From Dichomitus squalens LYAD-421 SS1 (taxonomy: Eukaryota > Basidiomycota > Agaricomycetes > Polyporales > Polyporaceae): a DNA stretch of 64,000 bases. The position numbers were made by a program, and so were the translations under genes. The DNA lies in NCBI RefSeq assembly GCF_000275845.1, contig NW_006766943.1, positions 128,002 through 192,001 of the forward strand, given 5' to 3'. The first letter of the stretch is position 1. Each line of letters opens with the position of its first letter. Positions 1-64,000 of this stretch are shown here, piece after piece. The notes below the pieces were generated by a model. The model was not told the DNA's origin. It saw only the letters and a list, made by a program, of their open reading frames with translations, and made no database searches.

Positions 1-2442
1 GTCTGGAGTTGGTCCAGAGAAAAAAGCGGTGATCGAAGACGCTTGACCGAGTTGCCCGATAGACCCTAACCTCTGCCATGGCTGAGAATGCTGTGCTTGT
101 CCTGATCGAGCTATAGTCGATGACGCGAACATCTGGCAGCGCGATCCTTTCGCACTTGCCGTAGTAACTATATGAGTCTCTGGGCACTTTGGGGTAGGGA
201 ATTCAGTTTGCGATGGGCGCAATCCAGGTGAGCACCCCAGTCCCTTGATCACAGCCGTATTCTTGTGGAGTCCGCTGCTGAGGGAAGACCACTGCATGCA
301 GGGTCCTCTCAAACTTAGTTCCGGCCTAATTTGTCCGGCTTGTCCTGGGAGAGAAAGTCGAAATGTGGCGTGCAACTGTGAGCCTAATTTGACTCATAGT
401 AGCCCATTGGAGGGGGAGCTTTCATCCCTTGTTGCGTTATATATTCTAATAGAGCGGACCCAATGATCTGCCGAAAACTGTCGTATGCGTCGCCCGACAC
501 CTTCACAGTTTTATTCCACGAAGAACTCTGGCTCGTAGTATGGTGAAATATTGGCGCAGGTTCGTCTTTTTTCTTTTCTATGACCTTTCGATTATCCCAC
601 TCATTCCTAGTCGAGACTACAGCGATGGGACCGCGATCGCCATGCGCCTTGCCTTCATGCACGATTCGAAGCGCTTCTCTAGAGTATAGAGCATCGACAT
701 GCGACAAACTGACGTCTCTGACAGTATTACATGTATGAGTCAGACAAGTACCACCGGGAACACCGGTGTGTCGATCACTGTCTCCCACACCCTGCCAAAC
801 CGCACCCTACAGAACTCAGGCTCAAACTCGCGGGTTTGCCCGACGATCTTCTTGCAGAAGAACTGCCCAATTTGGGTCCTTCTAGTAGCTCGTGAAAGCG
901 GTATGCAAGAAACAGGGCACCACAAATAATCTCAATCCGGCTCGAGAACCAAGCCAGGGAAATCAGTGGTGTGTCAAAAGACTTTAGCATGTCATATAAT
1001 CCAGATGTCGAGAAGACTATACTCCACCCGCCTTGCCTACGTCTTGGTGGGTTCGTTCGTTCCTACTCACGAAGCGTTCGATACTCATGGCGGCTAATTG
1101 AGTGCGTCACATCCCTATGAGTTGTTGGAGCCCTTGTTGGCTGAAACGTACCGTGCTGATCCCTTGTTGTCCCCGGAGCATCCAATTAGCGGTCATTACT
1201 CGGTGGTTCGTGCTTGAACTTCTGTCCGCTATGGGTAGCCCAGCGTGTTCTAGAGCGTTTCGCCGGAAAAATCGGCAGGATATCCATCAGCATGCGATTC
1301 CACGGGCATTCTGTGTCCCATCTTCGATGGTCAGCTTGCTCCGCTGCAGCATCACGACTCCACCCTTTCAGTGAGTCTGCGGCAAAGTCCCGGTGAGAAT
1401 CAGTGCAAGTCGACGTCACAGCCCATTCAATTATGCGCAACAGGTGTGTATCTCCGAAACAGTGCGGTCGTTAGGAGGCTGAACTTCTGATGTTGTCGTT
1501 TCAGTCCTCGTTTATCCGCATGACTACTAATTCTCCCGATGATGAACCACCAGCATGCTCGGCACCAGACACATGAATCGCCATTTGTATTCGCTTTTGA
1601 TATCACAAAGGCGGTGGCTTCGGACTCCAATCTGGGACTTCCTCCTCTCGCACGTATCGCCAGCTAGGTGTACTTGCGGCTATTGGCGGCAGCAATATCG
1701 TCGTTGACTCTCCTCTCCAGCTGGTTGCACAAGTGCATCATGACAACTCAGTGATTCGATCGTCGGTTGTCGACAAACATGAAACCGACCGGCGTCCCAA
1801 GCCATCTGTTACGGCGCTTCAAGTCTGCAAATGATTGATATTGTCCTCACTCGTGACCTCAGCTATGTCTTCTGGAACCAAAGACCCTTGAAGAGTGCCT
1901 CTAGCGCGCAGTATGTCTTATAACGAACTGGCACCCCTCGTCCGCTGGGTGCGGCATTCGCACGGTCCGTACCGACGGTGACAGAGTTTAGGGATCCGGC
2001 CATGTCCTCTAAATGGCCTTATAAGCCCACACTTTCACTAGTACTATTCACAAGACGTAAGGGAGCATGTGGTGACCATACCATATAGTGCTACTTATGT
2101 ATATACGTGATATTTCACCGCGGAGGCTACTAGTAGCCACGATGTTAGTACTAGGCCTACTAGTACCGCTATGTCCGTACTTGTGCGACGTGTGCCATTC
2201 AGCAGCAAGTACTAGTGCTGTATCATGATAGTTATTTCAAGTCGATATATGCGGTGCGAGTTCGGGCCGGGGGGTATTTCTATGCAGAGATCCGATTCAA
2301 CGACGCGATGAGGAAGACGAACCTCGGAACGAATGGGATGCACATCACTGGCCGAACGCCGTCGGCGCCTATTCGGGAAACCCCGGCGTGTACCCAGCGC
2401 CCGAGCAACGTCTTGCTCACCGTCCGTAACGTTGGCCAAGCT
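1..2442. other. Gene-poor stretch, no gene resolved
   Basis: No reading frame here resembles a known protein. The longest candidate is on the minus strand at 384-788 (up to 134 codons, C-terminal part rich in Ser/Lys and ending APPPMGYYESN); it has no recognisable domain and may be a decayed exon. At 2035-2220 the DNA is unusually rich in TACTAG/CTAGTA palindromes just upstream of the NDUFA9 gene. Confidence 0.4.
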
Positions 2443-4209
2443 ATGTTGGCCGTCTCTTCGAAATGCGTGCGCGCATCACGCGCTCTCGCCGCACAAAAGG
2501 TCTGTTTCATGTTGTGGATACACCGCGTCGACGTCTTCCAGCTCACGGGTACCCTTGCGAATGTAGCGAGCCCTCCATGACCTAACTACACTCCCCTCGG
2601 GGAAGACTACAATTCAGTACGGTCCTCCAGGACGAAGTGCAAGCTCTGGGCACACCGCGACTGTGTTTGGTGCTACAAGCTTTTTGGGCAGATACCTTGT
2701 GGCGAAGCTCGGTATGTAATGCTACCCACTGTGTCACAACTCTCTGTTATTGCGTTGGAACGCTTACTGACGATTGTTGCTGGGCACAACAGCCAAGGTG
2801 GGCACGCACGTCGTCATCCCTTACCGTGACGAGGACGAGAAGAGGCATCTGAGGGTCACTGGGGATCTCGGGCAGATCACATCGTTGGTGCGTATACAGT
2901 TTCTTCTCCTAGGTGGTAGGCGCGTCAGCGCGTCGGGTGCAGGTGGCATGATAGTTGAAGTGTGTTGCCGTATTGGTTGCAGGAGTGGGATCTGCGCCGG
3001 CCTGATCAGATCGAGGAGTGTCTCAGACACTCGGACATCGTTTACAACCTCGTGGGTCGGGAGTACGAGACCAAGTACGTCCCTTTCCCTGTTGTCCGGC
3101 TCCCTTCTAACGAAGGCACGCGTCTCGTGTAGGAACTTCACCTACGACGACGTCCATGCCAAGGGTGCCGAGGCCATCGCGAGCATTGCATACCAGAACG
3201 GCGTTGATCGCTTCGTGCATGTGTCTCACCTCAATGCGTCGCACGACTCCCCGTCCGCGTTCTACCGCTCGAAGGCCAAGGGAGAGGAGCTCGTGAAGGA
3301 GGCGTATCCAAACGCGACGATCGTCCGCCCTGCCACCATGTTCGGCTACGAGGACCGGCTGTTGAACAACATGGCGAGTAAGCACACATCTCTACATATG
3401 CTCCGTTCCAGTACGTTAGTGTAAACGCATCATTTCATCTTGACAGTCTGGCCAATCTGGTGGAAGCTGAACCATATGCAGACGAAGGTTCGCCCCGCTC
3501 ACGTACGTGTCCCGCATGATTCCTCGCTCCCGACTCCGAAACGGAACCTGTGACGCTGACTTTTAGCTGCTTCGGCTTTGCAGGTGCTCGACGTTGCTCA
3601 GGCGCTGGCGAACACCCTCCCTATGGCGGCACTCCCTGGCACCTTCAGTCTCCCGGGCCCATCGACTTTGACATACGAATACCTGCTCACGCTAGTTTCC
3701 ACTATCACCTACAATCCGCCGTCACGCGCGCCCGTAGTGCCAAAGTCGGTCGCGCTCGCCCTCTCCAAGCTCGCGCAGAACGTGTGGTGGCCTATGCTCA
3801 GCCCCGACGAGGTTGTGCGGAGGTACATAGACGACGTGGACGTTCCCGGCGATTGGGACGTATTCGGCGTCATCCCAGACGAGATTGAGGAGCACGCCAT
3901 CACGTACCTGAGGAGATTCCGATCCGCGTACGTGTTATTCTCATACCCTTCTTCCCAAATTCTTTCTTGCTGCGATTCCTGCGAGTTCTGTCTCCCAACC
4001 TCCCCCGTTCCCGTGTGTCTGTGCTTGGCAGCATCATCGCCAGCCAATCCGCGCACAAACGAGGACGTCAGGGGTGGAATCCGTGGCTGGCTGCGGTTTG
4101 CGCGTGTTGGAGCGTGCACTGATAAACTAACGTTGGCCGGTTTCGCAGGGACAACTTCTCGCGGCCGGTCGTTTTTCCCGCCTCCCGGGAAACTTCCTCG
4201 GTGGGTTGA
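2443..4209 (+). CDS. NADH:ubiquinone oxidoreductase 39/40 kDa subunit (NDUFA9-like)
   Basis: Accessory subunit of mitochondrial complex I, an atypical short-chain dehydrogenase/reductase fold that binds NADPH structurally. Eight exons join in phase: 2443-2499, 2567-2711, 2793-2887, 2983-3074, 3133-3377, 3447-3502, 3584-3927 and 4149-4209, giving 364 aa, a normal family length. The first exon is a mitochondrial presequence (Met, Arg/Lys/Ser/Ala rich, no acids). Exon 2 holds HDLTTLPSGKTTIQYGPPGR and the Rossmann loop TVFGATSFLGRYL. SDIVYNLVGREYETK and RPATMFGYEDRLLNNMA follow, all characteristic of the fungal 40 kDa subunit. The start is the first ATG giving a presequence. The last intron (221 nt) is long for this genome, so the final 19 residues are the least certain part. 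Confidence 0.9.
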
Positions 4210-5054
4210 TTCGCTAGCCCCGAACATCCGTTTTGAGTCAGCGTCGCTGACGTTACATTTTGCGCGATGCGTGACCAGTACGACCTGCAGGCATGAGTGC
4301 TACAATCATACAATGGGGTGATGTTCGATGCACTGCCCGGAACGTAACGTCATTAGGCTTGAGATAGCGGCTTCGGTCTGTCTGTCAATGCGATACAGAT
4401 GCTACTACTCTAGTGCTAGCCGGCGGGGCCACCGTCTGATGCAGATGACTCGTCGTTGTGACGTCTAGAATTGGTCCGATAGGAATACGGACTTCGTGAC
4501 GAAGCGTCGTCATACGCTGGGAGACCAATTTCGCTGATGCGCCCTTCCGACTCCCAATGGACGACGCGGGCCCACCAAACGAGAAGCTATGTTTATGCTG
4601 TAGCGCTGCCACGCCAGCTGCTGACATACGTCTGATTGGATTCGCAAGTTCGGAGACATCGGCGTTGGCCAGCTGGATCTTTGACATGGACGTGTGCAAT
4701 TCGCAATTGCCCGGAGAAGCTGAGGCTTCTACGTATTGGACGGGATGGTCTGATGGTGGCACACCGTGACTGGCTGAGGCCTGGGCGAACAGTGTGCCGC
4801 GTTCTATGTATGTATGTATCAGATATGGGACGTATGACGGCAACGGAAGGCCGCGTGCTCAGGATGCTGTTGAGCGTGACGCTTTTCATTTCGGTCTTTG
4901 GGCGCGCGTGCGCGGGCGTATAGTGCGGAGGGGCATGGAGGGAGGGATGCGAGCATCACAATAAAGGGCTCTATTATATGGTACATGAGTTGTAAGTGTA
5001 CGGTTGCATGCATGCGAGTGGGGTGGGTAGCGGTCAGAATCGAGAGGGAGGAGC
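4210..5054. other. Intergenic between NDUFA9-like gene and TOM22 (convergent)
   Basis: The two neighbouring genes converge on this 845-bp stretch. Several short frames exist on both strands but none has a recognisable motif or plausible exon structure. I read it as 3' UTRs plus spacer. Confidence 0.5.
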
Positions 5055-5573
5055 TCAGAGTGGTGACTTGGGCGGGTTTTGCGGCTGGCCTGGCTGAGGG
5101 TACAAGGAGCCAGGGGGCGCGAGCATCTGGACAGATATTGTCAGTGTCGGAGTACACGTCAGACGGTCAAATAGAGTATCTGGCGGAATGAGACGCACCT
5201 GCGCGCCCTGCTGTTGGGCGAGCATCTCCTTCTCCTGCTGCACGATCTTGGCCTCGTCCTCGAGCACGAGCGCGAGGGGCAGGCCAATGAGGAGGGCGGA
5301 GGTGGTGACAATCCAGACGAGGTTGCCGACGACCTTGCCGGTCGTCTTGAGCGCACCGACGGTGTTGCCGAGCTTGGTAGAGATGCTCTGGCGCGTGGTG
5401 GGCGGAATGATGTCTGCTAGGGCGACGATACGCTCGTAGAATGACTCCTCGCCGTCGAGCTCGGAGCCGACGGAGGAGAGAGAGACGGACGATGACGTGC
5501 GAGACGAGGAAGGGGAGGAGTAAGGGGAGCGGGAGTCCTGCTCCTTCTCTTCGACGATCTCGACCTTGACCAT
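5055..5573 (-). CDS. TOM22: Mitochondrial import receptor subunit TOM22
   Basis: Central receptor and organiser of the TOM translocase in the outer mitochondrial membrane. The N-terminal half is acidic and Ser-rich (VEIVEEKEQD, ELDGEESFYERI), as expected for the cytosolic presequence-binding domain. It is followed by ADIIPPTTRQSI and a single membrane segment around residues 80-105 (VGNLVWIVTTSALLIGLPLA), then EDEAKIVQQEKEMLAQQQGAQ. ATG at 5571-5573. Exon 1 is 5199-5573. A canonical GTGCGT...CAG intron at 5127-5198 separates it from a Pro/Gln-rich intermembrane-space tail at 5055-5126. The intron is 72 nt and has no in-frame stop, so spliced (148 aa) and retained (172 aa) forms are both open. 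Confidence 0.9.
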   Translation of the reverse strand: MVKVEIVEEKEQDSRSPYSSPSSSRTSSSVSLSSVGSELDGEESFYERIVALADIIPPTTRQSISTKLGNTVGALKTTGKVVGNLVWIVTTSALLIGLPLALVLEDEAKIVQQEKEMLAQQQGAQVRLIPPDTLFDRLTCTPTLTISVQMLAPPGSLYPQPGQPQNPPKSPL

Positions 5574-5904
5574 GATGGAGGTGTTTTGTTGGGAGGAGGG
5601 AGTGCTGGGTGGTCTGCGACGGTGACGATGGCAGCTGCTGCGACGTGCGTCCGCACCAGCGCCACAGCGGCCACCCGAAAATTGGCGTGACCGGTATATG
5701 TGACGTGTGTGACATGGAGGGCAGATGGTTCGGTGCCGAGAGGGATGAGCTGCGGGGGGAAGGCGCCTAGCGGGCGCGTATGTAAGAAGGCGGAGGCATT
5801 TGGCATTGCGGGTGAGACACTGCCAGTCCTCGTCTCATTCCAGTAAACACGCCCCTTGCCTGCACGGACACATCCTACTCTCCTCCTCGTCGCCCACCAC
5901 GTCC

Positions 5905-8900
5905 ATGGATCCCTCCGACAACAGGGAGGGCTCTCCCTCCGCCTCACAATGTGCGTGCCCCCCTTGCCGCCGTGCCCCGTTCATGGAGCCACCCGGTGTG
6001 CTCTGTATTGATTGACTCCCGTGCCAGCCTTCAATTTCTCCTCGCCCACAATGCAGAATCAGATCCACGAGCTCGCCAAGACCCTCCCCCCTCCCAGGAA
6101 GCAGAACACCGCTTGCGACGCCTGCAGGTCCGTTCACCGCGCTTGTGGCATGCCTATATGTAGACCAACGCGTTTCTTTGACAGAGCCCGGAAGGTCAAG
6201 TGCAACCAGCTACCAGGCCAGGATAAGGTCCGTCCCTCATCGCGTTATCTCTCGCCCTCATCTGTCCCGCTCAGTACAATCCCGCGTACAGTGTCAGGTA
6301 ATGCATGCCACACCACCCCGTCCGTCTGCCATCACAGACACGCTCTGACCGCGTCTGTCGCGATAGCACTGTCTCTCCAAAAATTATCCCTGCACGTAAG
6401 TCCCATGTGCACCTCGCTTTGGTGTGAAACTGGCTCATGTGGCCGTGTACTAGCCATTTCATTCAGCAAGCCACCACTGAGAAGAAACGGAATGCTGCGG
6501 CCGCCAAGAGACCGCGGACCCTGTCCGCTAGCAGCTCGAGGTGGGTGTGCACGGACTGATTGGGACGCTGCCCCTACTCACCTTACGGCAGCGGGCCATC
6601 GTCGAGCTCCCGTCTGTAAGTCTCTTTTTACCCTGGTATCTTTTCATCCATTCCTCAGCCCCGGCCCCGGGCAATCACGCATGCAAGATTGCTGCGGTCC
6701 TGCATTTCTCATGTTTCGACGTGTCCCACAGACAGTAAACATTGAGACATGGGAACGGCAACACACTATGTCTTGGGAACAAGGCACTTGAATGCATGGG
6801 CACGATGCCTTCCCTCGTGCAGTCTATGCGCAGTTTCCCCCGTCACGACACGGGCAAGTCTGAGACGGAACGCGCCGCTGATGCAATGACGGTTATTCAG
6901 CAATAGCTTCAACAGCGGTTCCGCAGAACACATGGCTCCAGGAACCCCTCACTCGTATCAACCGGCCGGTAGTCAATTGCCCATACACGGCGGCCCGTTC
7001 CCTCGGGCCAACTCTATAACGCAAGAGACCCCGACACGCGACTTGCTTGCATACATTTTCTCGCCGCCGGAACCCCTAAGGTTGGTAATTTGGCATCGAT
7101 TCGCTGTCATGTATCTTCCATCGTTCTGATCTGCCCGAACTTTAAAGCCAGAGCGCCCAGGTGAATGGTTCGAGGCTTCCCGCTGCCTACAGCGAATGGG
7201 GCGCCCTTGCTCACCGTCTTGCCGAGGAGAACTTCCGCATAGAGTACGTCCGACCTTCCGTTCTATCATCGCAACGTCACATAGTGCGGCATACGCGGGG
7301 CCTCGGCAGCCTTGATTATCGAAATTGGCCGTATCTTCGTCGAATTCGATGAAGTGTCCCATGCGGCCGTGGTTCGTGCTAACACCGGACTAATCTGTCA
7401 CGCACGCAGATTCGCACTCGACCTCGTGGAGGTCTTCTTCCAGATCGTCCACTCCCGGCTCCCGCTTTTGAACCCAGCGCAGACCCGCACGCGTCTGCAC
7501 TACAGCCTGCAGTCAACGAACGGCGGAGCGTCTCCGAATAACCCGCAAGGCGGTACGGGCCAGCTTGGGCGGAGCAGCAACAGCCCTCCCCACGGCGGGC
7601 CGCAGCAAAAACCTCTGCACCCTGCGTAAGTGTCAATCTGTCTCCTTGTTTCCAGCCGCGTGCGAGAGCAGTTCGGCGAGGCAGCTGACGCGTTGTGCGT
7701 GGCTCAGGCTGGTCGCCACGGTCATCGCGTGGGGCGCGAAATTCTCGGAGCACCCCCTCTTCATTGCGGACCGGCACCATAACAAGGGGCAGAGCGCGTT
7801 GGCGAAGGTGCTCATCAATCGTGCGAGGGATCTCGCGGAAGACATGAAGGTGCACAGAATCCCGAGTGCGGACCACGTGGTTATCGCGCTCTTAATTGAG
7901 CCGTTGCAGAGTCGTGAGTGCGGGCCCGTGTCGTTGCTGTGCGTGCGATGTTGAATGCTGTGTCGATTGCGCAGAGAGTCTAGAGCACAATGCTGGTATG
8001 CTCTGTTCTCAGTTGAGACTATGTGATGGCTGAGTCGCGTTTGTTCTGTTGCAGGCTTCCATGGGTTCTGGCTGGGGTCCGCGATCCGATTACTGCTAGA
8101 TTTGCAGGTCAGTCTACCCAATGTGCTTTTATCTGAGTTCATCATTGACACCCAGACGCTAGATCAACCACAAATCTGTCATGTCGAATATTCAAGATCC
8201 CGAAGCCCGAGGGACCATGATTTTCGCATGGTGGATGGCCTGTCTGGCCGATGCCTACCGCTCCGTGTATTATCGGCGGAAACCGATGCTGTGCGTGCCG
8301 ATCTTCCGTTTACATCTAGACGCTGCTGCGAACCGCAATCTCATGGACTTTTGTCGCAGTGATGACGACGACTACGACATCGACTTCTACACCGTTGGTC
8401 CATGTCCCCCAGATATTATCGAGTCGCATGCGCCGCAACCGTCTCCCAGGGAACAGTTAGAGGCACGTCTCGAATCTTCGTCTATCAGTGTCGTGATGTA
8501 TTGAATACGGCACAATCGTTGCATTTAGTTCTTGGTAAGAACCAACCGCGACCCCGACCATCTCCTGTCGTCGTCGTTGCTAACTAGAGACCTGTGCGGC
8601 GATGTTCAGGGGTACTACCGCGCAGCGCATGCTCTCGCTAGGATCGCGCGACAGATGTCTCGCCAGTTGTGGCGACCAGCGACCGAGTCTGACGGCGTCC
8701 CGCTGGACGTCCTCGCTGGATTCATGGCTATGCTGACCGACTGGAGCAAGGACCACCTCCAGCACGTCGGTGTACCCAGTAATTTCGAGGCGGAGTGGGA
8801 TTTTGTCAGTGCCGTCACAGCTTGTGCGTGTCTTCTTCGCTGTTATGGGCCAGGGACTCAATGTTGATCGCGTGTAGGTGCAAGCGACGCGACATATCAC

Positions 8901-9659
8901 ATCATGTGGATCATTCTCTACAATGCCTTGGAGGACTTCGGCATCCGAGAGGTCAACGATGTGACGCGCACAGGCACCTCTGAGACGCTCCTCCCACAAC
9001 ATGCGCAGATCGAGGAGACGAAGCGCAAAGTAGCGAGTGAGGCGCTGCATGGCGCGTTGCGCATCGCCGGCCTGGTCAGTTCTCTTCTGCGAGCTTATAT
9101 GTTATTTTGACTGCGGGCGCTCACGCCCGTAAATGTTTCGTAGGCCGGCGTCTTGGCATCCAACGGCTACTTGGTACGTCCCGGTCCTCCCGCCTCCGAC
9201 CCGCGCATACGGCGCCGCTGACCAGGCACTTTCTCCTCGTCCCTTCGCCCCCTTCTCTTCGCGCCGCTATCTCCTTCCTGCGCTTGTTTCTTGTCTCCGC
9301 ACACGCCAACACTACCGCGTCGATGATGACGGCGATGGACGATCCGCGAATCACAGCGGCTCGATTGCGCAGTCATGCATGTCAGCTGCATCCAGGCCGG
9401 CATGCTCCTCGCGCGTATGGGCCGCCCCGAGGTGGCCAACTGCGTCACCGGGCTTGAGCAGTACGCGTACGCGTACGAGGAGTGCGCTGAGGCCGCCGCG
9501 GAGATCAAACGCATCTACAACCAGACGCTGTCCGGGGAGCTCGACATGGCGCCCTCATCGACGACGAACTCGCGCGCGACGCCGACCGAGGCCGTGTCGA
9601 GTCCCATGGCGAGCACGGCGATGAACGTCGACCAGCCTATGTACGGTGTGAGCTTCTGA
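5905..9659 (+). CDS. Zn(II)2Cys6 fungal transcription factor
   Basis: Binuclear zinc cluster regulator, nuclear. The DNA-binding domain is encoded across exons 6028-6127, 6185-6227, 6292-6297, 6367-6395 and 6454-6540 and reads NTACDACRARKVKC, NQLPGQDK, CQ, HCLSKNYPCT. That gives C-x2-C-x6-C-x8-C-x2-C-x6-C, a complete cluster. Exon 6292-6297 is only 6 nt and supplies the fourth Cys. A linker with Ser/Ala tracts follows, then a fungal-specific TF domain: EVFFQIVHSRLPLLNPAQ, IAWGAKFSEHPLFI, GFWLGSAIRLLLDLQ, FAWWMACLADAYRSVYYRRK, GYYRAAHALARIARQMSRQL, LARMGRPEVANC. Later exons resolved at 7148-7243, 7410-7625, 7708-7913, 7975-7995, 8055-8107, 8163-8290, 8360-8497, 8588-8823, 8878-9074, 9144-9173 and 9357-9659. 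The stretch 6616-6930 is not resolved. Target genes cannot be inferred. Confidence 0.85.
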
Positions 9660-10104
9660 TTGCACTGGGTTCTGCGCGTTAGCTCTTGGTCTTCTGTGTG
9701 AGTTGATGTACGTTGGAGACGGACTGTCTTGGAATCTAAGGGATCGTGTCTGGAGGATAGAGGGAAGGTGTCAGAATATCTTGTCCGTGTTTTAGCCTGT
9801 AGTTTGTAGCTTTTGTCGTGTTGTCGACCATGTTGCCGTCGTACCATCGCTGCGTTGGGTTATCGGAGTATGTCTTGTAGTAGCATCATAGTATCCCCAC
9901 CCCCTCCCTCCTATATCAATAGAGCACGGTCGTATGTATCTGGCATATCATGGACTACGGTGTTTGGGAGATCAGACAAAAAACTGTAAGCTGTAGTACG
10001 AATATATGCATTACATGCGCACAGCAGCCAAGGCGTGTACAAGAGTACAACTCAAAATGGTAGCTCGTCTGATTAAACAAAGCGTATGGTGGATAAGCCG
10101 AGCG
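9660..10104. other. Convergent intergenic spacer
   Basis: 3' ends of the Zn2Cys6 gene (+) and UTP3 (-) face each other across 445 bp. Only AT-richer sequence with short poly-purine tracts and possible polyadenylation regions (for example ATCAATAGAGC near 9915) is seen; no gene. Confidence 0.5.
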
Positions 10105-12500
10105 TTATAGGCGGACGCTCTTGATCGTCTGCGAGATACCGGTCTTCTCGCCACCATATTTGCTCGCGTCGACGCCGCCCTTGTAGACCGCTCGTTGCGA
10201 GGCAACCTTCTTCTTGGCTTTCTCGTACTTCTGCCGTTTCTTGACGCGTGGGTTGCGCACCGACTTCGAACGTTTTGGTGTGAGGCCTTTGTTCTTGAGG
10301 ATCGCGCGAGTGAGCGAGCGCGGGCCATCCACACCTTCGTCGTCGACGATACTGTTGACATTGTTAGCCCCATGCATGCGCAATGAACAGGCAGCGTAGC
10401 ATACCGAGCAGCCGCAGCAGCATCCTCGTACTCCTGCTTCCTTTTCTCCTTCTTTTCCTTCGACTTCCGTTTCACCAATTCATAGTACCCATCCGCCTCC
10501 CCGCCGCTCTCCTCGTCCTCGTCCTCGTCCTCCCCTCCTCTTCTCCGCTTCTTCCCGTTCTTCCCGTTCGTGTCCCGATCGACATCCATTTGTAGCTCAG
10601 GGTCAACGTCGTCCAAGTCCGCGCCTTGCGCCTCGCGCTCCCTCGCCTTTGCGACCTCCTTCGCCAGCCGTGCTTCGCGCTCCTTCTTCCGCTCGCGATA
10701 CGGGATATCGTCGTCGCCTCCCATATTGGCTGCACGAGCACCGGCGCGGCGCGCGGAAGTGCTCTCGATGCGCGCGACGTGGAAGCGCAAAGACTTCTTG
10801 CGAGCCTGCTTGTCCGCCGCGTCTGCGACGTCCAGCGCAGTCGCTTCTCCGTAGACGTCGACCGTAGCGTCCGTCGCTTTTGATTTCTCCTTCTTGGAGG
10901 ACTTGGAGGGGGCAAGGTCGGGCTCGACGAGATCGAAAACGGGCATTGCGAGTTGTGCACTCGCGTCTGTCGCTTTGCGCTTCTTTTTGGGAGGCTCGGG
11001 CTCGCCGTCGGCGACCTTGGACTTGCGCTTCGTCTTCACCGAGTCCTTGCCTGCACGGCTGTCCTTTCCGATGGTCTTTGCCTTGGGCAAGTCATCGCCG
11101 TCGACGTCGATGAAGCCCTCCGCTTCGCGCAGGAGCTCCTCTAGCTCGTGCTGCTCCAAGCCTTTCCCCTTCTTCTTCAGTGTATTGTTCCCGGCCCATA
11201 GGTCCTGCGCGTCCGCTTGCCAGTCAAACTCTTCGTCCTCCTCATCCTCGGAGTCGTCGAGATCGGACGAGCCGAGGCCAGATTCGTCGTCGGACGCTGC
11301 GAAGTCAAGCTCCTCGAGCGTGTGTAGGGATTGCTTGAGTGTTAGCAAACGCGGGAGAATGGGATGCGCGCGGAGGAGCTCGGGGCGTTGGGTATATTTC
11401 TCGGAGGCGCGGAGGTGGAGGTAGAAAGCGAGGGTGGTTGCGTATGTGAGCAGGGCCTCTGTAGTCCATGAGATTGATGAACATGGGAGCTAAGAAGGAA
11501 GAGAACATGAGGACGTACGATAGTGTAGGTGCATCATACTGAGACTAAGAGCGTCGGGATTCTCAGCCTGGAGTCTGGGAGCAATAGTCAATTTTCTGTA
11601 GGTGCGCATGTACGTAAAGTACGCACTTCTCGATCTTGGCCTTGGACTTGACGATGTTGTACGCTACGTCGTCCCAGTCGTGTGCCAAAGCGAGGGCTTC
11701 TGGGTTCGTCTTCTCCAAGTGCCGCAATAACGACTGCTTGTCTTGTGGCAATTGGACCACGGGCTGCACGGGCTCGTCCACAATACTGAGTCATGCTTCA
11801 GCGTGACAGCTACCATGAAAATGCACAATGACATACCCATCCTCATCCGGCAAACCCTCAACCACATCTCCCAGACCGAAGTCATCATCCGCCATAGCGT
11901 CCCGCACCTTTGCCTGAAGCCGCTTCGCCTCCTGCTCCTCCAGCTCAAGTGCTTCCTCGTCGTCTGACTCAATCTCGTCAGCGTTCGAGGCGTAGTACGC
12001 GGATTTCTTGGTCCCCCAGCCTTCTTCCTCCTCCGACTCGCTCTCCTCCTCTTCGGACTCGTCCTTTTTGGTCTTCTTTCCCTTCTTCTGCGTCTTCTTC
12101 TGCTTCTGCTTCTTGGACGCCGCCGCCGCAGCGTAGTGTACGTCGTCGATGTCGTCGTCTTCGTCCATACCATCCCCATCCTGGTCCGCATCTTCCTCGT
12201 CTTCTGAGGGCGAATCCTGCGGCATGCCTTTCAACGCAAAGACCTCGTCTTTGTCTCCATCCTCGTCACCGCCGTGGTCATCTCCCTCCAGGAGGATCTT
12301 GTCTCTAGACGCATGGACTGCACCGGCATTAGCTATCCACCCGCGGACGTCCTATGAGATAGACGGGGCGTACACTGATCCTCCTCGTCCATCGGGATAT
12401 CCGCGGCAGTATTCCACCGCTTCATCTTGCTGTCTTTGCGGTCCACGCTTCTCGGCTTTTTCTGCGCGGCCTTAGCCTTCCCTGAGCGTCGGCGGACCAT
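10105..12500 (-). CDS. UTP3: U3 snoRNP / SSU processome protein UTP3 (SAS10)
   Basis: Nucleolar component of the small-subunit processome needed for 18S pre-rRNA processing. Six exons: 12374-12500, 11837-12317, 11627-11785, 11519-11574, 10405-11458 and 10105-10351; junctions stay in phase and give 707 aa. The N-terminus is basic, followed by DQFHASRDKILLEGD and long acidic/KE runs (ESEEEEGWGTKKSAYYASN) that are typical of the family. The Sas10/Utp3 middle domain is NPDALSLSMMHLHYQALLTY with RAHPILPRLLTLKQSLHTLE. The conserved C-terminal domain is SLTRAILKNKGLTPKRSKSV, RNPRVKKRQKYEKAKKKVAS, GISQTIKSVRL. ATG chosen at 12498-12500 because the conserved N-terminus begins there. The acidic stretches make antisense frames look long; these are shadows. 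Confidence 0.93.
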
Positions 12501-12626
12501 GGCAGACGACAGTACAAGCGGAAGAGGTTCAGCAGAAGCGCTTGTAGCAGCTGAAGCAAACTCCCAAAATCTTGACGGCTCGTCTGCTTAGCGAGCCACG
12601 TGGGAAGACTCGTCTCATCGTCCAAA

Positions 12627-13094
12627 ATGGGCTGTGACGGGCGTCTATCGAAGGAATACCGTACTGCGCTACTGAAGGGAGCTCTTTTGCGACAAATGGC
12701 GTACATTATGGAGAGGATCAAGGAGTGCTCTTGCTCCCACTGGCACACGTACTTGGCATCGTTCCTTGAGCTTGTGTACGATGTGCCCAAGTCTAGTATC
12801 GATACCGGACATGAGGCACAAACAAGGTTAGGATTGCATGTCGAATCGCGCAACACGGGACCAGGATCGTGCAGAGATATGGAGGCTATACAAGGCGACT
12901 TCGACGAGGGACGGACTGCGGAGGCGCATACATCCATCACGGTGAAACAATTGATGCCGAGGGATAGGCCGAATATCCAAGCCATCCAGGCCTGCTTGAT
13001 GTCACCAGTGACGAATGTACGCCTTCCGTTCCTCGATCGTATACAAAGTCCAGAGTTGCGCCGAACAATTAATGACAGGTCCACGCCGTCATAG
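12627..13094 (+). CDS. Possible small protein, unknown
   Basis: An ATG-started open frame of 155 codons lies between the UTP3 promoter and the MRPL20 3' end. Composition is not strongly biased and the N-terminal half could form helix (LLKGALLRQMAYIMERIKEC). I recognise no domain, and a minus-strand frame of similar length overlaps it, so chance openness is quite possible. If transcribed it would share a divergent promoter with UTP3. Confidence 0.2.
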   Translation: MGCDGRLSKEYRTALLKGALLRQMAYIMERIKECSCSHWHTYLASFLELVYDVPKSSIDTGHEAQTRLGLHVESRNTGPGSCRDMEAIQGDFDEGRTAEAHTSITVKQLMPRDRPNIQAIQACLMSPVTNVRLPFLDRIQSPELRRTINDRSTPS

Positions 13095-13306
13095 CGTATT
13101 GCATGGGAATAGGAATATTGAACGATAGTATACGCGTGGATTACGGATGACGTGAAAACACGAAGGCCCGGTAACGGCGTGGCATGCTAGAAGGCGAAAA
13201 TGCCCATCGCGTGAGCCTCCGAACAACAAGTACTCGGGACGCCAGAATATACGTACCTCCTCGAACATTCCACCGTCCCGACGCTGACCCGCGGAGCGCG
13301 AAGGCT

Positions 13307-13849
13307 CTACCAAAACTCCTTGCGCTTTTTCCGAATATCCACGCTCAACGACTTCCTCTCCCCCCACTTGGCGCGATTTGCGGCATGCTCTTCCTCCGCC
13401 GTCTCCTTCGCCTTCCTCCTGTCGGGACCCTTGAGCGACGTGATCTTGCCCACAAACCACGGCGTGCAATTAAACTCTTTTGCTAGCCTCCCACGCGTCC
13501 ATGTTGTCGGGTCCTCCCTGCGCAGCTGACGGATGCGCGCGACGTCCTCATCTGAGAGACGCGGCTTCTCTTCGTGCTGCTTGCTGAATGTGGGAGGTAG
13601 GTCCCCCGTGGTAGAGAACCCGGAAGACTTGAGGAGCGGCGACGCAGGTGAAGTTGTATATGATAGCGGCGAAGGGGCGGTCGGGGGAGGTCGATGGATG
13701 AACGTTACATTCTCCTGGAGCTCGGCGTAGGTGGCATGGGGATTGTCCCGGAGGGGATCAGGGGCGCGATATGGTGGCCTTTCCGGGAGTCGCGTCGCAT
13801 ATGAGCGAGAGGAGAACCTCAGCGACGGGAGAGACAGTCGAGGAGGCAT
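13307..13849 (-). CDS. MRPL20: Mitochondrial ribosomal protein mL58 (yeast MRPL20 family)
   Basis: Fungus-specific protein of the mitochondrial large ribosomal subunit. Single exon, 180 aa from the ATG at 13847-13849; the open frame extends upstream but without an ATG. Residues 1-20 (MPPRLSLPSLRFSSRSYATR) are a classic mitochondrial presequence. The family core follows: PLRDNPHATYAELQENVTFI, PPTFS, then the helical LSDEDVARIRQLRREDPTTW and TRGRLAKEFNCTPWFVGKIT. A very basic tail with RKAKETAEEEHAANRAKWGE and RKKRKEFW closes it. Assignment rests on the L/S-x-E-x-I-x-x-x-R-x-x-D-P and K-F-x-x-S/T-x-x-F-V pattern known from MRPL20 proteins. It is tandem with UTP3 on the same strand but 0.8 kb away. 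Confidence 0.88.
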   Translation of the reverse strand: MPPRLSLPSLRFSSRSYATRLPERPPYRAPDPLRDNPHATYAELQENVTFIHRPPPTAPSPLSYTTSPASPLLKSSGFSTTGDLPPTFSKQHEEKPRLSDEDVARIRQLRREDPTTWTRGRLAKEFNCTPWFVGKITSLKGPDRRKAKETAEEEHAANRAKWGERKSLSVDIRKKRKEFW

Positions 13850-15037
13850 GGCCGGCGAGGACGAGATGTTGAGCGCTGCTCTCGACAAGCCCTGTGGTGG
13901 CAAGTTTCTGTCACGGGGTCACACCGTCGCCAAAGGGTCGGGTGCACGTGCTTGACTTACCATGTGGCAAGTGCCGTGCTTCGAATCCGACTTGGGCATA
14001 TTTGTTTTCCTTTGAATCACTCAATGCCAGGCACCCGTTGCGGGGCAGATGTGTCTCGCCAGATATCTGACCCCTGGAACCTTGTTCCTTAACCATCCTC
14101 TGGCCTCTGTCCAGAGAAATTCGTTCGGGCTTCCGTGCTGCACCTAGGCTTGTTGCCTCAAACGTCTTAGCGGCGCCTGCTTGATTCTGGCCTCGATCCA
14201 ATTCTTCTTTGCTCCACAACTATATGTCTCCTCCTACCAGGCTTCGTCACGGCCAAGACACGTATCCGCATTTGTCACCGGAGCACTGATGTTCACTATA
14301 GTTTGTGGAGTGTGAGTTTTTGCACTCGCTTCTAGGCTCTTGCACCTGTAGACCACGCCGGTACAGTAAATACTACTGGGTGCGAGTGCGTCATCAACCT
14401 GTGGAATTCGACTCGTCGAGCCCTTCGGTCGATCAAACACTCCGGGGCCCAGTGACCTCCATCCGTCGTATTGAAACGCATTTAGGGCGACCGTGGACAG
14501 CTGAAACCTCGTACACTGCACCAGCTGCGTCGGCTCAGCTGCGCAAGATGGGCAAGAGGTCCGGCGGCGGATCCCGATGGACGGTAGCCTGGGCAGGCGC
14601 ACGGATTGGGCGATGACGTAGGTGCTCCGCTCGGGCTGCTATAGGCTGGTGGTGGGAGCCCCGTGAGCGAGTGCGTAATGGGAAGGATATGCCCATTCCC
14701 GTCCCCGGCGTTCGTGTCCAGAATCGCCCGCCGTGCTTCAATTTTCGCTTCTAGAACGCACGTCGTATATCGTACACTTGCGCACCTTCCGTTATATGGC
14801 CAATCTGTCTCTGTTCCTGCTCCTTGCTTCTGCCCAAACCTCCCCTGCTCCCCTCCTACCTTCGTCTTCCCCGCCCACCCCGCTGTCGCCCCTCCATCTC
14901 ACAGGGCACTCGTAGGCTATCTGTCAACGACCGCCACTTCCCCCGATCCCCGCTCTACAGCGACCGCTCCCTCCAAGTCCGACGTGCCTGTCACTGGGCC
15001 TGGTCTCACTTGCTCCCCCCCCTCGTCGCCCAAGACA
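13850..15037. other. Intergenic region
   Basis: Upstream of MRPL20 and the small + strand gene. I find no conserved frame. A B-box-like TTCGAATCC near 13980 was inspected for a tRNA and does not fold into one. Pyrimidine-rich tracts at 14820-15030 resemble a basidiomycete promoter/5' UTR for the following gene. Confidence 0.4.
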
Positions 15038-15280
15038 ATGAACCGAGACATGGCGCACGCCCCTGCCAACGCCCCCGCCCACTACGCCCTCCTCGCGTAT
15101 GCCCAGGAGATGCACCAGTACACGCTCGAGCTCTGGACGGAGCTCAGCAACAAGCTCGACGCCCAAGGCCGCCCCGCAGCGACCCCCACTCGGGATCTGC
15201 CCAGGAACGTGTATGAGCAACTGCCTCAAGGCGGCGCGTCCCCGGACGACACCGACGCCGAATCGCCGCAGGACGAATAG
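15038..15280 (+). CDS. Small hypothetical protein (80 aa)
   Basis: ATG at 15038 opens an 80-codon frame in C-rich, strongly codon-biased sequence, preceded by a CT-rich leader as seen before other genes here. The protein has an amphipathic middle (HYALLAYAQEMHQYTLELWT, ELSNKLDAQG) and an acidic C-terminus (SPDDTDAESPQDE). No domain is recognised. The frame stays open 125 codons upstream of this ATG without another well-placed ATG, so a longer N-terminus through an upstream exon is possible. Codon bias, rather than homology, is the reason for calling it. Confidence 0.45.
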   Translation: MNRDMAHAPANAPAHYALLAYAQEMHQYTLELWTELSNKLDAQGRPAATPTRDLPRNVYEQLPQGGASPDDTDAESPQDE

Positions 15281-16176
15281 AGGCGGGTCTCATTCTGTCC
15301 TGGACTTCGCCGTCTCTGATGTAACACGTCGTAGATCGAGTCCAGCAACTCAACCGGTGGGCCTCATATTTATCATCCATGCACCACACATATCCCTCGT
15401 GTCCTCTGCCCTCTGTACGTGTGAACCTTTTCTGCTTGCGTTCCGATTCTGTCGCTTACGTCCTCCTGTCGTTCGATAGCTACTCTGCACAGCGAGTTTT
15501 CTCCTGTATCAGCAAAATCCAACTACCACGACCGCGGTCGGTGTAGGTTTATCGTATGTTGTACATTAAGGATGGCCAGGGTTGGCCGTTATGACACCCT
15601 ATCTAGCGCATGGGTGGTTTTAGGTTTTCGGGCGCTGTAGGCTCGCACGCTCACCACAGAATATGGCACAAATCTCTCCCCTTCTACTCTGGATTATGCA
15701 GGAGGCACTCCTACATGCTGTTCCTAACAAGTCCGTGATGATGTATGATATCTTCTCTGCACACGCACTCGTGAGGCGGGTGGCCAATACTTACATTATG
15801 GGCGGGAAACTGCTCTATCACGAGTGGACACGAGACGTAAACGAGCAGGAGATAGATGCCAAACACCGCTGCGGATGCTATATAACCTATGACGGAGGGC
15901 CTATTTCTGGTACGGTTTTCTGCTGACGACAGTTTGCCTTGGCTGAAACAAACGTTGCCCATGACCGCATCCAATGACCAGCGTCGAACGCACCTGGTAA
16001 GTCTCGGACGCACGCCATTTCTTACTGCCGTTGTCCAACGGCGCGACGTAGCAGTAAGCCCACCGCATTGCACAGCGTATGCGTCACCCTCGCTCCATCA
16101 CCGCCTTCTATCCATCTATCCTTGTGCTTCTAGGGGCTTTCCGGAGCCAAAGCCACTCGTCGGGGGCGATGGCTGC
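15281..16176. other. Intergenic, convergent
   Basis: Lies between the small + strand gene and the 3' end of the GST gene. Short frames on both strands lack family features; nothing else seen. Confidence 0.4.
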
Positions 16177-17402
16177 CTAGGGCACCTGCATCCCGGACTT
16201 GACCGCAGGACGCTCGGCCGTACGCTCGAGCCATGCCTGGTGGAAGTCATCAGCCCCACAACCACCCACTCGCTAACCATGCCAGGATACGCGACCAACC
16301 TTGACGTGGGGCCACTCGTCCATGCTCTCGATCCCAGTAAAGCCGTGCGATTCGACCCTGGGGCAAAGGGAGTCAGCTCCGAGGTCATCGCGAAAGAAAA
16401 GAACGGCCCTCGCGGTGCTGAGCGAGAGTTCGCGACGCGGAGGGAACGCGCCTTACCAGGGAAACGCGTTGATATCTGCGATGCTGTACGCCCCGCGGCC
16501 GGTGCCCGCGAGCCAGTCGCGCCCGCGGAGACGGATGTCGAGCACGCCGTACAGCCGCTTCGTCTCCGTCAAATAACCTGCAGCGTTCTGGAAGTGAGTC
16601 TGTCTGGCGGGCACGCGGCGGGAGGGGGAAGGGTGGCGCACGCTTTTTGGCATAGGGTATGTCTTCGGGCGCGGCCCTGAGGAAGTGATTGGCTGGAGGT
16701 GGTGGTCAGGCGCGGACGATGAATAGCGTCATTTGTTGCCGACGCATGGAGCCTGTGCTCACCTTGGCCCTGCATCGGTCCGATGCCACCGTGCTGCGAG
16801 GATCAAGAGGGGAGATTGGCGATTGTGAGCGGCCTGGAGGGCAGGGACAGGTGACCAGGGGACGTACTGAGAAGAATATCCACTGCAGCATCTCGCTGTA
16901 CTCGTCAGGCCGCGTGCGCGGGTCGAATGAGAACTTGAGCTGGGAATCGTAGTGCTGCTCGAGGTAGAGGAGGATCGCTGCGCTCTCGAAGACTGTGAAG
17001 TTCTCTCGGTTGCTGTCTACCAGGACCGGGATGCGGCCGTTCGGGTTCATCTTGATGAACCATGGCTCCTTTTGCGTGTCTTTCCTGATGTCTATAGGAT
17101 GCACGCTGTTGAGAAGTCAGGGCAGCGAGCAAACATAATGATCAGCCCGACACGTACTCATATTTCAGACCGTACTGTTCCTTCATTTCCTCAAGCAGGA
17201 GCGAGACCTTCCGGCCGTTAGGGGTCGGGGCCGTGTACAACTGCAGCGGCTTGCTAGACGGCGACGTTGCGGTGGAATACCGGCTGGTTTGCGCCGAGCG
17301 ACATCCCCGCGGGGATTGCGCTTGCTTCGGTGCGCTGGCAGCCTGCGCCCCGACGCGTCTCGACATGGGCGGGCGGATAACAGAATGTATCAGTGACGTC
17401 AT
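16177..17402 (-). CDS. Ure2-type glutathione S-transferase
   Basis: Conjugates or reduces electrophiles with glutathione. Seven exons: 17158-17402, 16868-17105, 16763-16793, 16642-16692, 16457-16577, 16300-16357 and 16177-16236, all phase-consistent, 267 aa. The thioredoxin-like N-domain begins near residue 50: [20 protein letters not shown], then [31 protein letters not shown] and the glutathione-contacting [15 protein letters not shown]. The helical C-domain has [60 protein letters not shown] and a final [18 protein letters not shown]. The roughly 48 residues before the GST fold are basic and Ser/Ala/Thr-rich ([29 protein letters not shown]), which resembles a mitochondrial presequence; that localisation is inference. 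A second Met 12 codons in could give a shorter leader. Confidence 0.9.
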
Positions 17403-17685
17403 CGCTTGATGAATGTCCGGCTGAGAAGAGAGAGAACTGATGGTGATAATTGGTTAATTGAGAGCTCAGACACAACAATAGCCGGAATGAATCTGACCCA
17501 AATTGAAGAGGCAGCCTTCGCGCTGCGTCGTCAAGAACCGCGAAGCAGGGAAGCAGGCAAAGTTTTTGTAGGACGCGGGAGTCGGCGTCTACTGCATCAA
17601 TCGGCCTGGAAATGATGACCAACGGTCTCTGTCAGCTTCAGCAGACTCACATCACACAAGCAGTCAAATCCTATCAAGTAAGCAC
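17403..17685. other. Promoter side of GST gene, left flank of transposon
   Basis: 283 bp between the GST start and the target-site duplication. No gene. The transposon therefore inserted close upstream of the GST promoter. Confidence 0.5.
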
Positions 17686-17693
17686 CCCGCTGG
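17686..17693. repeat. Left target-site duplication (8 bp)
   Basis: CCCGCTGG directly precedes the element end CAGTGTTG. The identical octamer is found at 28041-28048 immediately after the other end. Confidence 0.85.
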
Positions 17694-17830
17694 CAGTGTT
17701 GTTATGGGTCAAGTCAAGGTCATGACCTTTTCGTCAAGTCATGACGCGATCGGTCAAGTCAAGCGGTCATGCCCAGTGAGAACCGTCCCTTTTCCCTACG
17801 TTTTGTGGCTTTTTCTAGCTGACATACAGA
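17694..17830. repeat. Left terminal/subterminal inverted repeat region
   Basis: Starts CAGTGTTGTTATG, then GGTCATGACC at 17718-17727, AGTCATGACG at 17737-17746 and a degenerate CGGTCATGCCC near 17764. Interspersed GGTCAAGTCAAG units add direct repetition. The segment 17771-17815 is mirrored at the other end. Such arrays are likely transposase binding sites (inference). Confidence 0.75.
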
Positions 17831-18060
17831 CAGATATCGCTAGAGATCGGTAGATATCGTAGGAGATAGGCAGATATCGCTACAAAAAGCCAATTGCCAT
17901 CACTCGTCTTTTCCCCTCGTTTTGTAGCGTTTCTGGTCGAGTATGGTCTATTCAGGTCTGTCGCGACATACAGGAAAAGACACAAAAAGGTACAATTCGA
18001 TACAAAAAGCCCACCGCGCGCACGCACCCGAACACGCACCCGAACACGCAGCGGCGCGCG

Positions 18061-18150
18061 CACCTGCACCTGCACCTGCACCTGCACCTGCACCCGCACC
18101 CGCACCCGCCCCCGCACCTGCACCTGCACCCGCACCCGCGTCCGCGTCCG
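18061..18150. repeat. Hexamer minisatellite (CACCTG/CACCCG)n
   Basis: About fifteen tandem hexamers, starting as CACCTG and grading into CACCCG and GCGTCC variants, lie in the left subterminal part of the element. Plus-strand reading gives an Ala-Pro run, which is why long frames appear here; there is no other evidence for coding. Confidence 0.9.
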
Positions 18151-18439
18151 CAACTGCACTCCACCTCCTCCCCGCGCACCGCACCCTCCGAAAGCTACAT
18201 CCTACCATGTGTGTCCACCAGTATTCGCTGTCCCCGATTGCACGTATCCGGGGCAACAAGCATTTGTGCATCTGCCGTAATTCACACCTCTGTGGCGCGT
18301 TCATTTTGTATACCAGATAGTTAGCCCAGATATGCACTCGCAAACAGCCCATGACGCACCTACTCTTGCCAGTGCACAGAACTCAGACTATCCTTTCTCA
18401 GCCTCTCAGATATTCTGTGCAGGCTCGCGTTTTTAGCCC

Positions 18440-20899
18440 TTAGGATGTATGAGAGCAGGGACGTGTGCGCACCGCATTTTTGGGACCTCCCTTCTTGCAC
18501 GGCGCAGCTTCCAAATCGCCATCGAGTCGAATGTATTTCTGGGCGACATTTGAGTCAGCGTGCTCACATCTGTAGCCGTCACAAAGCACTTACGTGCCGC
18601 ATGTTTTGCGTTGGGATCCTCTCCTTGTAAAAGGTGTCGAATTGCGTCTCCGTGCCCTCGGGATTGCGAGATTTCCAGATTCTGGCACACAGATCTCTAC
18701 AAGGCAACATCAGTATATAATGATAACGAAATTGGGGCACGCACTTCGGCTTTGTCTTCGACGGTGTGGGGGGCCAGACACGCGGCAGAGCATCTGGTTT
18801 TGATGCGTTGATGGCTGTGGTGTCAACAGCGTTCGAGGGACCGGGACTGGGGCGAGGCGAGGGAGAAGGGGGGTTTGAATCACCATTGGGCGAGGGCCCC
18901 AATGTTGCCCACATATCGGCCCTGTAAGAACACGACATGAAATGTCAGATTCGTGCAAGACGATGTGAAACGCGCTTACAGCGGGTCCGGAATCTGCGAA
19001 TTGTGCCCAAGCGCAATCACGGTCAAGTTCAGTACACATTATTGACATCGATACATACAATGATCCGACTCTTGGGTGCCTGGGGACCATCGGACACATT
19101 GCCAAGCCCATGGGTTGCCACACTTTCGAATCCGGACTGCGTGTCAGTGCGAGCGGCATTGAACGTTGCGCACACGTCGGCAAGGGCGTTTGCCAAGAGG
19201 GGGGAGCTGCTCTGCTCAGCGTGGGCAGACTCCTGAGCCAGGATGTCGTTACGTGCGATGGGGTCGAGGGCACACGTGGATTCTTCTATGCCTGGGGAGT
19301 CATGAGGCGATGGTATAGCAGCGCTCTCAGGGACGACGAGTGCATTGTTATCTTGCCCGCTGGGAATCGTCGATGGCCCGGCAATCTGGATGAAAACATC
19401 GTCAGAATCCATCAATACGACCTGGCGGGGCTAACAGACGAACATCCCGTTCTGCTGACTGAGAGGGCATTCGGAAGGGTGCGTCGTCGAGGTTCATTGC
19501 AATAGAGCTATCAGGCGGAATGTCTCCGCGGGAGTGTGCACAGTGTTAGTGGGACGTCGTCTGAACCACGGCAGGGCTGTCAATTTACCTCGGGTGCGTT
19601 TTTTGCTTCCCCGGCTGGATTTTTTCTTGAGAGACTTGTTCTTGCGCCTGAGGCTGCCGGCGAACTGTGAGTAGACGTCAATAGCAATCTGCTCGACCTT
19701 CCAGTCGAAGTCGTTGAGTTGTAGTTCCGGAAAGCACTCGTACATGTGCTTATACAGCGCTGTCTTCATCTCCACAGAGGCCCCTGCCTTCCAAGTCTCC
19801 GGGAGGTCGTCGCGGCCTCGCAACCAAGCCCGCATTTCTGAACGAATTGCAGATGCACGGTCGCCGTCAATCGGGTTGCCGTGTGCGTCAATAACGAACT
19901 GCATCGTGACGTTTTCGTTCGAAATTCTGAGGCGCGTGGGGCCCTTGCGGCCCTTCGTGGCACCCAGGACTGTTACATCGTCTGCTCTCCTGTAGTCATC
20001 GAACTTTCTTTTGGTCCAGTACTTAGCCTATAATTTGCGGAGATGAATCTACGGCACGGCAAAATAAAATGGTAGAGTACATGCCGCGTGAGGATAGTCC
20101 TGCTCACGTCGAGGTACGACCAAGATCTTCCCATCAGGACCACGCTCTGGAAAGGCATCAGTAGCGTTTGGGTGGGCGGGAGGCGGTGTTGACCAAAACA
20201 ATGGTGTGCCTGGTGTGAGTATATGCGCATATGTGCATTTAGTATATACATGAGGAAATGCCACTGGACCGCTCACTGGGGTTCAAGGGATCAGGTTGGC
20301 TTGCAGACGACGTTAGCATAGTCCCTGGCAAGGGCGAGCCTTCTGATGGCCCCGAAGGCACATGGCTTCCAAGGGGCATCGTCTGCAGACATTCGACACT
20401 ATGTATTTGAATTAGCAGGGCCCGTGACATCACAATTGAGACGATATACTCTTGACTAAGACGTTGAGACAATGAGACAACATGAGAGACAGTCCGACAG
20501 TAAGAGCGATACATTGACCTACTCAATGCCATGACTACGGAGCATAGCCTTAAGGTGAGCGATTTCGGCTCGCGTCTGAGCCAATTCGGAAGAGGAGGGT
20601 GCGCGATGGCTTCCCGAGTTCTATGGATGTACAGGGCAGTGCGCGAGGCGCTGCGCACACGAGGATGACACTTACCTCTGATCCAGCGTCGGGCAAGGGG
20701 TTTCGGGTGCCAATAATTCTCCTTAAAGGAGACTCAAATGTCTCATGAATGTTTTTGATGAGTATATGCGTTATCAAGTGAGATGAGCAGCGTGACATAC
20801 CGAGCAGGGCACTTCAAATGGGGTACTGAGCTCACGGTGGGTAGCGTCTGGATGGCTGAGTGATCGTGCGATTGTGCTCCCAGTCGGGGTCAAAAACAT
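18440..20899 (-). CDS. Transposon-borne TnpA-like protein (putative)
   Basis: Multi-exon gene on the same strand as the transposase. The best-supported exon, 19589-20027, encodes AKYWTKRKFDDYRRADDVTV, GATKGRKGPTRLR, MQFVIDAHGNPIDG, DDLPETWKAG and DWKVEQIAIDVYSQF, then a Lys/Arg-rich segment (SLRRKNKSLKKKSSRGSKKR) that looks like a nuclear signal. Upstream exons give a start at 20899 (MFLTPTGSTIARSLS), a short helix ELAQTRAEIAHLKAMLRSHG and a Ser/Pro linker. Downstream exons run to the TAA at 18440-18442 and include RDLCARIWKSRNPEGTETQF. The layout KGPTR, then an IxFxxxGxPxG-like strand, then DDLPxTW and a helix recalls the plant transposase_24/TnpA partner of CACTA elements; this is pattern-level similarity only. 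Small exons at both ends are less certain than the main one. Confidence 0.6.
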
Positions 20900-21107
20900 T
20901 GTAATAACAGGCAGCAATATAGGGCAGGAATTGCCAGGGCAGGACAATGAGAGGGGGAGGGAAAGATGCTGGCAGCAGGATGCTCGATGCGCGTCGCAAA
21001 GCACGCGTCAGGTCACGTGATGGCGATGGCTCCCCGGCAAGGCAGTGAGAAGACGGCGTAGCGGCCTGTGGAGGATCGCATTCTCTCCATTACGCTCTCC
21101 TGTCAAC
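20900..21107. promoter_or_regulatory. Divergent promoter inside the transposon
   Basis: Only 208 bp separate the start of the TnpA-like gene (-) and the 265-aa gene (+), so the two probably share a bidirectional control region. It contains GGTCACGTGATGGC near 21011, an E-box-like CACGTG core related to the CACGTGAT found near both right-end repeat blocks. Confidence 0.45.
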
Positions 21108-21905
21108 ATGTCCACCGCCAAACTCCCCGAGGTCCTAATCATGGCATGGGGCTTGCAACAGAACATTCACAAACATCCCGAAGGGCACCGCAAGATGATT
21201 GTGACCAGCATACTCGCTTTGGCGACCACGGCTGCACGTCTAGCATGCCATCTGGCAGAGGACCGATGCACAGACACTATAGACACATATTGCGTTGTAC
21301 AGGCCCAAATCTCTCAAGGCACCAAGGGCGTCTTAAACGCATTGAGTAACGTTTTCGACTATTTCGAGGGCACATCAGCAGAGCTTCACTCAAACAGAGG
21401 GAATCCCACAGTAGACAGCGCCCGGCATAGCGCCCAGGGGCCGCCGTTAGGTCCTTCGATAGCTGCAGGCTTTCCTTCCGACCACCACATCGAAGGCGTC
21501 GCGGCCATGGGGCCATGTTTGGATCCCTCTCTTCTAAACCCACTTGCTGATACACTTGTTCCACCTCTCCTGATGGCACTCAAGGCACCGTTGCTTGAAT
21601 CGCTGGTGGTCCCACTGCGGATGTCGTTGGCTCAAGATCCTGCTCTTGTAGCTAGCCTTGTGGCGGCCCTGCACGGTCCTTTGGCTGACGAGCTACTGTC
21701 GCGCGAACCTCTAGTGTCTCTCTCTGGTCAGCAAACTTCTAGCAGTAATCAATTCGTTCCCCAGGTGTCCCCGGTGTCTTCGAAGGCTCTGGATCCTATC
21801 GCAACATCCTCCTCCGGATTTCGGGTGAAACATGGCTCTCGCACAGGAGAGGACAGTGCCCAGACGAAGAAGAAACGGATGCTCCCACCTTCGTGGCGTG
21901 ATTAG
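21108..21905 (+). CDS. Transposon cargo protein of unknown function (265 aa)
   Basis: Intronless ATG frame (21108-21110; the frame also extends upstream without an ATG). The N-terminal third is helical with conserved-looking Cys/His residues (AWGLQQNIHKHPEGHRKMIV, CHLAEDRCTDTIDTYC, GVLNALSNVFDYFEG). The centre is a run of hydrophobic heptad-like segments (ADTLVPPLLMALKAPLLESL, ALVASLVAALHGPLADELL). The C-terminus is Ser-rich and ends in TKKKRMLPPSWRD, a possible nuclear signal. I recognise no family. Its divergent pairing with the TnpA-like gene and lack of stops over 265 codons argue that it is a real accessory gene of the element, perhaps a DNA-binding or regulatory partner, but that is only context. 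Confidence 0.6.
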   Translation: MSTAKLPEVLIMAWGLQQNIHKHPEGHRKMIVTSILALATTAARLACHLAEDRCTDTIDTYCVVQAQISQGTKGVLNALSNVFDYFEGTSAELHSNRGNPTVDSARHSAQGPPLGPSIAAGFPSDHHIEGVAAMGPCLDPSLLNPLADTLVPPLLMALKAPLLESLVVPLRMSLAQDPALVASLVAALHGPLADELLSREPLVSLSGQQTSSSNQFVPQVSPVSSKALDPIATSSSGFRVKHGSRTGEDSAQTKKKRMLPPSWRD

Positions 21906-22130
21906 TAGAACTAGGGTGAGCAAGTTTGAGCACATACGTTTTCCAGCAGGTTTCTGACTCCATCGCAGACGGAGCCGTCGGAATCGCGCACACATACAAC
22001 GTAGAAACCTGAGTGTCACGCGCTCCCCTGGTTACCGCCGAACCTTATCTCGTTTTGTTCTGCTGCTGTGCTCGTCTTTGCCCTGTTTCGCCTTCGCTTC
22101 TTATCCTCTCTCTTGTGCTGTCCGCCCATC

Positions 22131-22580
22131 CGATGTCGCCTCAGCCCTCTGTTCAAGTTTTCGCCGTCTCGACGTCCATCCCTCGCTCTGCCTCGGCCAC
22201 GTCTTCGCTAGACCCGTTGCATATGGGCGTTCACATGTGAACGCCCATCTTCCCCCCGTCCGAGTCCGTGCTGTACCCAGCGTACCAAGCTTACCCAGGA
22301 CGCCAGAGATGCGCTCTTACGAACCCGTCACCCCTCGAAGGGATCCTGCTGCCTTCGGCTGGGGCACCCTGGTCGGCATCAGAGAAGTCGCCAGCGTGGG
22401 GTGCCCGTAACGACGACTACGAATTTGTGGCGCAGGAACGTGTTGACGAGGTCAAGGAGGAGGAAATGGTCGATGTAGAGAGGCCCGAGGACGAGAGGCA
22501 CTCAGGTAGCGCGTGGACAATGGAGGCAATCGCACACCAGACAAACATTTTGTCGAGCGCATGTGTATGTACCAACGATG
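22131..22580 (+). CDS. Possible small cargo gene, structure uncertain
   Basis: ATG at 22131 begins MSPQPSVQVFAVSTSI. A donor after the 26-bp palindrome could join to LPRTPEMRSYEPVTPRRDPA and then to an acidic exon ERVDEVKEEEMVDVERPEDE. The pieces have coding-like composition and plausible splice sites, but no family is recognised and the 3' end is not fixed. It converges on the transposase 3' end at 22612. Confidence 0.3.
22223..22248. repeat. Perfect 26-bp palindrome
   Basis: ATGGGCGTTCACA followed exactly by its reverse complement, with no spacer or mismatch. It lies inside the transposon within or beside the uncertain small + strand gene. It could be a dimeric protein-binding site or a cruciform/hairpin. 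Confidence 0.9.
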
Positions 22581-22611
22581 TAATACCGACTGTCATCATA
22601 TTGTCAAGAGT

Positions 22612-25600
22612 CTACAAAACAGCATCGAGTCCATCAACGTCTGTACTAAAATCCTGAACTCGTCCGGCAGTGTTAGCAACGTCCAATCCTGGCTTTTCAG
22701 TCACAAAAAACCTGTTTCCAAACAGCACGTCTGCCTGCGGGTGCGCAGCTTCCTGGGATGTCATGGGAAGGGGAACCATGGCGATCACAGACACAATCTC
22801 CTTGACGAAAATAACCACACGAGATGCATCCCCTAGGTACTGGCATGCTAGTAGTGTCCCCCGAGAGAACGTAAGGATCTCCTGGTCAGGTGGCGTGAAA
22901 CATGCGACCATCGCAAGGGTCTCGGTGTGACTATGCAGCCGCATCCGAAAGTAGTACTGTACCTCTGCAAAACGGCCATCTCGGAGCTGAACAAACATCT
23001 GAGAGTCCAAAAATCATGTAGCAAACAGAGCCCGTAGACGTACCTTTACCATCCGGGCACGCCGTGGCTTTCGCCCTCGAGCCTCTAAGGCAACCTCCTT
23101 CCATGCACAGCGGGCGACCTGCCCGTTGGGGAGACGCAGTCGAGCCCAGCGCACCACGGGAGCGGCCCAGTTGGGATCCTGGAGGTGGAGGCCCTGATTG
23201 CGGAGAAAGTCGCGCAAGGCACGGGCGTCGAGAGGGGGGATGACACGATGACGGGAGTCCCTCGCTGTAAGCAGGACATACCCATCCCCTAGTTCTTCGG
23301 CGTACTGTGGGAGTGGTGCATCGGTATCTGCAAGGGAAGGGATCATGGCCTTTAGAGCGTTGATCTGGCAGCGGCGCAAGGCACGCTCGGATACGTTAGC
23401 ATATGGAGTGACGTGCTGCTTGATTTCGCGCGTGATGTTGCCAATGAAATTCTCCAAGGTCCATTGCGAATGAAGCGCACCCGGACCGATACGCGTTGCC
23501 TCCGGGACGATGTGAGCCAGGGTGTGCAAACTGGGCCGAACAAAATGAAGGCGCTCTCTGCGGCGTCCGTAGTACAGCTTCTCGTACTCCTCAATATATT
23601 GAATAAAGGATGTGTGTGCAGATGGAAGATCAGTTTTCGGACAAAAACGGAACTGTAAGACGATGCGGACACCAAAAACAAGGCGGCAGAAGTGTTGATA
23701 ATAAATAGAAGGGAGGATGTGTCGGAGAAGGCCTGGGAGAAGGCCGTAAACATAGAGCAGGAATTCCCAGGCCTTGTAACCGCTCGAAATCTTCTTGGAG
23801 GGGTCCCGGGGAGGTCTATCGAAGGAGCCAGGCAGATAGCGGGTCGCGTCAGCCACGAGTTGGCCATGTTGCCTCCATAATTCTTGATCAGAGAATATGG
23901 CGAAGTCCCAGCTCGTCTTATCGTCAGGAGGTTCGCAGGTGAGTGTGCCCCGCAGGAGAGACATGATAAGATCCGTCAGATTGAGCGAAATTAGGTGCAT
24001 GAGGTCAAGAGCAAACCCACCCGGAACCCCGAGGAATCGCGCCAGGCCACTGAAGAGACTTGGCTTCGCGATGCCAGTCTCTAGCCGCAACCGAGTGTAC
24101 TCAGCCTTGTTCCTCGCGGCCCGAACACGCTCGAGGTTGTCCATGTAGCGCTGCTGCGCGGCAGAAGTGTCGGTGAGTGTTGGGACCCGAAGCGACATAT
24201 TGGGGGGGCCATCGTGGTCGCCACGCGGACGTAGGAGGGCTGGATAGTACGTGGGGTGATGGGGTTTGCGACGGCCAGGCTGTCCGCAGTATAGTCGACA
24301 GCCTTGGCCACCGTTGTGCCCAACGAGCCCATTAAGATAGGCCATTGCCGGGGAGTCGGCGGTTGCAAGGAGCAGGTAGATGAGCGACGTAAACTGCCGT
24401 TGTTGTGCGGCGTCCCAAACCTGGAGACCTTCTCGCTGTAGTGCGGCGACATGATAGAGCCCGGGGAACAGGAAGGAGTCAATATTGCGGGGCTTGTTGG
24501 GCCCCCCAATAACGGCTCCAGGGAGGACATATCGCTTCTTGTAGCGCAACGTCGGGGAGAGATCGAGCAGGACCCAAATGTAAAACCAAGTGTCGGATTG
24601 CTTTGAAGCATAGAGCTGAGCACCATCCAGGGAGAACATAAGAACCATATCATCGGGACCAATGTCCCCGGCCGCAACAGCCTGGAGATAGTCGGCCCCG
24701 TAGTACAGGTCGTCAACCATCGTGAATGTGTCCGTACTCCCTTGTGCTTGCCTGGCCTGTACTTCGGCGAGGATACGCTCCGTCTCACGACCACGGTGGC
24801 GCATGTCGAGTGCCGTGGTTGGGGACGCCCACAAGCTCTGTAGCTGCGGACCCAGGGGGAATGTAAGGAACGTACGCCGTGGAACGCGCTTCATGCGATC
24901 CAGGCTGACAGCCTCGTAGCGCGGCTCCCGACAGGTAGGAATCGGGCACTCGAGAAGGTTCTCAAAAGGGCCCGTGTACGCGACGCACGAGTTCGGGCAC
25001 ATATCCGTCCGCACGGCGTGAACCCCAGTGACCTGACCCACGAGCCTCTTGACCTGCTCATAGGTCGGGATGGCTGGGCCAGAAGCGGACGAAGCCTCGA
25101 GGTACCCAAGCATAGCCGAACGGACATCGGAGTAGTTGTCCTCCGAGGCATCGCCACGCGCGAGATACATGCGCATCCCAGCCAGCTGGCCAGCGTCGAG
25201 CTCAGGGAGGCGCATGCGAGGGTTCCGAAGCCTGTCCAGAGTGTCTCCGTCAAGGCCAGATGCATCCAACGTCGCCCCGCCAAGCGCGTCGATAAAGGAT
25301 TGCGCAATCCGGAAGTCCCTCCGGTGCGCATCGCGAGGGGCACCCTGATCCTCCGTGTACCCCACCTCCGGCTCCGATTCGGATTCCGAACGAGAAGAAC
25401 GGGACTCGGAACGCTCCTCGGGCGCCGCACGTGCCCGAGGAGAGGTAGGAGGAGAGAATTGATCAGGTGGGGAACCTGGGACAGGGGGAGATGAGAAGCC
25501 TGGTCGCTGGGGAGTGCCTGTCTGAGGGGATCCTAGCGAGTCGCCCGGACACGTGTTCTCCTCGTCTGAGTACTCACTCGAGGTCTCCGACGACTCACTC

Positions 25601-26014
25601 GAGTTTTCCTGCCCTACGTTCTGCCTATGGCGCCCTGCGGCCTGTGCGATGCTCAGCGAGATCGTCTGAAACCCGCTCAATCAAAACCATGCATCAAAAA
25701 AAAGTTTTACAACGTACCTGTGCAGTTCGTCCTCGTGTGCTCGATGCGTGAACAATTGAACGTGTAATTGGGGGGGGAGGGGAGCGTCCGATGACTGGGG
25801 TATCCGTGCCAGGAGATAAGTGTAGTATAAGCTCGGAGTCAGGCGTGGTGCGATGCCTCGCGTGTCTATTGAAAGTGCGTAAAGCGACACTACGTAGAGT
25901 GCCACCGCAATACCTCCGGCAGTCACAGAGATATTGTACGATGGTATTCGGAGGCACATCGTCGGGCAAGAGCTGTCTGATAGGCCCAGGAGGAGGAGGA
26001 GGAGGAGGCTGCAT
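22612..26014 (-). CDS. Tnp2-family transposase (1,101 aa, apparently intact)
   Basis: Transposase of the surrounding element. Three exons: 25718-26014, 23044-25665 and 22612-22998, joined in phase by introns of 52 and 45 nt. An N-terminal Cys/His module (YLCDCRRYCGG...FNRHARH) resembles a small zinc finger, followed by a long acidic/Ser linker. The Tnp2 core contains MVLMFSLDGAQLYASKQSDT, WFYIWVLLDLSPTLRYKKRY, PRNIDSFLFPGLYHVAALQR, NGLVGHNGGQGCRLYCGQPG and GGFALDLMHLISLNLTDLI. HSQWTLENFIGNITREIKQH comes near the C-terminal side. Asp in LDGAQ, Asp in DLMHL and Glu in LENFIG are candidate DDE residues (inference). The last exon (FVQLRDGRFAEVQYYF, VVIFVKEIVSVIAMVP) is the usual C-terminal beta-rich domain. 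No stop or frameshift is seen. ATG at 26012-26014 is the first that includes the Cys/His module. Confidence 0.88.
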
Positions 26015-27150
26015 TGCACTTGTCGCTGTGGAGATGAGGTGCGTTGGCTCGAACGATCCGCCCGAGTCATGTTATATGTCTGCAAGAGATATATTGTTAT
26101 CTAGGCTACCGAAGGCACACCGTTTCTGCGCCGCACCAAAGGGTCGAGTTTCGGACCATTGGCGGAAGAATGCATGGGTGCACGACTGGATGGTGACAGA
26201 GAAGCCGTTGCGATCCGCTCTAAGGAACGAGCAGAGACGACGGTGGACGCGGGCGAACCCAGATGCGGGTGAGACGGTACCTAGAGATACGCGGTTATGC
26301 ATGACAATACATTTAGGAGAGCTGCTGACCGATCCTGCCGACGTTGCACACAAGCTGGCAGTCGGAGTGGGACTGGTCCTGTGCACGTGTCGTCGTTAGC
26401 ACAACAAGGGTGAACTACTCCAGAGAACCTCCATGATGCGCTCTTGTTCGAGTCTGTGCATCGCTCGTCTGATACTTTGAGCAATTCCGGTCCCCTAGTG
26501 GGAGAGACGGACGGAAAAACAGAGCATGTTAGGAAACCATCTGACATAGCGAGCGCGCTGACAAACCTCTTGCAGGATGTCTCATGACCATACTGCCGTG
26601 TCGTGTTCCGCACGATAAGCATGTACGCAGGGAACGGTCTCTGCAAAAATGGTGACTGCAAAAGGGGATCATTCAGCAAGCGAAGATACGCACTAATGCT
26701 TCCTTGCACGACATGGATTCGTCCTAGAACATATGATGATCCGGCCGAGAGGATGTCATGCGGACGAGTACGTCCGCATACTCGTACAAGCGGCCATGCC
26801 GTTACGACCATTAGGAAACATGTCATGTGGAGCAAAGTGTGCATCAGTGAATTTTCTATGTACAAGGAGGGATGGTCTGAAACATACAGCGAGCGAGGCA
26901 GAGGGGCTCGCCCAGGCGTGCGGTAGACTCACCGGAAACCAGTCGGTGATCGATACAACCGACGGACAGGTGTATATATGTATGGCGACGATCGTGTCGA
27001 TACACTCAGAGCGAACGATATATATGTGGCAAATCGACGTCGATCAGCCATTCTATATATATGAAAGTGATCATCGATACATGAAATCATGACTAGATAG
27101 ACGCCGAGCTGTCATCGCGACAGCTCTGAAACGATGGCAAAAGACGGCAT
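26015..27150. other. Transposase upstream region inside the element
   Basis: No recognised coding unit. A 194-codon minus frame at 26281-26865 lacks an ATG start and any family motif. The part 26965-27070 is rich in TATATAT motifs and GATC/CGATAC repeats and may be promoter or subterminal repeat sequence. Confidence 0.35.
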
Positions 27151-28040
27151 TCGCTGGGAAAAGCCACATATCGTAGGGAAAAGGGTTGGTTTTCACTGGG
27201 GGTCATGACCGATGGTCATGAGTCAGCACGTGATGTGTTCGCCACACTAGGGGCTTGCCGCGCGGATCCGTTCAGCACGCTATACCGGCGCGTTGTTGGT
27301 CTGAGCTTGCAACCAAATGTTGTACCGCATTCTATCCTTGTATGAGTTGAATTTTTGATTGTCTATGCTTCACAACCAAAGGGCTGATGTATTGGAATCT
27401 CTGTGCTGTCGCCCGTGACCACTGGCACTCAGAGAGAGAAGACGCGGCCGCACACCCCAGCTTGCAGCCCCTGGCCCTCCTTCAGCCATTTGAATTTCTT
27501 TTCTAGAGGCCCCTCACTTGCCTCTTCCCTTTAGTTATACCTCTAATGTCTCTGCTCCTGTGACAGAAAATAATCCAGCTGCATTTTGGAATGCATGTAA
27601 GAGGACTCTTGAGCACAAGGTTCTACACTATGATGAGGAGACCGTGCTCGGATCACAGTATGCTATGTAACGGGCACGCAGAGAGTTCTCATACACTGAA
27701 GGACCTCTTGACGACATTTGCTTATGGACTCTCCGAATGCCTTGTATTCCGAACACAGTCTGCTTACCCCTGCAACACTTGTATGCCTCAAGTTACTCTT
27801 CGTTGTACTACATAAAATCACTCTAATTTATTCATATAACGTTCATAAACTATGCCCAGTACAATAGCAATTCAATCTATAATTTCGATAGACTCGCTAC
27901 TACATGCCCATTATATGGTAGACTCGCCTTGCCGCCGCGTTCTGCGATCACGTGCTGACCTTTGACCGTTCGGTCATGACCGATGACCCGGGCCGTCAAC
28001 GGTCATGACTCGGGGTCATGACGGGGTCATAACAACACTG
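27151..28040. repeat. Right subterminal repeats split by a 0.7 kb block, and right TIR
   Basis: 27158-27200 mirrors the left end (GTAGGGAAAAGGG core), followed by GGTCATGACC at 27201-27210 and GTCAGCACGTGATG at about 27222. A roughly 700-bp AT-richer block follows. Then 27946-28040 carries the inverted GATCACGTGCTGAC, GGTCATGACC at 27972, GGTCATGACT at 28001 and the terminal CATAACAACACTG. The inverted copies around the block suggest an insertion or rearrangement at the right end. Confidence 0.65.
27563..27830 (+). pseudogene. Decayed coding fragment within the right-end block
   Basis: One frame reads NNPAAFWNACKRTLEHKVLH and DEETVLGSQYAM, meets TAA at 27668-27670, then continues RARREFSYTEGPLDDICLW. 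Protein-like composition on both sides of the stop suggests a dead exon. The family is not recognised. Confidence 0.3.
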
Positions 28041-28048
28041 CCCGCTGG
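28041..28048. repeat. Right target-site duplication (8 bp)
   Basis: CCCGCTGG, identical to the octamer at 17686-17693. Confidence 0.85.
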
Positions 28049-29088
28049 ACCATGTATGAGTACTCACGAGTGCTGCTAGTGGGGTATTAGGGCGGGATGC
28101 GACGAAACCTGACAGCCACCACGGAGATCCCTTGGCCGCCCCAGGCGCTCATCGGATCAGGCTCATCAGAGCACTGCCACCCTGAGTGGTCAGGCGCTCC
28201 GCAAAATCTCTCTCCCCTTCGGACAACATCTTCGTTGCTTGCCACTGGGAAGGGCTCCACTCATAGCTCGACGGTTGCGACAGTGTGCTGTTTGTATCGA
28301 ACTGGAAGAAGCTTTGCTGAAGTTTCATCCACCATCGGAAAATAATCATCATCACAGGACGCGCAGGAAGCTGCGTGGGAGGACATCGTCTGCCGAGATA
28401 TCTGGAGCACCTGGTCGAGGTTTTGTACGTACAATTGCTACGTGTTTCGCGCAATTCATTAACATTCATTAAGCATGAACTTCTGTTGCGGTCACGGCAT
28501 GCCAGCAGGCACAGCAGGCACTCAGCTGAAGTAGCCGGTTGTCAAGGCTTCCGGTTGTCGTTGAAGCACACCAATTGGGTTCCCGATACAAGTCTCAGGA
28601 AAAAATGAGAAGCAATCATCATGCATCTGCATGCGCGAGGTCCCATCTACAACATGCTTTACAGATCAATCTGGGGGCGGGTTCAGGGATGAGCACTGTG
28701 AGAACGCCAGGAACGGTCAGATCATCTGGATCATCTTCTCCTTTCTACCGGATCGTGCGGTGGTGGTCCCCCATTTCTCCACCCCTCAAGGCGTGACACC
28801 ATCTCCCTATCCGCCGTCTAGAATCCTTCCTGCCTTGTCAAGACTCTGCGGGATCAAACCCGTGCATCGCGCTCCTGCCTTCGCGGGAACGCAAAAACTC
28901 TTGCTCAGCGCCGAGCTCGCGGTCCCCTAGACCCCGCCTCTCGCCGCACCCGTACGGTCTCTTCGCAAATCGGAAGCGAGTATGGCGCCGGCGATATATA
29001 CTGATGGGCTCTCCGGCCCTCCGTTTTATGTTATCACAACGCGCTCGACAGCCCGCAATTCCGTCACGCCTCTCTCCCTTCCCCTTCC
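28049..29088. other. Right flank of transposon / promoter of FAD monooxygenase
   Basis: No recognised gene. A TATA-like GATATATAC at about 28993-29001 lies roughly 90 bp before the ATG of the next gene and is a reasonable core promoter. Confidence 0.4.
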
Positions 29089-31171
29089 ATGAGTGCTGAG
29101 GTACGCGTAGCCTCCGTTCTCCAGGTTCTCGTCCGACATGCAGCTCAACATCGCGCCCTCTGGGTGTAGTCGTCCAAGTCGAACCCGCCGCTGCAGGCAC
29201 TCTTGCCCATCAATTTCCTCATCATCGGTGGAGGTGCGTCGATCGATCACTCGACATCGCTCATAGGCTTCGTGGCGTCAACAGTCGTCGTTAACGCTGA
29301 ACGCTTGAACATCGTCAGGCATCGCAGGGCTTGCTTGTGCATTAGCCCTTCGACGCGTCGGCCACCGTGTCACTGTCCTGGAACGGACGGATAAAGTCAC
29401 CGCAGTACGTAGCATGCGTTCCAGGGCCCGGATAAAGGCCGCCTCTCATCAAGAGTCTTATTACGTCCTTTGCCAGCGTGGAGATGGCGGTGTACGATTG
29501 CCACCGAACCTCACCAAGATTCTGTTCCATTGGGGCCTCAAGGATATCTTGATGAAAAAGGCATCAATCACGAAACGGCTGATTTTTATGCGATGTAAGT
29601 CCGGCTATCCTCTCGTGCTGCCCTGGGCTCCTTGTGACTGTTCGACTTTGCTATCACATCTAGATGAGACGGGGGAGAGGCTTGGTGAGCATGTGTGGGA
29701 CGAGGAGATGCTCAAAGAAACACGAGGAGTTTTCATGATGCTTACGGTAAACATATGTCCATTTACATCGTTTGTACGAGACCCCCACTGACTCCAGACA
29801 TGCCCCTTCTAGCATTCCGAACTCTACGACATTCTATATGATGCTGCAACTGGGCTCGGGGCGCAGGTCCGGTACAATGCAAACGCGGTAGAGCTTGACC
29901 CTGCAGAGGAGCTCGTGAGGCTCGACACGGGCGAGGAGCTGTCCGCGGATGTATTAATAGGGGCAGATGGCGGATTTGGCGTCTGCAGGGCTGCGATCCT
30001 CGGGAATGGAGTACGCGGAAAAGGAACAGGGCTCGCGGTCTACGAGTAAGTCACGCACTTCTTTGGCACGTATATGGGCGGCAACGCTGAAGTCTTCTGC
30101 TAGCACCATTGTTCCGAGCTCTTCTCTCCCGGAGTATGCGGAAGAAATCCGTGAATGGGTATGTTTCACATGGTGTCATGAATACATCGTGTGCTGATTT
30201 GCGGAAAGCACGGACAATTCGTAGCGTTCGGCAACCGCCATGCGATTGTCGCATACCCGATAGTGCGTCTGGTCCGCGTCTTCGGGCGTCAGCTAGCTCA
30301 CCAGCATCCAGCATGGAATAGAAGATATTGCATTTCAATTTTACGCGCCCGATAACGAACACGAGGGCAAATACGGTAGTAATCCAACGGTGGATGTTCT
30401 ATCGGTCGTAGATGGTATTAGCCCCCAGTGAGCAATCTCCGTTCCTAATGTCATAGGTATTGGCTCTCATTCGGACTCTGTAGACTCGCAGTGGTCGCCA
30501 AGGTTGCTCGGAAAGCTGTGCGCGTCTCGATCCAGGAACATCCGGATCTGGAGGACTGGGTTCACCCACACGGGCGGTTGGTTATCATTGGCGAAGCCGC
30601 GCACCCCTTTCCTGTGAGTCAATCTCTTCGAGAAGCGTACGGATTCGCGTCTCTGTAGTCAGGGACGAAATGTGTTCCCATGCTCACATCTACACAGCCT
30701 TCCACGATCCAAGGCACGGCGATGGCAATCGAAGATGGTGCGGTGCTCGCGAAGCTCTTCTCGCACCTTTCGGAAGAGCGGCAGATTGAGAGCTTCCTGT
30801 ACGCGTTCCAGGAGCTGCGCCAGGAGCGCGCCGATACTGTTCGCCACGGCGAGTTTGCGAGTGTCATGTACATGACCGCCGACGGCGAGCTGGCGACAAC
30901 GCGGGACGAGAACATGCGCCGGAAGGCCGCCGCGGGGAGGAACGTGCTCGATGGCGAGGGGGACTGCGACGCGGCGAGCAAGTGGGAGGAGTATCGCGTC
31001 ATCTTTGGATACGACTGCGAGGACGAGGCGGACGACTGGTGGGTGCAGTGGGGGATGCTTCGCGAGCGCGCCCTCGATCGCGAGTCGATACATGCGTCGA
31101 GCGTTCCGTCATTACTCGATCTCTATCCGATGATGTCGTCTGTGCAAGTTACCTCCACGGATGGCGAATAG
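29089..31171 (+). CDS. FAD-dependent aromatic monooxygenase (salicylate hydroxylase-like)
   Basis: Class A flavoprotein monooxygenase, NAD(P)H- and O2-dependent. Eleven exons: 29089-29100, 29179-29233, 29319-29404, 29477-29594, 29664-29746, 29813-30045, 30104-30158, 30209-30262, 30312-30427, 30484-30613 and 30698-31171; 471 aa. The FAD Rossmann motif INFLIIGGGIAGLACALALR is built across an intron and followed by HRVTVLERTDKVTA. RLPPNLTKILFHWGL is typical of the fungal group. The DG motif is VLIGADGGFG. The second FAD motif is GRLVIIGEAAHPFPP, with Glu where most relatives have Asp (GDAAHP), then AMAIEDGAVLAKLFSHL. The C-terminus (DCEDEADDWWVQWGMLRERA) is shared by the basidiomycete subgroup. 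The start relies on a 4-codon first exon (ATG at 29089) because the longer exon lacks an ATG. Substrate unknown. Confidence 0.87.
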
Positions 31172-31797
31172 GACGACGGCCGGGCGTGCGATTGACTGCG
31201 ATAAGCCGGACTGATTTCCCCTTGCACCTCATCGAACTCTTTAATCGTACTACCTGCTTTCGATATCCTACAATCGCTTTCTTGCTATCATCTACTCGTA
31301 CGCACAGCTATATCGCTCATTATACGCACTGGATGTACTAGTACGATTACCCACACTATCTGGATACCATTCGTTGCTCGCCTCTGATTCGAGACAAGAT
31401 GTCAGAATAGGTACGTGGTCGGGCTATGTATCAGATTCCATTGTATCTCGTACGGTCAGGTCGCATTGCACGATGCTGCTTCCGAGGATGTGATTGCTCG
31501 CTCAAGTTTACCAGCCATCTTGACACTTGGAGTTGGAGAGTTGGCCCAATTCGAGCCCACTGGTAACTTGCAAGACCTGCGCGCTTTCAAGCCCGCCTCG
31601 CATCAGCGACAGCACCAAACAATCGGCCGCCCGTCGGGCCGCTGGGCAGGCTCCCAGCCACGGTAGGCGTTTGTTTGCTTGTATGTATTTGGCTGGGTAG
31701 GCGGCGGTGAGCGACAGCGTCGGGCTGAATGGCGCTGAGAGGAAATTAATGGTGGGCTCCGTTCCCGCCCTTTGTGGGCGCACAGCAATCCGACACC
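31172..31797. other. Intergenic region
   Basis: 3' UTR and spacer downstream of the monooxygenase; no gene seen. Confidence 0.45.
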
Positions 31798-31860
31798 CCA
31801 ATTGCTACCAATTGCTACCAATCGCCAGTCCCGAGCCAGGCCAAAGCAGCGTATATATCC
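31798..31860 (+). promoter_or_regulatory. Promoter with three CCAAT boxes and TATA box
   Basis: CCAAT occurs at 31798, 31808 and 31818, exactly 10 bp apart, within a short tandem repeat of CCAATTGCTA. A TATATA box follows at 31852-31857. The following ATG is at 32004. CCAAT is the HAP/NF-Y site; one-helical-turn spacing places the boxes on one face of the helix. Confidence 0.6.
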
Positions 31861-32003
31861 CGCCTTGTTCCGCCATGGCTGCCTCGCCACCTCTGCTCAA
31901 CGCAGCCCCCTTCAAGCTCTCAGACATTCTCTGATCCTCCCGAGCTACCACGCTTCCCAGTCTTGTCTTGCATAACAACACCTTATCCATCCACACCATC
32001 GCG

Positions 32004-32653
32004 ATGTCTCCTTCTGTCGCCCGCCCTACTTTCTTCGGGCTCTTCGACCGCCCGGTGACACCCGACGTCGAAGCCCAATTGCCCCAGCCCACCGCGGCCC
32101 GTCTCCACACGCGCGACGCGTCTATCGCCGAGGAACCCGTTGACTCTGTCGACCTCTTCTTCGGGGTGTCGCGGTCATCCCCTCGGTCGTCAGTCACCCT
32201 GGTGGGCACTCGCGACAGTCGTCACGACGAAGTCCGTCGCTCTTCCTCAGTCGATGTCGAGGCTCTGCCTCCTTCCTACGAGGACTCTATCGAGCTCCCT
32301 GCGTACACGCAGGTTTCGGACCAGCCTACGTTGGCAATGTACCTGTTCAAATTTGGCTTCCGTGAGTATCTCTGGACCGCGCGCTGGCGTATCGGATAGC
32401 GTACTGACCACGTCTGTTCGTTCATGCAGTGTTCCCCCTCTTCTGGGTGGCAGGTGCATTCATCTTGCTCTCGCCGCTTCGTGCTCCCGAGGATTGGGAG
32501 TCCACCAAGCCCGAGGTCGTGCGGCGCGAGTTGATCGAGTCCATGCGCCGCACCGAGATCAAGTGGGCACGGCGCTGCCTTATCGCCCTCGCTGTCCTCA
32601 CCCTCGTCCTCGTTGCCGTCGGCCTCAGTGCATTCCTCATCATGCGCTTCTAA
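32004..32653 (+). CDS. Small two-helix membrane protein with PPxY-like motif
   Basis: Two exons (32004-32361, 32430-32653) joined in phase, 193 aa. The first about 115 residues are hydrophilic and Ser/Thr-rich, containing VEALPPSYEDSIELPAYTQV: a PPSY box and a second PAY, which are typical docking sites for WW domains such as those of Rsp5/Nedd4 ligases. The C-terminal half has two membrane segments (LFPLFWVAGAFILLSPL and CLIALAVLTLVLVAVGLSAF) separated by a charged loop with EVVRRELIESMRRTEIKWAR. I do not know a named family; similar architecture is common in basidiomycete hypothetical proteins. The PPxY motif hints at ubiquitin-dependent sorting, which is inference. Confidence 0.75.
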
Positions 32654-34672
32654 TCGTCATCATATTCCCTGATGCTCTTCGAGACCGCCAATCGTTCCAC
32701 CCCCACATGCAAACAAAATGCGGGCCGCGGCACATCCGATGCCCTATCTCCACCATTCCTTCTTGGACTTTTTGGATGACCAGCGCGCCCTCGCGCATTC
32801 TCGACGCGTTCATTGCTACCGCCTGGGCGGTGCCTCATTGCTTCACCTGTCTCTCCCTGCGATTGTATCTTTATTGTGTATCTTTATTGCATAACTGTAT
32901 CACTAGCACAGAACTCTACTTCCAATTCAGTAACCTTGTCATCATTCTACCTCGTTTGAGCACAGTCGGCCGCCAGCACAGCAGAGTTCCTTGATCCAGG
33001 AGTTCAAGATTTGCCAAGCATCGCCAAAGTCGTGTCTTTCAAACCCGACTGTCATTAGGATGTGCTTGTGTGGAATACGCCCACACGGCCTGCAGCGACT
33101 CGCATCTCTCGAGCAGCGTACCGGCCTTAGCGCTCATCGGCAGCTTGTCCACGACGTCCCACTGGTGATGGACCTTCGTTTCTCCGTTTCCTGTGTCCCT
33201 CTCGGACTCGCAAATGCAGATTCAAAACGTCAAAGCTGGAAGAGAATCAACTTGGATCCGACGAGCGAGGGTCAGCAGGTTGCCGTGGAGATAGTACATT
33301 CCTGTAGTATTTGCGTGAGCTGAGGAGATGAGAGTCGGGAGATGCTTACGAGCCGTTGCTCCATGTCCCGGTCGCCGTCGCCCTCAGACAAAGAAATCAG
33401 CCTCCTGAACGTCTTGAGCGAGTTGAAGTCAGGCCCTTGTCACGGGCAAAGAGACTTGAATCCTAGCCCTGGTGCATGGTGCGCGACGCATCGCTCCCTG
33501 AGATGACGAGGTAATCTGGACCGGTGGAGGCCACGATTGCGCCGGCTTGCTGGTCCTTCCCTTCTAAGCCCACCGGTTCGTACTTAGCGACATGAACTGA
33601 CGTCATGGGACTAGTGAGACCTACTGACCTAGCATGTACAGGAGGAAGGACCCGGCCGTGGTGTATTACGCAGAGACGGCCACGACCCAGCCTGGCGTTG
33701 CTGAGCGATAATGAGGTCCCGATGCTCCAGCGAAAGGCGCTCCATCGTCCTTCTCAAAACGACCCTGTACGTAAGTGTTTTGAAAACCTGGAGGGGATTC
33801 AAATAGCGTCGTAACGTTTGCATGGGGCGGGCCCTAGTAGACATTCATGCCGACGTGTGCTTCAACAAGGCGCGGTTTGAGAGATGTTGAGACGAGGATC
33901 GTGTGCTTTCCCCCATCGCCGACGGACGAAACGTGAGGGTGGCGGTAGTAACGTCCGGGTTTCTCCGAACTTCAGTCAACGTCTGGCATGACAGTGCACC
34001 GTGGGCAGGGCCATCTGCGCCGCCTGACCTCGCAGTATTGGCATGGTTCTCAGCAGTGTACTAATGTCCGAAACCGCCATAACATTATGAAGAACGTCGA
34101 TGTCGACGTTCAAGACCGGATACTGCATTTGTGGAGCAACACGTCAAAGGTGTCAGCATATTCCTATGCGCTGTCGCATTCCTGTATGCACCTTTATGAC
34201 CTGCAACGTCTCTGAGTTTCAGGTGTTTGTCCTAAAGCCGAGCCGAGCGGTAACGCGGCAGGGCAAACGAGTGGCGTTAGCTACCTGTTCTTGGTATCGA
34301 CACGTCAACTACTTAAACGTTCATGACCTGATAACAAGTGGTTCAGTTGAATGACTTCTGACACGCCGCACTGTAGGAATGGGAGGCGGATGAACGGTAG
34401 ACAAGTTACGCATCTTGATAGACACAACGTAGACAGAGCGCATCTACATCGGGATGAATATTGTGCAACTCGTCGACGATGGGTCACATGACGTCGAAGT
34501 TGGACGCTCGACGTGAAGTGCGTTTGAACATCGGTCGACAAAGGCGGCGGAATAGAGGACACATGTACTCGATCCTAATGATACATCTGTGGTATGACAA
34601 GTAATCCAGCAAGCAAGAAAGTCCATACGTGCTCCGCGCCGCCACATTCCTGCAAGGTTCCTGCCGCGCCTT
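32654..34672. other. 2 kb without a resolved gene
   Basis: Plus-strand frames are short and unrecognised. Minus-strand coding-like pieces lie at 33039-33640 (listed separately). The rest (33650-34670) shows nothing I can support. Confidence 0.4.
33039..33640 (-). pseudogene. Possible degraded or unresolved gene fragment
   Basis: Minus-strand pieces with protein-like composition: AKYEPVGLEGKDQQAGAIVA and STGPDYLVISGSDASRTMHQ end at a TAG. After another stop come PDFNSLKTFRRLISLSEGDG and DRDMEQRL, ending at a plausible GTAAGC donor. Further on, HHQWDVVDKLPMSAKAGTLL and ERCESLQAVWAYSTQAHPND run to a TGA at 33039-33041. Either a multi-exon gene I could not assemble or, given the stops, a decaying copy. 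Family not recognised. Confidence 0.3.
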
Positions 34673-36490
34673 TTACAGCTTCGACTTGAACTGATCCTCC
34701 GTGACACCCTTGCCCATCGCAGCCGTGGACGACACGCCACCGGTAACGGTCTTCAACAGGCTGTCCGCATAGTCCGCCCCACTCCACTTCTGATGAGTGA
34801 GCACGTCGCACCCACTCTCGCGCTCGGGCCGCTGGACAAGCTCGACGTAGGCCTTCATGCCCTCCTGCGCGTACGCCTTGGCGAAGAGGTTGCTGATGTA
34901 CGCGTTCGAGTGCAGACCACCAAGCTGCAAGACGGACATAATCAGCACGCAAGCTCAGAGCGCTCGCATTAAATAGTCATATGACTCACCGTGATGAACT
35001 GCCAGACATAGCCAAACTTCCCAAGCTGCCACACGTACGACTTCATGTCTTCCGTGTTCAAGCCGGCGGCCTCCCAGTTGAACGAAGGGCTAAGGTTGTA
35101 AGCGAGCCACTGCTTTGGCCACACAGAGTGGATGCCTTCTGCGAACTCCTTCGCCTGTGCCAGGATCGGCTTCTGCGTCTCCATCCACAGCAGGTCCGCG
35201 TACGGCGAGTACGCAATTCCGCGCCACACCGCCGACTGCGTCCCGCCCTGGAACCTGTAGAAGCCCTCGCGCGTGCGAGGCGCGTCCCAATCCCAGGAGG
35301 GTACCTGCTTCAGCCCGAATTCCTTCTGCGCGATCTGGACAGCGGCAGGCCACGAGACGTGCGCGACGCGTTTGGCGAACTGGTCAACTTGCGCCGGTGA
35401 CGCGCCCTGTGCGCGGAGCGCGTTGCTGAGCGTGGTCGAGAAAAGCTCGAGCTTCGCAGCCGCGATCCACCGCTCCTCGACGGCTTCGAGCGCGGCACCA
35501 GTCTTGCCGGCGCGCTCGGCCTCCGTGAGCTCGACGACGAGCGGGCGAAGGCTTGGGTTCGTCGAGCCGAGGATGTACGCGTGGTCGCGCTCGTCGATGT
35601 TGCTCGTGATAAGCGTCGCAGCCTCGGAGTCAATACGCGCGATGACGAGGTTGCTCACGCCCATGATGTCGAACTGGAGACGGATCGCGACGAGGCGGTT
35701 AATGTGCTCCTGCACGGGCACGAGCACCTTGCCCGCCATGTGCCCACACTTCTTCGTGCCGGGCGCCTGGTCTTCAATGTGGATTCCGGCGGCGCCGCGC
35801 TCGACGAACAACTTCGCGAGCTTCATGACCGCAGTCAATCCGCCATGGCCGGTGTCTGCGTCAGCGATGATCGGTCGGAGGTAGTCAATGGCGGGCGTCT
35901 TCGCGAGCTCGGCCTCCGACAGGCGGGAGCGCTCCTCGCGCTGTTTGCGGTCGTGGAAGAGTTGTGCCGTGAACAGGTGCTCAACCTTATTAGGCACCGT
36001 GTTGGATGGATAATCCGCCAAGTCCGGACCTGGCTCATGCGTGGTCGACGCCGTGCTCGACGACTGCCAGCCGGAGACGTAAACGGTTTCGAGGTACCTG
36101 GCCATCTGTGTGACCTGCACGGGGTCAAGGCTGCATCGTGTGATCAGCAGACGCCTTGACAGTGAGACGACAGAGCACTTACGCGCCATAGGTATGCGAT
36201 GGAGTGCCGTTCTGGAAATGCCCAGAAAGGATACGCCAGAGCTTCTTGCCCTGGATGTCTGAGGGGTACGAGATGGGGATCGTGCCACGCTTGGCGACGA
36301 CCTCAGCCGCAGTGTAGGGACGCGTGGTCTTCCACCAGCGGGAGTCCTGTTCGACGCGACGAATGACGAGCGCAAACAGTCAGCAACACGTGTGACATAG
36401 TGGGCAAGCACGCTGCAGACATACCTTCCACCACCGTTCGACCTGCGCAACTTCCTCCTCGAAGGCCTTGCGCTCGTTCAAGTGAGCCAT
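34673..36490 (-). CDS. ICL1: Isocitrate lyase, peroxisomal type
   Basis: Splits isocitrate to succinate and glyoxylate, first step of the glyoxylate cycle. Four exons: 36425-36490, 36183-36346, 34990-36130 and 34673-34924, phase-consistent, 540 aa. Start [20 protein letters not shown] is the usual N-terminus. [60 protein letters not shown] and [20 protein letters not shown] are canonical; KKCGHM carries the catalytic Cys. [17 protein letters not shown] and the C-terminal [20 protein letters not shown] complete the fold. The protein ends in KSKL, a consensus PTS1, so import into peroxisomes/glyoxysomes is predicted. A later methylisocitrate-lyase assignment is less likely given the length and the KKCGHM context. 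Expression is expected on acetate, fatty acids or ethanol (family knowledge). Confidence 0.96.
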
Positions 36491-37123
36491 CGTTCAAATG
36501 CGTATCCTGAGGGAAATGGTTGTGGGCTGTGGGGGAGGTCGTTTGGAGGATGCGGGGGAGCGTGTGGGGGGATGTTAGCGATCGGAAAGCCATTCCAGTG
36601 TCATTTTGTAGGACCTGGTGGCTGGGATGGACCGTCTGAAATGGGCTCTACCGTAACGCCGGCGCATGTGATTCGAGACCTCCGTTAGCTGCCCACGGGT
36701 ATACTAGCGCCGGTGGAGTCCCGCCCAGGCGCTCGGTGCGCCGTCACCCTCCCGCTTGCAAACCGCTCTCGAGTCGGCCGAAACGCTCCCGAGAGAGCCC
36801 GGGCTGTCAGAATTCGCCTCGACTCAATCCCATGGACGCACTCTCAGTACGGCGATAAGGGGAGAGCCCACCGCTTATACGCTCTAACACCTCACGTTTG
36901 CGGGGCAGACGATCGTCGCCTGCGTCTGTGAACACCGCATCCGTTGGTCGGAACACTTACACAAGCATCTGAAGCGAGAAAACCTCGCGGTTGTTGGGCA
37001 GCTTGGACAGACGCCGCGTCGAAAGTTACGGTATGCCGTACCGAGCTGGAATTGGTGCCGGCATGCGCGAATCTGCAATTTGAAAAGGCCTGGATGGTCC
37101 ATGCCGGAATGTGTTTTCCTGGC
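36491..37123. other. Spacer between ALG7 3' end and isocitrate lyase promoter
   Basis: 633 bp between two minus-strand genes. The part just above 36490 is the isocitrate lyase promoter/5' leader; no clear TATA or other gene was seen. Confidence 0.45.
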
Positions 37124-39180
37124 CTACCGTCTGTTCCCATCGTACACCAAACTGGCTAGCCCGTAACGAATGAAGAACGCCACCAGACTCCCGCAAACCT
37201 AGAGGAACAGATGTCAGACGCTTGCAATCCACCCCCGCGATGCAACGAGCGCGCTAGACTCAGTGTTTTTCCCACGACTAGCAAGCGGGGTAATCATGGG
37301 ACTTCATGGTCGTCGACTCCGCAGCGTTCATTTCGCTCAAGCACGCCATCGGGCAGTCAAGACTTCGCTCCGACAAGGGCGGAGAGCAGACGTTCAGGAC
37401 GTAAAGAGAGGAATTGCGTTGCTCACCTGTGTCGAAATCAGCACGCGCGTGAGACTGTCCTCCCTCCTCGGTCCGAACCGGAGCAGGAACACGTTCAGGA
37501 TCGTCAAATTGGTCGTCGACGCGATCTCGCCCGTCTTCTCGTCGACTGCGAGATCCACGAGACCGAGCGCGGAATACAGACGGAGGACGAGAGTGGAGAG
37601 TCGAGATGGGCGCTTGTCTTTGAATTCCGCTCGTGAGGGGTGGAGGAGCTGTGTATCGGGATCGAATCTGCCGGAATCGACGGAAGAGCGAGAGTCAGTT
37701 CGGTACGGCCGAACGTGCAATGATTGATGCGGGGAAGGCGGGATTCCTTCGAATCCGGGAAGCGACGCGCAAGTCGAGCGGTGGAAGGAGAGTACGTACC
37801 TCGGGACGCGATGCCTAGGGCAGGGGATAAGCCCGAACAGTTGCGGACATGACAGCACGAAGTTGAAAATCTGGGGTAGGAAGAAGAGGAGCAGCGTCTT
37901 TGAGTAATGCGCCTGGATACCGACGACAGCGAAGGCCATGCCCGTGACATAGCACAACGTATCGCCTGGGAAGGCGCGCGCGGGATACCTGCATCGCGAG
38001 TTCGCGCATGTCAGCACTCCATGACATCGTTCAACTCGGGTCAAGCATAACCGATGAAGGCATGCGCACCAGTTGTGATACATGAACCCCAGACACACGC
38101 CAAGCAGCGGCAGCATGAAGTACAAGCTGAGCAAATGCCGCTCGACCAGGATTCTGCTGCCGTATGCCATCCCCGCACTCCATACTCCTCCGACCTTGAC
38201 GCCATCTGTTACGTGCAGCGGTAAGGGGATGCGGAATCCGACGGCCCATGGGAGGAAGAGAAGGTCGTTGAGAATGATGGACAGCGAGATGACAACCGCC
38301 TGCGAGACCTCTGACCCGTTTATACCCGCCAGTATATTGATGCTATTGGTGCAGAAGGTTGAGAGTAGGGACATGTACACGTAGTACAGCGGACCTGTGA
38401 GGAAGGATCAGGGAAGGAGAAGTGCAGTGAGGGGGGAAGGGGACTGACCCAGGTGTAGCAGCGTGCCAAGCAACCATCGTAATGGTAAGGGCACGACGAC
38501 GTCGGTCGCCCCGCGCTCCGAGTAATAGACGATGAGCAGAGGGATGGACGCAATGATGGGTATCGGTAGCTTGTGTCTCCACCGAATGTCGAAGACATCG
38601 TCTAAGAAGCCGAGCATAGTGGCCATGAGAAGAGACAACAGGGATGAGAGATACACTGCTAGCTTTCAATAGCATAGATTCGGTACATGCGACTTGAACG
38701 AGCTGAGGACGACTCACTTGATGATGCGGAAACTCGTCCACCACAAGTCCTTCGCGAGCCCTCTGCGGAGAGTCATGGTATTTGGTGATAGATTCGGTGA
38801 AAGCATAAGGAATAAATAGGATGAGAAGTATGATGTATATTGAAGCGCAAATGAGGCCCTGACTCTCCGGACTGGCAAGGCGTGGTGCTTGAGTACCTGT
38901 GGGACGAATGGTTGGCACGAACTCACATAGGCGAATCATAGGTCTTCAGCAGATCTCTCCCCTTCAGGTTCGCACGAATGAACGTCGGACCTAGTGCGGG
39001 AATAAGGTATAGGGAGCCTAGCAGCGCAAAGATAGACAGTCCAACTGAGGCATGCAGCGCGGGTAATGGCGGTGCGGGATCTATGAGGGGCCGGAGGAGG
39101 AACCAAGCTGCAGTTGGTACTGAGATGAATAACAAGACATTTGGCAGCGGCCGCGGACGAATGGCTTGTTCTTGCGCCAT
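37124..39180 (-). CDS. ALG7: UDP-GlcNAc:dolichyl-phosphate GlcNAc-1-phosphotransferase ALG7
   Basis: First committed enzyme of N-glycosylation in the ER membrane, the target of tunicamycin. Seven exons: 38927-39180, 38718-38871, 38449-38662, 38070-38394, 37800-37988, 37427-37667 and 37124-37198; 483 aa. Multiple membrane segments are visible (LHASVGLSIFALLGSLYLIP; ICASIYIILLILFIPYAF; VYLSSLLSLLMATMLGFLDD). Family motifs: LKGRDLLKTYDSPIPESQGL (dolichol-P side), MLGFLDDVFDIRWRHKLPIP with the catalytic Asp pair, CTNSINILAGINGSEVSQAV, and YPARAFPGDTLCYVTGMAFA. The short last exon (FFIRYGLASLVYDGNRR) is preceded by a 228-nt intron, which I accept because it restores the usual C-terminus. Confidence 0.93.
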
Positions 39181-39555
39181 GTCGGAGTGAGCGGTAGGTG
39201 CTCTCAAGTTGTATACCACGCAGTTCTGGATAGTCTGAATATGACGGTTCAAGGAGAGAAGTGGACGGCGTGGCGGATTCGTGGCGGGGGCATTGGTACA
39301 GACCAGACCGCCAGCTCGTACTTACCCGACGCATTGCGGACGTGTCGAATCTCAGATTTGCTCAAACGCGTGCCACGTGCTCCTATACACCGTGGTCGGC
39401 GTCTAAACCGGGTCGCGTTTTGAGTCCGCCACTTGCCACACGCCTCTTACCACCACCACTCCTCGGCCACCCAAGCTGTTAGTCTCTATCCACTCTGTAC
39501 CGCCGCAGGGTCCACCCTCATCTGTGCACAAATACAACTACATCCACCTGCGATA
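39181..39555. promoter_or_regulatory. Divergent promoter region ALG7 / F-box-like gene
   Basis: 375 bp between two divergently transcribed starts. The half near 39555 is CT/CA-rich with CACCACCACTCC-type tracts as in other leaders here. No TATA is obvious. Confidence 0.45.
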
Positions 39556-41505
39556 ATGGCCACTACCCCGCGGGAATGGCTGCAGTCCAATGGCGTGGAC
39601 CTCTCTTCAGGCTATTCGAGCAATCTTCAATCGGCGCTCCTCGTCGACACTCTCAAGGAGAGTAACTCAGCTCTCAAAGATGCCAACGCTGCTCTCAAAG
39701 ATTTAGTCTCCTCTCTGCAAAGTGAACGGGACCTCCTCATCGACAAGAACAATAAACTAGTGGCACAACTCGCTCGTCGGTTGAATCCCAATGAGGCAGC
39801 AAACGCTGATCGTGTACGTATGCCATACCTGCATCGCCCTGCTATATTTACTCAGAAAAGCCGCTATGGTATCCTGTAGGATAACCGCTTGAGTCAGCTG
39901 GATCTCTCCAAGCTTCCCCAAGAGATAGTCCTTCGCATCTGTCTAGCGGCCATACCCGACAAGTACCAGCACGACTATTCCTTTGCCGCCGGCCCTCGGA
40001 GCCCATGGTTCAAATGGTTGAACACCCGGACGGCCCTTACTCTCGTCTGTAGAGCCTGGAACGGGCCGGCTTCTGAGGCGCTGTATACCGACATAACTTT
40101 TCGACGGGCAGGCCAGATTCCCGCCCTTGCACGTACATTCCGCGCCTCAGCTGTGGTCAACGCTCCCAACCGCGCCAGATATGTGAAGCGCATCTATATG
40201 GACTGGTGCACTGTCATGTCTCACTGCGAGAAGATCGTCCGGGATGACCTCATGTATCTCTTGCAACACTGTACTGCACTCAAGTCGTTTGCGTTACGGC
40301 CTCATCCAGTTATGTGGGCCTCACACAATTCAGACGCACCAATCATCCGGCACAGACCTCACTACATCTCTAATCCGCAATGGCTTCTCAGCAAAGAAGG
40401 GAATCCCGCCTACGGCATGGCGTTAGCGTCACAGTGCGGTGCGGGACTGCAAGAACTAGCCTTCGTGGGCCCGCTGATATCCCCGCAATCACTAAATCTC
40501 TTCTGCCTACTTCAGGGAGCTGTCCATCTGAAGATTTTGATTTTGGGCGCCGTGGATTTTCCTAACGTACAAATAGGAAGTAGCCAGCCATCAATCCCTG
40601 CGCAAGTGGCTTTACCCCGTCTCGAGGAACTCCAACTTTTCCTGCACAACGACATGCCCCGGCTCCACAACTACATTTGCGGGGCATGGCACCTTCCTGT
40701 CCTCAAGAGGCTCACACTCTCGGGCTGCAACTTCTTCCCGGCGGACATTCTCGCGAAACACGGTGAGATGCTCGAATACCTACATCTCCGCTTCGTCCCA
40801 AGCACTTCGTCTCCCTGGCGCGACCAACGTCCCGAGTTCGGGTTCAGTCGTATCCGCCGCTGCTGCCCTCACATCCAGCACCTCGTCGTCCCCTTTCTCC
40901 CGGCCTACAACCTGCTATGCACCATCGACTCCCCGACGCTGCGCTACCTCGACATGTGGGGCGGGCGCCACAAGCGACGTGTCGTCGAGCTCATGTGCGA
41001 GCTGGGTCGCGCAAGCGAGCTCCCGTCCCTGCGCTCTGTTCGCATCCTCCCCTCTGCACTAGCACATATACTCCCCCAGGACGTCCCGCTCATTTGCCAC
41101 CCGACGGACGTGAGCGACGATGAAGTGCGGATGAGGACCTTCCCTGCCGCCCGCGTCCTGCAGACGTCGTGGGCGCTCTTGACAGACTGTGGCATGGACT
41201 GGGGGGTAGCGTTTTTGGACGGCGAGATGTGCGATGACGATTCCGACGGCTCGAACTACGAACCGGAGGAGCAGGGCGCGAATGAGAACGGGGACGGGGA
41301 TGACGAGGATGAGGACGACGGGACGTCTTGGGTATCAGACTCGGAGGCAGGGGATCTAGCCTCAGACGATGATACTGCGCTAAGTAGTGAAGAGGAATCT
41401 GGGATGGAGTATGACAGAGAGGCGGTATTGCAGCGTTATGCGCAGAGTCAGCAGGAGGACTTCCTGTTTGATGATGATACAGACGGCGAAGAATCTGAGG
41501 AATGA
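39556..41505 (+). CDS. F-box-like / LRR-like protein with acidic tail
   Basis: Two exons (39556-39813, 39880-41505), 627 aa. The N-terminus carries a predicted coiled coil (VDTLKESNSALKDANAALKD, LQSERDLLIDKNNKLVAQLA). An F-box-like segment follows: LSQLDLSKLPQEIVLRICLA then ALTLVCRAWNGPASEALYTD, matching the LPxEI...VCxxW pattern. Leucine-rich-type repeats come after (LHCTALKSF-like, HLKILILGAVDF, LPRLEELQLFLHNDMPRL, PVLKRLTLSGCNFF, EYLHLRF, TLRYLDMWGG). The last about 120 residues are extremely acidic (DDDSDGSNYEPEEQ, DGDDEDEDDGTSW). Agaricomycetes have many such genes; the likely role is substrate receptor of an SCF ubiquitin ligase, target unknown. Confidence 0.8.
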
Positions 41506-42177
41506 CACGTCGACATTAGAGCTCGCACAGATATCTAACGATAGTACCTTATCGTTGTAATGACACCTTTCAAAGCAGGCTCCTCAAACACCGAGATGCT
41601 TTCGAGCGGCAAAGTTGGTTGAAGAGGTAAGCGGTCTCGGATTCTCGAAAGTTGTTGTTGTAAGTGGTAAGTGATGGTCTCTTACACTTCCTTTACGCGG
41701 GACAATGTTCAGTGATAGGGACAAGCATGTAGAGGGCCGTATATGTGGCGATTGGCTGAAGCGCGTCTCAGATTACAAGATTGCGACCGCCAATGACATT
41801 TGGGTTCCACGTTTGAGTGTCGGGAAACGTAGGTTTCCCCACATGGCCGGCCACGAATACGGCCATAGTCTTGATTGTGGGCATGCGGGGAGACCTACGT
41901 TCCCGCAGTATCGCCAAGGCTCCCCTCTAAATATCATACAAGTCCTTGAGGTAAACTCGTCGGCGGCTACCAGCGAGGATCATGATGCACCGCATATGCA
42001 GACGGCGGTCTATTCGGGCCGCATCCGCGGATATCCCGATACGGATCTGACTGGGGACCCGCTTCCCACCGCGCCACCCACAGACTCGAAGACGACCGCC
42101 ACCTCTCTTATCTGCGAGGCCTCAGGCCACTAGCCCGCTCGTTGCATAATCGAAATTCAATAGATCCTTGCCGTTGA
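41506..42177. other. Intergenic region with an imperfect inverted repeat
   Basis: 672 bp. A 143-codon frame (41705-42133) is open but has no recognised domain; it overlaps an inverted repeat, CGTAGGTTTCCCCAC at about 41829 against GCGGGGAGACCTACG at about 41886 (13 of 15 pairs). Confidence 0.4.
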
Positions 42178-44782
42178 ATGTCGGCGATCATAGGCTCTTC
42201 GGAAGTGATGAAGCTCGCGCAGGATACGGCCGCTGCCGATGCCAAGGAAAGCACAACGATCCGATTTGAATGGACCCTCCGAGGACTCAAGAACCTGTTC
42301 GAGAATAGGTTAGTCTGCTAAATCAATGGATCTATGTTTAACCCGAATATCACTGACACCACTTCAGTAAAGGAGAAGCCAAGTCCAAGGTCACGAAGTC
42401 ACCCAGGTTCGGGGACGGTCGGTGGCAAGTTAGTCACCGCAGATGAATTACAGTCGCAAGCCATGAGACAGACGTGCCGCTTAGATCTTGTTCTACGCAA
42501 ACTCCGGAAACGTCGGCTCAGATGGCCAGACCTTCGTCAGTTTGTACCTCGCGTGTGAGGTACACTGATTCCAGGCTGCCGTGCGTTGTACCACATGATC
42601 GCTGAGACTGCATACAGCCTACTACTGCCGAAAAGGAGAACGCTGTGAACGGCAAGTGAGTAACACCTCTGCCAATTCATAGAGCATACTCATGACGCTA
42701 GTGTAGATGGTCTCGAGAGGGTCTTTTCAACTTCGGCTTCGAAATACGGAAGTGAGCCAGTTCACATGCGTGGGTACGCGCGACTGATGAAAGCAGTATC
42801 ACCAAGGCGATGCAGTTCAACGTGAAAGAGGCTCACGACCACTCGTTCTACTATCCTGGCGTAAGTCTACTGAAGTAAAATTTTCTACCTAGCATTGTGA
42901 CGAGTGGATGGCATAGGCACAAAATTGGGGATGGGCCCAGTTCGCTCGGAGAGACGCAGTCTATTACCAGCCAGCGACGGTCAAGCAACATGATGCGTTC
43001 GTAATCATTTGCACCATCACCTCCTCGCCGGCGACCCCAGCGTCCATGCCTGCCATTCCTCGATACCGCGTACCCCAAGATCTGCTAGACTCAATGGGTA
43101 GCCTTCTGGATGAGTGAGCGCTATCATCCCCAACAAACCCTTCATTCTAATGTACTGAGCACGCATACAGTCCATTGTACTCCGACGTTGAGTTCGTATT
43201 GCCGCAGAGAGGAAAATCCGTACCCCGGAAGATTTATGCCGCGCGTAGGCTGCTTAGCAGAGTCGCTTATTTCGATGCTAGTTCGTACCACACTCCTTGT
43301 GTATCTACTGCATCCATCCAAAGCTCACTTGTAACAGTGTTCGGCTCCGGATTCGCCGAAAGCGCTTCCAATGTCGATCTGCGCCCTGACCCACTTCCTT
43401 CGGACGACGCCAGCGTCTCAGAAACCGGCGCAATTGCTCAATACTTTGATGACACAGATCTCGAAGACGATGACAACTATTCAGTCATGCTCGACAACGA
43501 CCATGACTCCCTGATCGACGATCCTTACCCCCAAGACGTAGTCTCGGGCACTCAGCTAGGCAGTGAAGACGTGCTGCCTACTCCTATCACACAAAGCGCG
43601 ACCACCTCGCTTCCAAGCGAGAGCAACAAGAGGATCCTGATAAGTGGCGATGAGGCAAATGAGACTCGCGATGTGTTGGGACCAGACGCTTCCGATGAAC
43701 ACGAACAGTCTGCGCGAAACACGCGTCCGAAGTTGAGCCACCCGTCTACGCCGCGGAGCAGGGACGTGATGCTAGAACAGGAGGCGCAGATGCGCTCCCC
43801 GCCTCCGAGAGCTGTAGAAATTTTGCCAGTACAAAGCCAACCACGGCCTGATGTTCCCGGGCCCAAGAAGGCACGAGTGGTCGTCAAGGACGTGGCCTAC
43901 ACTACCTATCGTGCTGTCCTGTACTATGTCCGTCCTCAGTCTCCGCCCGTTTGACTACGCGCTGACTATACGCGCCCTCCATGCAGATTTACACCGACAT
44001 GATCACTTTCGCACCGCTTTCCTCTACGTTCCTCGGCCCCTCTTCCCTCCCACTCGGAACGGGCCCGCACGCGACGTCTGTCGTCTCGACCCCCGCTGCG
44101 CTCTCTTCAGAAAACCAGCTCAGCTACGTGTTTGCACGAGCGAATCAGCCTTCAGAGGCGTCAGGCGTGACGGGCTCGCTCGCTGCAGCATCACGGTCGC
44201 GGAAGGAATGGTTGGCGGAATGGGAGCGGAACAATCCTAGCCGGCCTAGGCCCGCGAGTGCGAAGTCGGTGTACCGGCTCGCGGACAGTGAGTTAATAGC
44301 TTCCGTTGTACGGCTCCCCCCCCAGAACTAACTATGGGACGGGCGTTGTGCAGAGCTAGAATTACAGGACCTGAAGGAGCGCGCGTTCCACCACATCGTC
44401 AAGTCGCTCACCGTGGAAAACGTTGCACACGAAGCTTTCTCTGCGTTCTCGGCCGCGTTCGAGGACATCCGCAAGGTTCGTGCCTGCGCCTCTAGTCTGG
44501 CCCATTATCGCGGTAGCTGTTTGACACATCGCACAGGTCGAAGTGAAGTACATGTTCGACCACTGGCTCGAGGTCCGCAAGGGCCCGCTGCTCAATATCG
44601 GGCAGCAGCTCCGGCTCGGGAGGTTCCCAGGTTTCGAAGAAGGTGTGTTATCCCTCCTGCTTGTACTGACAGCCCCGTGTTACTAACTGTATCTCATTGA
44701 TGCACATGTAGTCTGGCCGACCATCATACAGAACCTCGTCGCTGATGACAAGAAGAGCGAAAGCGAGTCATCGAGTCGTTGA
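42178..44782 (+). CDS. MATH/TRAF-like and BTB/POZ domain protein
   Basis: Basidiomycete MATH-BTB protein, likely an adaptor for Cullin-3 ubiquitin ligase. Many small exons; the first are 42178-42308, 42368-42428 and 42485-42559, and the last ends in TGA at 44780-44782. The MATH-like half reads TTIRFEWTLRGLKNLFEN, SPRFGDGRWQILFYANSGNV, QTFVSLYLACE, WSREGLFNFGFEIRN, EAHDHSFYYPG and AQNWGWAQFARRDAVYYQ. The BTB half begins DPLYSDVEFVLPQRGKSVPR, KIYAARRLLSRVAYFDAMFG and SGFAESA. A long acidic/Ser insert then precedes VVVKDVAYTTYRAVLYYIYT, which is the second half of the BTB fold. It continues with the BACK-like AFHHIVKSLTVENVAHEAFS. The roughly 180-residue insert inside the BTB fold is typical of this fungal group. 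Exon joins were checked by reading frame and motif continuity. Confidence 0.85.
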
Positions 44783-45449
44783 GGCCCCGCAACACACCCC
44801 TTGTGCTCCAAATAGTTGTTGCTTGTTGGCTGGAGGACAGTGGGGCGAAAGCTGACCGTGTATGAAAGGTTCTGCCATCTTGCTTCTCTGGGAGTAAAAT
44901 GTACTATATCCTGCTGTTGATTCGCATGCTTTCCGGCATGAATCAGTGATCTTCCCAAGAACCCGCAGCAGCTGATTTCTTTCGGTAGGCGCAAATCCTA
45001 ACGCGGGTCGAAGGCTGAGGGTCTGATAATATCTTCCGCGAGACCCTGCTTCTTGTTCTTCGGCCGCCGCATTGGGGCGATCCCGCGGACATTCGTAGGG
45101 AATCGACCAGCCTCGGACTGTCGAGCGAACCAACGCCTCAAAGTCCATACGATCAGCGCACACCGCAGTCAATCTAGGTTCGGTGTGCAGCACTCGGCAT
45201 TTCTTGCTGAGCACCGCCAGAGTTTTATCCGACGGCACCTTCGCAGACAAGTCTGACAACGAACACAGCATGCATGCTCGATGTACACCGTAATCGATTC
45301 CCCGGCGTGATGAGGCGCCCTATAATTACACAGAGACAATTTCCCGTGGGTTTCTAGTGATGAGTAGACCCGTTCTCTACACCGTAAATGACATCCGTGC
45401 AACCGCTTAGCGCGATGAGCACTGGGGCGTGGAGCTTTACCCGAGAAAC
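44783..45449. other. Convergent intergenic spacer
   Basis: Between the 3' ends of the MATH/BTB gene (+) and the GRASP gene (-). Nothing recognised. Confidence 0.45.
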
Positions 45450-47505
45450 CTAGTCAACGCTGGTGAGACTGCCTTGAGAAGTCGAGGTGGCGTCGGTCGT
45501 GTCCGTCATGTCTGTTGTAGAGTCGTCCAGGTCGCCATCGTCCTCCTCGTCATGAGTTGTGCCCGCTCCCACCACTGCTCCTGCTCCGGGCCGCATCCAG
45601 GTTCCTCTCCTCATGGGCGAGTCCATGGATGGGCGTGATGGTGACTGACCGGTCCCCATGCCCATCCACGAGGACGCGCGTGGGCTCATGCTGCGCCCGA
45701 GGTCCAGGCCTTCACACGGGATTGGAGTTCGGGCACAAGTCCGAGGGAAGGGCAAGCGTGTAACGAAGAGGCAGCGTTGAGTGTGCGGCTCATACGTTCA
45801 GGAGTGGCGCGACGAAGTACCGTTCATGTATGCCACTCCTCCGAACGGCCGAGAAGGGGTCGGGGTTGACGAGCGAGGGCTTGAGAGCACATTGGGATTC
45901 GAGAGCGAACCCGAGGGGGACCGCGGCTGAGCCGAACGGGGAACCGGGGCGACATGAGTTTGCGGTTGGACTTGGACGACAGTGACTGGCGTGGGGGCAG
46001 GTACAGTCTGTCGGTCATGGTTATGACCATGGTCTTCGGAAGAGTGATGTTGGGAGCGATGATGGTCGGCGTGGGCGTGACTATGGTCGTGACCACGGTC
46101 GTGGTGGTCATGAGCATGACTGTCACGATAGTACTCAGGATGATGTGAATGCGGCGTCTCGACCTCGACCTCAGACGCACTGCCGCTGCTCTCCGTGTCG
46201 TATTCCTGCGCCTGTCCATGTCCATGTCCGTGTGCATGCTGCACACCGGCCCGCCCGTGATACGCAGAAGAAGTTTGATAGGCAGGGTCATGGTCATGCA
46301 CATAGTTCTGGCCATATGACTGTACCCGCTCCCACTCCTCCTGTTCCCACTGCAAGCGCTCCTCGTGCTCCTCGGGCGTTTCCGCCGTTTCAGGGAGGTC
46401 GGCTGGCACGAAAAGCTGCTGCTCCTCGTAATCCTCTTCGGTGTTTTGTGCCAATTCTGGAGGTATCGCACCGGGTTCGCGGTCGGCCGGGAGTGGGGGT
46501 ATACGATGCAACAACCCGAAGCTGCGTAACGGTGGGAGAGCATATGTCAGTAACGGTGTTGACCGGAGGAATAGGGGATAAACCTACCCGAAGACGCAGC
46601 CCAACAAACCCTCGCCGCCCCAGTGGCGATTCGGAATCAAGACAACTTCGCGAATAGTGCTTAAGAGTGATAGGAAACGGTGTTAGACAGGCTCCAAGAT
46701 GCTTCACGAACGGTGAACCAGGCACAGCACTCACTCAAAGTCGTAAGAATACACATACACCCGCAGCGGTTTCTCGATATGCTAAGGTATTTCATAAGGA
46801 CGTGTGAACAACACCATCTCGACCATACGCAAACGACGGAAATGAAGTGGATCTGATAGCTAGAGGCAAAAAAGGGGTGGTGAAATATGAGGGGTGGAAT
46901 GACGCACCGCCTCGACAACATCATAGAAGTCTCCTTCCGCGCTGAGCACGCCGCCGGACCAGCCGATAATCCAGTCGCCATATGGGACGAGACCCGCACT
47001 TTCGGCGGGGCTACCCTCGAGAACGTCCAGAACGTGCCACACGTTGTCCAACGCAAACTCCGGCTCGCATATACGCATGCTCAGGCCCAGTAGGGACGGC
47101 TTCCGTTCTGCCGCTTCCGGCTCTTTCGGGTCTGGTAGGTCCGAACGAGGTGCGGACCAGTCGCGCGAGGGCGTTATTGATACGGCTGCCATTGCACGAA
47201 GAAGAGAGTGTTATTGGGAGGTTTCTTCAGGCCGGAAAGCAGGCGGTTTACGTACTGCGGCTGTCCAGGGACTTGCTGTTCCATACGAGGAGGTTGAGGG
47301 TGCGGCCTTCATGACTCTCGACGATGCGCTCTAGCTCCGAGGCGTCAATGGTATTATATGAGTCGAGAGCATCACCCTTGTAGCCAATCACAAAATCGAA
47401 GAAGGGCTCGATGGTTGTTTGTGAAGCTGGCGACGAAGGGGTGACACGGAGGACGTGGAGAGCTCGCGGCGGAACTTGCGATGCTGTGGACTGTCCCGCG
47501 CCCAT
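45450..47505 (-). CDS. Golgi reassembly-stacking protein (GRASP) with His-rich tail
   Basis: Peripheral Golgi/ER-exit-site protein with tandem PDZ-like domains, also linked to unconventional secretion. Six exons: 47256-47505, 46908-47185, 46735-46781, 46588-46659, 45821-46521 and 45450-45709; 535 aa. It starts MGAGQSTAS, giving a Gly2 N-myristoylation site. PDZ1: LHVLRVTPSSPASQTTIEPF, FDFVIGYKG, LERIVESHEGRTLNLLVWNS. PDZ2: PSLLGLSMRICEPEFALDNV, WHVLDVLEGSPAESAGLVPY, GDWIIGWSGG, KPLRVYVYSYDF and the diagnostic IPNRHWGGEGLLGCVFGFGL, LHRIPPLP. The C-terminal SPR region is acidic, then strongly His-rich (HAHGHGHGQ; DSHAHDHHDRGHDHSHAHAD), then Ser/Pro-rich. An in-frame TGA at 45798-45800 is avoided by using the donor at 45820; if unspliced the protein would stop shortly after residue 457. 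Confidence 0.92.
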
Positions 47506-49701
47506 CCTGCGCTCAAGACAGTATGCCTGCTAAGTAACCACAAACCAACAGATCCAGAAGAGTTATTTCCTAGCCCAGGCAGAGTAGAAAATCAGAGCAA
47601 AGCGTGCAACCTCAAGGGAGCGTCCGCGAGGTATCTGGCAGTGATAGACACTCCGACACGTCTAGGAGCGCTCAATGTGTCAAAGAGACGCTCGTGTCGC
47701 AAGAAGCCGATATTCGGGATTTTGCTAAAATGGAAGGTGTTCAAGAACGTTGGCGCTATCATTCACACTCCTCCCTTGCACCCATATCTGCCCCCTTTTA
47801 CAACCCCCTCTATCTCCACCAGGATATTTGTGTCTAAATAGTGGCACATAACTCAAAGTTGCCTGAAATATCTTGTCCCCAAGAATATATCAATCCACGT
47901 CTGTTGTCCTGCCCTTCCAAGCGATAGTTGTTCCGCAAGGTATATCCGACAATATCTCCATAGTTCGCACCAAATGCACGAGAATCCCACGTAGTGTATT
48001 GTGGGTATGATAGACTTCAGGCAATTGGTTCATAGACCCAGCTTATCGAGATGCCATCGCCGACCTCACCTATCGGGACTTTGAGCTGCGATCTCGACCC
48101 CCCGCGAAGGATCGACCTTCGCCCCAGCCACCGCCAGAATGGTAACCACCTAGTCAAGTGTTCCCAGCGGCAGCATCAGAAAGCCTGCTGCTGAACTATC
48201 TCCTAGCACCGATTAATCTTAGCTCACGTTTCCTATTCATCGTGTACGAGCGCTGGAGAAGCTACCATTCAGTCGGGAACCCACGCATAGTCAAGTTTGG
48301 CCACCACAAGCCGTTATCCGCAGCAAATGTATTGCATTGACAGGAGCCGTTCGGGGCAGGAACAGAGCTTGAATCTGTGCTAAAGAAAGTACAGCATGGT
48401 TAAGGGGCGCGAATGTAGGTCGGGGGGCACTGGCGAGCGTGAACAGGACGATGGATGCAGCCCGTCAAGTTCTTCCGCGCTGAGGCCACGGTGTATCCGA
48501 GCATCATCCGCGAGAGACGGATTGCCGTCCGCCCGGGAAGTCAGCAGGCAGGTAGACTGGGTCAGGAGAACATTCCGTCTCCAGAGCCGCGAGCCAATGG
48601 AGTAGTCCTACGAATTGGCCCACGACAAAGAGATCAAGCCATTTCTGTGCCATGAAGGGCCCTTGTCTGTGCAGGAAGGTGTGACTAGAGACGCGGATGT
48701 AGGGTGGTAACTTAGACCGTCTTCCATACCAGGTGAGAGGAACACGGCATTGTTTCCGCACAGGGCAACTCGCAAGGACTTCCTATCGTTCAATTGATGT
48801 CCTTGTCCCGGGCGTCGATGACAAGACCGCTCATCCTCGTATTTCCCATGTCGCACATGAATGTTCGCAGGGACTCGGCGAGCGGACCACCGAAGACGGT
48901 AGCGTAATGAGTCGCGACTGAATGGGAGAAGCACTGGTCAGTAAACTAACTTGAGGCGGAAGCTTTAGAAGACTGACGAGTTCCGTGAGGGAATCATAGG
49001 AAGCTGATGACCTCATGACTATCCGAGGATTCACGGCACTTGGTAGCGCGATAAACGGATAGCCGAGCGTCCGCAAGGGGGAGGTTAGTCGCTAGCAGGT
49101 AGTAATGTAGAGCGTCCATGTTATTAGCCGGTTATGTAGGCCTCGACCCCTGATGGCCGATGTAAGATAACGCCGTGCGACGTGAGCCAGGGGAGGTGGA
49201 GATCATCTTTGACAATTACTAGGGTATTTCTTGGCAAAGTATACGGCCGAAGACAGTCCTCTTATTCATTACCACCTTCTAGATTCGAAAGAACATACGT
49301 GCGTGAGTAGTTGAGGCAATCTAAAGTAGAGGGCGTCTTGGATATCGACAGTGGACGCCATCAACGCGATCTGCAACCTCGGCGGGGTCAACTGACGGGT
49401 CGGGGATGGCTCGGAGGGTGGCGTGAGTGTGACAAGGCGGCTGTGACATATCTGTCACGGAGGCTTTGCTGACGTTGGCGCTTGGGAAGACGGCGTGCAG
49501 GTCGTGTCTCTTGCTCCCGTTTGAAAACTTACAGGCCCGCTGGCTCACCGCCTCGCCACGTCGTGCTCCTGATACTCCCTCTAGAGGCTGACAAGTTGCG
49601 GAGTAGACTAGCGGCATGAGGTGCGTGGCATTCATCACAGGGCGCGCGGAATGCTCATTAGCTGGTCCTCGGTCCCGGTCCCGCTGCAATTAGTTGACTA
49701 T
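47506..49701. other. 2.2 kb without a resolved gene
   Basis: Contains the GRASP promoter and the PPR gene leader. Minus-strand pieces at 48831-49076 (RTLGYPFIALPSAVNP, YDSLTELVSLLKLPPQ) and 48590-48760 (FMAQKWLDLFVVGQFVGLLH) look protein-like and may be remnants of one gene, faintly like an alpha/beta hydrolase, but I could not assemble it. Confidence 0.35.
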
Positions 49702-52464
49702 ATGTTCCTTTGTCGCCACCAACTCCTGCGAGCACCTGCACAGCGCCACTTCGCAAGCCTCCTCACGAAACGCCATGCTCCCGCAGTTGCTGCTATCCCC
49801 GAACCGACCTCCCCTCGCCATGCCCACTGCGCCAGCTCAAGACCAGTCATCGACGGCGCACCTCCAGGTCGTACGAATACTGCCGATACCAACGCTCCAT
49901 CACATAGCTCGAGAACGGCCGGTCACCTTCCCGAGATACAGGACCATGAAGACAGCTCATCTCGCAACTTGCACACGAGACGCTCGTCGCGGTTACCTCG
50001 TATGTCCGACGAGGAGTTCAGCCACAGACCCATATGCAACTATATACGTCTTCGGAAGTTTGGCATCCCAGGGTTCCAGCAGCTGACCGCGAAACGCTTT
50101 GGTCTCGTAGTAAACGACGCGCTGAGGGGCCGTTGGGCCGGTCCAGATATATTCTCCGACCTCGTGGAGGATGCCATCCACGTCTGCGAACGCCAGAACG
50201 TCCTGAAGGGTCGTTTCGTCATCACCCTCGTGCTGAGGAAGCTGGCGATCGCGCAGGCCATAACGAAGACGCAAATTCTCCAGCTCTTACGGACATTAGA
50301 GGCGCACGACGGTCTACGGTTTGTTCCTACTGAATCTCGCATCTTCATTGCTCGTGCCGTGGCAGCATATCCACCAGACCAAACCATTGACGGAGAGCTC
50401 TTCGGCTTGCTAGCGCCGTGGCTCCTCCGCGCGTTACCTGAGAAACCTGCGCCCTCCACAGACAAGCCTGGCCTCTGGGAGGAATCGAGTACAGGAACTC
50501 GCGTACCGCGCGTCCTCTGGGCAATTTACCGTGGCATCCTGTCCCTTGCACAGAGTAGGGAGCAGACTGGAGCGTCTAACCTTCTGGCGAAGCTTGTCGC
50601 AGGCTCCCATGTCGGCAACGACGCCATCAACGCGACAAATTTGTCCGAAAAGGACTACATCTATATCGTCCTCTCTGTTCTGGTCCGCACATGTCTCTCG
50701 CACGGGTGGGTATCACGTGCAGCTGAGCTTCTCATGCCTGAGGTTTCTGCTCGCGAGTCGCTGTCGCCCGCCCTCGCTCAGCTTCTTCAGGACTGGGTCG
50801 CTGCCGCCCTAGGCGACCCTCGTGAACAGGACCTCAAGCCAGCTGCTCATGCGCTCATCCTTCTATTCCAACGTGCAGAGAAATTCCAGGCTTCGACCGC
50901 CGTTGTCCAGGAATTCTACGACGCGGCATTTCGCGCGAAGATGCCTGAGGTCGTGGAATCCGTGTATCGCGCGGCGCGCAAGATAGAGACGTACCCCTAC
51001 CCCCCTCCGCGCGGTCAGGCCCTCCTTTACTTCATGCGTTACCTCCTGCAGAACAGTCGTAACGTTCACTTGGCACGCCTACTCGCCCAGCAAATCGTGG
51101 AAGAAGACATTCCCCTGCCTCCCACGGTTCGCGGTGACTTCATCAGCAACATTGCTGTCTTTGGTTTTACGTCGTACGCACGCGCTCTCTGGGAACGTTA
51201 TTCGACCGGACCCGACATGCTATACGTGGTTGGACGTCGAGCCGTGATGCTTCGTCTCGTCAGCGCTTTCCTCAAGGCTGAGGCAATCGTGATGCGGACT
51301 GTTCGCCAGCGGTGGCCCAGTGAGCCCACGGTGGCTCCCCGGATAAACCAGCTGGATGAGGCTGCCCGACGTGTGGATGATCAGGACGAAGACGTACAGG
51401 CATCTTCCAGCGAGACACGGCCGGACGACCGAGTCGAAGAAGATCACCCCGCATCTGATGCTCCACATCCAGCTGCATCCCCACCCCCGCACGGGATCGC
51501 GGACGAGGATGCTGAGCTGGTCTCCGGGCTGTCATCCGACGCGGATGACCTCGCCGCCCCTACGGGGGAGGACGGAAGTGGCCGCCGACCACTCGGGTTC
51601 GCCGCACTGACGCGCTCGGAGCTGCTCGAGCGTGCGGGGGACCTCCGACGATTCGCCGAACGCGTCTTCGACGCGTATGTCGCGTGTAAGCCGCCGCTGG
51701 AGGCTTTGGACCATTATGGGCTCAACGCGCTTGCGCGCGGGGCGTTCATGCTCGGGCGTGACCAGATGGCGTTCGAGGTCTTCTCCGCGATGAAGAAGCG
51801 GGGCATCAAGCTGGACATGTACGACGTCAACGTCGCGCTCTCAGTCGTCGCGAAGGCAGACCCTGCCGCGGGGTTCGCTCGCATCCGGAGGATGCTTGCC
51901 TCTGGCTTCAAGCCGGACGCGGCCACGTACGGGACGGTCATCCATTGGGCGGTCTACCACGGGGACGCACCATTGGTCGGAGAGGTCTTGCGCTTCGCGC
52001 GTGCGAACGGGCTCAAGAACTTTTCGTTCAAGACGATGGGCTCTCTCCTGCACGCGACGGTCTCATCGCAGTTCGACTCGCTTACCACGCCTGGCGCGCA
52101 GCTGGACAACGCGCGGGGCATCGTCGACAACATGTTCGACGTGGGGATCCTCCCTACTGTCAACATGGGTCGCGACTGTGTCATCGCCGCGCTCCGCGCG
52201 GAGGACCCCGTCATGGCGTTCAGCTTTTGGAAGCAGCTCCTCCGAGGCAAGGTGCAGTATACGGACCCCGCTCAAGCAGCCCTCCGGAGGCGTATCGTCT
52301 ACCAGATCCGAGAGCACTACTCGTCAGGGTGGCTGGACGAGAAACGGGCGCGGGCGATGCTCTCGGAGCTGGGGTATCCTTCCGAACTCCCGTTGCACGT
52401 CAAGCAGCGTCTCGGGGCAGGAGCCCCGGAGATTGACGACGCAGGGCCCCTCAGCGCTCAGTAG
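49702..52464 (+). CDS. Mitochondrial pentatricopeptide-repeat (PPR) protein
   Basis: Single large exon, 920 aa from the ATG at 49702. The start MFLCRHQLLRAPAQRHFASL is a mitochondrial presequence; an upstream in-frame ATG at 49651 would add 17 residues and bury it. The body is helical throughout (DLVEDAIHVCERQNVLKGRF, YFMRYLLQNSRNVHLARLLA). An acidic low-complexity linker spans about residues 570-640. The C-terminal third contains clear PPR units: DHYGLNALARGAFMLGRDQM, AFEVFSAMKKRGIKLDMYDV, ARIRRMLASGFKPDAATYGT and EVLRFARANGLKNFSFKT. Fungal PPR proteins act in mitochondrial RNA processing, stability or translation; the specific target cannot be told. The lack of introns over 2.7 kb stands out in this intron-dense window. 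Confidence 0.82.
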   Translation: MFLCRHQLLRAPAQRHFASLLTKRHAPAVAAIPEPTSPRHAHCASSRPVIDGAPPGRTNTADTNAPSHSSRTAGHLPEIQDHEDSSSRNLHTRRSSRLPRMSDEEFSHRPICNYIRLRKFGIPGFQQLTAKRFGLVVNDALRGRWAGPDIFSDLVEDAIHVCERQNVLKGRFVITLVLRKLAIAQAITKTQILQLLRTLEAHDGLRFVPTESRIFIARAVAAYPPDQTIDGELFGLLAPWLLRALPEKPAPSTDKPGLWEESSTGTRVPRVLWAIYRGILSLAQSREQTGASNLLAKLVAGSHVGNDAINATNLSEKDYIYIVLSVLVRTCLSHGWVSRAAELLMPEVSARESLSPALAQLLQDWVAAALGDPREQDLKPAAHALILLFQRAEKFQASTAVVQEFYDAAFRAKMPEVVESVYRAARKIETYPYPPPRGQALLYFMRYLLQNSRNVHLARLLAQQIVEEDIPLPPTVRGDFISNIAVFGFTSYARALWERYSTGPDMLYVVGRRAVMLRLVSAFLKAEAIVMRTVRQRWPSEPTVAPRINQLDEAARRVDDQDEDVQASSSETRPDDRVEEDHPASDAPHPAASPPPHGIADEDAELVSGLSSDADDLAAPTGEDGSGRRPLGFAALTRSELLERAGDLRRFAERVFDAYVACKPPLEALDHYGLNALARGAFMLGRDQMAFEVFSAMKKRGIKLDMYDVNVALSVVAKADPAAGFARIRRMLASGFKPDAATYGTVIHWAVYHGDAPLVGEVLRFARANGLKNFSFKTMGSLLHATVSSQFDSLTTPGAQLDNARGIVDNMFDVGILPTVNMGRDCVIAALRAEDPVMAFSFWKQLLRGKVQYTDPAQAALRRRIVYQIREHYSSGWLDEKRARAMLSELGYPSELPLHVKQRLGAGAPEIDDAGPLSAQ

Positions 52465-53579
52465 CGCAGAACTCGCGAGTGTGTAGTCTAAAGGCCCCGA
52501 AGCCGGGTGATCTCAGTCGAACGGTTCCGATGGAAGGCACGGACGAGAAGCGCTGTTGGATGCGTTGGGGTCTCCCTGCTGAGGTCGAGGGCGAAGAGGC
52601 GAAGGCGCCGCGATCATGCGGGGACTGCATCCGGTGCGTCCGCGCATCGCTCGTGTCCCAACGCAGATGCGCTTCTGGAGCTTGCAATTGGCCTGTGGCA
52701 GGCGCCCGGCGCAGTGTCCGGCTGATGATGGGTGGTCGCTATGTATACTGGAGGTCGTTCACGTGGGAAGGCAGGCTGGTAGGCCTTATGACTTCAAACG
52801 GGCGATGCTGGTCTCGCGGGCGGACACTGTCGCTGACGGACGGGTATGACGACGGATGTAGGGCTTGACGGATGTGCGCCGTGTGGTCGGCTGGGGAGGG
52901 ATGATGGGGGCGGTACTTAGAGTAGCGTATTGAACAGCATGGCTGTCGTAATTGCAGGGCGAATAATCCCATGGAGAGACATGCATCACGCACTGTTTGT
53001 TGGACGGGGAAGGGGAGCGGGGACGGAAGGGGGCTTCGATGGGCATGCGACGATAACTCTGATTGAGATAGCGATCGCCTGGAAAGGGTGCGGGGGGCCG
53101 GGGGAGCGGGGAGGTGGGTTTGGCCGGAGATGAGCCGGCGGAGGGTCTGGTGGACGCGTGACAGAGGGTGTAAAGTATGTGCTGAGGGATTTGTCGGGCG
53201 AGAAGGGCAGATTTCGAAGGACTGATTGGGAAAGATGCCGGCTTTCGATGGCAGATGGACGGGGCGAGGGCAGGGCCATGCGCCGTGTCCCTTGGCCGTG
53301 TCCATTGACGGATTTGTGCTGGGCTGCTGAGAAGCAAGCGCAGGCGAGGGTCCGCTGCAAACAACACGCGAACAAACAAAACGAGCTCGCTCAAAATCAA
53401 AGGCCCGAGTGTCCTTGCCTCGCCTCTCCAGCTGGAGACTTGTAAATACCCCGCCCCCGGCACCGCTCCTGCCACCCCTGCCGCCCCCGCCCCCGCCCCC
53501 GCGTCTCCCAGCGCTTGCCCCCTCCGCCCCCACGCTCACGCCCAGCCCCTTCCCCTTCCCGCTCCCACTTCCCTCGACC
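52465..53579. other. Promoter/leader region of second zinc-cluster gene
   Basis: Strongly strand-biased CT/GA-rich sequence, especially 53440-53579 with C-rich tracts such as GCCCCCGCCCCCGCCCCCGC. Long open frames on both strands (for example minus 52739-53824) are low-complexity by-products. Confidence 0.5.
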
Positions 53580-56500
53580 ATGCCCTCCGCGCGTACAAAA
53601 AAAGAACCAAACTCGCCCACACCCCCTTCTGACGACCCCAGTCCCAAGGACGCGTCCGAAAACAGCAAGATCAAGAGAAAGTCAGTCACACTTTCCCCGA
53701 CGTTTCCCCGCTCCCCTTCAGCCCGCCCCCTGTCCCTCCCCCGCATTCCACCCTCTGCCTCTGTTCTACCCCGCACTCCTCTCCACCCTCTCCCTTCTTC
53801 TCCGCGCCCGGCTACCTGAGCCATGTTGTGTCATTTCCTCTCCCTTCCGAGCTCCGCACGCTGACCAACATCCTCTCTTCAGGCGGCAATCCCAGAGTCC
53901 GTCCTTCCCGCTCATACCACACCACGTCTTCGCCCGTTGACCTTTTCTCTAGGCTGCGATGCCTGTCGTGCGCGCAAGGTAAGGTGTGCGCGCGACAACC
54001 CAGACGATCCCAAGGGATCCTGCAAGCATTGCATCACCCTCGGTATTCCCTGCACCTATGACTACCAGCCCAAGAAGAGAGGGCCTCCCAACCTGTGAGT
54101 CGTCGCGTTCGAGAGTTATCGCCAGGCCAAGTCGCCGACGAGTCCGACGCGTTCCGTAGTTACCTTCGCAGACTCCAAGAGGCGGCAGCGGCAGCGGCCG
54201 CCGCGCAGCAAGAAAATCACAGTGGGTCCGAGCACCCTCAGTCCCCATCCTCGACGTCCCAGAGCGCGACGAGCCCTACTCAGGCTGCGCTTTCACCCTC
54301 CGCCCCGGTTCCCGCATTCCTGGAGCCTCCTCTCAACGGGCTTAACGGTGTGCCGTCCGTGTCAGCGCTCCCGCCTTCGCGCTACCCCATCGCGGCGGAT
54401 GGCTTCCACTCCCAGTTCCCACCGCTGTCGATGTCCGTTCCGTCCTCATTCGGCAATTCGCGTCTGCCTGAGCACGGTATGTCCAATGGTCTGTCCGCGC
54501 GCTCGCCGCAGCGGCAGGACGATTCGCAGCCGTTTGGGTCGCCCTCCGACCAATTCAGCACGTACCCGCTCCACAACTGGTCGTACAAGCAGCACCAAGC
54601 GCTGTCCGTGCTTCCACCCTCAGCAATTCCCCCGCTCTCGTACTATTACCGCCCGCACCGGCTGGAAGACGTTGCGCCGCGCGATACTATGCTCCTCATC
54701 ATTGCACTCTTCTTCGACTTTGTATACCCACTAACGCCGTGCGTGCACAAGCCGTCGTTTATGGCGGACGTGCACGCGCGGCGAGAGGAGCGAGACCCGC
54801 TCTTCTTCGCGCTCGTCATGTCCACGGTAGCGTCCACTCTCGTGCAGGTCCCGAGGTCCTACCTCCCTATGGAGCGGCATGCGGTCCGGAAGCTCGCGCA
54901 GACTTGCCATGAGGCCAGTCGGCACATCTCGGTCGCGTCCTACGACCCTCCAACCTCAATGCACGTCGTCATCCGGTACTTGTGAGTGTTTCTTCTCGGG
55001 GAGGTGTTTCACTTGCACGCGTTCTCTTGTGCTCACGGTCGTGTATACATTCAGTGACTGCGTGTATCATTTCTGCGAAGGCCACGACGCAACGCAGCAC
55101 GCGGCCTTTGGCGAAGCAGCACACATCGCTGTGACCCTTCGAATGCACGAGGAATCGTCGTACGAAGGGCTCGATCTTATCGAGTGCGAAGTTCGTCGAA
55201 GGACGTTTTGGTTGCTATTTGGGGGTAAGCATTTATGAATCTACGGGCGGTGTTTAATGGCCGGCCGGGACAGCCGATCCTGATCGATGCTGACTCTGTG
55301 TGCGTCTTTGATTTGTGCAGCGGATAAATCCATGTCCATCCTCTTGGGCCGCCCGATCTGCCTCCGAGACGAGGACACCACGTGTAATTTTCCACGAGAG
55401 CTCGACGACGAATAGTAAGTGGTCACGACCCTCCGACGCGCGTCCGAGGATTAACCATCCCGTACCCGCGTGCCCATCGTGCGTTGTTGCCTCTGCCTCT
55501 CTGTGCGTCTCTCGGATCGGTCTCCTGTCTATTGCTCGTTCCTCCTCGCACCGCCCCAGCATCACGCCGAGTGCATACCTCCCGCAACCACACGGGAAGA
55601 CGGCTATTGTGTCCGGGCTCAACTACATCTCACGCATCTTCGCCCTTCTGGGCGAGATCCTCGTTCGGATTCGGGTCGACAAGCGTTCTCCGCCCCAAGG
55701 GCAGTTCCTCACGGCACGCCTGGAGGAAGTGCAGGCACTCCACTCCCGCATTGTCTCTGCGCTCGCACACACGCCAGAGCCGCTTCGTCTCAAGCACGCG
55801 CACTCACAGTCGCACCTCCCGGCGGAGTACGGAGGCGCGGGCTTCCGCCAGGCTGCGTTCACGGAGGTCAAGGACTTCTTCGACAACCCGAATGCGTCGC
55901 GGGCGAACGCCCTGAACCCTTTCCTGGTCATGCAGGCCAACCTGTACGTGACGCAGGTGCGTCCGATCGTCTCCTCGGCTCCCTCTCGTCTCCGCGGCTC
56001 CGACGCTAAGATGATCATTTCATTAGCAATTGGTCCGCTTCGTGATCGAACAGTACCGGGACGAGTTGATCACCTCACTTCAAGGGAGCGTTGATGAACA
56101 CAGAGTGGCAGAGGATCGCGAAGCGGTGGCGAGTGATCTACTGAACATCCTCCACAGGTGCGTTGGCGCGGGCGCCATCGATCCACTCTATAGAACCATG
56201 ATCATTTACTTACGTTCTCATCACGTTCGTCCCCGTGTAGCATCCCGATACAATCCATCGCCACGAACGGGCCCTCTCTGGTGAGTGGAGACGATCCCCG
56301 CGCTTCTGGTTCTGTGGAGGCCGGTTTGTGCTGACCAGCGTTTTCTTGATGGTTGAATTCAATAGGTGCACAAGGTCCGATTCGTTGCCTCCACTTTGCT
56401 GGACGCGGTGCGGAAGGCGGAGACTGCGCCCGCTTCTGCGGCACGCGCACATGGATACCTTTGTGAGCTTCCTCTCCTTCTGTTCATCTCACTTTTATCT

Positions 56501-56812
56501 CCCCGCTCTCCGTTTCCCGCTTGCTCCTCTCTTCTCTCTTCTCTTCACACGTCTTCTCCTTCTCTCCCCCGACTGCTGGCTCTGCCCTGAGTACTGCCCC
56601 CGACGCGGCTTGGCTAACATGCGATTCTTGCCCTTCTGCGCAGGGGACTTCCTGTCTATCTTGTCGGAGATCGAACGCAACTATCTGTAAGTTCCTTCTA
56701 GTGCGACCCCTGGGCTCGAGTGCTCGAGAAGCTGATTTTCGCCATCGCCAGATTGGACGACGACCGGGACGGAACGTCAAACGATCCCGGCATGCCGCTG
56801 ATGGGCAACTGA
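53580..56812 (+). CDS. Zn(II)2Cys6 transcription factor with fungal-specific TF domain
   Basis: Nuclear regulator, 703 aa from twelve exons: 53580-53680, 53883-53896, 53953-54094, 54160-54981, 55055-55224, 55321-55414, 55560-55956, 56027-56157, 56241-56280, 56366-56462, 56644-56686 and 56752-56812. Phase holds throughout. The second exon is only 14 nt and leads into the zinc cluster SCDACRARKVRCARDN...GSCKHCITLGIPC (C-x2-C-x6-C-x11-C-x2-C-x6-C). An Ala run and a Ser/Pro linker follow, then the fungal_trans domain: FFDFVYPLTPCVHKPSFMAD, DPLFFALVMSTVASTLVQVP, HEASRHISVAS, CEGHDATQHAAFGEAAHIAV, CEVRRRTFWLLFGADKSMSI and LLGRPICLRDEDTTCNFPRE. This order is that of the XlnR/Gal4-like class, but the regulon is not inferable. 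Confidence 0.92.
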
Positions 56813-57752
56813 GGCTCCAGTGCCGGCCCATGTGCCGTTCTGCCATTTCCCCTTCGCCCTTCTTGGCCGTTTAAGCCTGCGCAGACGATGATCGTCGCAT
56901 TCCTTGTGGTTCCTTCCTTCTTGTTTGGTATAGGTATAGGATGTATCGGACGACCCCCGGGCGTCGTAGGACGCTCGGAACGACGTTGTGGCACCAGGGA
57001 GCGGGACGGCCACGCTTACTCTGCGGAGGTCGCTCCCGGACAGTCTGAATTGGAGCTCTGCTATGCTATCTTACCATCGGTGTATTCTCTAGTGCTGTTG
57101 TACTCGCTCGAAGGTCATCGTGCGTTGTTGTATCATATCTATTCATACTCGCCAATCATGCATTGGTCTTGGCTCCATTCCATCCCTTGTCTTGCGTGCG
57201 AGCCGCACAATGAATGAGCCCGAGCCGTGGGTTCCCGTGCCGCTCGGATACACCATGCGCTTTTACTGATGCATCACACGGCTCCTGTCCGTTGGCGTCG
57301 TACCTCCCCGGTGGTCCCTCTCAGACACCCTTGGGACGGCCTAGCCCGATCGTCGTGGACCGTGCGAGGCGCGCGGCTCGGAACGTTGGTACCGCCTTGA
57401 AGCACGGTTTGCAAGAACGCCACCTTTGGCCGTCTTCGCGATCCGCGCGGCACATGGTTAGGGCCTGCGGGCGGCAACGGCCGAGATTAGGCAGGCACGT
57501 CCCAAAATGGGCATCCATCCAACTTCTTCCAAGGTCACGTTCTTCGCCCCGCGACCACGCCTTCTGGCATTGGCACCCTCTCAGATACCTCGTTCGTCTT
57601 GCTGTCCTTGTTCTCTAGGCGATCCCTGACGACAGCGCAGTAGTACCCCGTGCTCACCGAGCCATCAAGCACGCTCTTCCACGTTCATATCCCAGGCTAG
57701 TCGTTACACTACAATTGCATAAATCTTCGTCGCTAAGTCCGGTTGCAGTACT
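56813..57752. other. Intergenic region
   Basis: 940 bp between two plus-strand genes. Only unrecognised short frames; the AOS1 promoter should lie near its end. Confidence 0.45.
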
Positions 57753-60310
57753 ATGACTACGCTCGATCCAGGAACAAAGAGTGTCCCACTCTCAATTACT
57801 GAAGGTGGGTCTTGTTTTGTTCTGTTACTAATGCAGGTGTATCCTTGAATCTAGCCGAGGACGAATGGCGTGCAGAGGAGGGCCCTGTCTGACTACAAGG
57901 CCCGTCTGCTCCCCTCAGGCACCTATTGTCCCGCAACCATGATTGGTATCAGTCCGTTTTGCCCGACGACGGCCGCGTGATTCTGCATCCTGACATCGTG
58001 GATCCTTTGCGTGTACGAGCAAGTGTGCGGATTGACCGAGCACTGACTTCATTTGTCTCGTTTCGTTCTGTGCAGATGAAGCGGCTGTATACGATCGACA
58101 GATCCGGCTCTGGGGCCTGGAGGCCCAGCAAAGGTACGCATCCTTGGTCGCTCATGTGTTTCCCGTTCGTTTTCCTGTAGATGTCAGGCGGCGCGGCTCT
58201 TCGCAGGCTTCGGGAAACAGGCGACATGCAATTATTTCCGCTGGGAATGGCGCGCAGGCTGCTGCCTATGCAGACATGATCCTATTGGAGCGGTGTGCTT
58301 GTCATCGACACGTACGACAGGCCGAGCTCACTCATCAGCAGATCCCGCATGGGGTCTGTATGGCGCTTCGCGCGCTTTCTGGGCGTCGACGGGTTCTGTC
58401 TTCGCGATCTATGGGCATCCTTGTGCTATGCTTAGAGCACGTTCGCGCTCCTTAGCAGCTTCGCTGCGCTCATGCCAGGATCATGGGACTGACCTCCGCT
58501 CTCAACCCTATAGGATGCGCAATGCTACCATTTTGGTCGTCCAATTGAAGGGCGTGGCCACAGAAGCCATCAAAAATATAGTGCTCGCAGGCATTGGCAA
58601 GCTCATCGTAGTCGATTCTGACGACGTGGCCGAGGAAGACCTAGGCGCCGGCTTCTTCTACCGAGACGAAGACATTGGCAAAAAGGTAAGATGGCAGTGC
58701 CCCGGCCCGACTTGTAGACGCATGCACATAGACGTGAGGACATGAGTGCTATCCGACGCATGGGTACTCTGCCTTTCCTTGTGCTCAAGACGGAGCCCGC
58801 CTCGGACTCTCAGCGGCGTGAACTTGAGCGGCATCGTGACTTGCCTCCTACTCAGAGCATTACAGCGCCGTGGCCCATTATCTCCTAATCGTAGCAGGCG
58901 TGCCGGCTGCTATGTGGGAAGACTACCTCATAGGGGAACCACGGACTCAAAGCTTGTCTTGAATGGTGTGTTCCTGGCGCTTTGAAAAATGCTCTGCTCC
59001 CACGTTCGCCATATTTGTGGTCCGGACATTGCATAGCGTGTGGACTTGTAGGGCCCCGGTCCGCGATGCTACTAATATTCTCCTTGGCTCGAACAAATAT
59101 AGCGGCAGGCGCTGTACCCCGAGTCGCAAAACCTACCGAGTAAGCTACTCGTAATGCTGCGGTCTCCAGTCCAGTCCTACCTTACCCCTCGAATGATGTG
59201 TCTGATATCGTACTGATTATTCTCGTCGCTCACAGAGAGTAGACGCCGCTAAAGCAAGAATTGAAAGTTTGAACCCCCTTGTTACAGTGGAAACATCATC
59301 AGACTCTTCTCTTCTCAAGAACGATGCCGTGGATACTCTCATCGCAAGCGTCGACATGGTCTGCGTCACCGATGTCGATCGGACCACCCTTGTACGTACA
59401 CCTCTCATGATTTTCCCGTATCCAGGCCTCATTACCACTGCTATCCTTCTCGCACGTCTCAGGTACGCCTTAACGACGCATGCCGGAAAATGCACAAGCC
59501 TTTCTACTCTGGAGGAACATACGGCTTACTAGGCTACATCTTCTGTGATTTGCTGCAGCATGACTACATCGCGCCGTATGTATCCTCTGTGGTCAACACG
59601 CGGGCTGCCTCTCACACTCTCCCGCAGCGACCGTTCATCACAGAAGGATGTGGCGAAGAATGTGAAGAATACTGCCGTTTACGTATCTCTACGGACCGCA
59701 CTCCAGCACCGTTGGACAGGGATGACGCGACGTCAGACAAAAGAGCTCAATCCCGCGATACCACTCGCTGTGCTAGGTGTGTGCCAAACTAGTCTCTGAT
59801 GTCATCGTCATAAATGTCTCACGTATGCTGTCGGTCTGTGGCGGACTGTGGGTGAACAGCCATCTGGGAGTTTCAAGCTACCCACGCTGGCGCATTGCCC
59901 GACGACCCGGCGGCTGCATCGGAGCTGGAGGCGATAGCAAATAAGCTTATCGCCGAGGCAGATGTCCACAAACAAGTCTTGTCCAGCATTCCGAAGGAGC
60001 TTGTCGAGTGAGTACGCTACGCCGTCACCGCTGCACTCAATCTCATCATTGCTGCCGTTTCCTAACTCTCCCTCACCTGTTCGCCGGTCACCGGGGCGGT
60101 GTCATCTGTTGTTCATGGTTCTTCGACACGCGCAGGACCCTCTCCACGACAGCTGCGCATGAGATATCCCCAGTATGCGCTGTAGTCGGCGGCCTCCTCG
60201 CACAGGACATTCTCAAGGCCCTGGCTGCGCGAGAGCCGCCCATCGCGAACTTCTTCACCTTTGATGGGAACCTGGGCGGCGGCACTGTCGTCAGAATGTC
60301 GATGCCATGA
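57753..60310 (+). CDS. AOS1: SUMO-activating enzyme E1 subunit AOS1 (SAE1)
   Basis: Adenylation-domain partner of UBA2 in the SUMO E1, nuclear. Eight exons: 57753-57804, 58076-58133, 58514-58685, 59236-59391, 59463-59575, 59628-59776, 59860-60007 and 60136-60310; 340 aa, normal for the family. The hallmark DEAAVYDRQIRLWGLEAQQR is followed by MRNATILVV, KNIVLAGIGKLIVVDSDDVA, GAGFFYRDEDIGKKRVDAAK, RLNDACRKMHKPFYSGGTYG and AIWEFQATHAGALPDD. The end is CAVVGGLLAQDILKALAARE and NFFTFDGNLGGGTVVR. AOS1 subunits lack the catalytic Cys domain, as here. Introns 1-3 are 271, 380 and 550 nt, far longer than the roughly 60-nt norm of the window; I see no cryptic coding exon in them. Confidence 0.93.
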
Positions 60311-61583
60311 TACCCATATCCGATCCGAGGCAGTTGAGCTTCACTTCGGCGATGGAAAGGCTTCGAGTAGAAGGTGAGGTGAAGTGGAGGTGACGGGTGG
60401 CTTGCAACGCAATGCTCAAGTGTATATCTTGACGGTTTGTATCTATTCACCAGTGCTTCCTGTCTGTAGCGTGTATTACAACGGCGTATATCCGACTATC
60501 CTCCCGCTCGTTCACAGTGCTGTGCTCGTGGGCCCACGCTACGAGCCCGACTCACGAAACTTCCCGAGCTATCAACACCATGGATCCGGCGCCATAATGA
60601 TTCTAGGCCCGATTTTACGTCCCCTCTCTCCACCTCACCTCGACTAGAAGTCATGTGGAGGGTGGTATGAGACCGTCCTTTTCCCCACACAATCAAGCCT
60701 CCTCTCCCTTCACCAAGCACACCCAACGGAATACGCTATATCGAATATAGAGCCCACGGAAACCACTTACCGTCCAAAGGCGGTTAGTGTGTGAGGGTGA
60801 AACAAGCTTTCAATTGCAAACTCTATTGAGGCGGCAGCACAGGACGACGTCCATCATTCATTCATTCATTGCAAGTCCCGAGGCTGTCCCGACTTACCCC
60901 AACGAGCATTCACCCACGATAAACGAGTACACATTGCCGATCGGCCACGATCATCGAGGTCCCGTGGTCTCTACCTCTCTCACTCAAAATTATCAGATAA
61001 AGGAATCAATGACATCGTGAGCGGAGCATGAGCACGGTCACGCTCGTGTAGCAACAGCGTGGTGCTACCGGGAAGTACACGGGGTAAGTTTCGGCGAAAT
61101 GTCTTCTGGATTCCACGAGCGCAGACCCATGTTCTGTCTGCCGAATGTCATGATGACCGCGAAAAGTTTGCGATGAAGGCCAAGATGCTGGACGCGCGTG
61201 GTCCAGAATGCTGACATTGTCATGTGTCGCACTAGGTATTACGATCTCGGGTCGTCCACCGTGTAGCTCATCTCCAGAGGGTCGCTTCTATTCATCAGTC
61301 GTAGAGTGATACAGGGACACGAACACACAACCATGGAAGTCTTTGTATTCACTCGCCGGAGATCTAGTTCCCAATTCTCCACTTGCACCGCAGCCCTAAT
61401 CGTAAACCACTCCGCCGCCTCTCCGCAAATCATGTTGTCGCGATGTCAATCAATGGTTAGCAGGAAACCGTCGGGTTCCCGTATCGTCCTCCACCTCTAC
61501 TCGTTTCCTACCCGGCTGGCTCGGCTCGGCTCAACGCTCCTCCTCTTCTCGGACCTTCGTCCGGTATCGGACGTCCCCCATCC
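60311..61583. other. Convergent intergenic spacer
   Basis: 1.27 kb between 3' ends of AOS1 (+) and FOL3 (-). Includes a short CATT tandem (about 60853-60870). No gene recognised. Confidence 0.45.
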
Positions 61584-63182
61584 TCAGCTTGAGCCCCATA
61601 TATCCCCGGCCTGGCCCAGTTCCTGAAGGAGCCTATAGAAGTCGGCCACAAGGTACAGGCTCCCCGCAAGAACGACGAGCGAGTCTTCTCCATGGCGCCT
61701 TCGGCTCGCAGCCCACCGAAGGGCTTCTTCAACATGATCGGTCCTGGGAGGTTCCACAGGGATAGGGGCTTCCTGATAATCTAGCCCACCGAAGTCGCTC
61801 GAAGACTCTAGTATCTCCACGCTTGAAGGGGGGACAAGCGAATCAACGGCTGCACGAATGTCCGAGGGTGGCACAAACTTGATCCAAGGCATGCCCAGCG
61901 GCGGGGTGAACGGAAGAAGCGCGACCCCTAGGCGCAGTTCACGTTTGTGTGGGAGGCCTTCGCGAATTGCGAGTAACGGCTTGAGCGTCTGCTCGGGCGT
62001 TTTTGGTGGGGAATGCGAGAGCGCGAGGATGTAAGTGAGGGCGACGGGCCCGCCCCCAGACTTCCCTAGTGTCGATGTGATGTACGCCGCAAGCGCCGCG
62101 GCCGACGCAGGATTGTGCGCTCCGTCAGCTAGAACTAGGATCTGCGAGCTCTCCGGGTCTGTATGTTCATGTGTGGCTATGGCCGAGGTACCCAAAGAAG
62201 CGGGTGAGAGCAAAATTGCGTGATAAGAAAGACGGCCAGGCCAGCGAGTAGCGCGGATGCCACGCGATATAGCGTCCGGCGTAAGGCGTTGGTCGAAGTT
62301 CAGGCCAGGGCGTTCGCAAGCGGGGTGCGTCTGCAGCGCTGAAATTATTCCCATTGCTGTACCTAAATTTCCCAATTGATGCTCGCCGTGCAAGGGGAGT
62401 AGAGCTCGGATAGGGTCGGCATGACACGGTCGGTGGATATGGACAGGTTGAGATTGCGGGACTCGGATCCCAGTTTGAGTAGGTACTGGGGCACCATCGA
62501 GGTCAGGATCCCAATCGACAGCGACGACCGCGCACGGGACGGCTATCTCCCCTCCAGAGGAGTGAATAATAGAACGTGCGACAGCCTCGACTTGCTGATG
62601 AGCTTGAGGCCCGACAACAAAGGGCTTCCCGCGCCTCGCGATCGCGGCCTTTTCGCGTGTGATGGCTTCGACAGTGTCACCGAGGAATGCTTGATGATCG
62701 AGGTCTACGGAGGTGAGTGCAGATATCAGGATGCTCTCATCCGGGAGGACGTTCGTCGCGTCCAAGCGACCTCCCATGCCGACCTCGAGAACGACGACAT
62801 CAACCTTCAGGCGCTCGAAGATCAGCAACGCATAGCAGGTGTACATCTCGAAGCTGGTCGCGCCACAACAGTGCTCTTCGTTTCTACGCTGGACCTCTTC
62901 GCGAGCTTCCATGAAGATATGCCTGTCAACAGGCTCGTTTCGGACGAAAATGCCGTCGAGCGGGGACAGTAGATGAGGCGAATTGAATCGTCCTACGACG
63001 AGCGGTGGAGATGCAGCAGAGAGGATAGAGGCAACCAAGGCGCATACGCTCCCCTTCCCATTTGTGCCGGCTACGTGAATAGTAGGTCGTGTGTATGGTA
63101 TGGGTAAATGGTCCAGCAGATTGCGAATTCTGTCGAGAGAGAGATCAATTGACATCTCTACTCCGAGCATTGAGTCAATCAT
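61584..63182 (-). CDS. FOL3: Dihydrofolate synthase (FOL3 / FolC family)
   Basis: Adds the first glutamate to dihydropteroate (Mur ligase superfamily) in de novo folate synthesis. Single exon, 532 aa, ATG at 63180-63182. MSIDLSLDRIRNLLDHLPIP leads to the ATP P-loop HVAGTNGKGSVCALVASIL (GTNGKGS at residues 39-45). RFNSPHLLSPLDGIFVRNEP, VDVVVLEVGMGGRLDATNVL, SALTSVDLDHQAFLGDTVEA and ITREKAAIARRGKPFVVGPQ are the central Mur-ligase motifs. LLPLHGEHQLGNLGTAMGII and TRWPGRLSYH follow, and ILVLADGAHNPASAAALAAY carries the conserved DGAHN. FPGS proteins are close relatives; the short N-terminus without a leader and the ESRP-free pattern favour the FOL3 type, but FPGS cannot be fully excluded. Confidence 0.9.
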   Translation of the reverse strand: MIDSMLGVEMSIDLSLDRIRNLLDHLPIPYTRPTIHVAGTNGKGSVCALVASILSAASPPLVVGRFNSPHLLSPLDGIFVRNEPVDRHIFMEAREEVQRRNEEHCCGATSFEMYTCYALLIFERLKVDVVVLEVGMGGRLDATNVLPDESILISALTSVDLDHQAFLGDTVEAITREKAAIARRGKPFVVGPQAHQQVEAVARSIIHSSGGEIAVPCAVVAVDWDPDLDGAPVPTQTGIRVPQSQPVHIHRPCHADPIRALLPLHGEHQLGNLGTAMGIISALQTHPACERPGLNFDQRLTPDAISRGIRATRWPGRLSYHAILLSPASLGTSAIATHEHTDPESSQILVLADGAHNPASAAALAAYITSTLGKSGGGPVALTYILALSHSPPKTPEQTLKPLLAIREGLPHKRELRLGVALLPFTPPLGMPWIKFVPPSDIRAAVDSLVPPSSVEILESSSDFGGLDYQEAPIPVEPPRTDHVEEALRWAASRRRHGEDSLVVLAGSLYLVADFYRLLQELGQAGDIWGSS

Positions 63183-64000
63183 GGTAAGTTATGCAGGCTA
63201 CATCTTGGGTTGCGTTGGCACCTCACCAGAACATGTGCAGCGAGCAAGCCGTGGGATGCGATGGTGGTTGGTTGCAACTTTCTTCGAGCTCTCGGCTGCG
63301 GGTCTAGTGGCCTATCGCGACAATAAGGTTCATGCTGTCCTCCTTCGAATTTCATCTCCCGCGGATTAACTGCTTAATCTCAGTGACCTCCGTAACATTC
63401 ACCGGCACTATATAAGCAGCCCTAGACTGCCACTGCTGCGCTACTGGCATATGATTGCGTAGCGCATACGAGGATTCGAGAGCAACTTAGCGCTCATCGG
63501 CTAAGTCCGGCACACTGTTCCGTCCCGGCGTTTCTGCTTACAGCGGTCATACTACACCACCGGGCGACTTCAGATATGCCACTGATATGGAAGGGGGACA
63601 GTATGGTCCGCATATAGTCACCGGTATAAGGTTCATGTCAGCGCCGCATGTAGCCGATAGGCAGCGCCCATATTGGCGCCATACCACGTACGACCCTTTC
63701 CCCATACCATGACCTTATGGTTTTCATATCGAAGCGATCGACCCCTTTACTGTCCCTCATTCATGTCCATACAATATCGGCTACCGACATTGAATACATA
63801 TGGGCTCACATGGTCCCAACCCGCAGGCACATGGTGCGGCTGAAACTTGTTAAGTATCCGTGCCGCCTCCCGTACACCCGTATATCAATAGCGGCTTGAC
63901 GAAAGAAGAGAAATTGTAGTGAGATTCAAAAACTTAGTTGGATAGCACATAACTATTAACCTATCTTTTCAGGTGAACATAAGGCTTACAATGGGCAGCT
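63183..64000. other. End of window, no gene resolved
   Basis: FOL3 promoter side and beyond. No recognised frame; a TATAAGCAGC near 63412 is TATA-like but faces no identified gene. Confidence 0.4.

Follow-up and report, generated by a model that had tools for sequence, protein, structure and literature searches.

The length of a target duplication sorts transposons into superfamilies, and it reflects the spacing at which the transposase joins the two strands. The question raised by the locus described here is to which element an 8-bp duplication belongs when it encloses a Tnp2-domain transposase gene. The locus lies in a 64,000-nucleotide stretch of Dichomitus squalens LYAD-421 SS1 (hereafter the window, whose numbering we use), and the original prediction, made from that sequence, interpreted it as a single Tnp2 element of 10.35 kb bounded by CAGTGTTGTTATG ends and by an 8-bp duplication. 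The genome that we analysed comprises 40.3 Mb in 116 contigs, named C2, C3, C7 and so on.

A Tnp2-type transposon inside a smaller element

The outer hallmarks were located exactly by the original prediction: the 13-bp inverted ends CAGTGTTGTTATG (17694-17706 on the plus strand, 28028-28040 on the minus strand) are the sole two perfect matches in the window, and the octamer CCCGCTGG abuts them on both sides. Because the octamer recurs four times elsewhere in the window, it proves little by itself. Inside the outer pair lies a second pair of inverted repeats, the termini of which (CCCAGTGAGAACC...GGTTTTCACTGGG) are directly abutted on both sides by GGTCATG. A scan for terminal inverted repeats plus duplications using 8-base seeds ranked this inner pair first and the 17694/28040 pair second; a scan with 9-base seeds missed the inner repeats because their arms differ at base 9. 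Table 1 gives the coordinates.

Table 1. Features of the nested locus, in window coordinates
Feature	Position	Strand	Basis or remark
Outer left target duplication CCCGCTGG, 8 bp	17686..17693	.	Sequence; 8 bp family-wide
Outer element, left part, CAGTGTTGTTATG end; one inner duplication copy forms its final 7 bp	17694..17771	+	Short Tnp2-less copies; empty-site alignment
Inner left target duplication GGTCATG, 7 bp	17765..17771	.	Scan; empty-site alignment
Inner Tnp2-type transposon, 9,429 bp	17772..27200	- (transposase strand)	Inverted repeats; other copies; C53 empty site
Inner left terminal inverted repeat CCCAGTGAGAACC...	17772..17819	+	48 nt, 85%
Accessory gene 1, further exons	about 18579-20450	-	Boundaries provisional
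Accessory gene 1, best conserved exon	19494..20027	-	75-77% amino acid identity in C7 and C43 elements
Accessory gene 2, 265 aa	21108..21905	+	61-62% in C7, 58% in C43
Transposase exon 3, stop codon at its end	22612..22998	-	Conserved in C7
Transposase exon 2, tnp2 domain and all catalytic residues	23044..25665	-	
Transposase exon 1, start codon 26014, C-x-C...C...H...H motif	25718..26014	-	
Inner right terminal inverted repeat	27153..27200	-	48 nt, 85%
Inner right target duplication GGTCATG, 7 bp	27201..27207	.	Scan; empty-site alignment
Outer element, right part	27208..28040	+	C53 match; empty-site alignment
Outer right target duplication CCCGCTGG, 8 bp	28041..28048	.	Sequence

A genome search with the left end (window 17694-18200) gave 18 matches. 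Besides the window itself these form two groups, one starting at base 1 and ending by base 81 and the other starting at base 25 or later, mostly at bases 71-79; the break between them, at base 78/79, corresponds to window 17771/17772. The right end, with 8 matches, shows the same pattern. Four short copies of 0.9-2.5 kb have both outer ends (on C53, C12, C35 and at C61:99221). The C53 copy, to which the last 261 bp of the right outer part are 98% identical, is an uninterrupted 921 bp with no Tnp2 insertion, in other words an empty site. Deleting 17772-27207 and joining the window flanks gives 911 bp, 882 of which are identical to the C53 copy over 911 aligned bases (96.8%; 10 gap columns), and the junction matches exactly (AAGCGGTCATGACCGATGG, with a single GGTCATG). 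Since the C53 junction has one GGTCATG and the window has two, the Tnp2 element spans 17772-27200 and has a 7-bp duplication.

We are thus highly confident that the locus comprises two transposons, an inner one of Tnp2 type inside an outer element of about 0.92 kb. At the level of sequence, our comparisons demonstrate the nesting, both sets of ends and both duplications, and also the genome-wide 7-bp length for the inner type described below. The apparent mismatch of a Tnp2 transposase with 8 bp is an artefact of the nesting, because the 8 bp belong to the outer element; nested insertions can create false "mismatched hallmarks" of this kind.

That a single 10.35-kb Tnp2 element is present after all, as the intact Tnp2 gene enclosed by perfect ends and octamers would suggest, is now scarcely credible: the other copies with ends equivalent to 17694/28040 lack Tnp2, the other close Tnp2 copy, on C7, has no CAGTGTTGTTATG ends and instead has its boundaries at the positions equivalent to 17772 and 27200, and we reject the idea because the C53 empty site matches the joined flanks. 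The original prediction had itself named such differing boundaries as grounds for its refutation. It is also quite unlikely, if less so, that the two transposons have fused into a composite unit whose outer ends now mobilise the Tnp2 element. Ends and duplications are intact in both elements here, and in principle the outer ends could move the whole 10.3 kb; however, the window is the only one of the 18 left-end matches that joins an outer to an inner end at that point, and a single copy cannot serve as evidence that the two move together.

Target duplications of Tnp2-type elements

Ends of the Tnp2 type were collected by pattern searches with 16-base flanks, and each plus end was paired with the next minus end. 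This gave 51 ends in one subfamily and 37 in another (one C17 end is in both lists), and 17 and 10 pairs, respectively. Perfect duplications, 7 bp long in every case, flank 15 of the 17 pairs and 8 of the 10, 23/27 in total within this one genome, and no pair shows a repeat longer than 7 bp. The four pairs without a common duplication (on C20, C63, C17 and C54) may have recombined, decayed or been mispaired. Among deliberately mispaired controls, a 7-bp match occurred in 4 of 272 combinations for the first subfamily and 0 of 90 for the second, and those four stem from two 7-mers that are each present in two elements. The original prediction of a Tnp2 lineage with its own integration geometry holds up, but with a length of 7 bp and not 8.

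The duplications themselves are diverse (21 of the 23 are distinct 7-mers), and 21/23 carry T and A at positions 3 and 5, respectively; in the first subfamily, 45 of the 51 ends fit NNTSANN. This near-constant central T-S-A triplet, together with the palindromic nature of the window target GGTCATGACC, is what one might expect if the repeats were 3-bp CACTA-type duplications extended by chance or by target palindromes. We consider that very improbable, given that all seven positions match in the great majority of pairs, while the four outer positions change freely from one site to the next, and that the repeats stop at 7.

A transposase match lies between the paired ends in four elements (4 of the 13 match places), and all four have the 7-bp duplication: the window element, C7:1423043-1432276, C3:520431-526332 and C42:82058-104899. 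The last of these, 22.8 kb long and flanked by GTTTAGG, lies among telomere-like repeats (GGTTAGGGTTTAGG) far from the ends of its contig. The remaining 7-bp pairs are mostly 1-2.3 kb apart. Around the distant Tnp2 genes on C2 (10.3 kb scanned) and C26 (4.5 kb scanned) we saw no convincing inverted repeats.

The transposase

The transposase is uninterrupted and 1,101 aa long, as originally claimed; we find it encoded by three exons with no internal stops. A Pfam scan of exon 2 identified PF02992 (Transposase_21/tnp2; 41.8 bits against a cut-off of 28.6, E 9.4e-11) and, at E <= 0.1, nothing else, PF18759 included. The genome contains 13 matches to this protein, of which the C7 copy is 86% identical, most others 46-53%, and the distant C2 and C26 genes 31% and 28%. 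In 6 of the 11 other loci (L049-L059), the gene has a CCCAGTGARAAC-type end close by. One locus, L053 (C13:680333-682693), has a 7,002-aa open frame around the transposase match; since N accounts for 1,480 of the 5,361 bases of the locus, this frame is in all likelihood an artefact produced by runs of N.

Residues D446, D536, C555, C559, H813, H817 and E837 are each conserved in 68-70 of the 70 sequences aligned. H813-x3-H817 precedes E837, giving a D-D-E triad with H(3)H, and the conserved cysteine pair is spaced C-x3-C (70/70 and 69/70, with one gap). The predicted structure has a mean pLDDT of 85.2, and all 31 PDB matches that it retrieved at E <= 0.001 are RAG1, BbRAGL or HzTransib; a PDB search with the sequence gave no useful hit (best E 0.69). 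In exon 1, the C-x-C..C..H..H motif is present in the window copy and in 4 of the 13 homologues inspected, and with so few we do not claim it for the lineage.

Accessory genes

The original prediction of at least two other genes and of a cargo set also fits the data: two accessory genes accompany the Tnp2 lineage, with the 265-aa gene and the conserved exon of accessory gene 1 in the same order in three elements of the genome (the window, C7 and C43:206040-223660), the search for the exon being limited to fetched loci. The C43 element contains no transposase match, and its copy of the 265-aa gene aligns over the first 151 residues only. Neither the conserved exon nor the 259-aa part of the 265-aa gene that starts at 21126 has a Pfam match, and the one relative found for the 265-aa gene is its C7 copy. 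For a 249-aa splice model of an accessory gene, none of 405 candidate relatives reached E <= 0.001; one intron of that model would have GC-AG borders, and the model may therefore be incorrect.

Relation to known transposons

The element resembles EnSpm/CACTA transposons in its tnp2 domain (PF02992), its large size with accessory genes, and its D-D-E with H(3)H. It differs from them in duplication length (7 bp in the pairs counted above vs. 2-3 bp), in domain score (33-44 bits vs. 84-87 for two further Tnp2 genes in the genome), and in its ends, which are CCCAGTG (CCCAGTGAGAACC..GGTTTTCACTGGG) rather than CAC(TA)..(TA)GTG; the termini proper are CC..GG, and CAGTG begins at base 3. For fungal EnSpm families, the available part of PMC12730594 gives a 3-bp duplication.

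PlavakaA and PlavakaB, which are fungal CMCT elements, share with our element the Agaricomycete hosts and the same broad clade. In the sections of PMC12730594 available, however, PlavakaA is described with TGT..ACA ends and 2 bp and PlavakaB with CATCA..TGATG ends and 2-3 bp, both unlike the Tnp2 element here, and the accessible text of PMC8290104 defines Plavaka by PF18759, the domain absent from our exon 2 scan. The same portion of PMC12730594 gives a duplication range of 2-5 bp for the clade of relatives and C(2)C as the clade's cysteine signature. Our element would work like a CMCT transposon; measured against the CMCT definition, it agrees in fold, H(3)H and DDE and departs from it in duplication length, termini and cysteine spacing. 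For these three reasons we place it beside EnSpm, as a variant, and not among the CACTA elements.

Transib, ProtoRAG and RAG1 differ from our transposase in sequence, with about 10-12% identity in structural alignments. They make 5-bp duplications, within the 2-5 bp range. hAT and P elements differ in transposase family, by sequence, and a 7-bp length would mislead automatic classifiers, for which 7-8 bp points to hAT or P.

Whether a RAG1-fold branch with a 7-bp stagger at T-N-A sites, outside the 2-5 bp of every described relative of RAG1, occurs fungus-wide in mushroom-forming fungi is a question on which we are evenly divided. If a branch of Tnp2/RAG1 type makes 7 bp, it would break the clade rule, and it would provide a natural series of one fold with staggers of 2, 3, 5 and 7 bp; if it is real, comparison of the branch with the Plavaka, Transib and RAG1 enzymes would show which structural change sets the stagger. 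The lineage may already be catalogued, for example among the Repbase fungal EnSpm families, in which case only the description would be new. We think this possible, though on balance somewhat doubtful: 1,042 related proteins are public, several already named Tnp2 and with transposases from Ganoderma, Trametes, Grifola, Pholiota and Auriscalpium among them, and curated fungal libraries with CMC and Plavaka families and curated TSDs exist according to the part of PMC8290104 available to us, but our search of the open-access literature found no paper describing a 7-bp Tnp2/EnSpm element. The 7-bp passages in the available text of PMC12730594 and PMC4455052 concern hAT (hAT7 in the former), and the accessible portions of the Marasmius oreades literature and of a grapevine paper hold no 7-bp case.

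Proposed mechanism

The history that we favour with high confidence begins with a non-autonomous element of about 0.9 kb, with ends CAGTGTTGTTA and the 8-bp duplication CCCGCTGG, already present at this site. A 9.4-kb Tnp2-type element with ends CCCAGTGARAACC then entered the left subterminal repeat of this outer element, duplicating the 7 bp GGTCATG. The 1,101-aa protein is probably a RAG1-like DDE transposase that would bind CCCAGTGARAAC ends, excise the element and join its 3′ ends to the target, with a 7-bp offset between the two strands and a preference for a T-N-A centre; gap repair by the host would yield the duplication. Shorter elements of about 1-2.3 kb with the same ends are probably mobilised in trans, and we would guess that the two accessory proteins may aid binding or regulation. 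The intact frame and perfect duplication fit the possibility that the inner element is still mobile.

The outer element family

In the fetched stretches we found 32 outer-type ends (CAGTGTTG or CAGCGTTG), 14 of them on the plus strand. Eleven plus ends could be paired, taking the best partner where several were possible, and 3 could not; leftover minus ends have no partner in the fetched stretch. All 11 pairs have a duplication of exactly 8 bp. This is the length found in hAT, and the available part of PMC12730594 gives 8 bp for KDZ/Zisupton likewise; none of the matches from hAT-dimer (8 matches) and KDZ (7 matches) searches falls inside the 11 paired elements. An 8.3-kb relative at C26:189033-197329, with the 8-bp duplication GGATCAGG, contains no ORF of at least 120 aa within its first 3 kb, and an ORF near its other end is not recognisable by eye as a transposase.

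The outer parts of the window element are rich in GGTCATGACC-like subterminal repeats and contain 6 of the window's 12 GGTCATG. As these repeats hold the T-C-A centre favoured by Tnp2-type elements, the outer element may be a preferred landing site for them. A second such nesting is seen at L080 (C54:165307-165342), where an outer-type end (CAGCGTTATTATGACCG...) is broken 35 bp in, where a Tnp2-type end (CCCAGTGAGAACGTGC) again directly follows GGTCATG; the far end of that Tnp2-type element (172646) has no duplication in common with the near one.

Other copies have received insertions of different kinds. The copy at C61:99221 (L063, C61:99221-101745, which contains a run of N) is longer because a sister-type element, which has CAGCGTTG ends and is flanked by a separate 8-bp duplication, GGTTCGGC, is nested inside it, and L065 (C79:49446-56967) is stretched to 7.5 kb by what appears by eye to be a LINE-like insert with ORFs of 602, 376 and 974 aa. 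In the window, the outer element sits directly upstream of a gene that looks by eye to be of glutathione S-transferase type, the exons of which lie to its left (16706-17453, minus strand).
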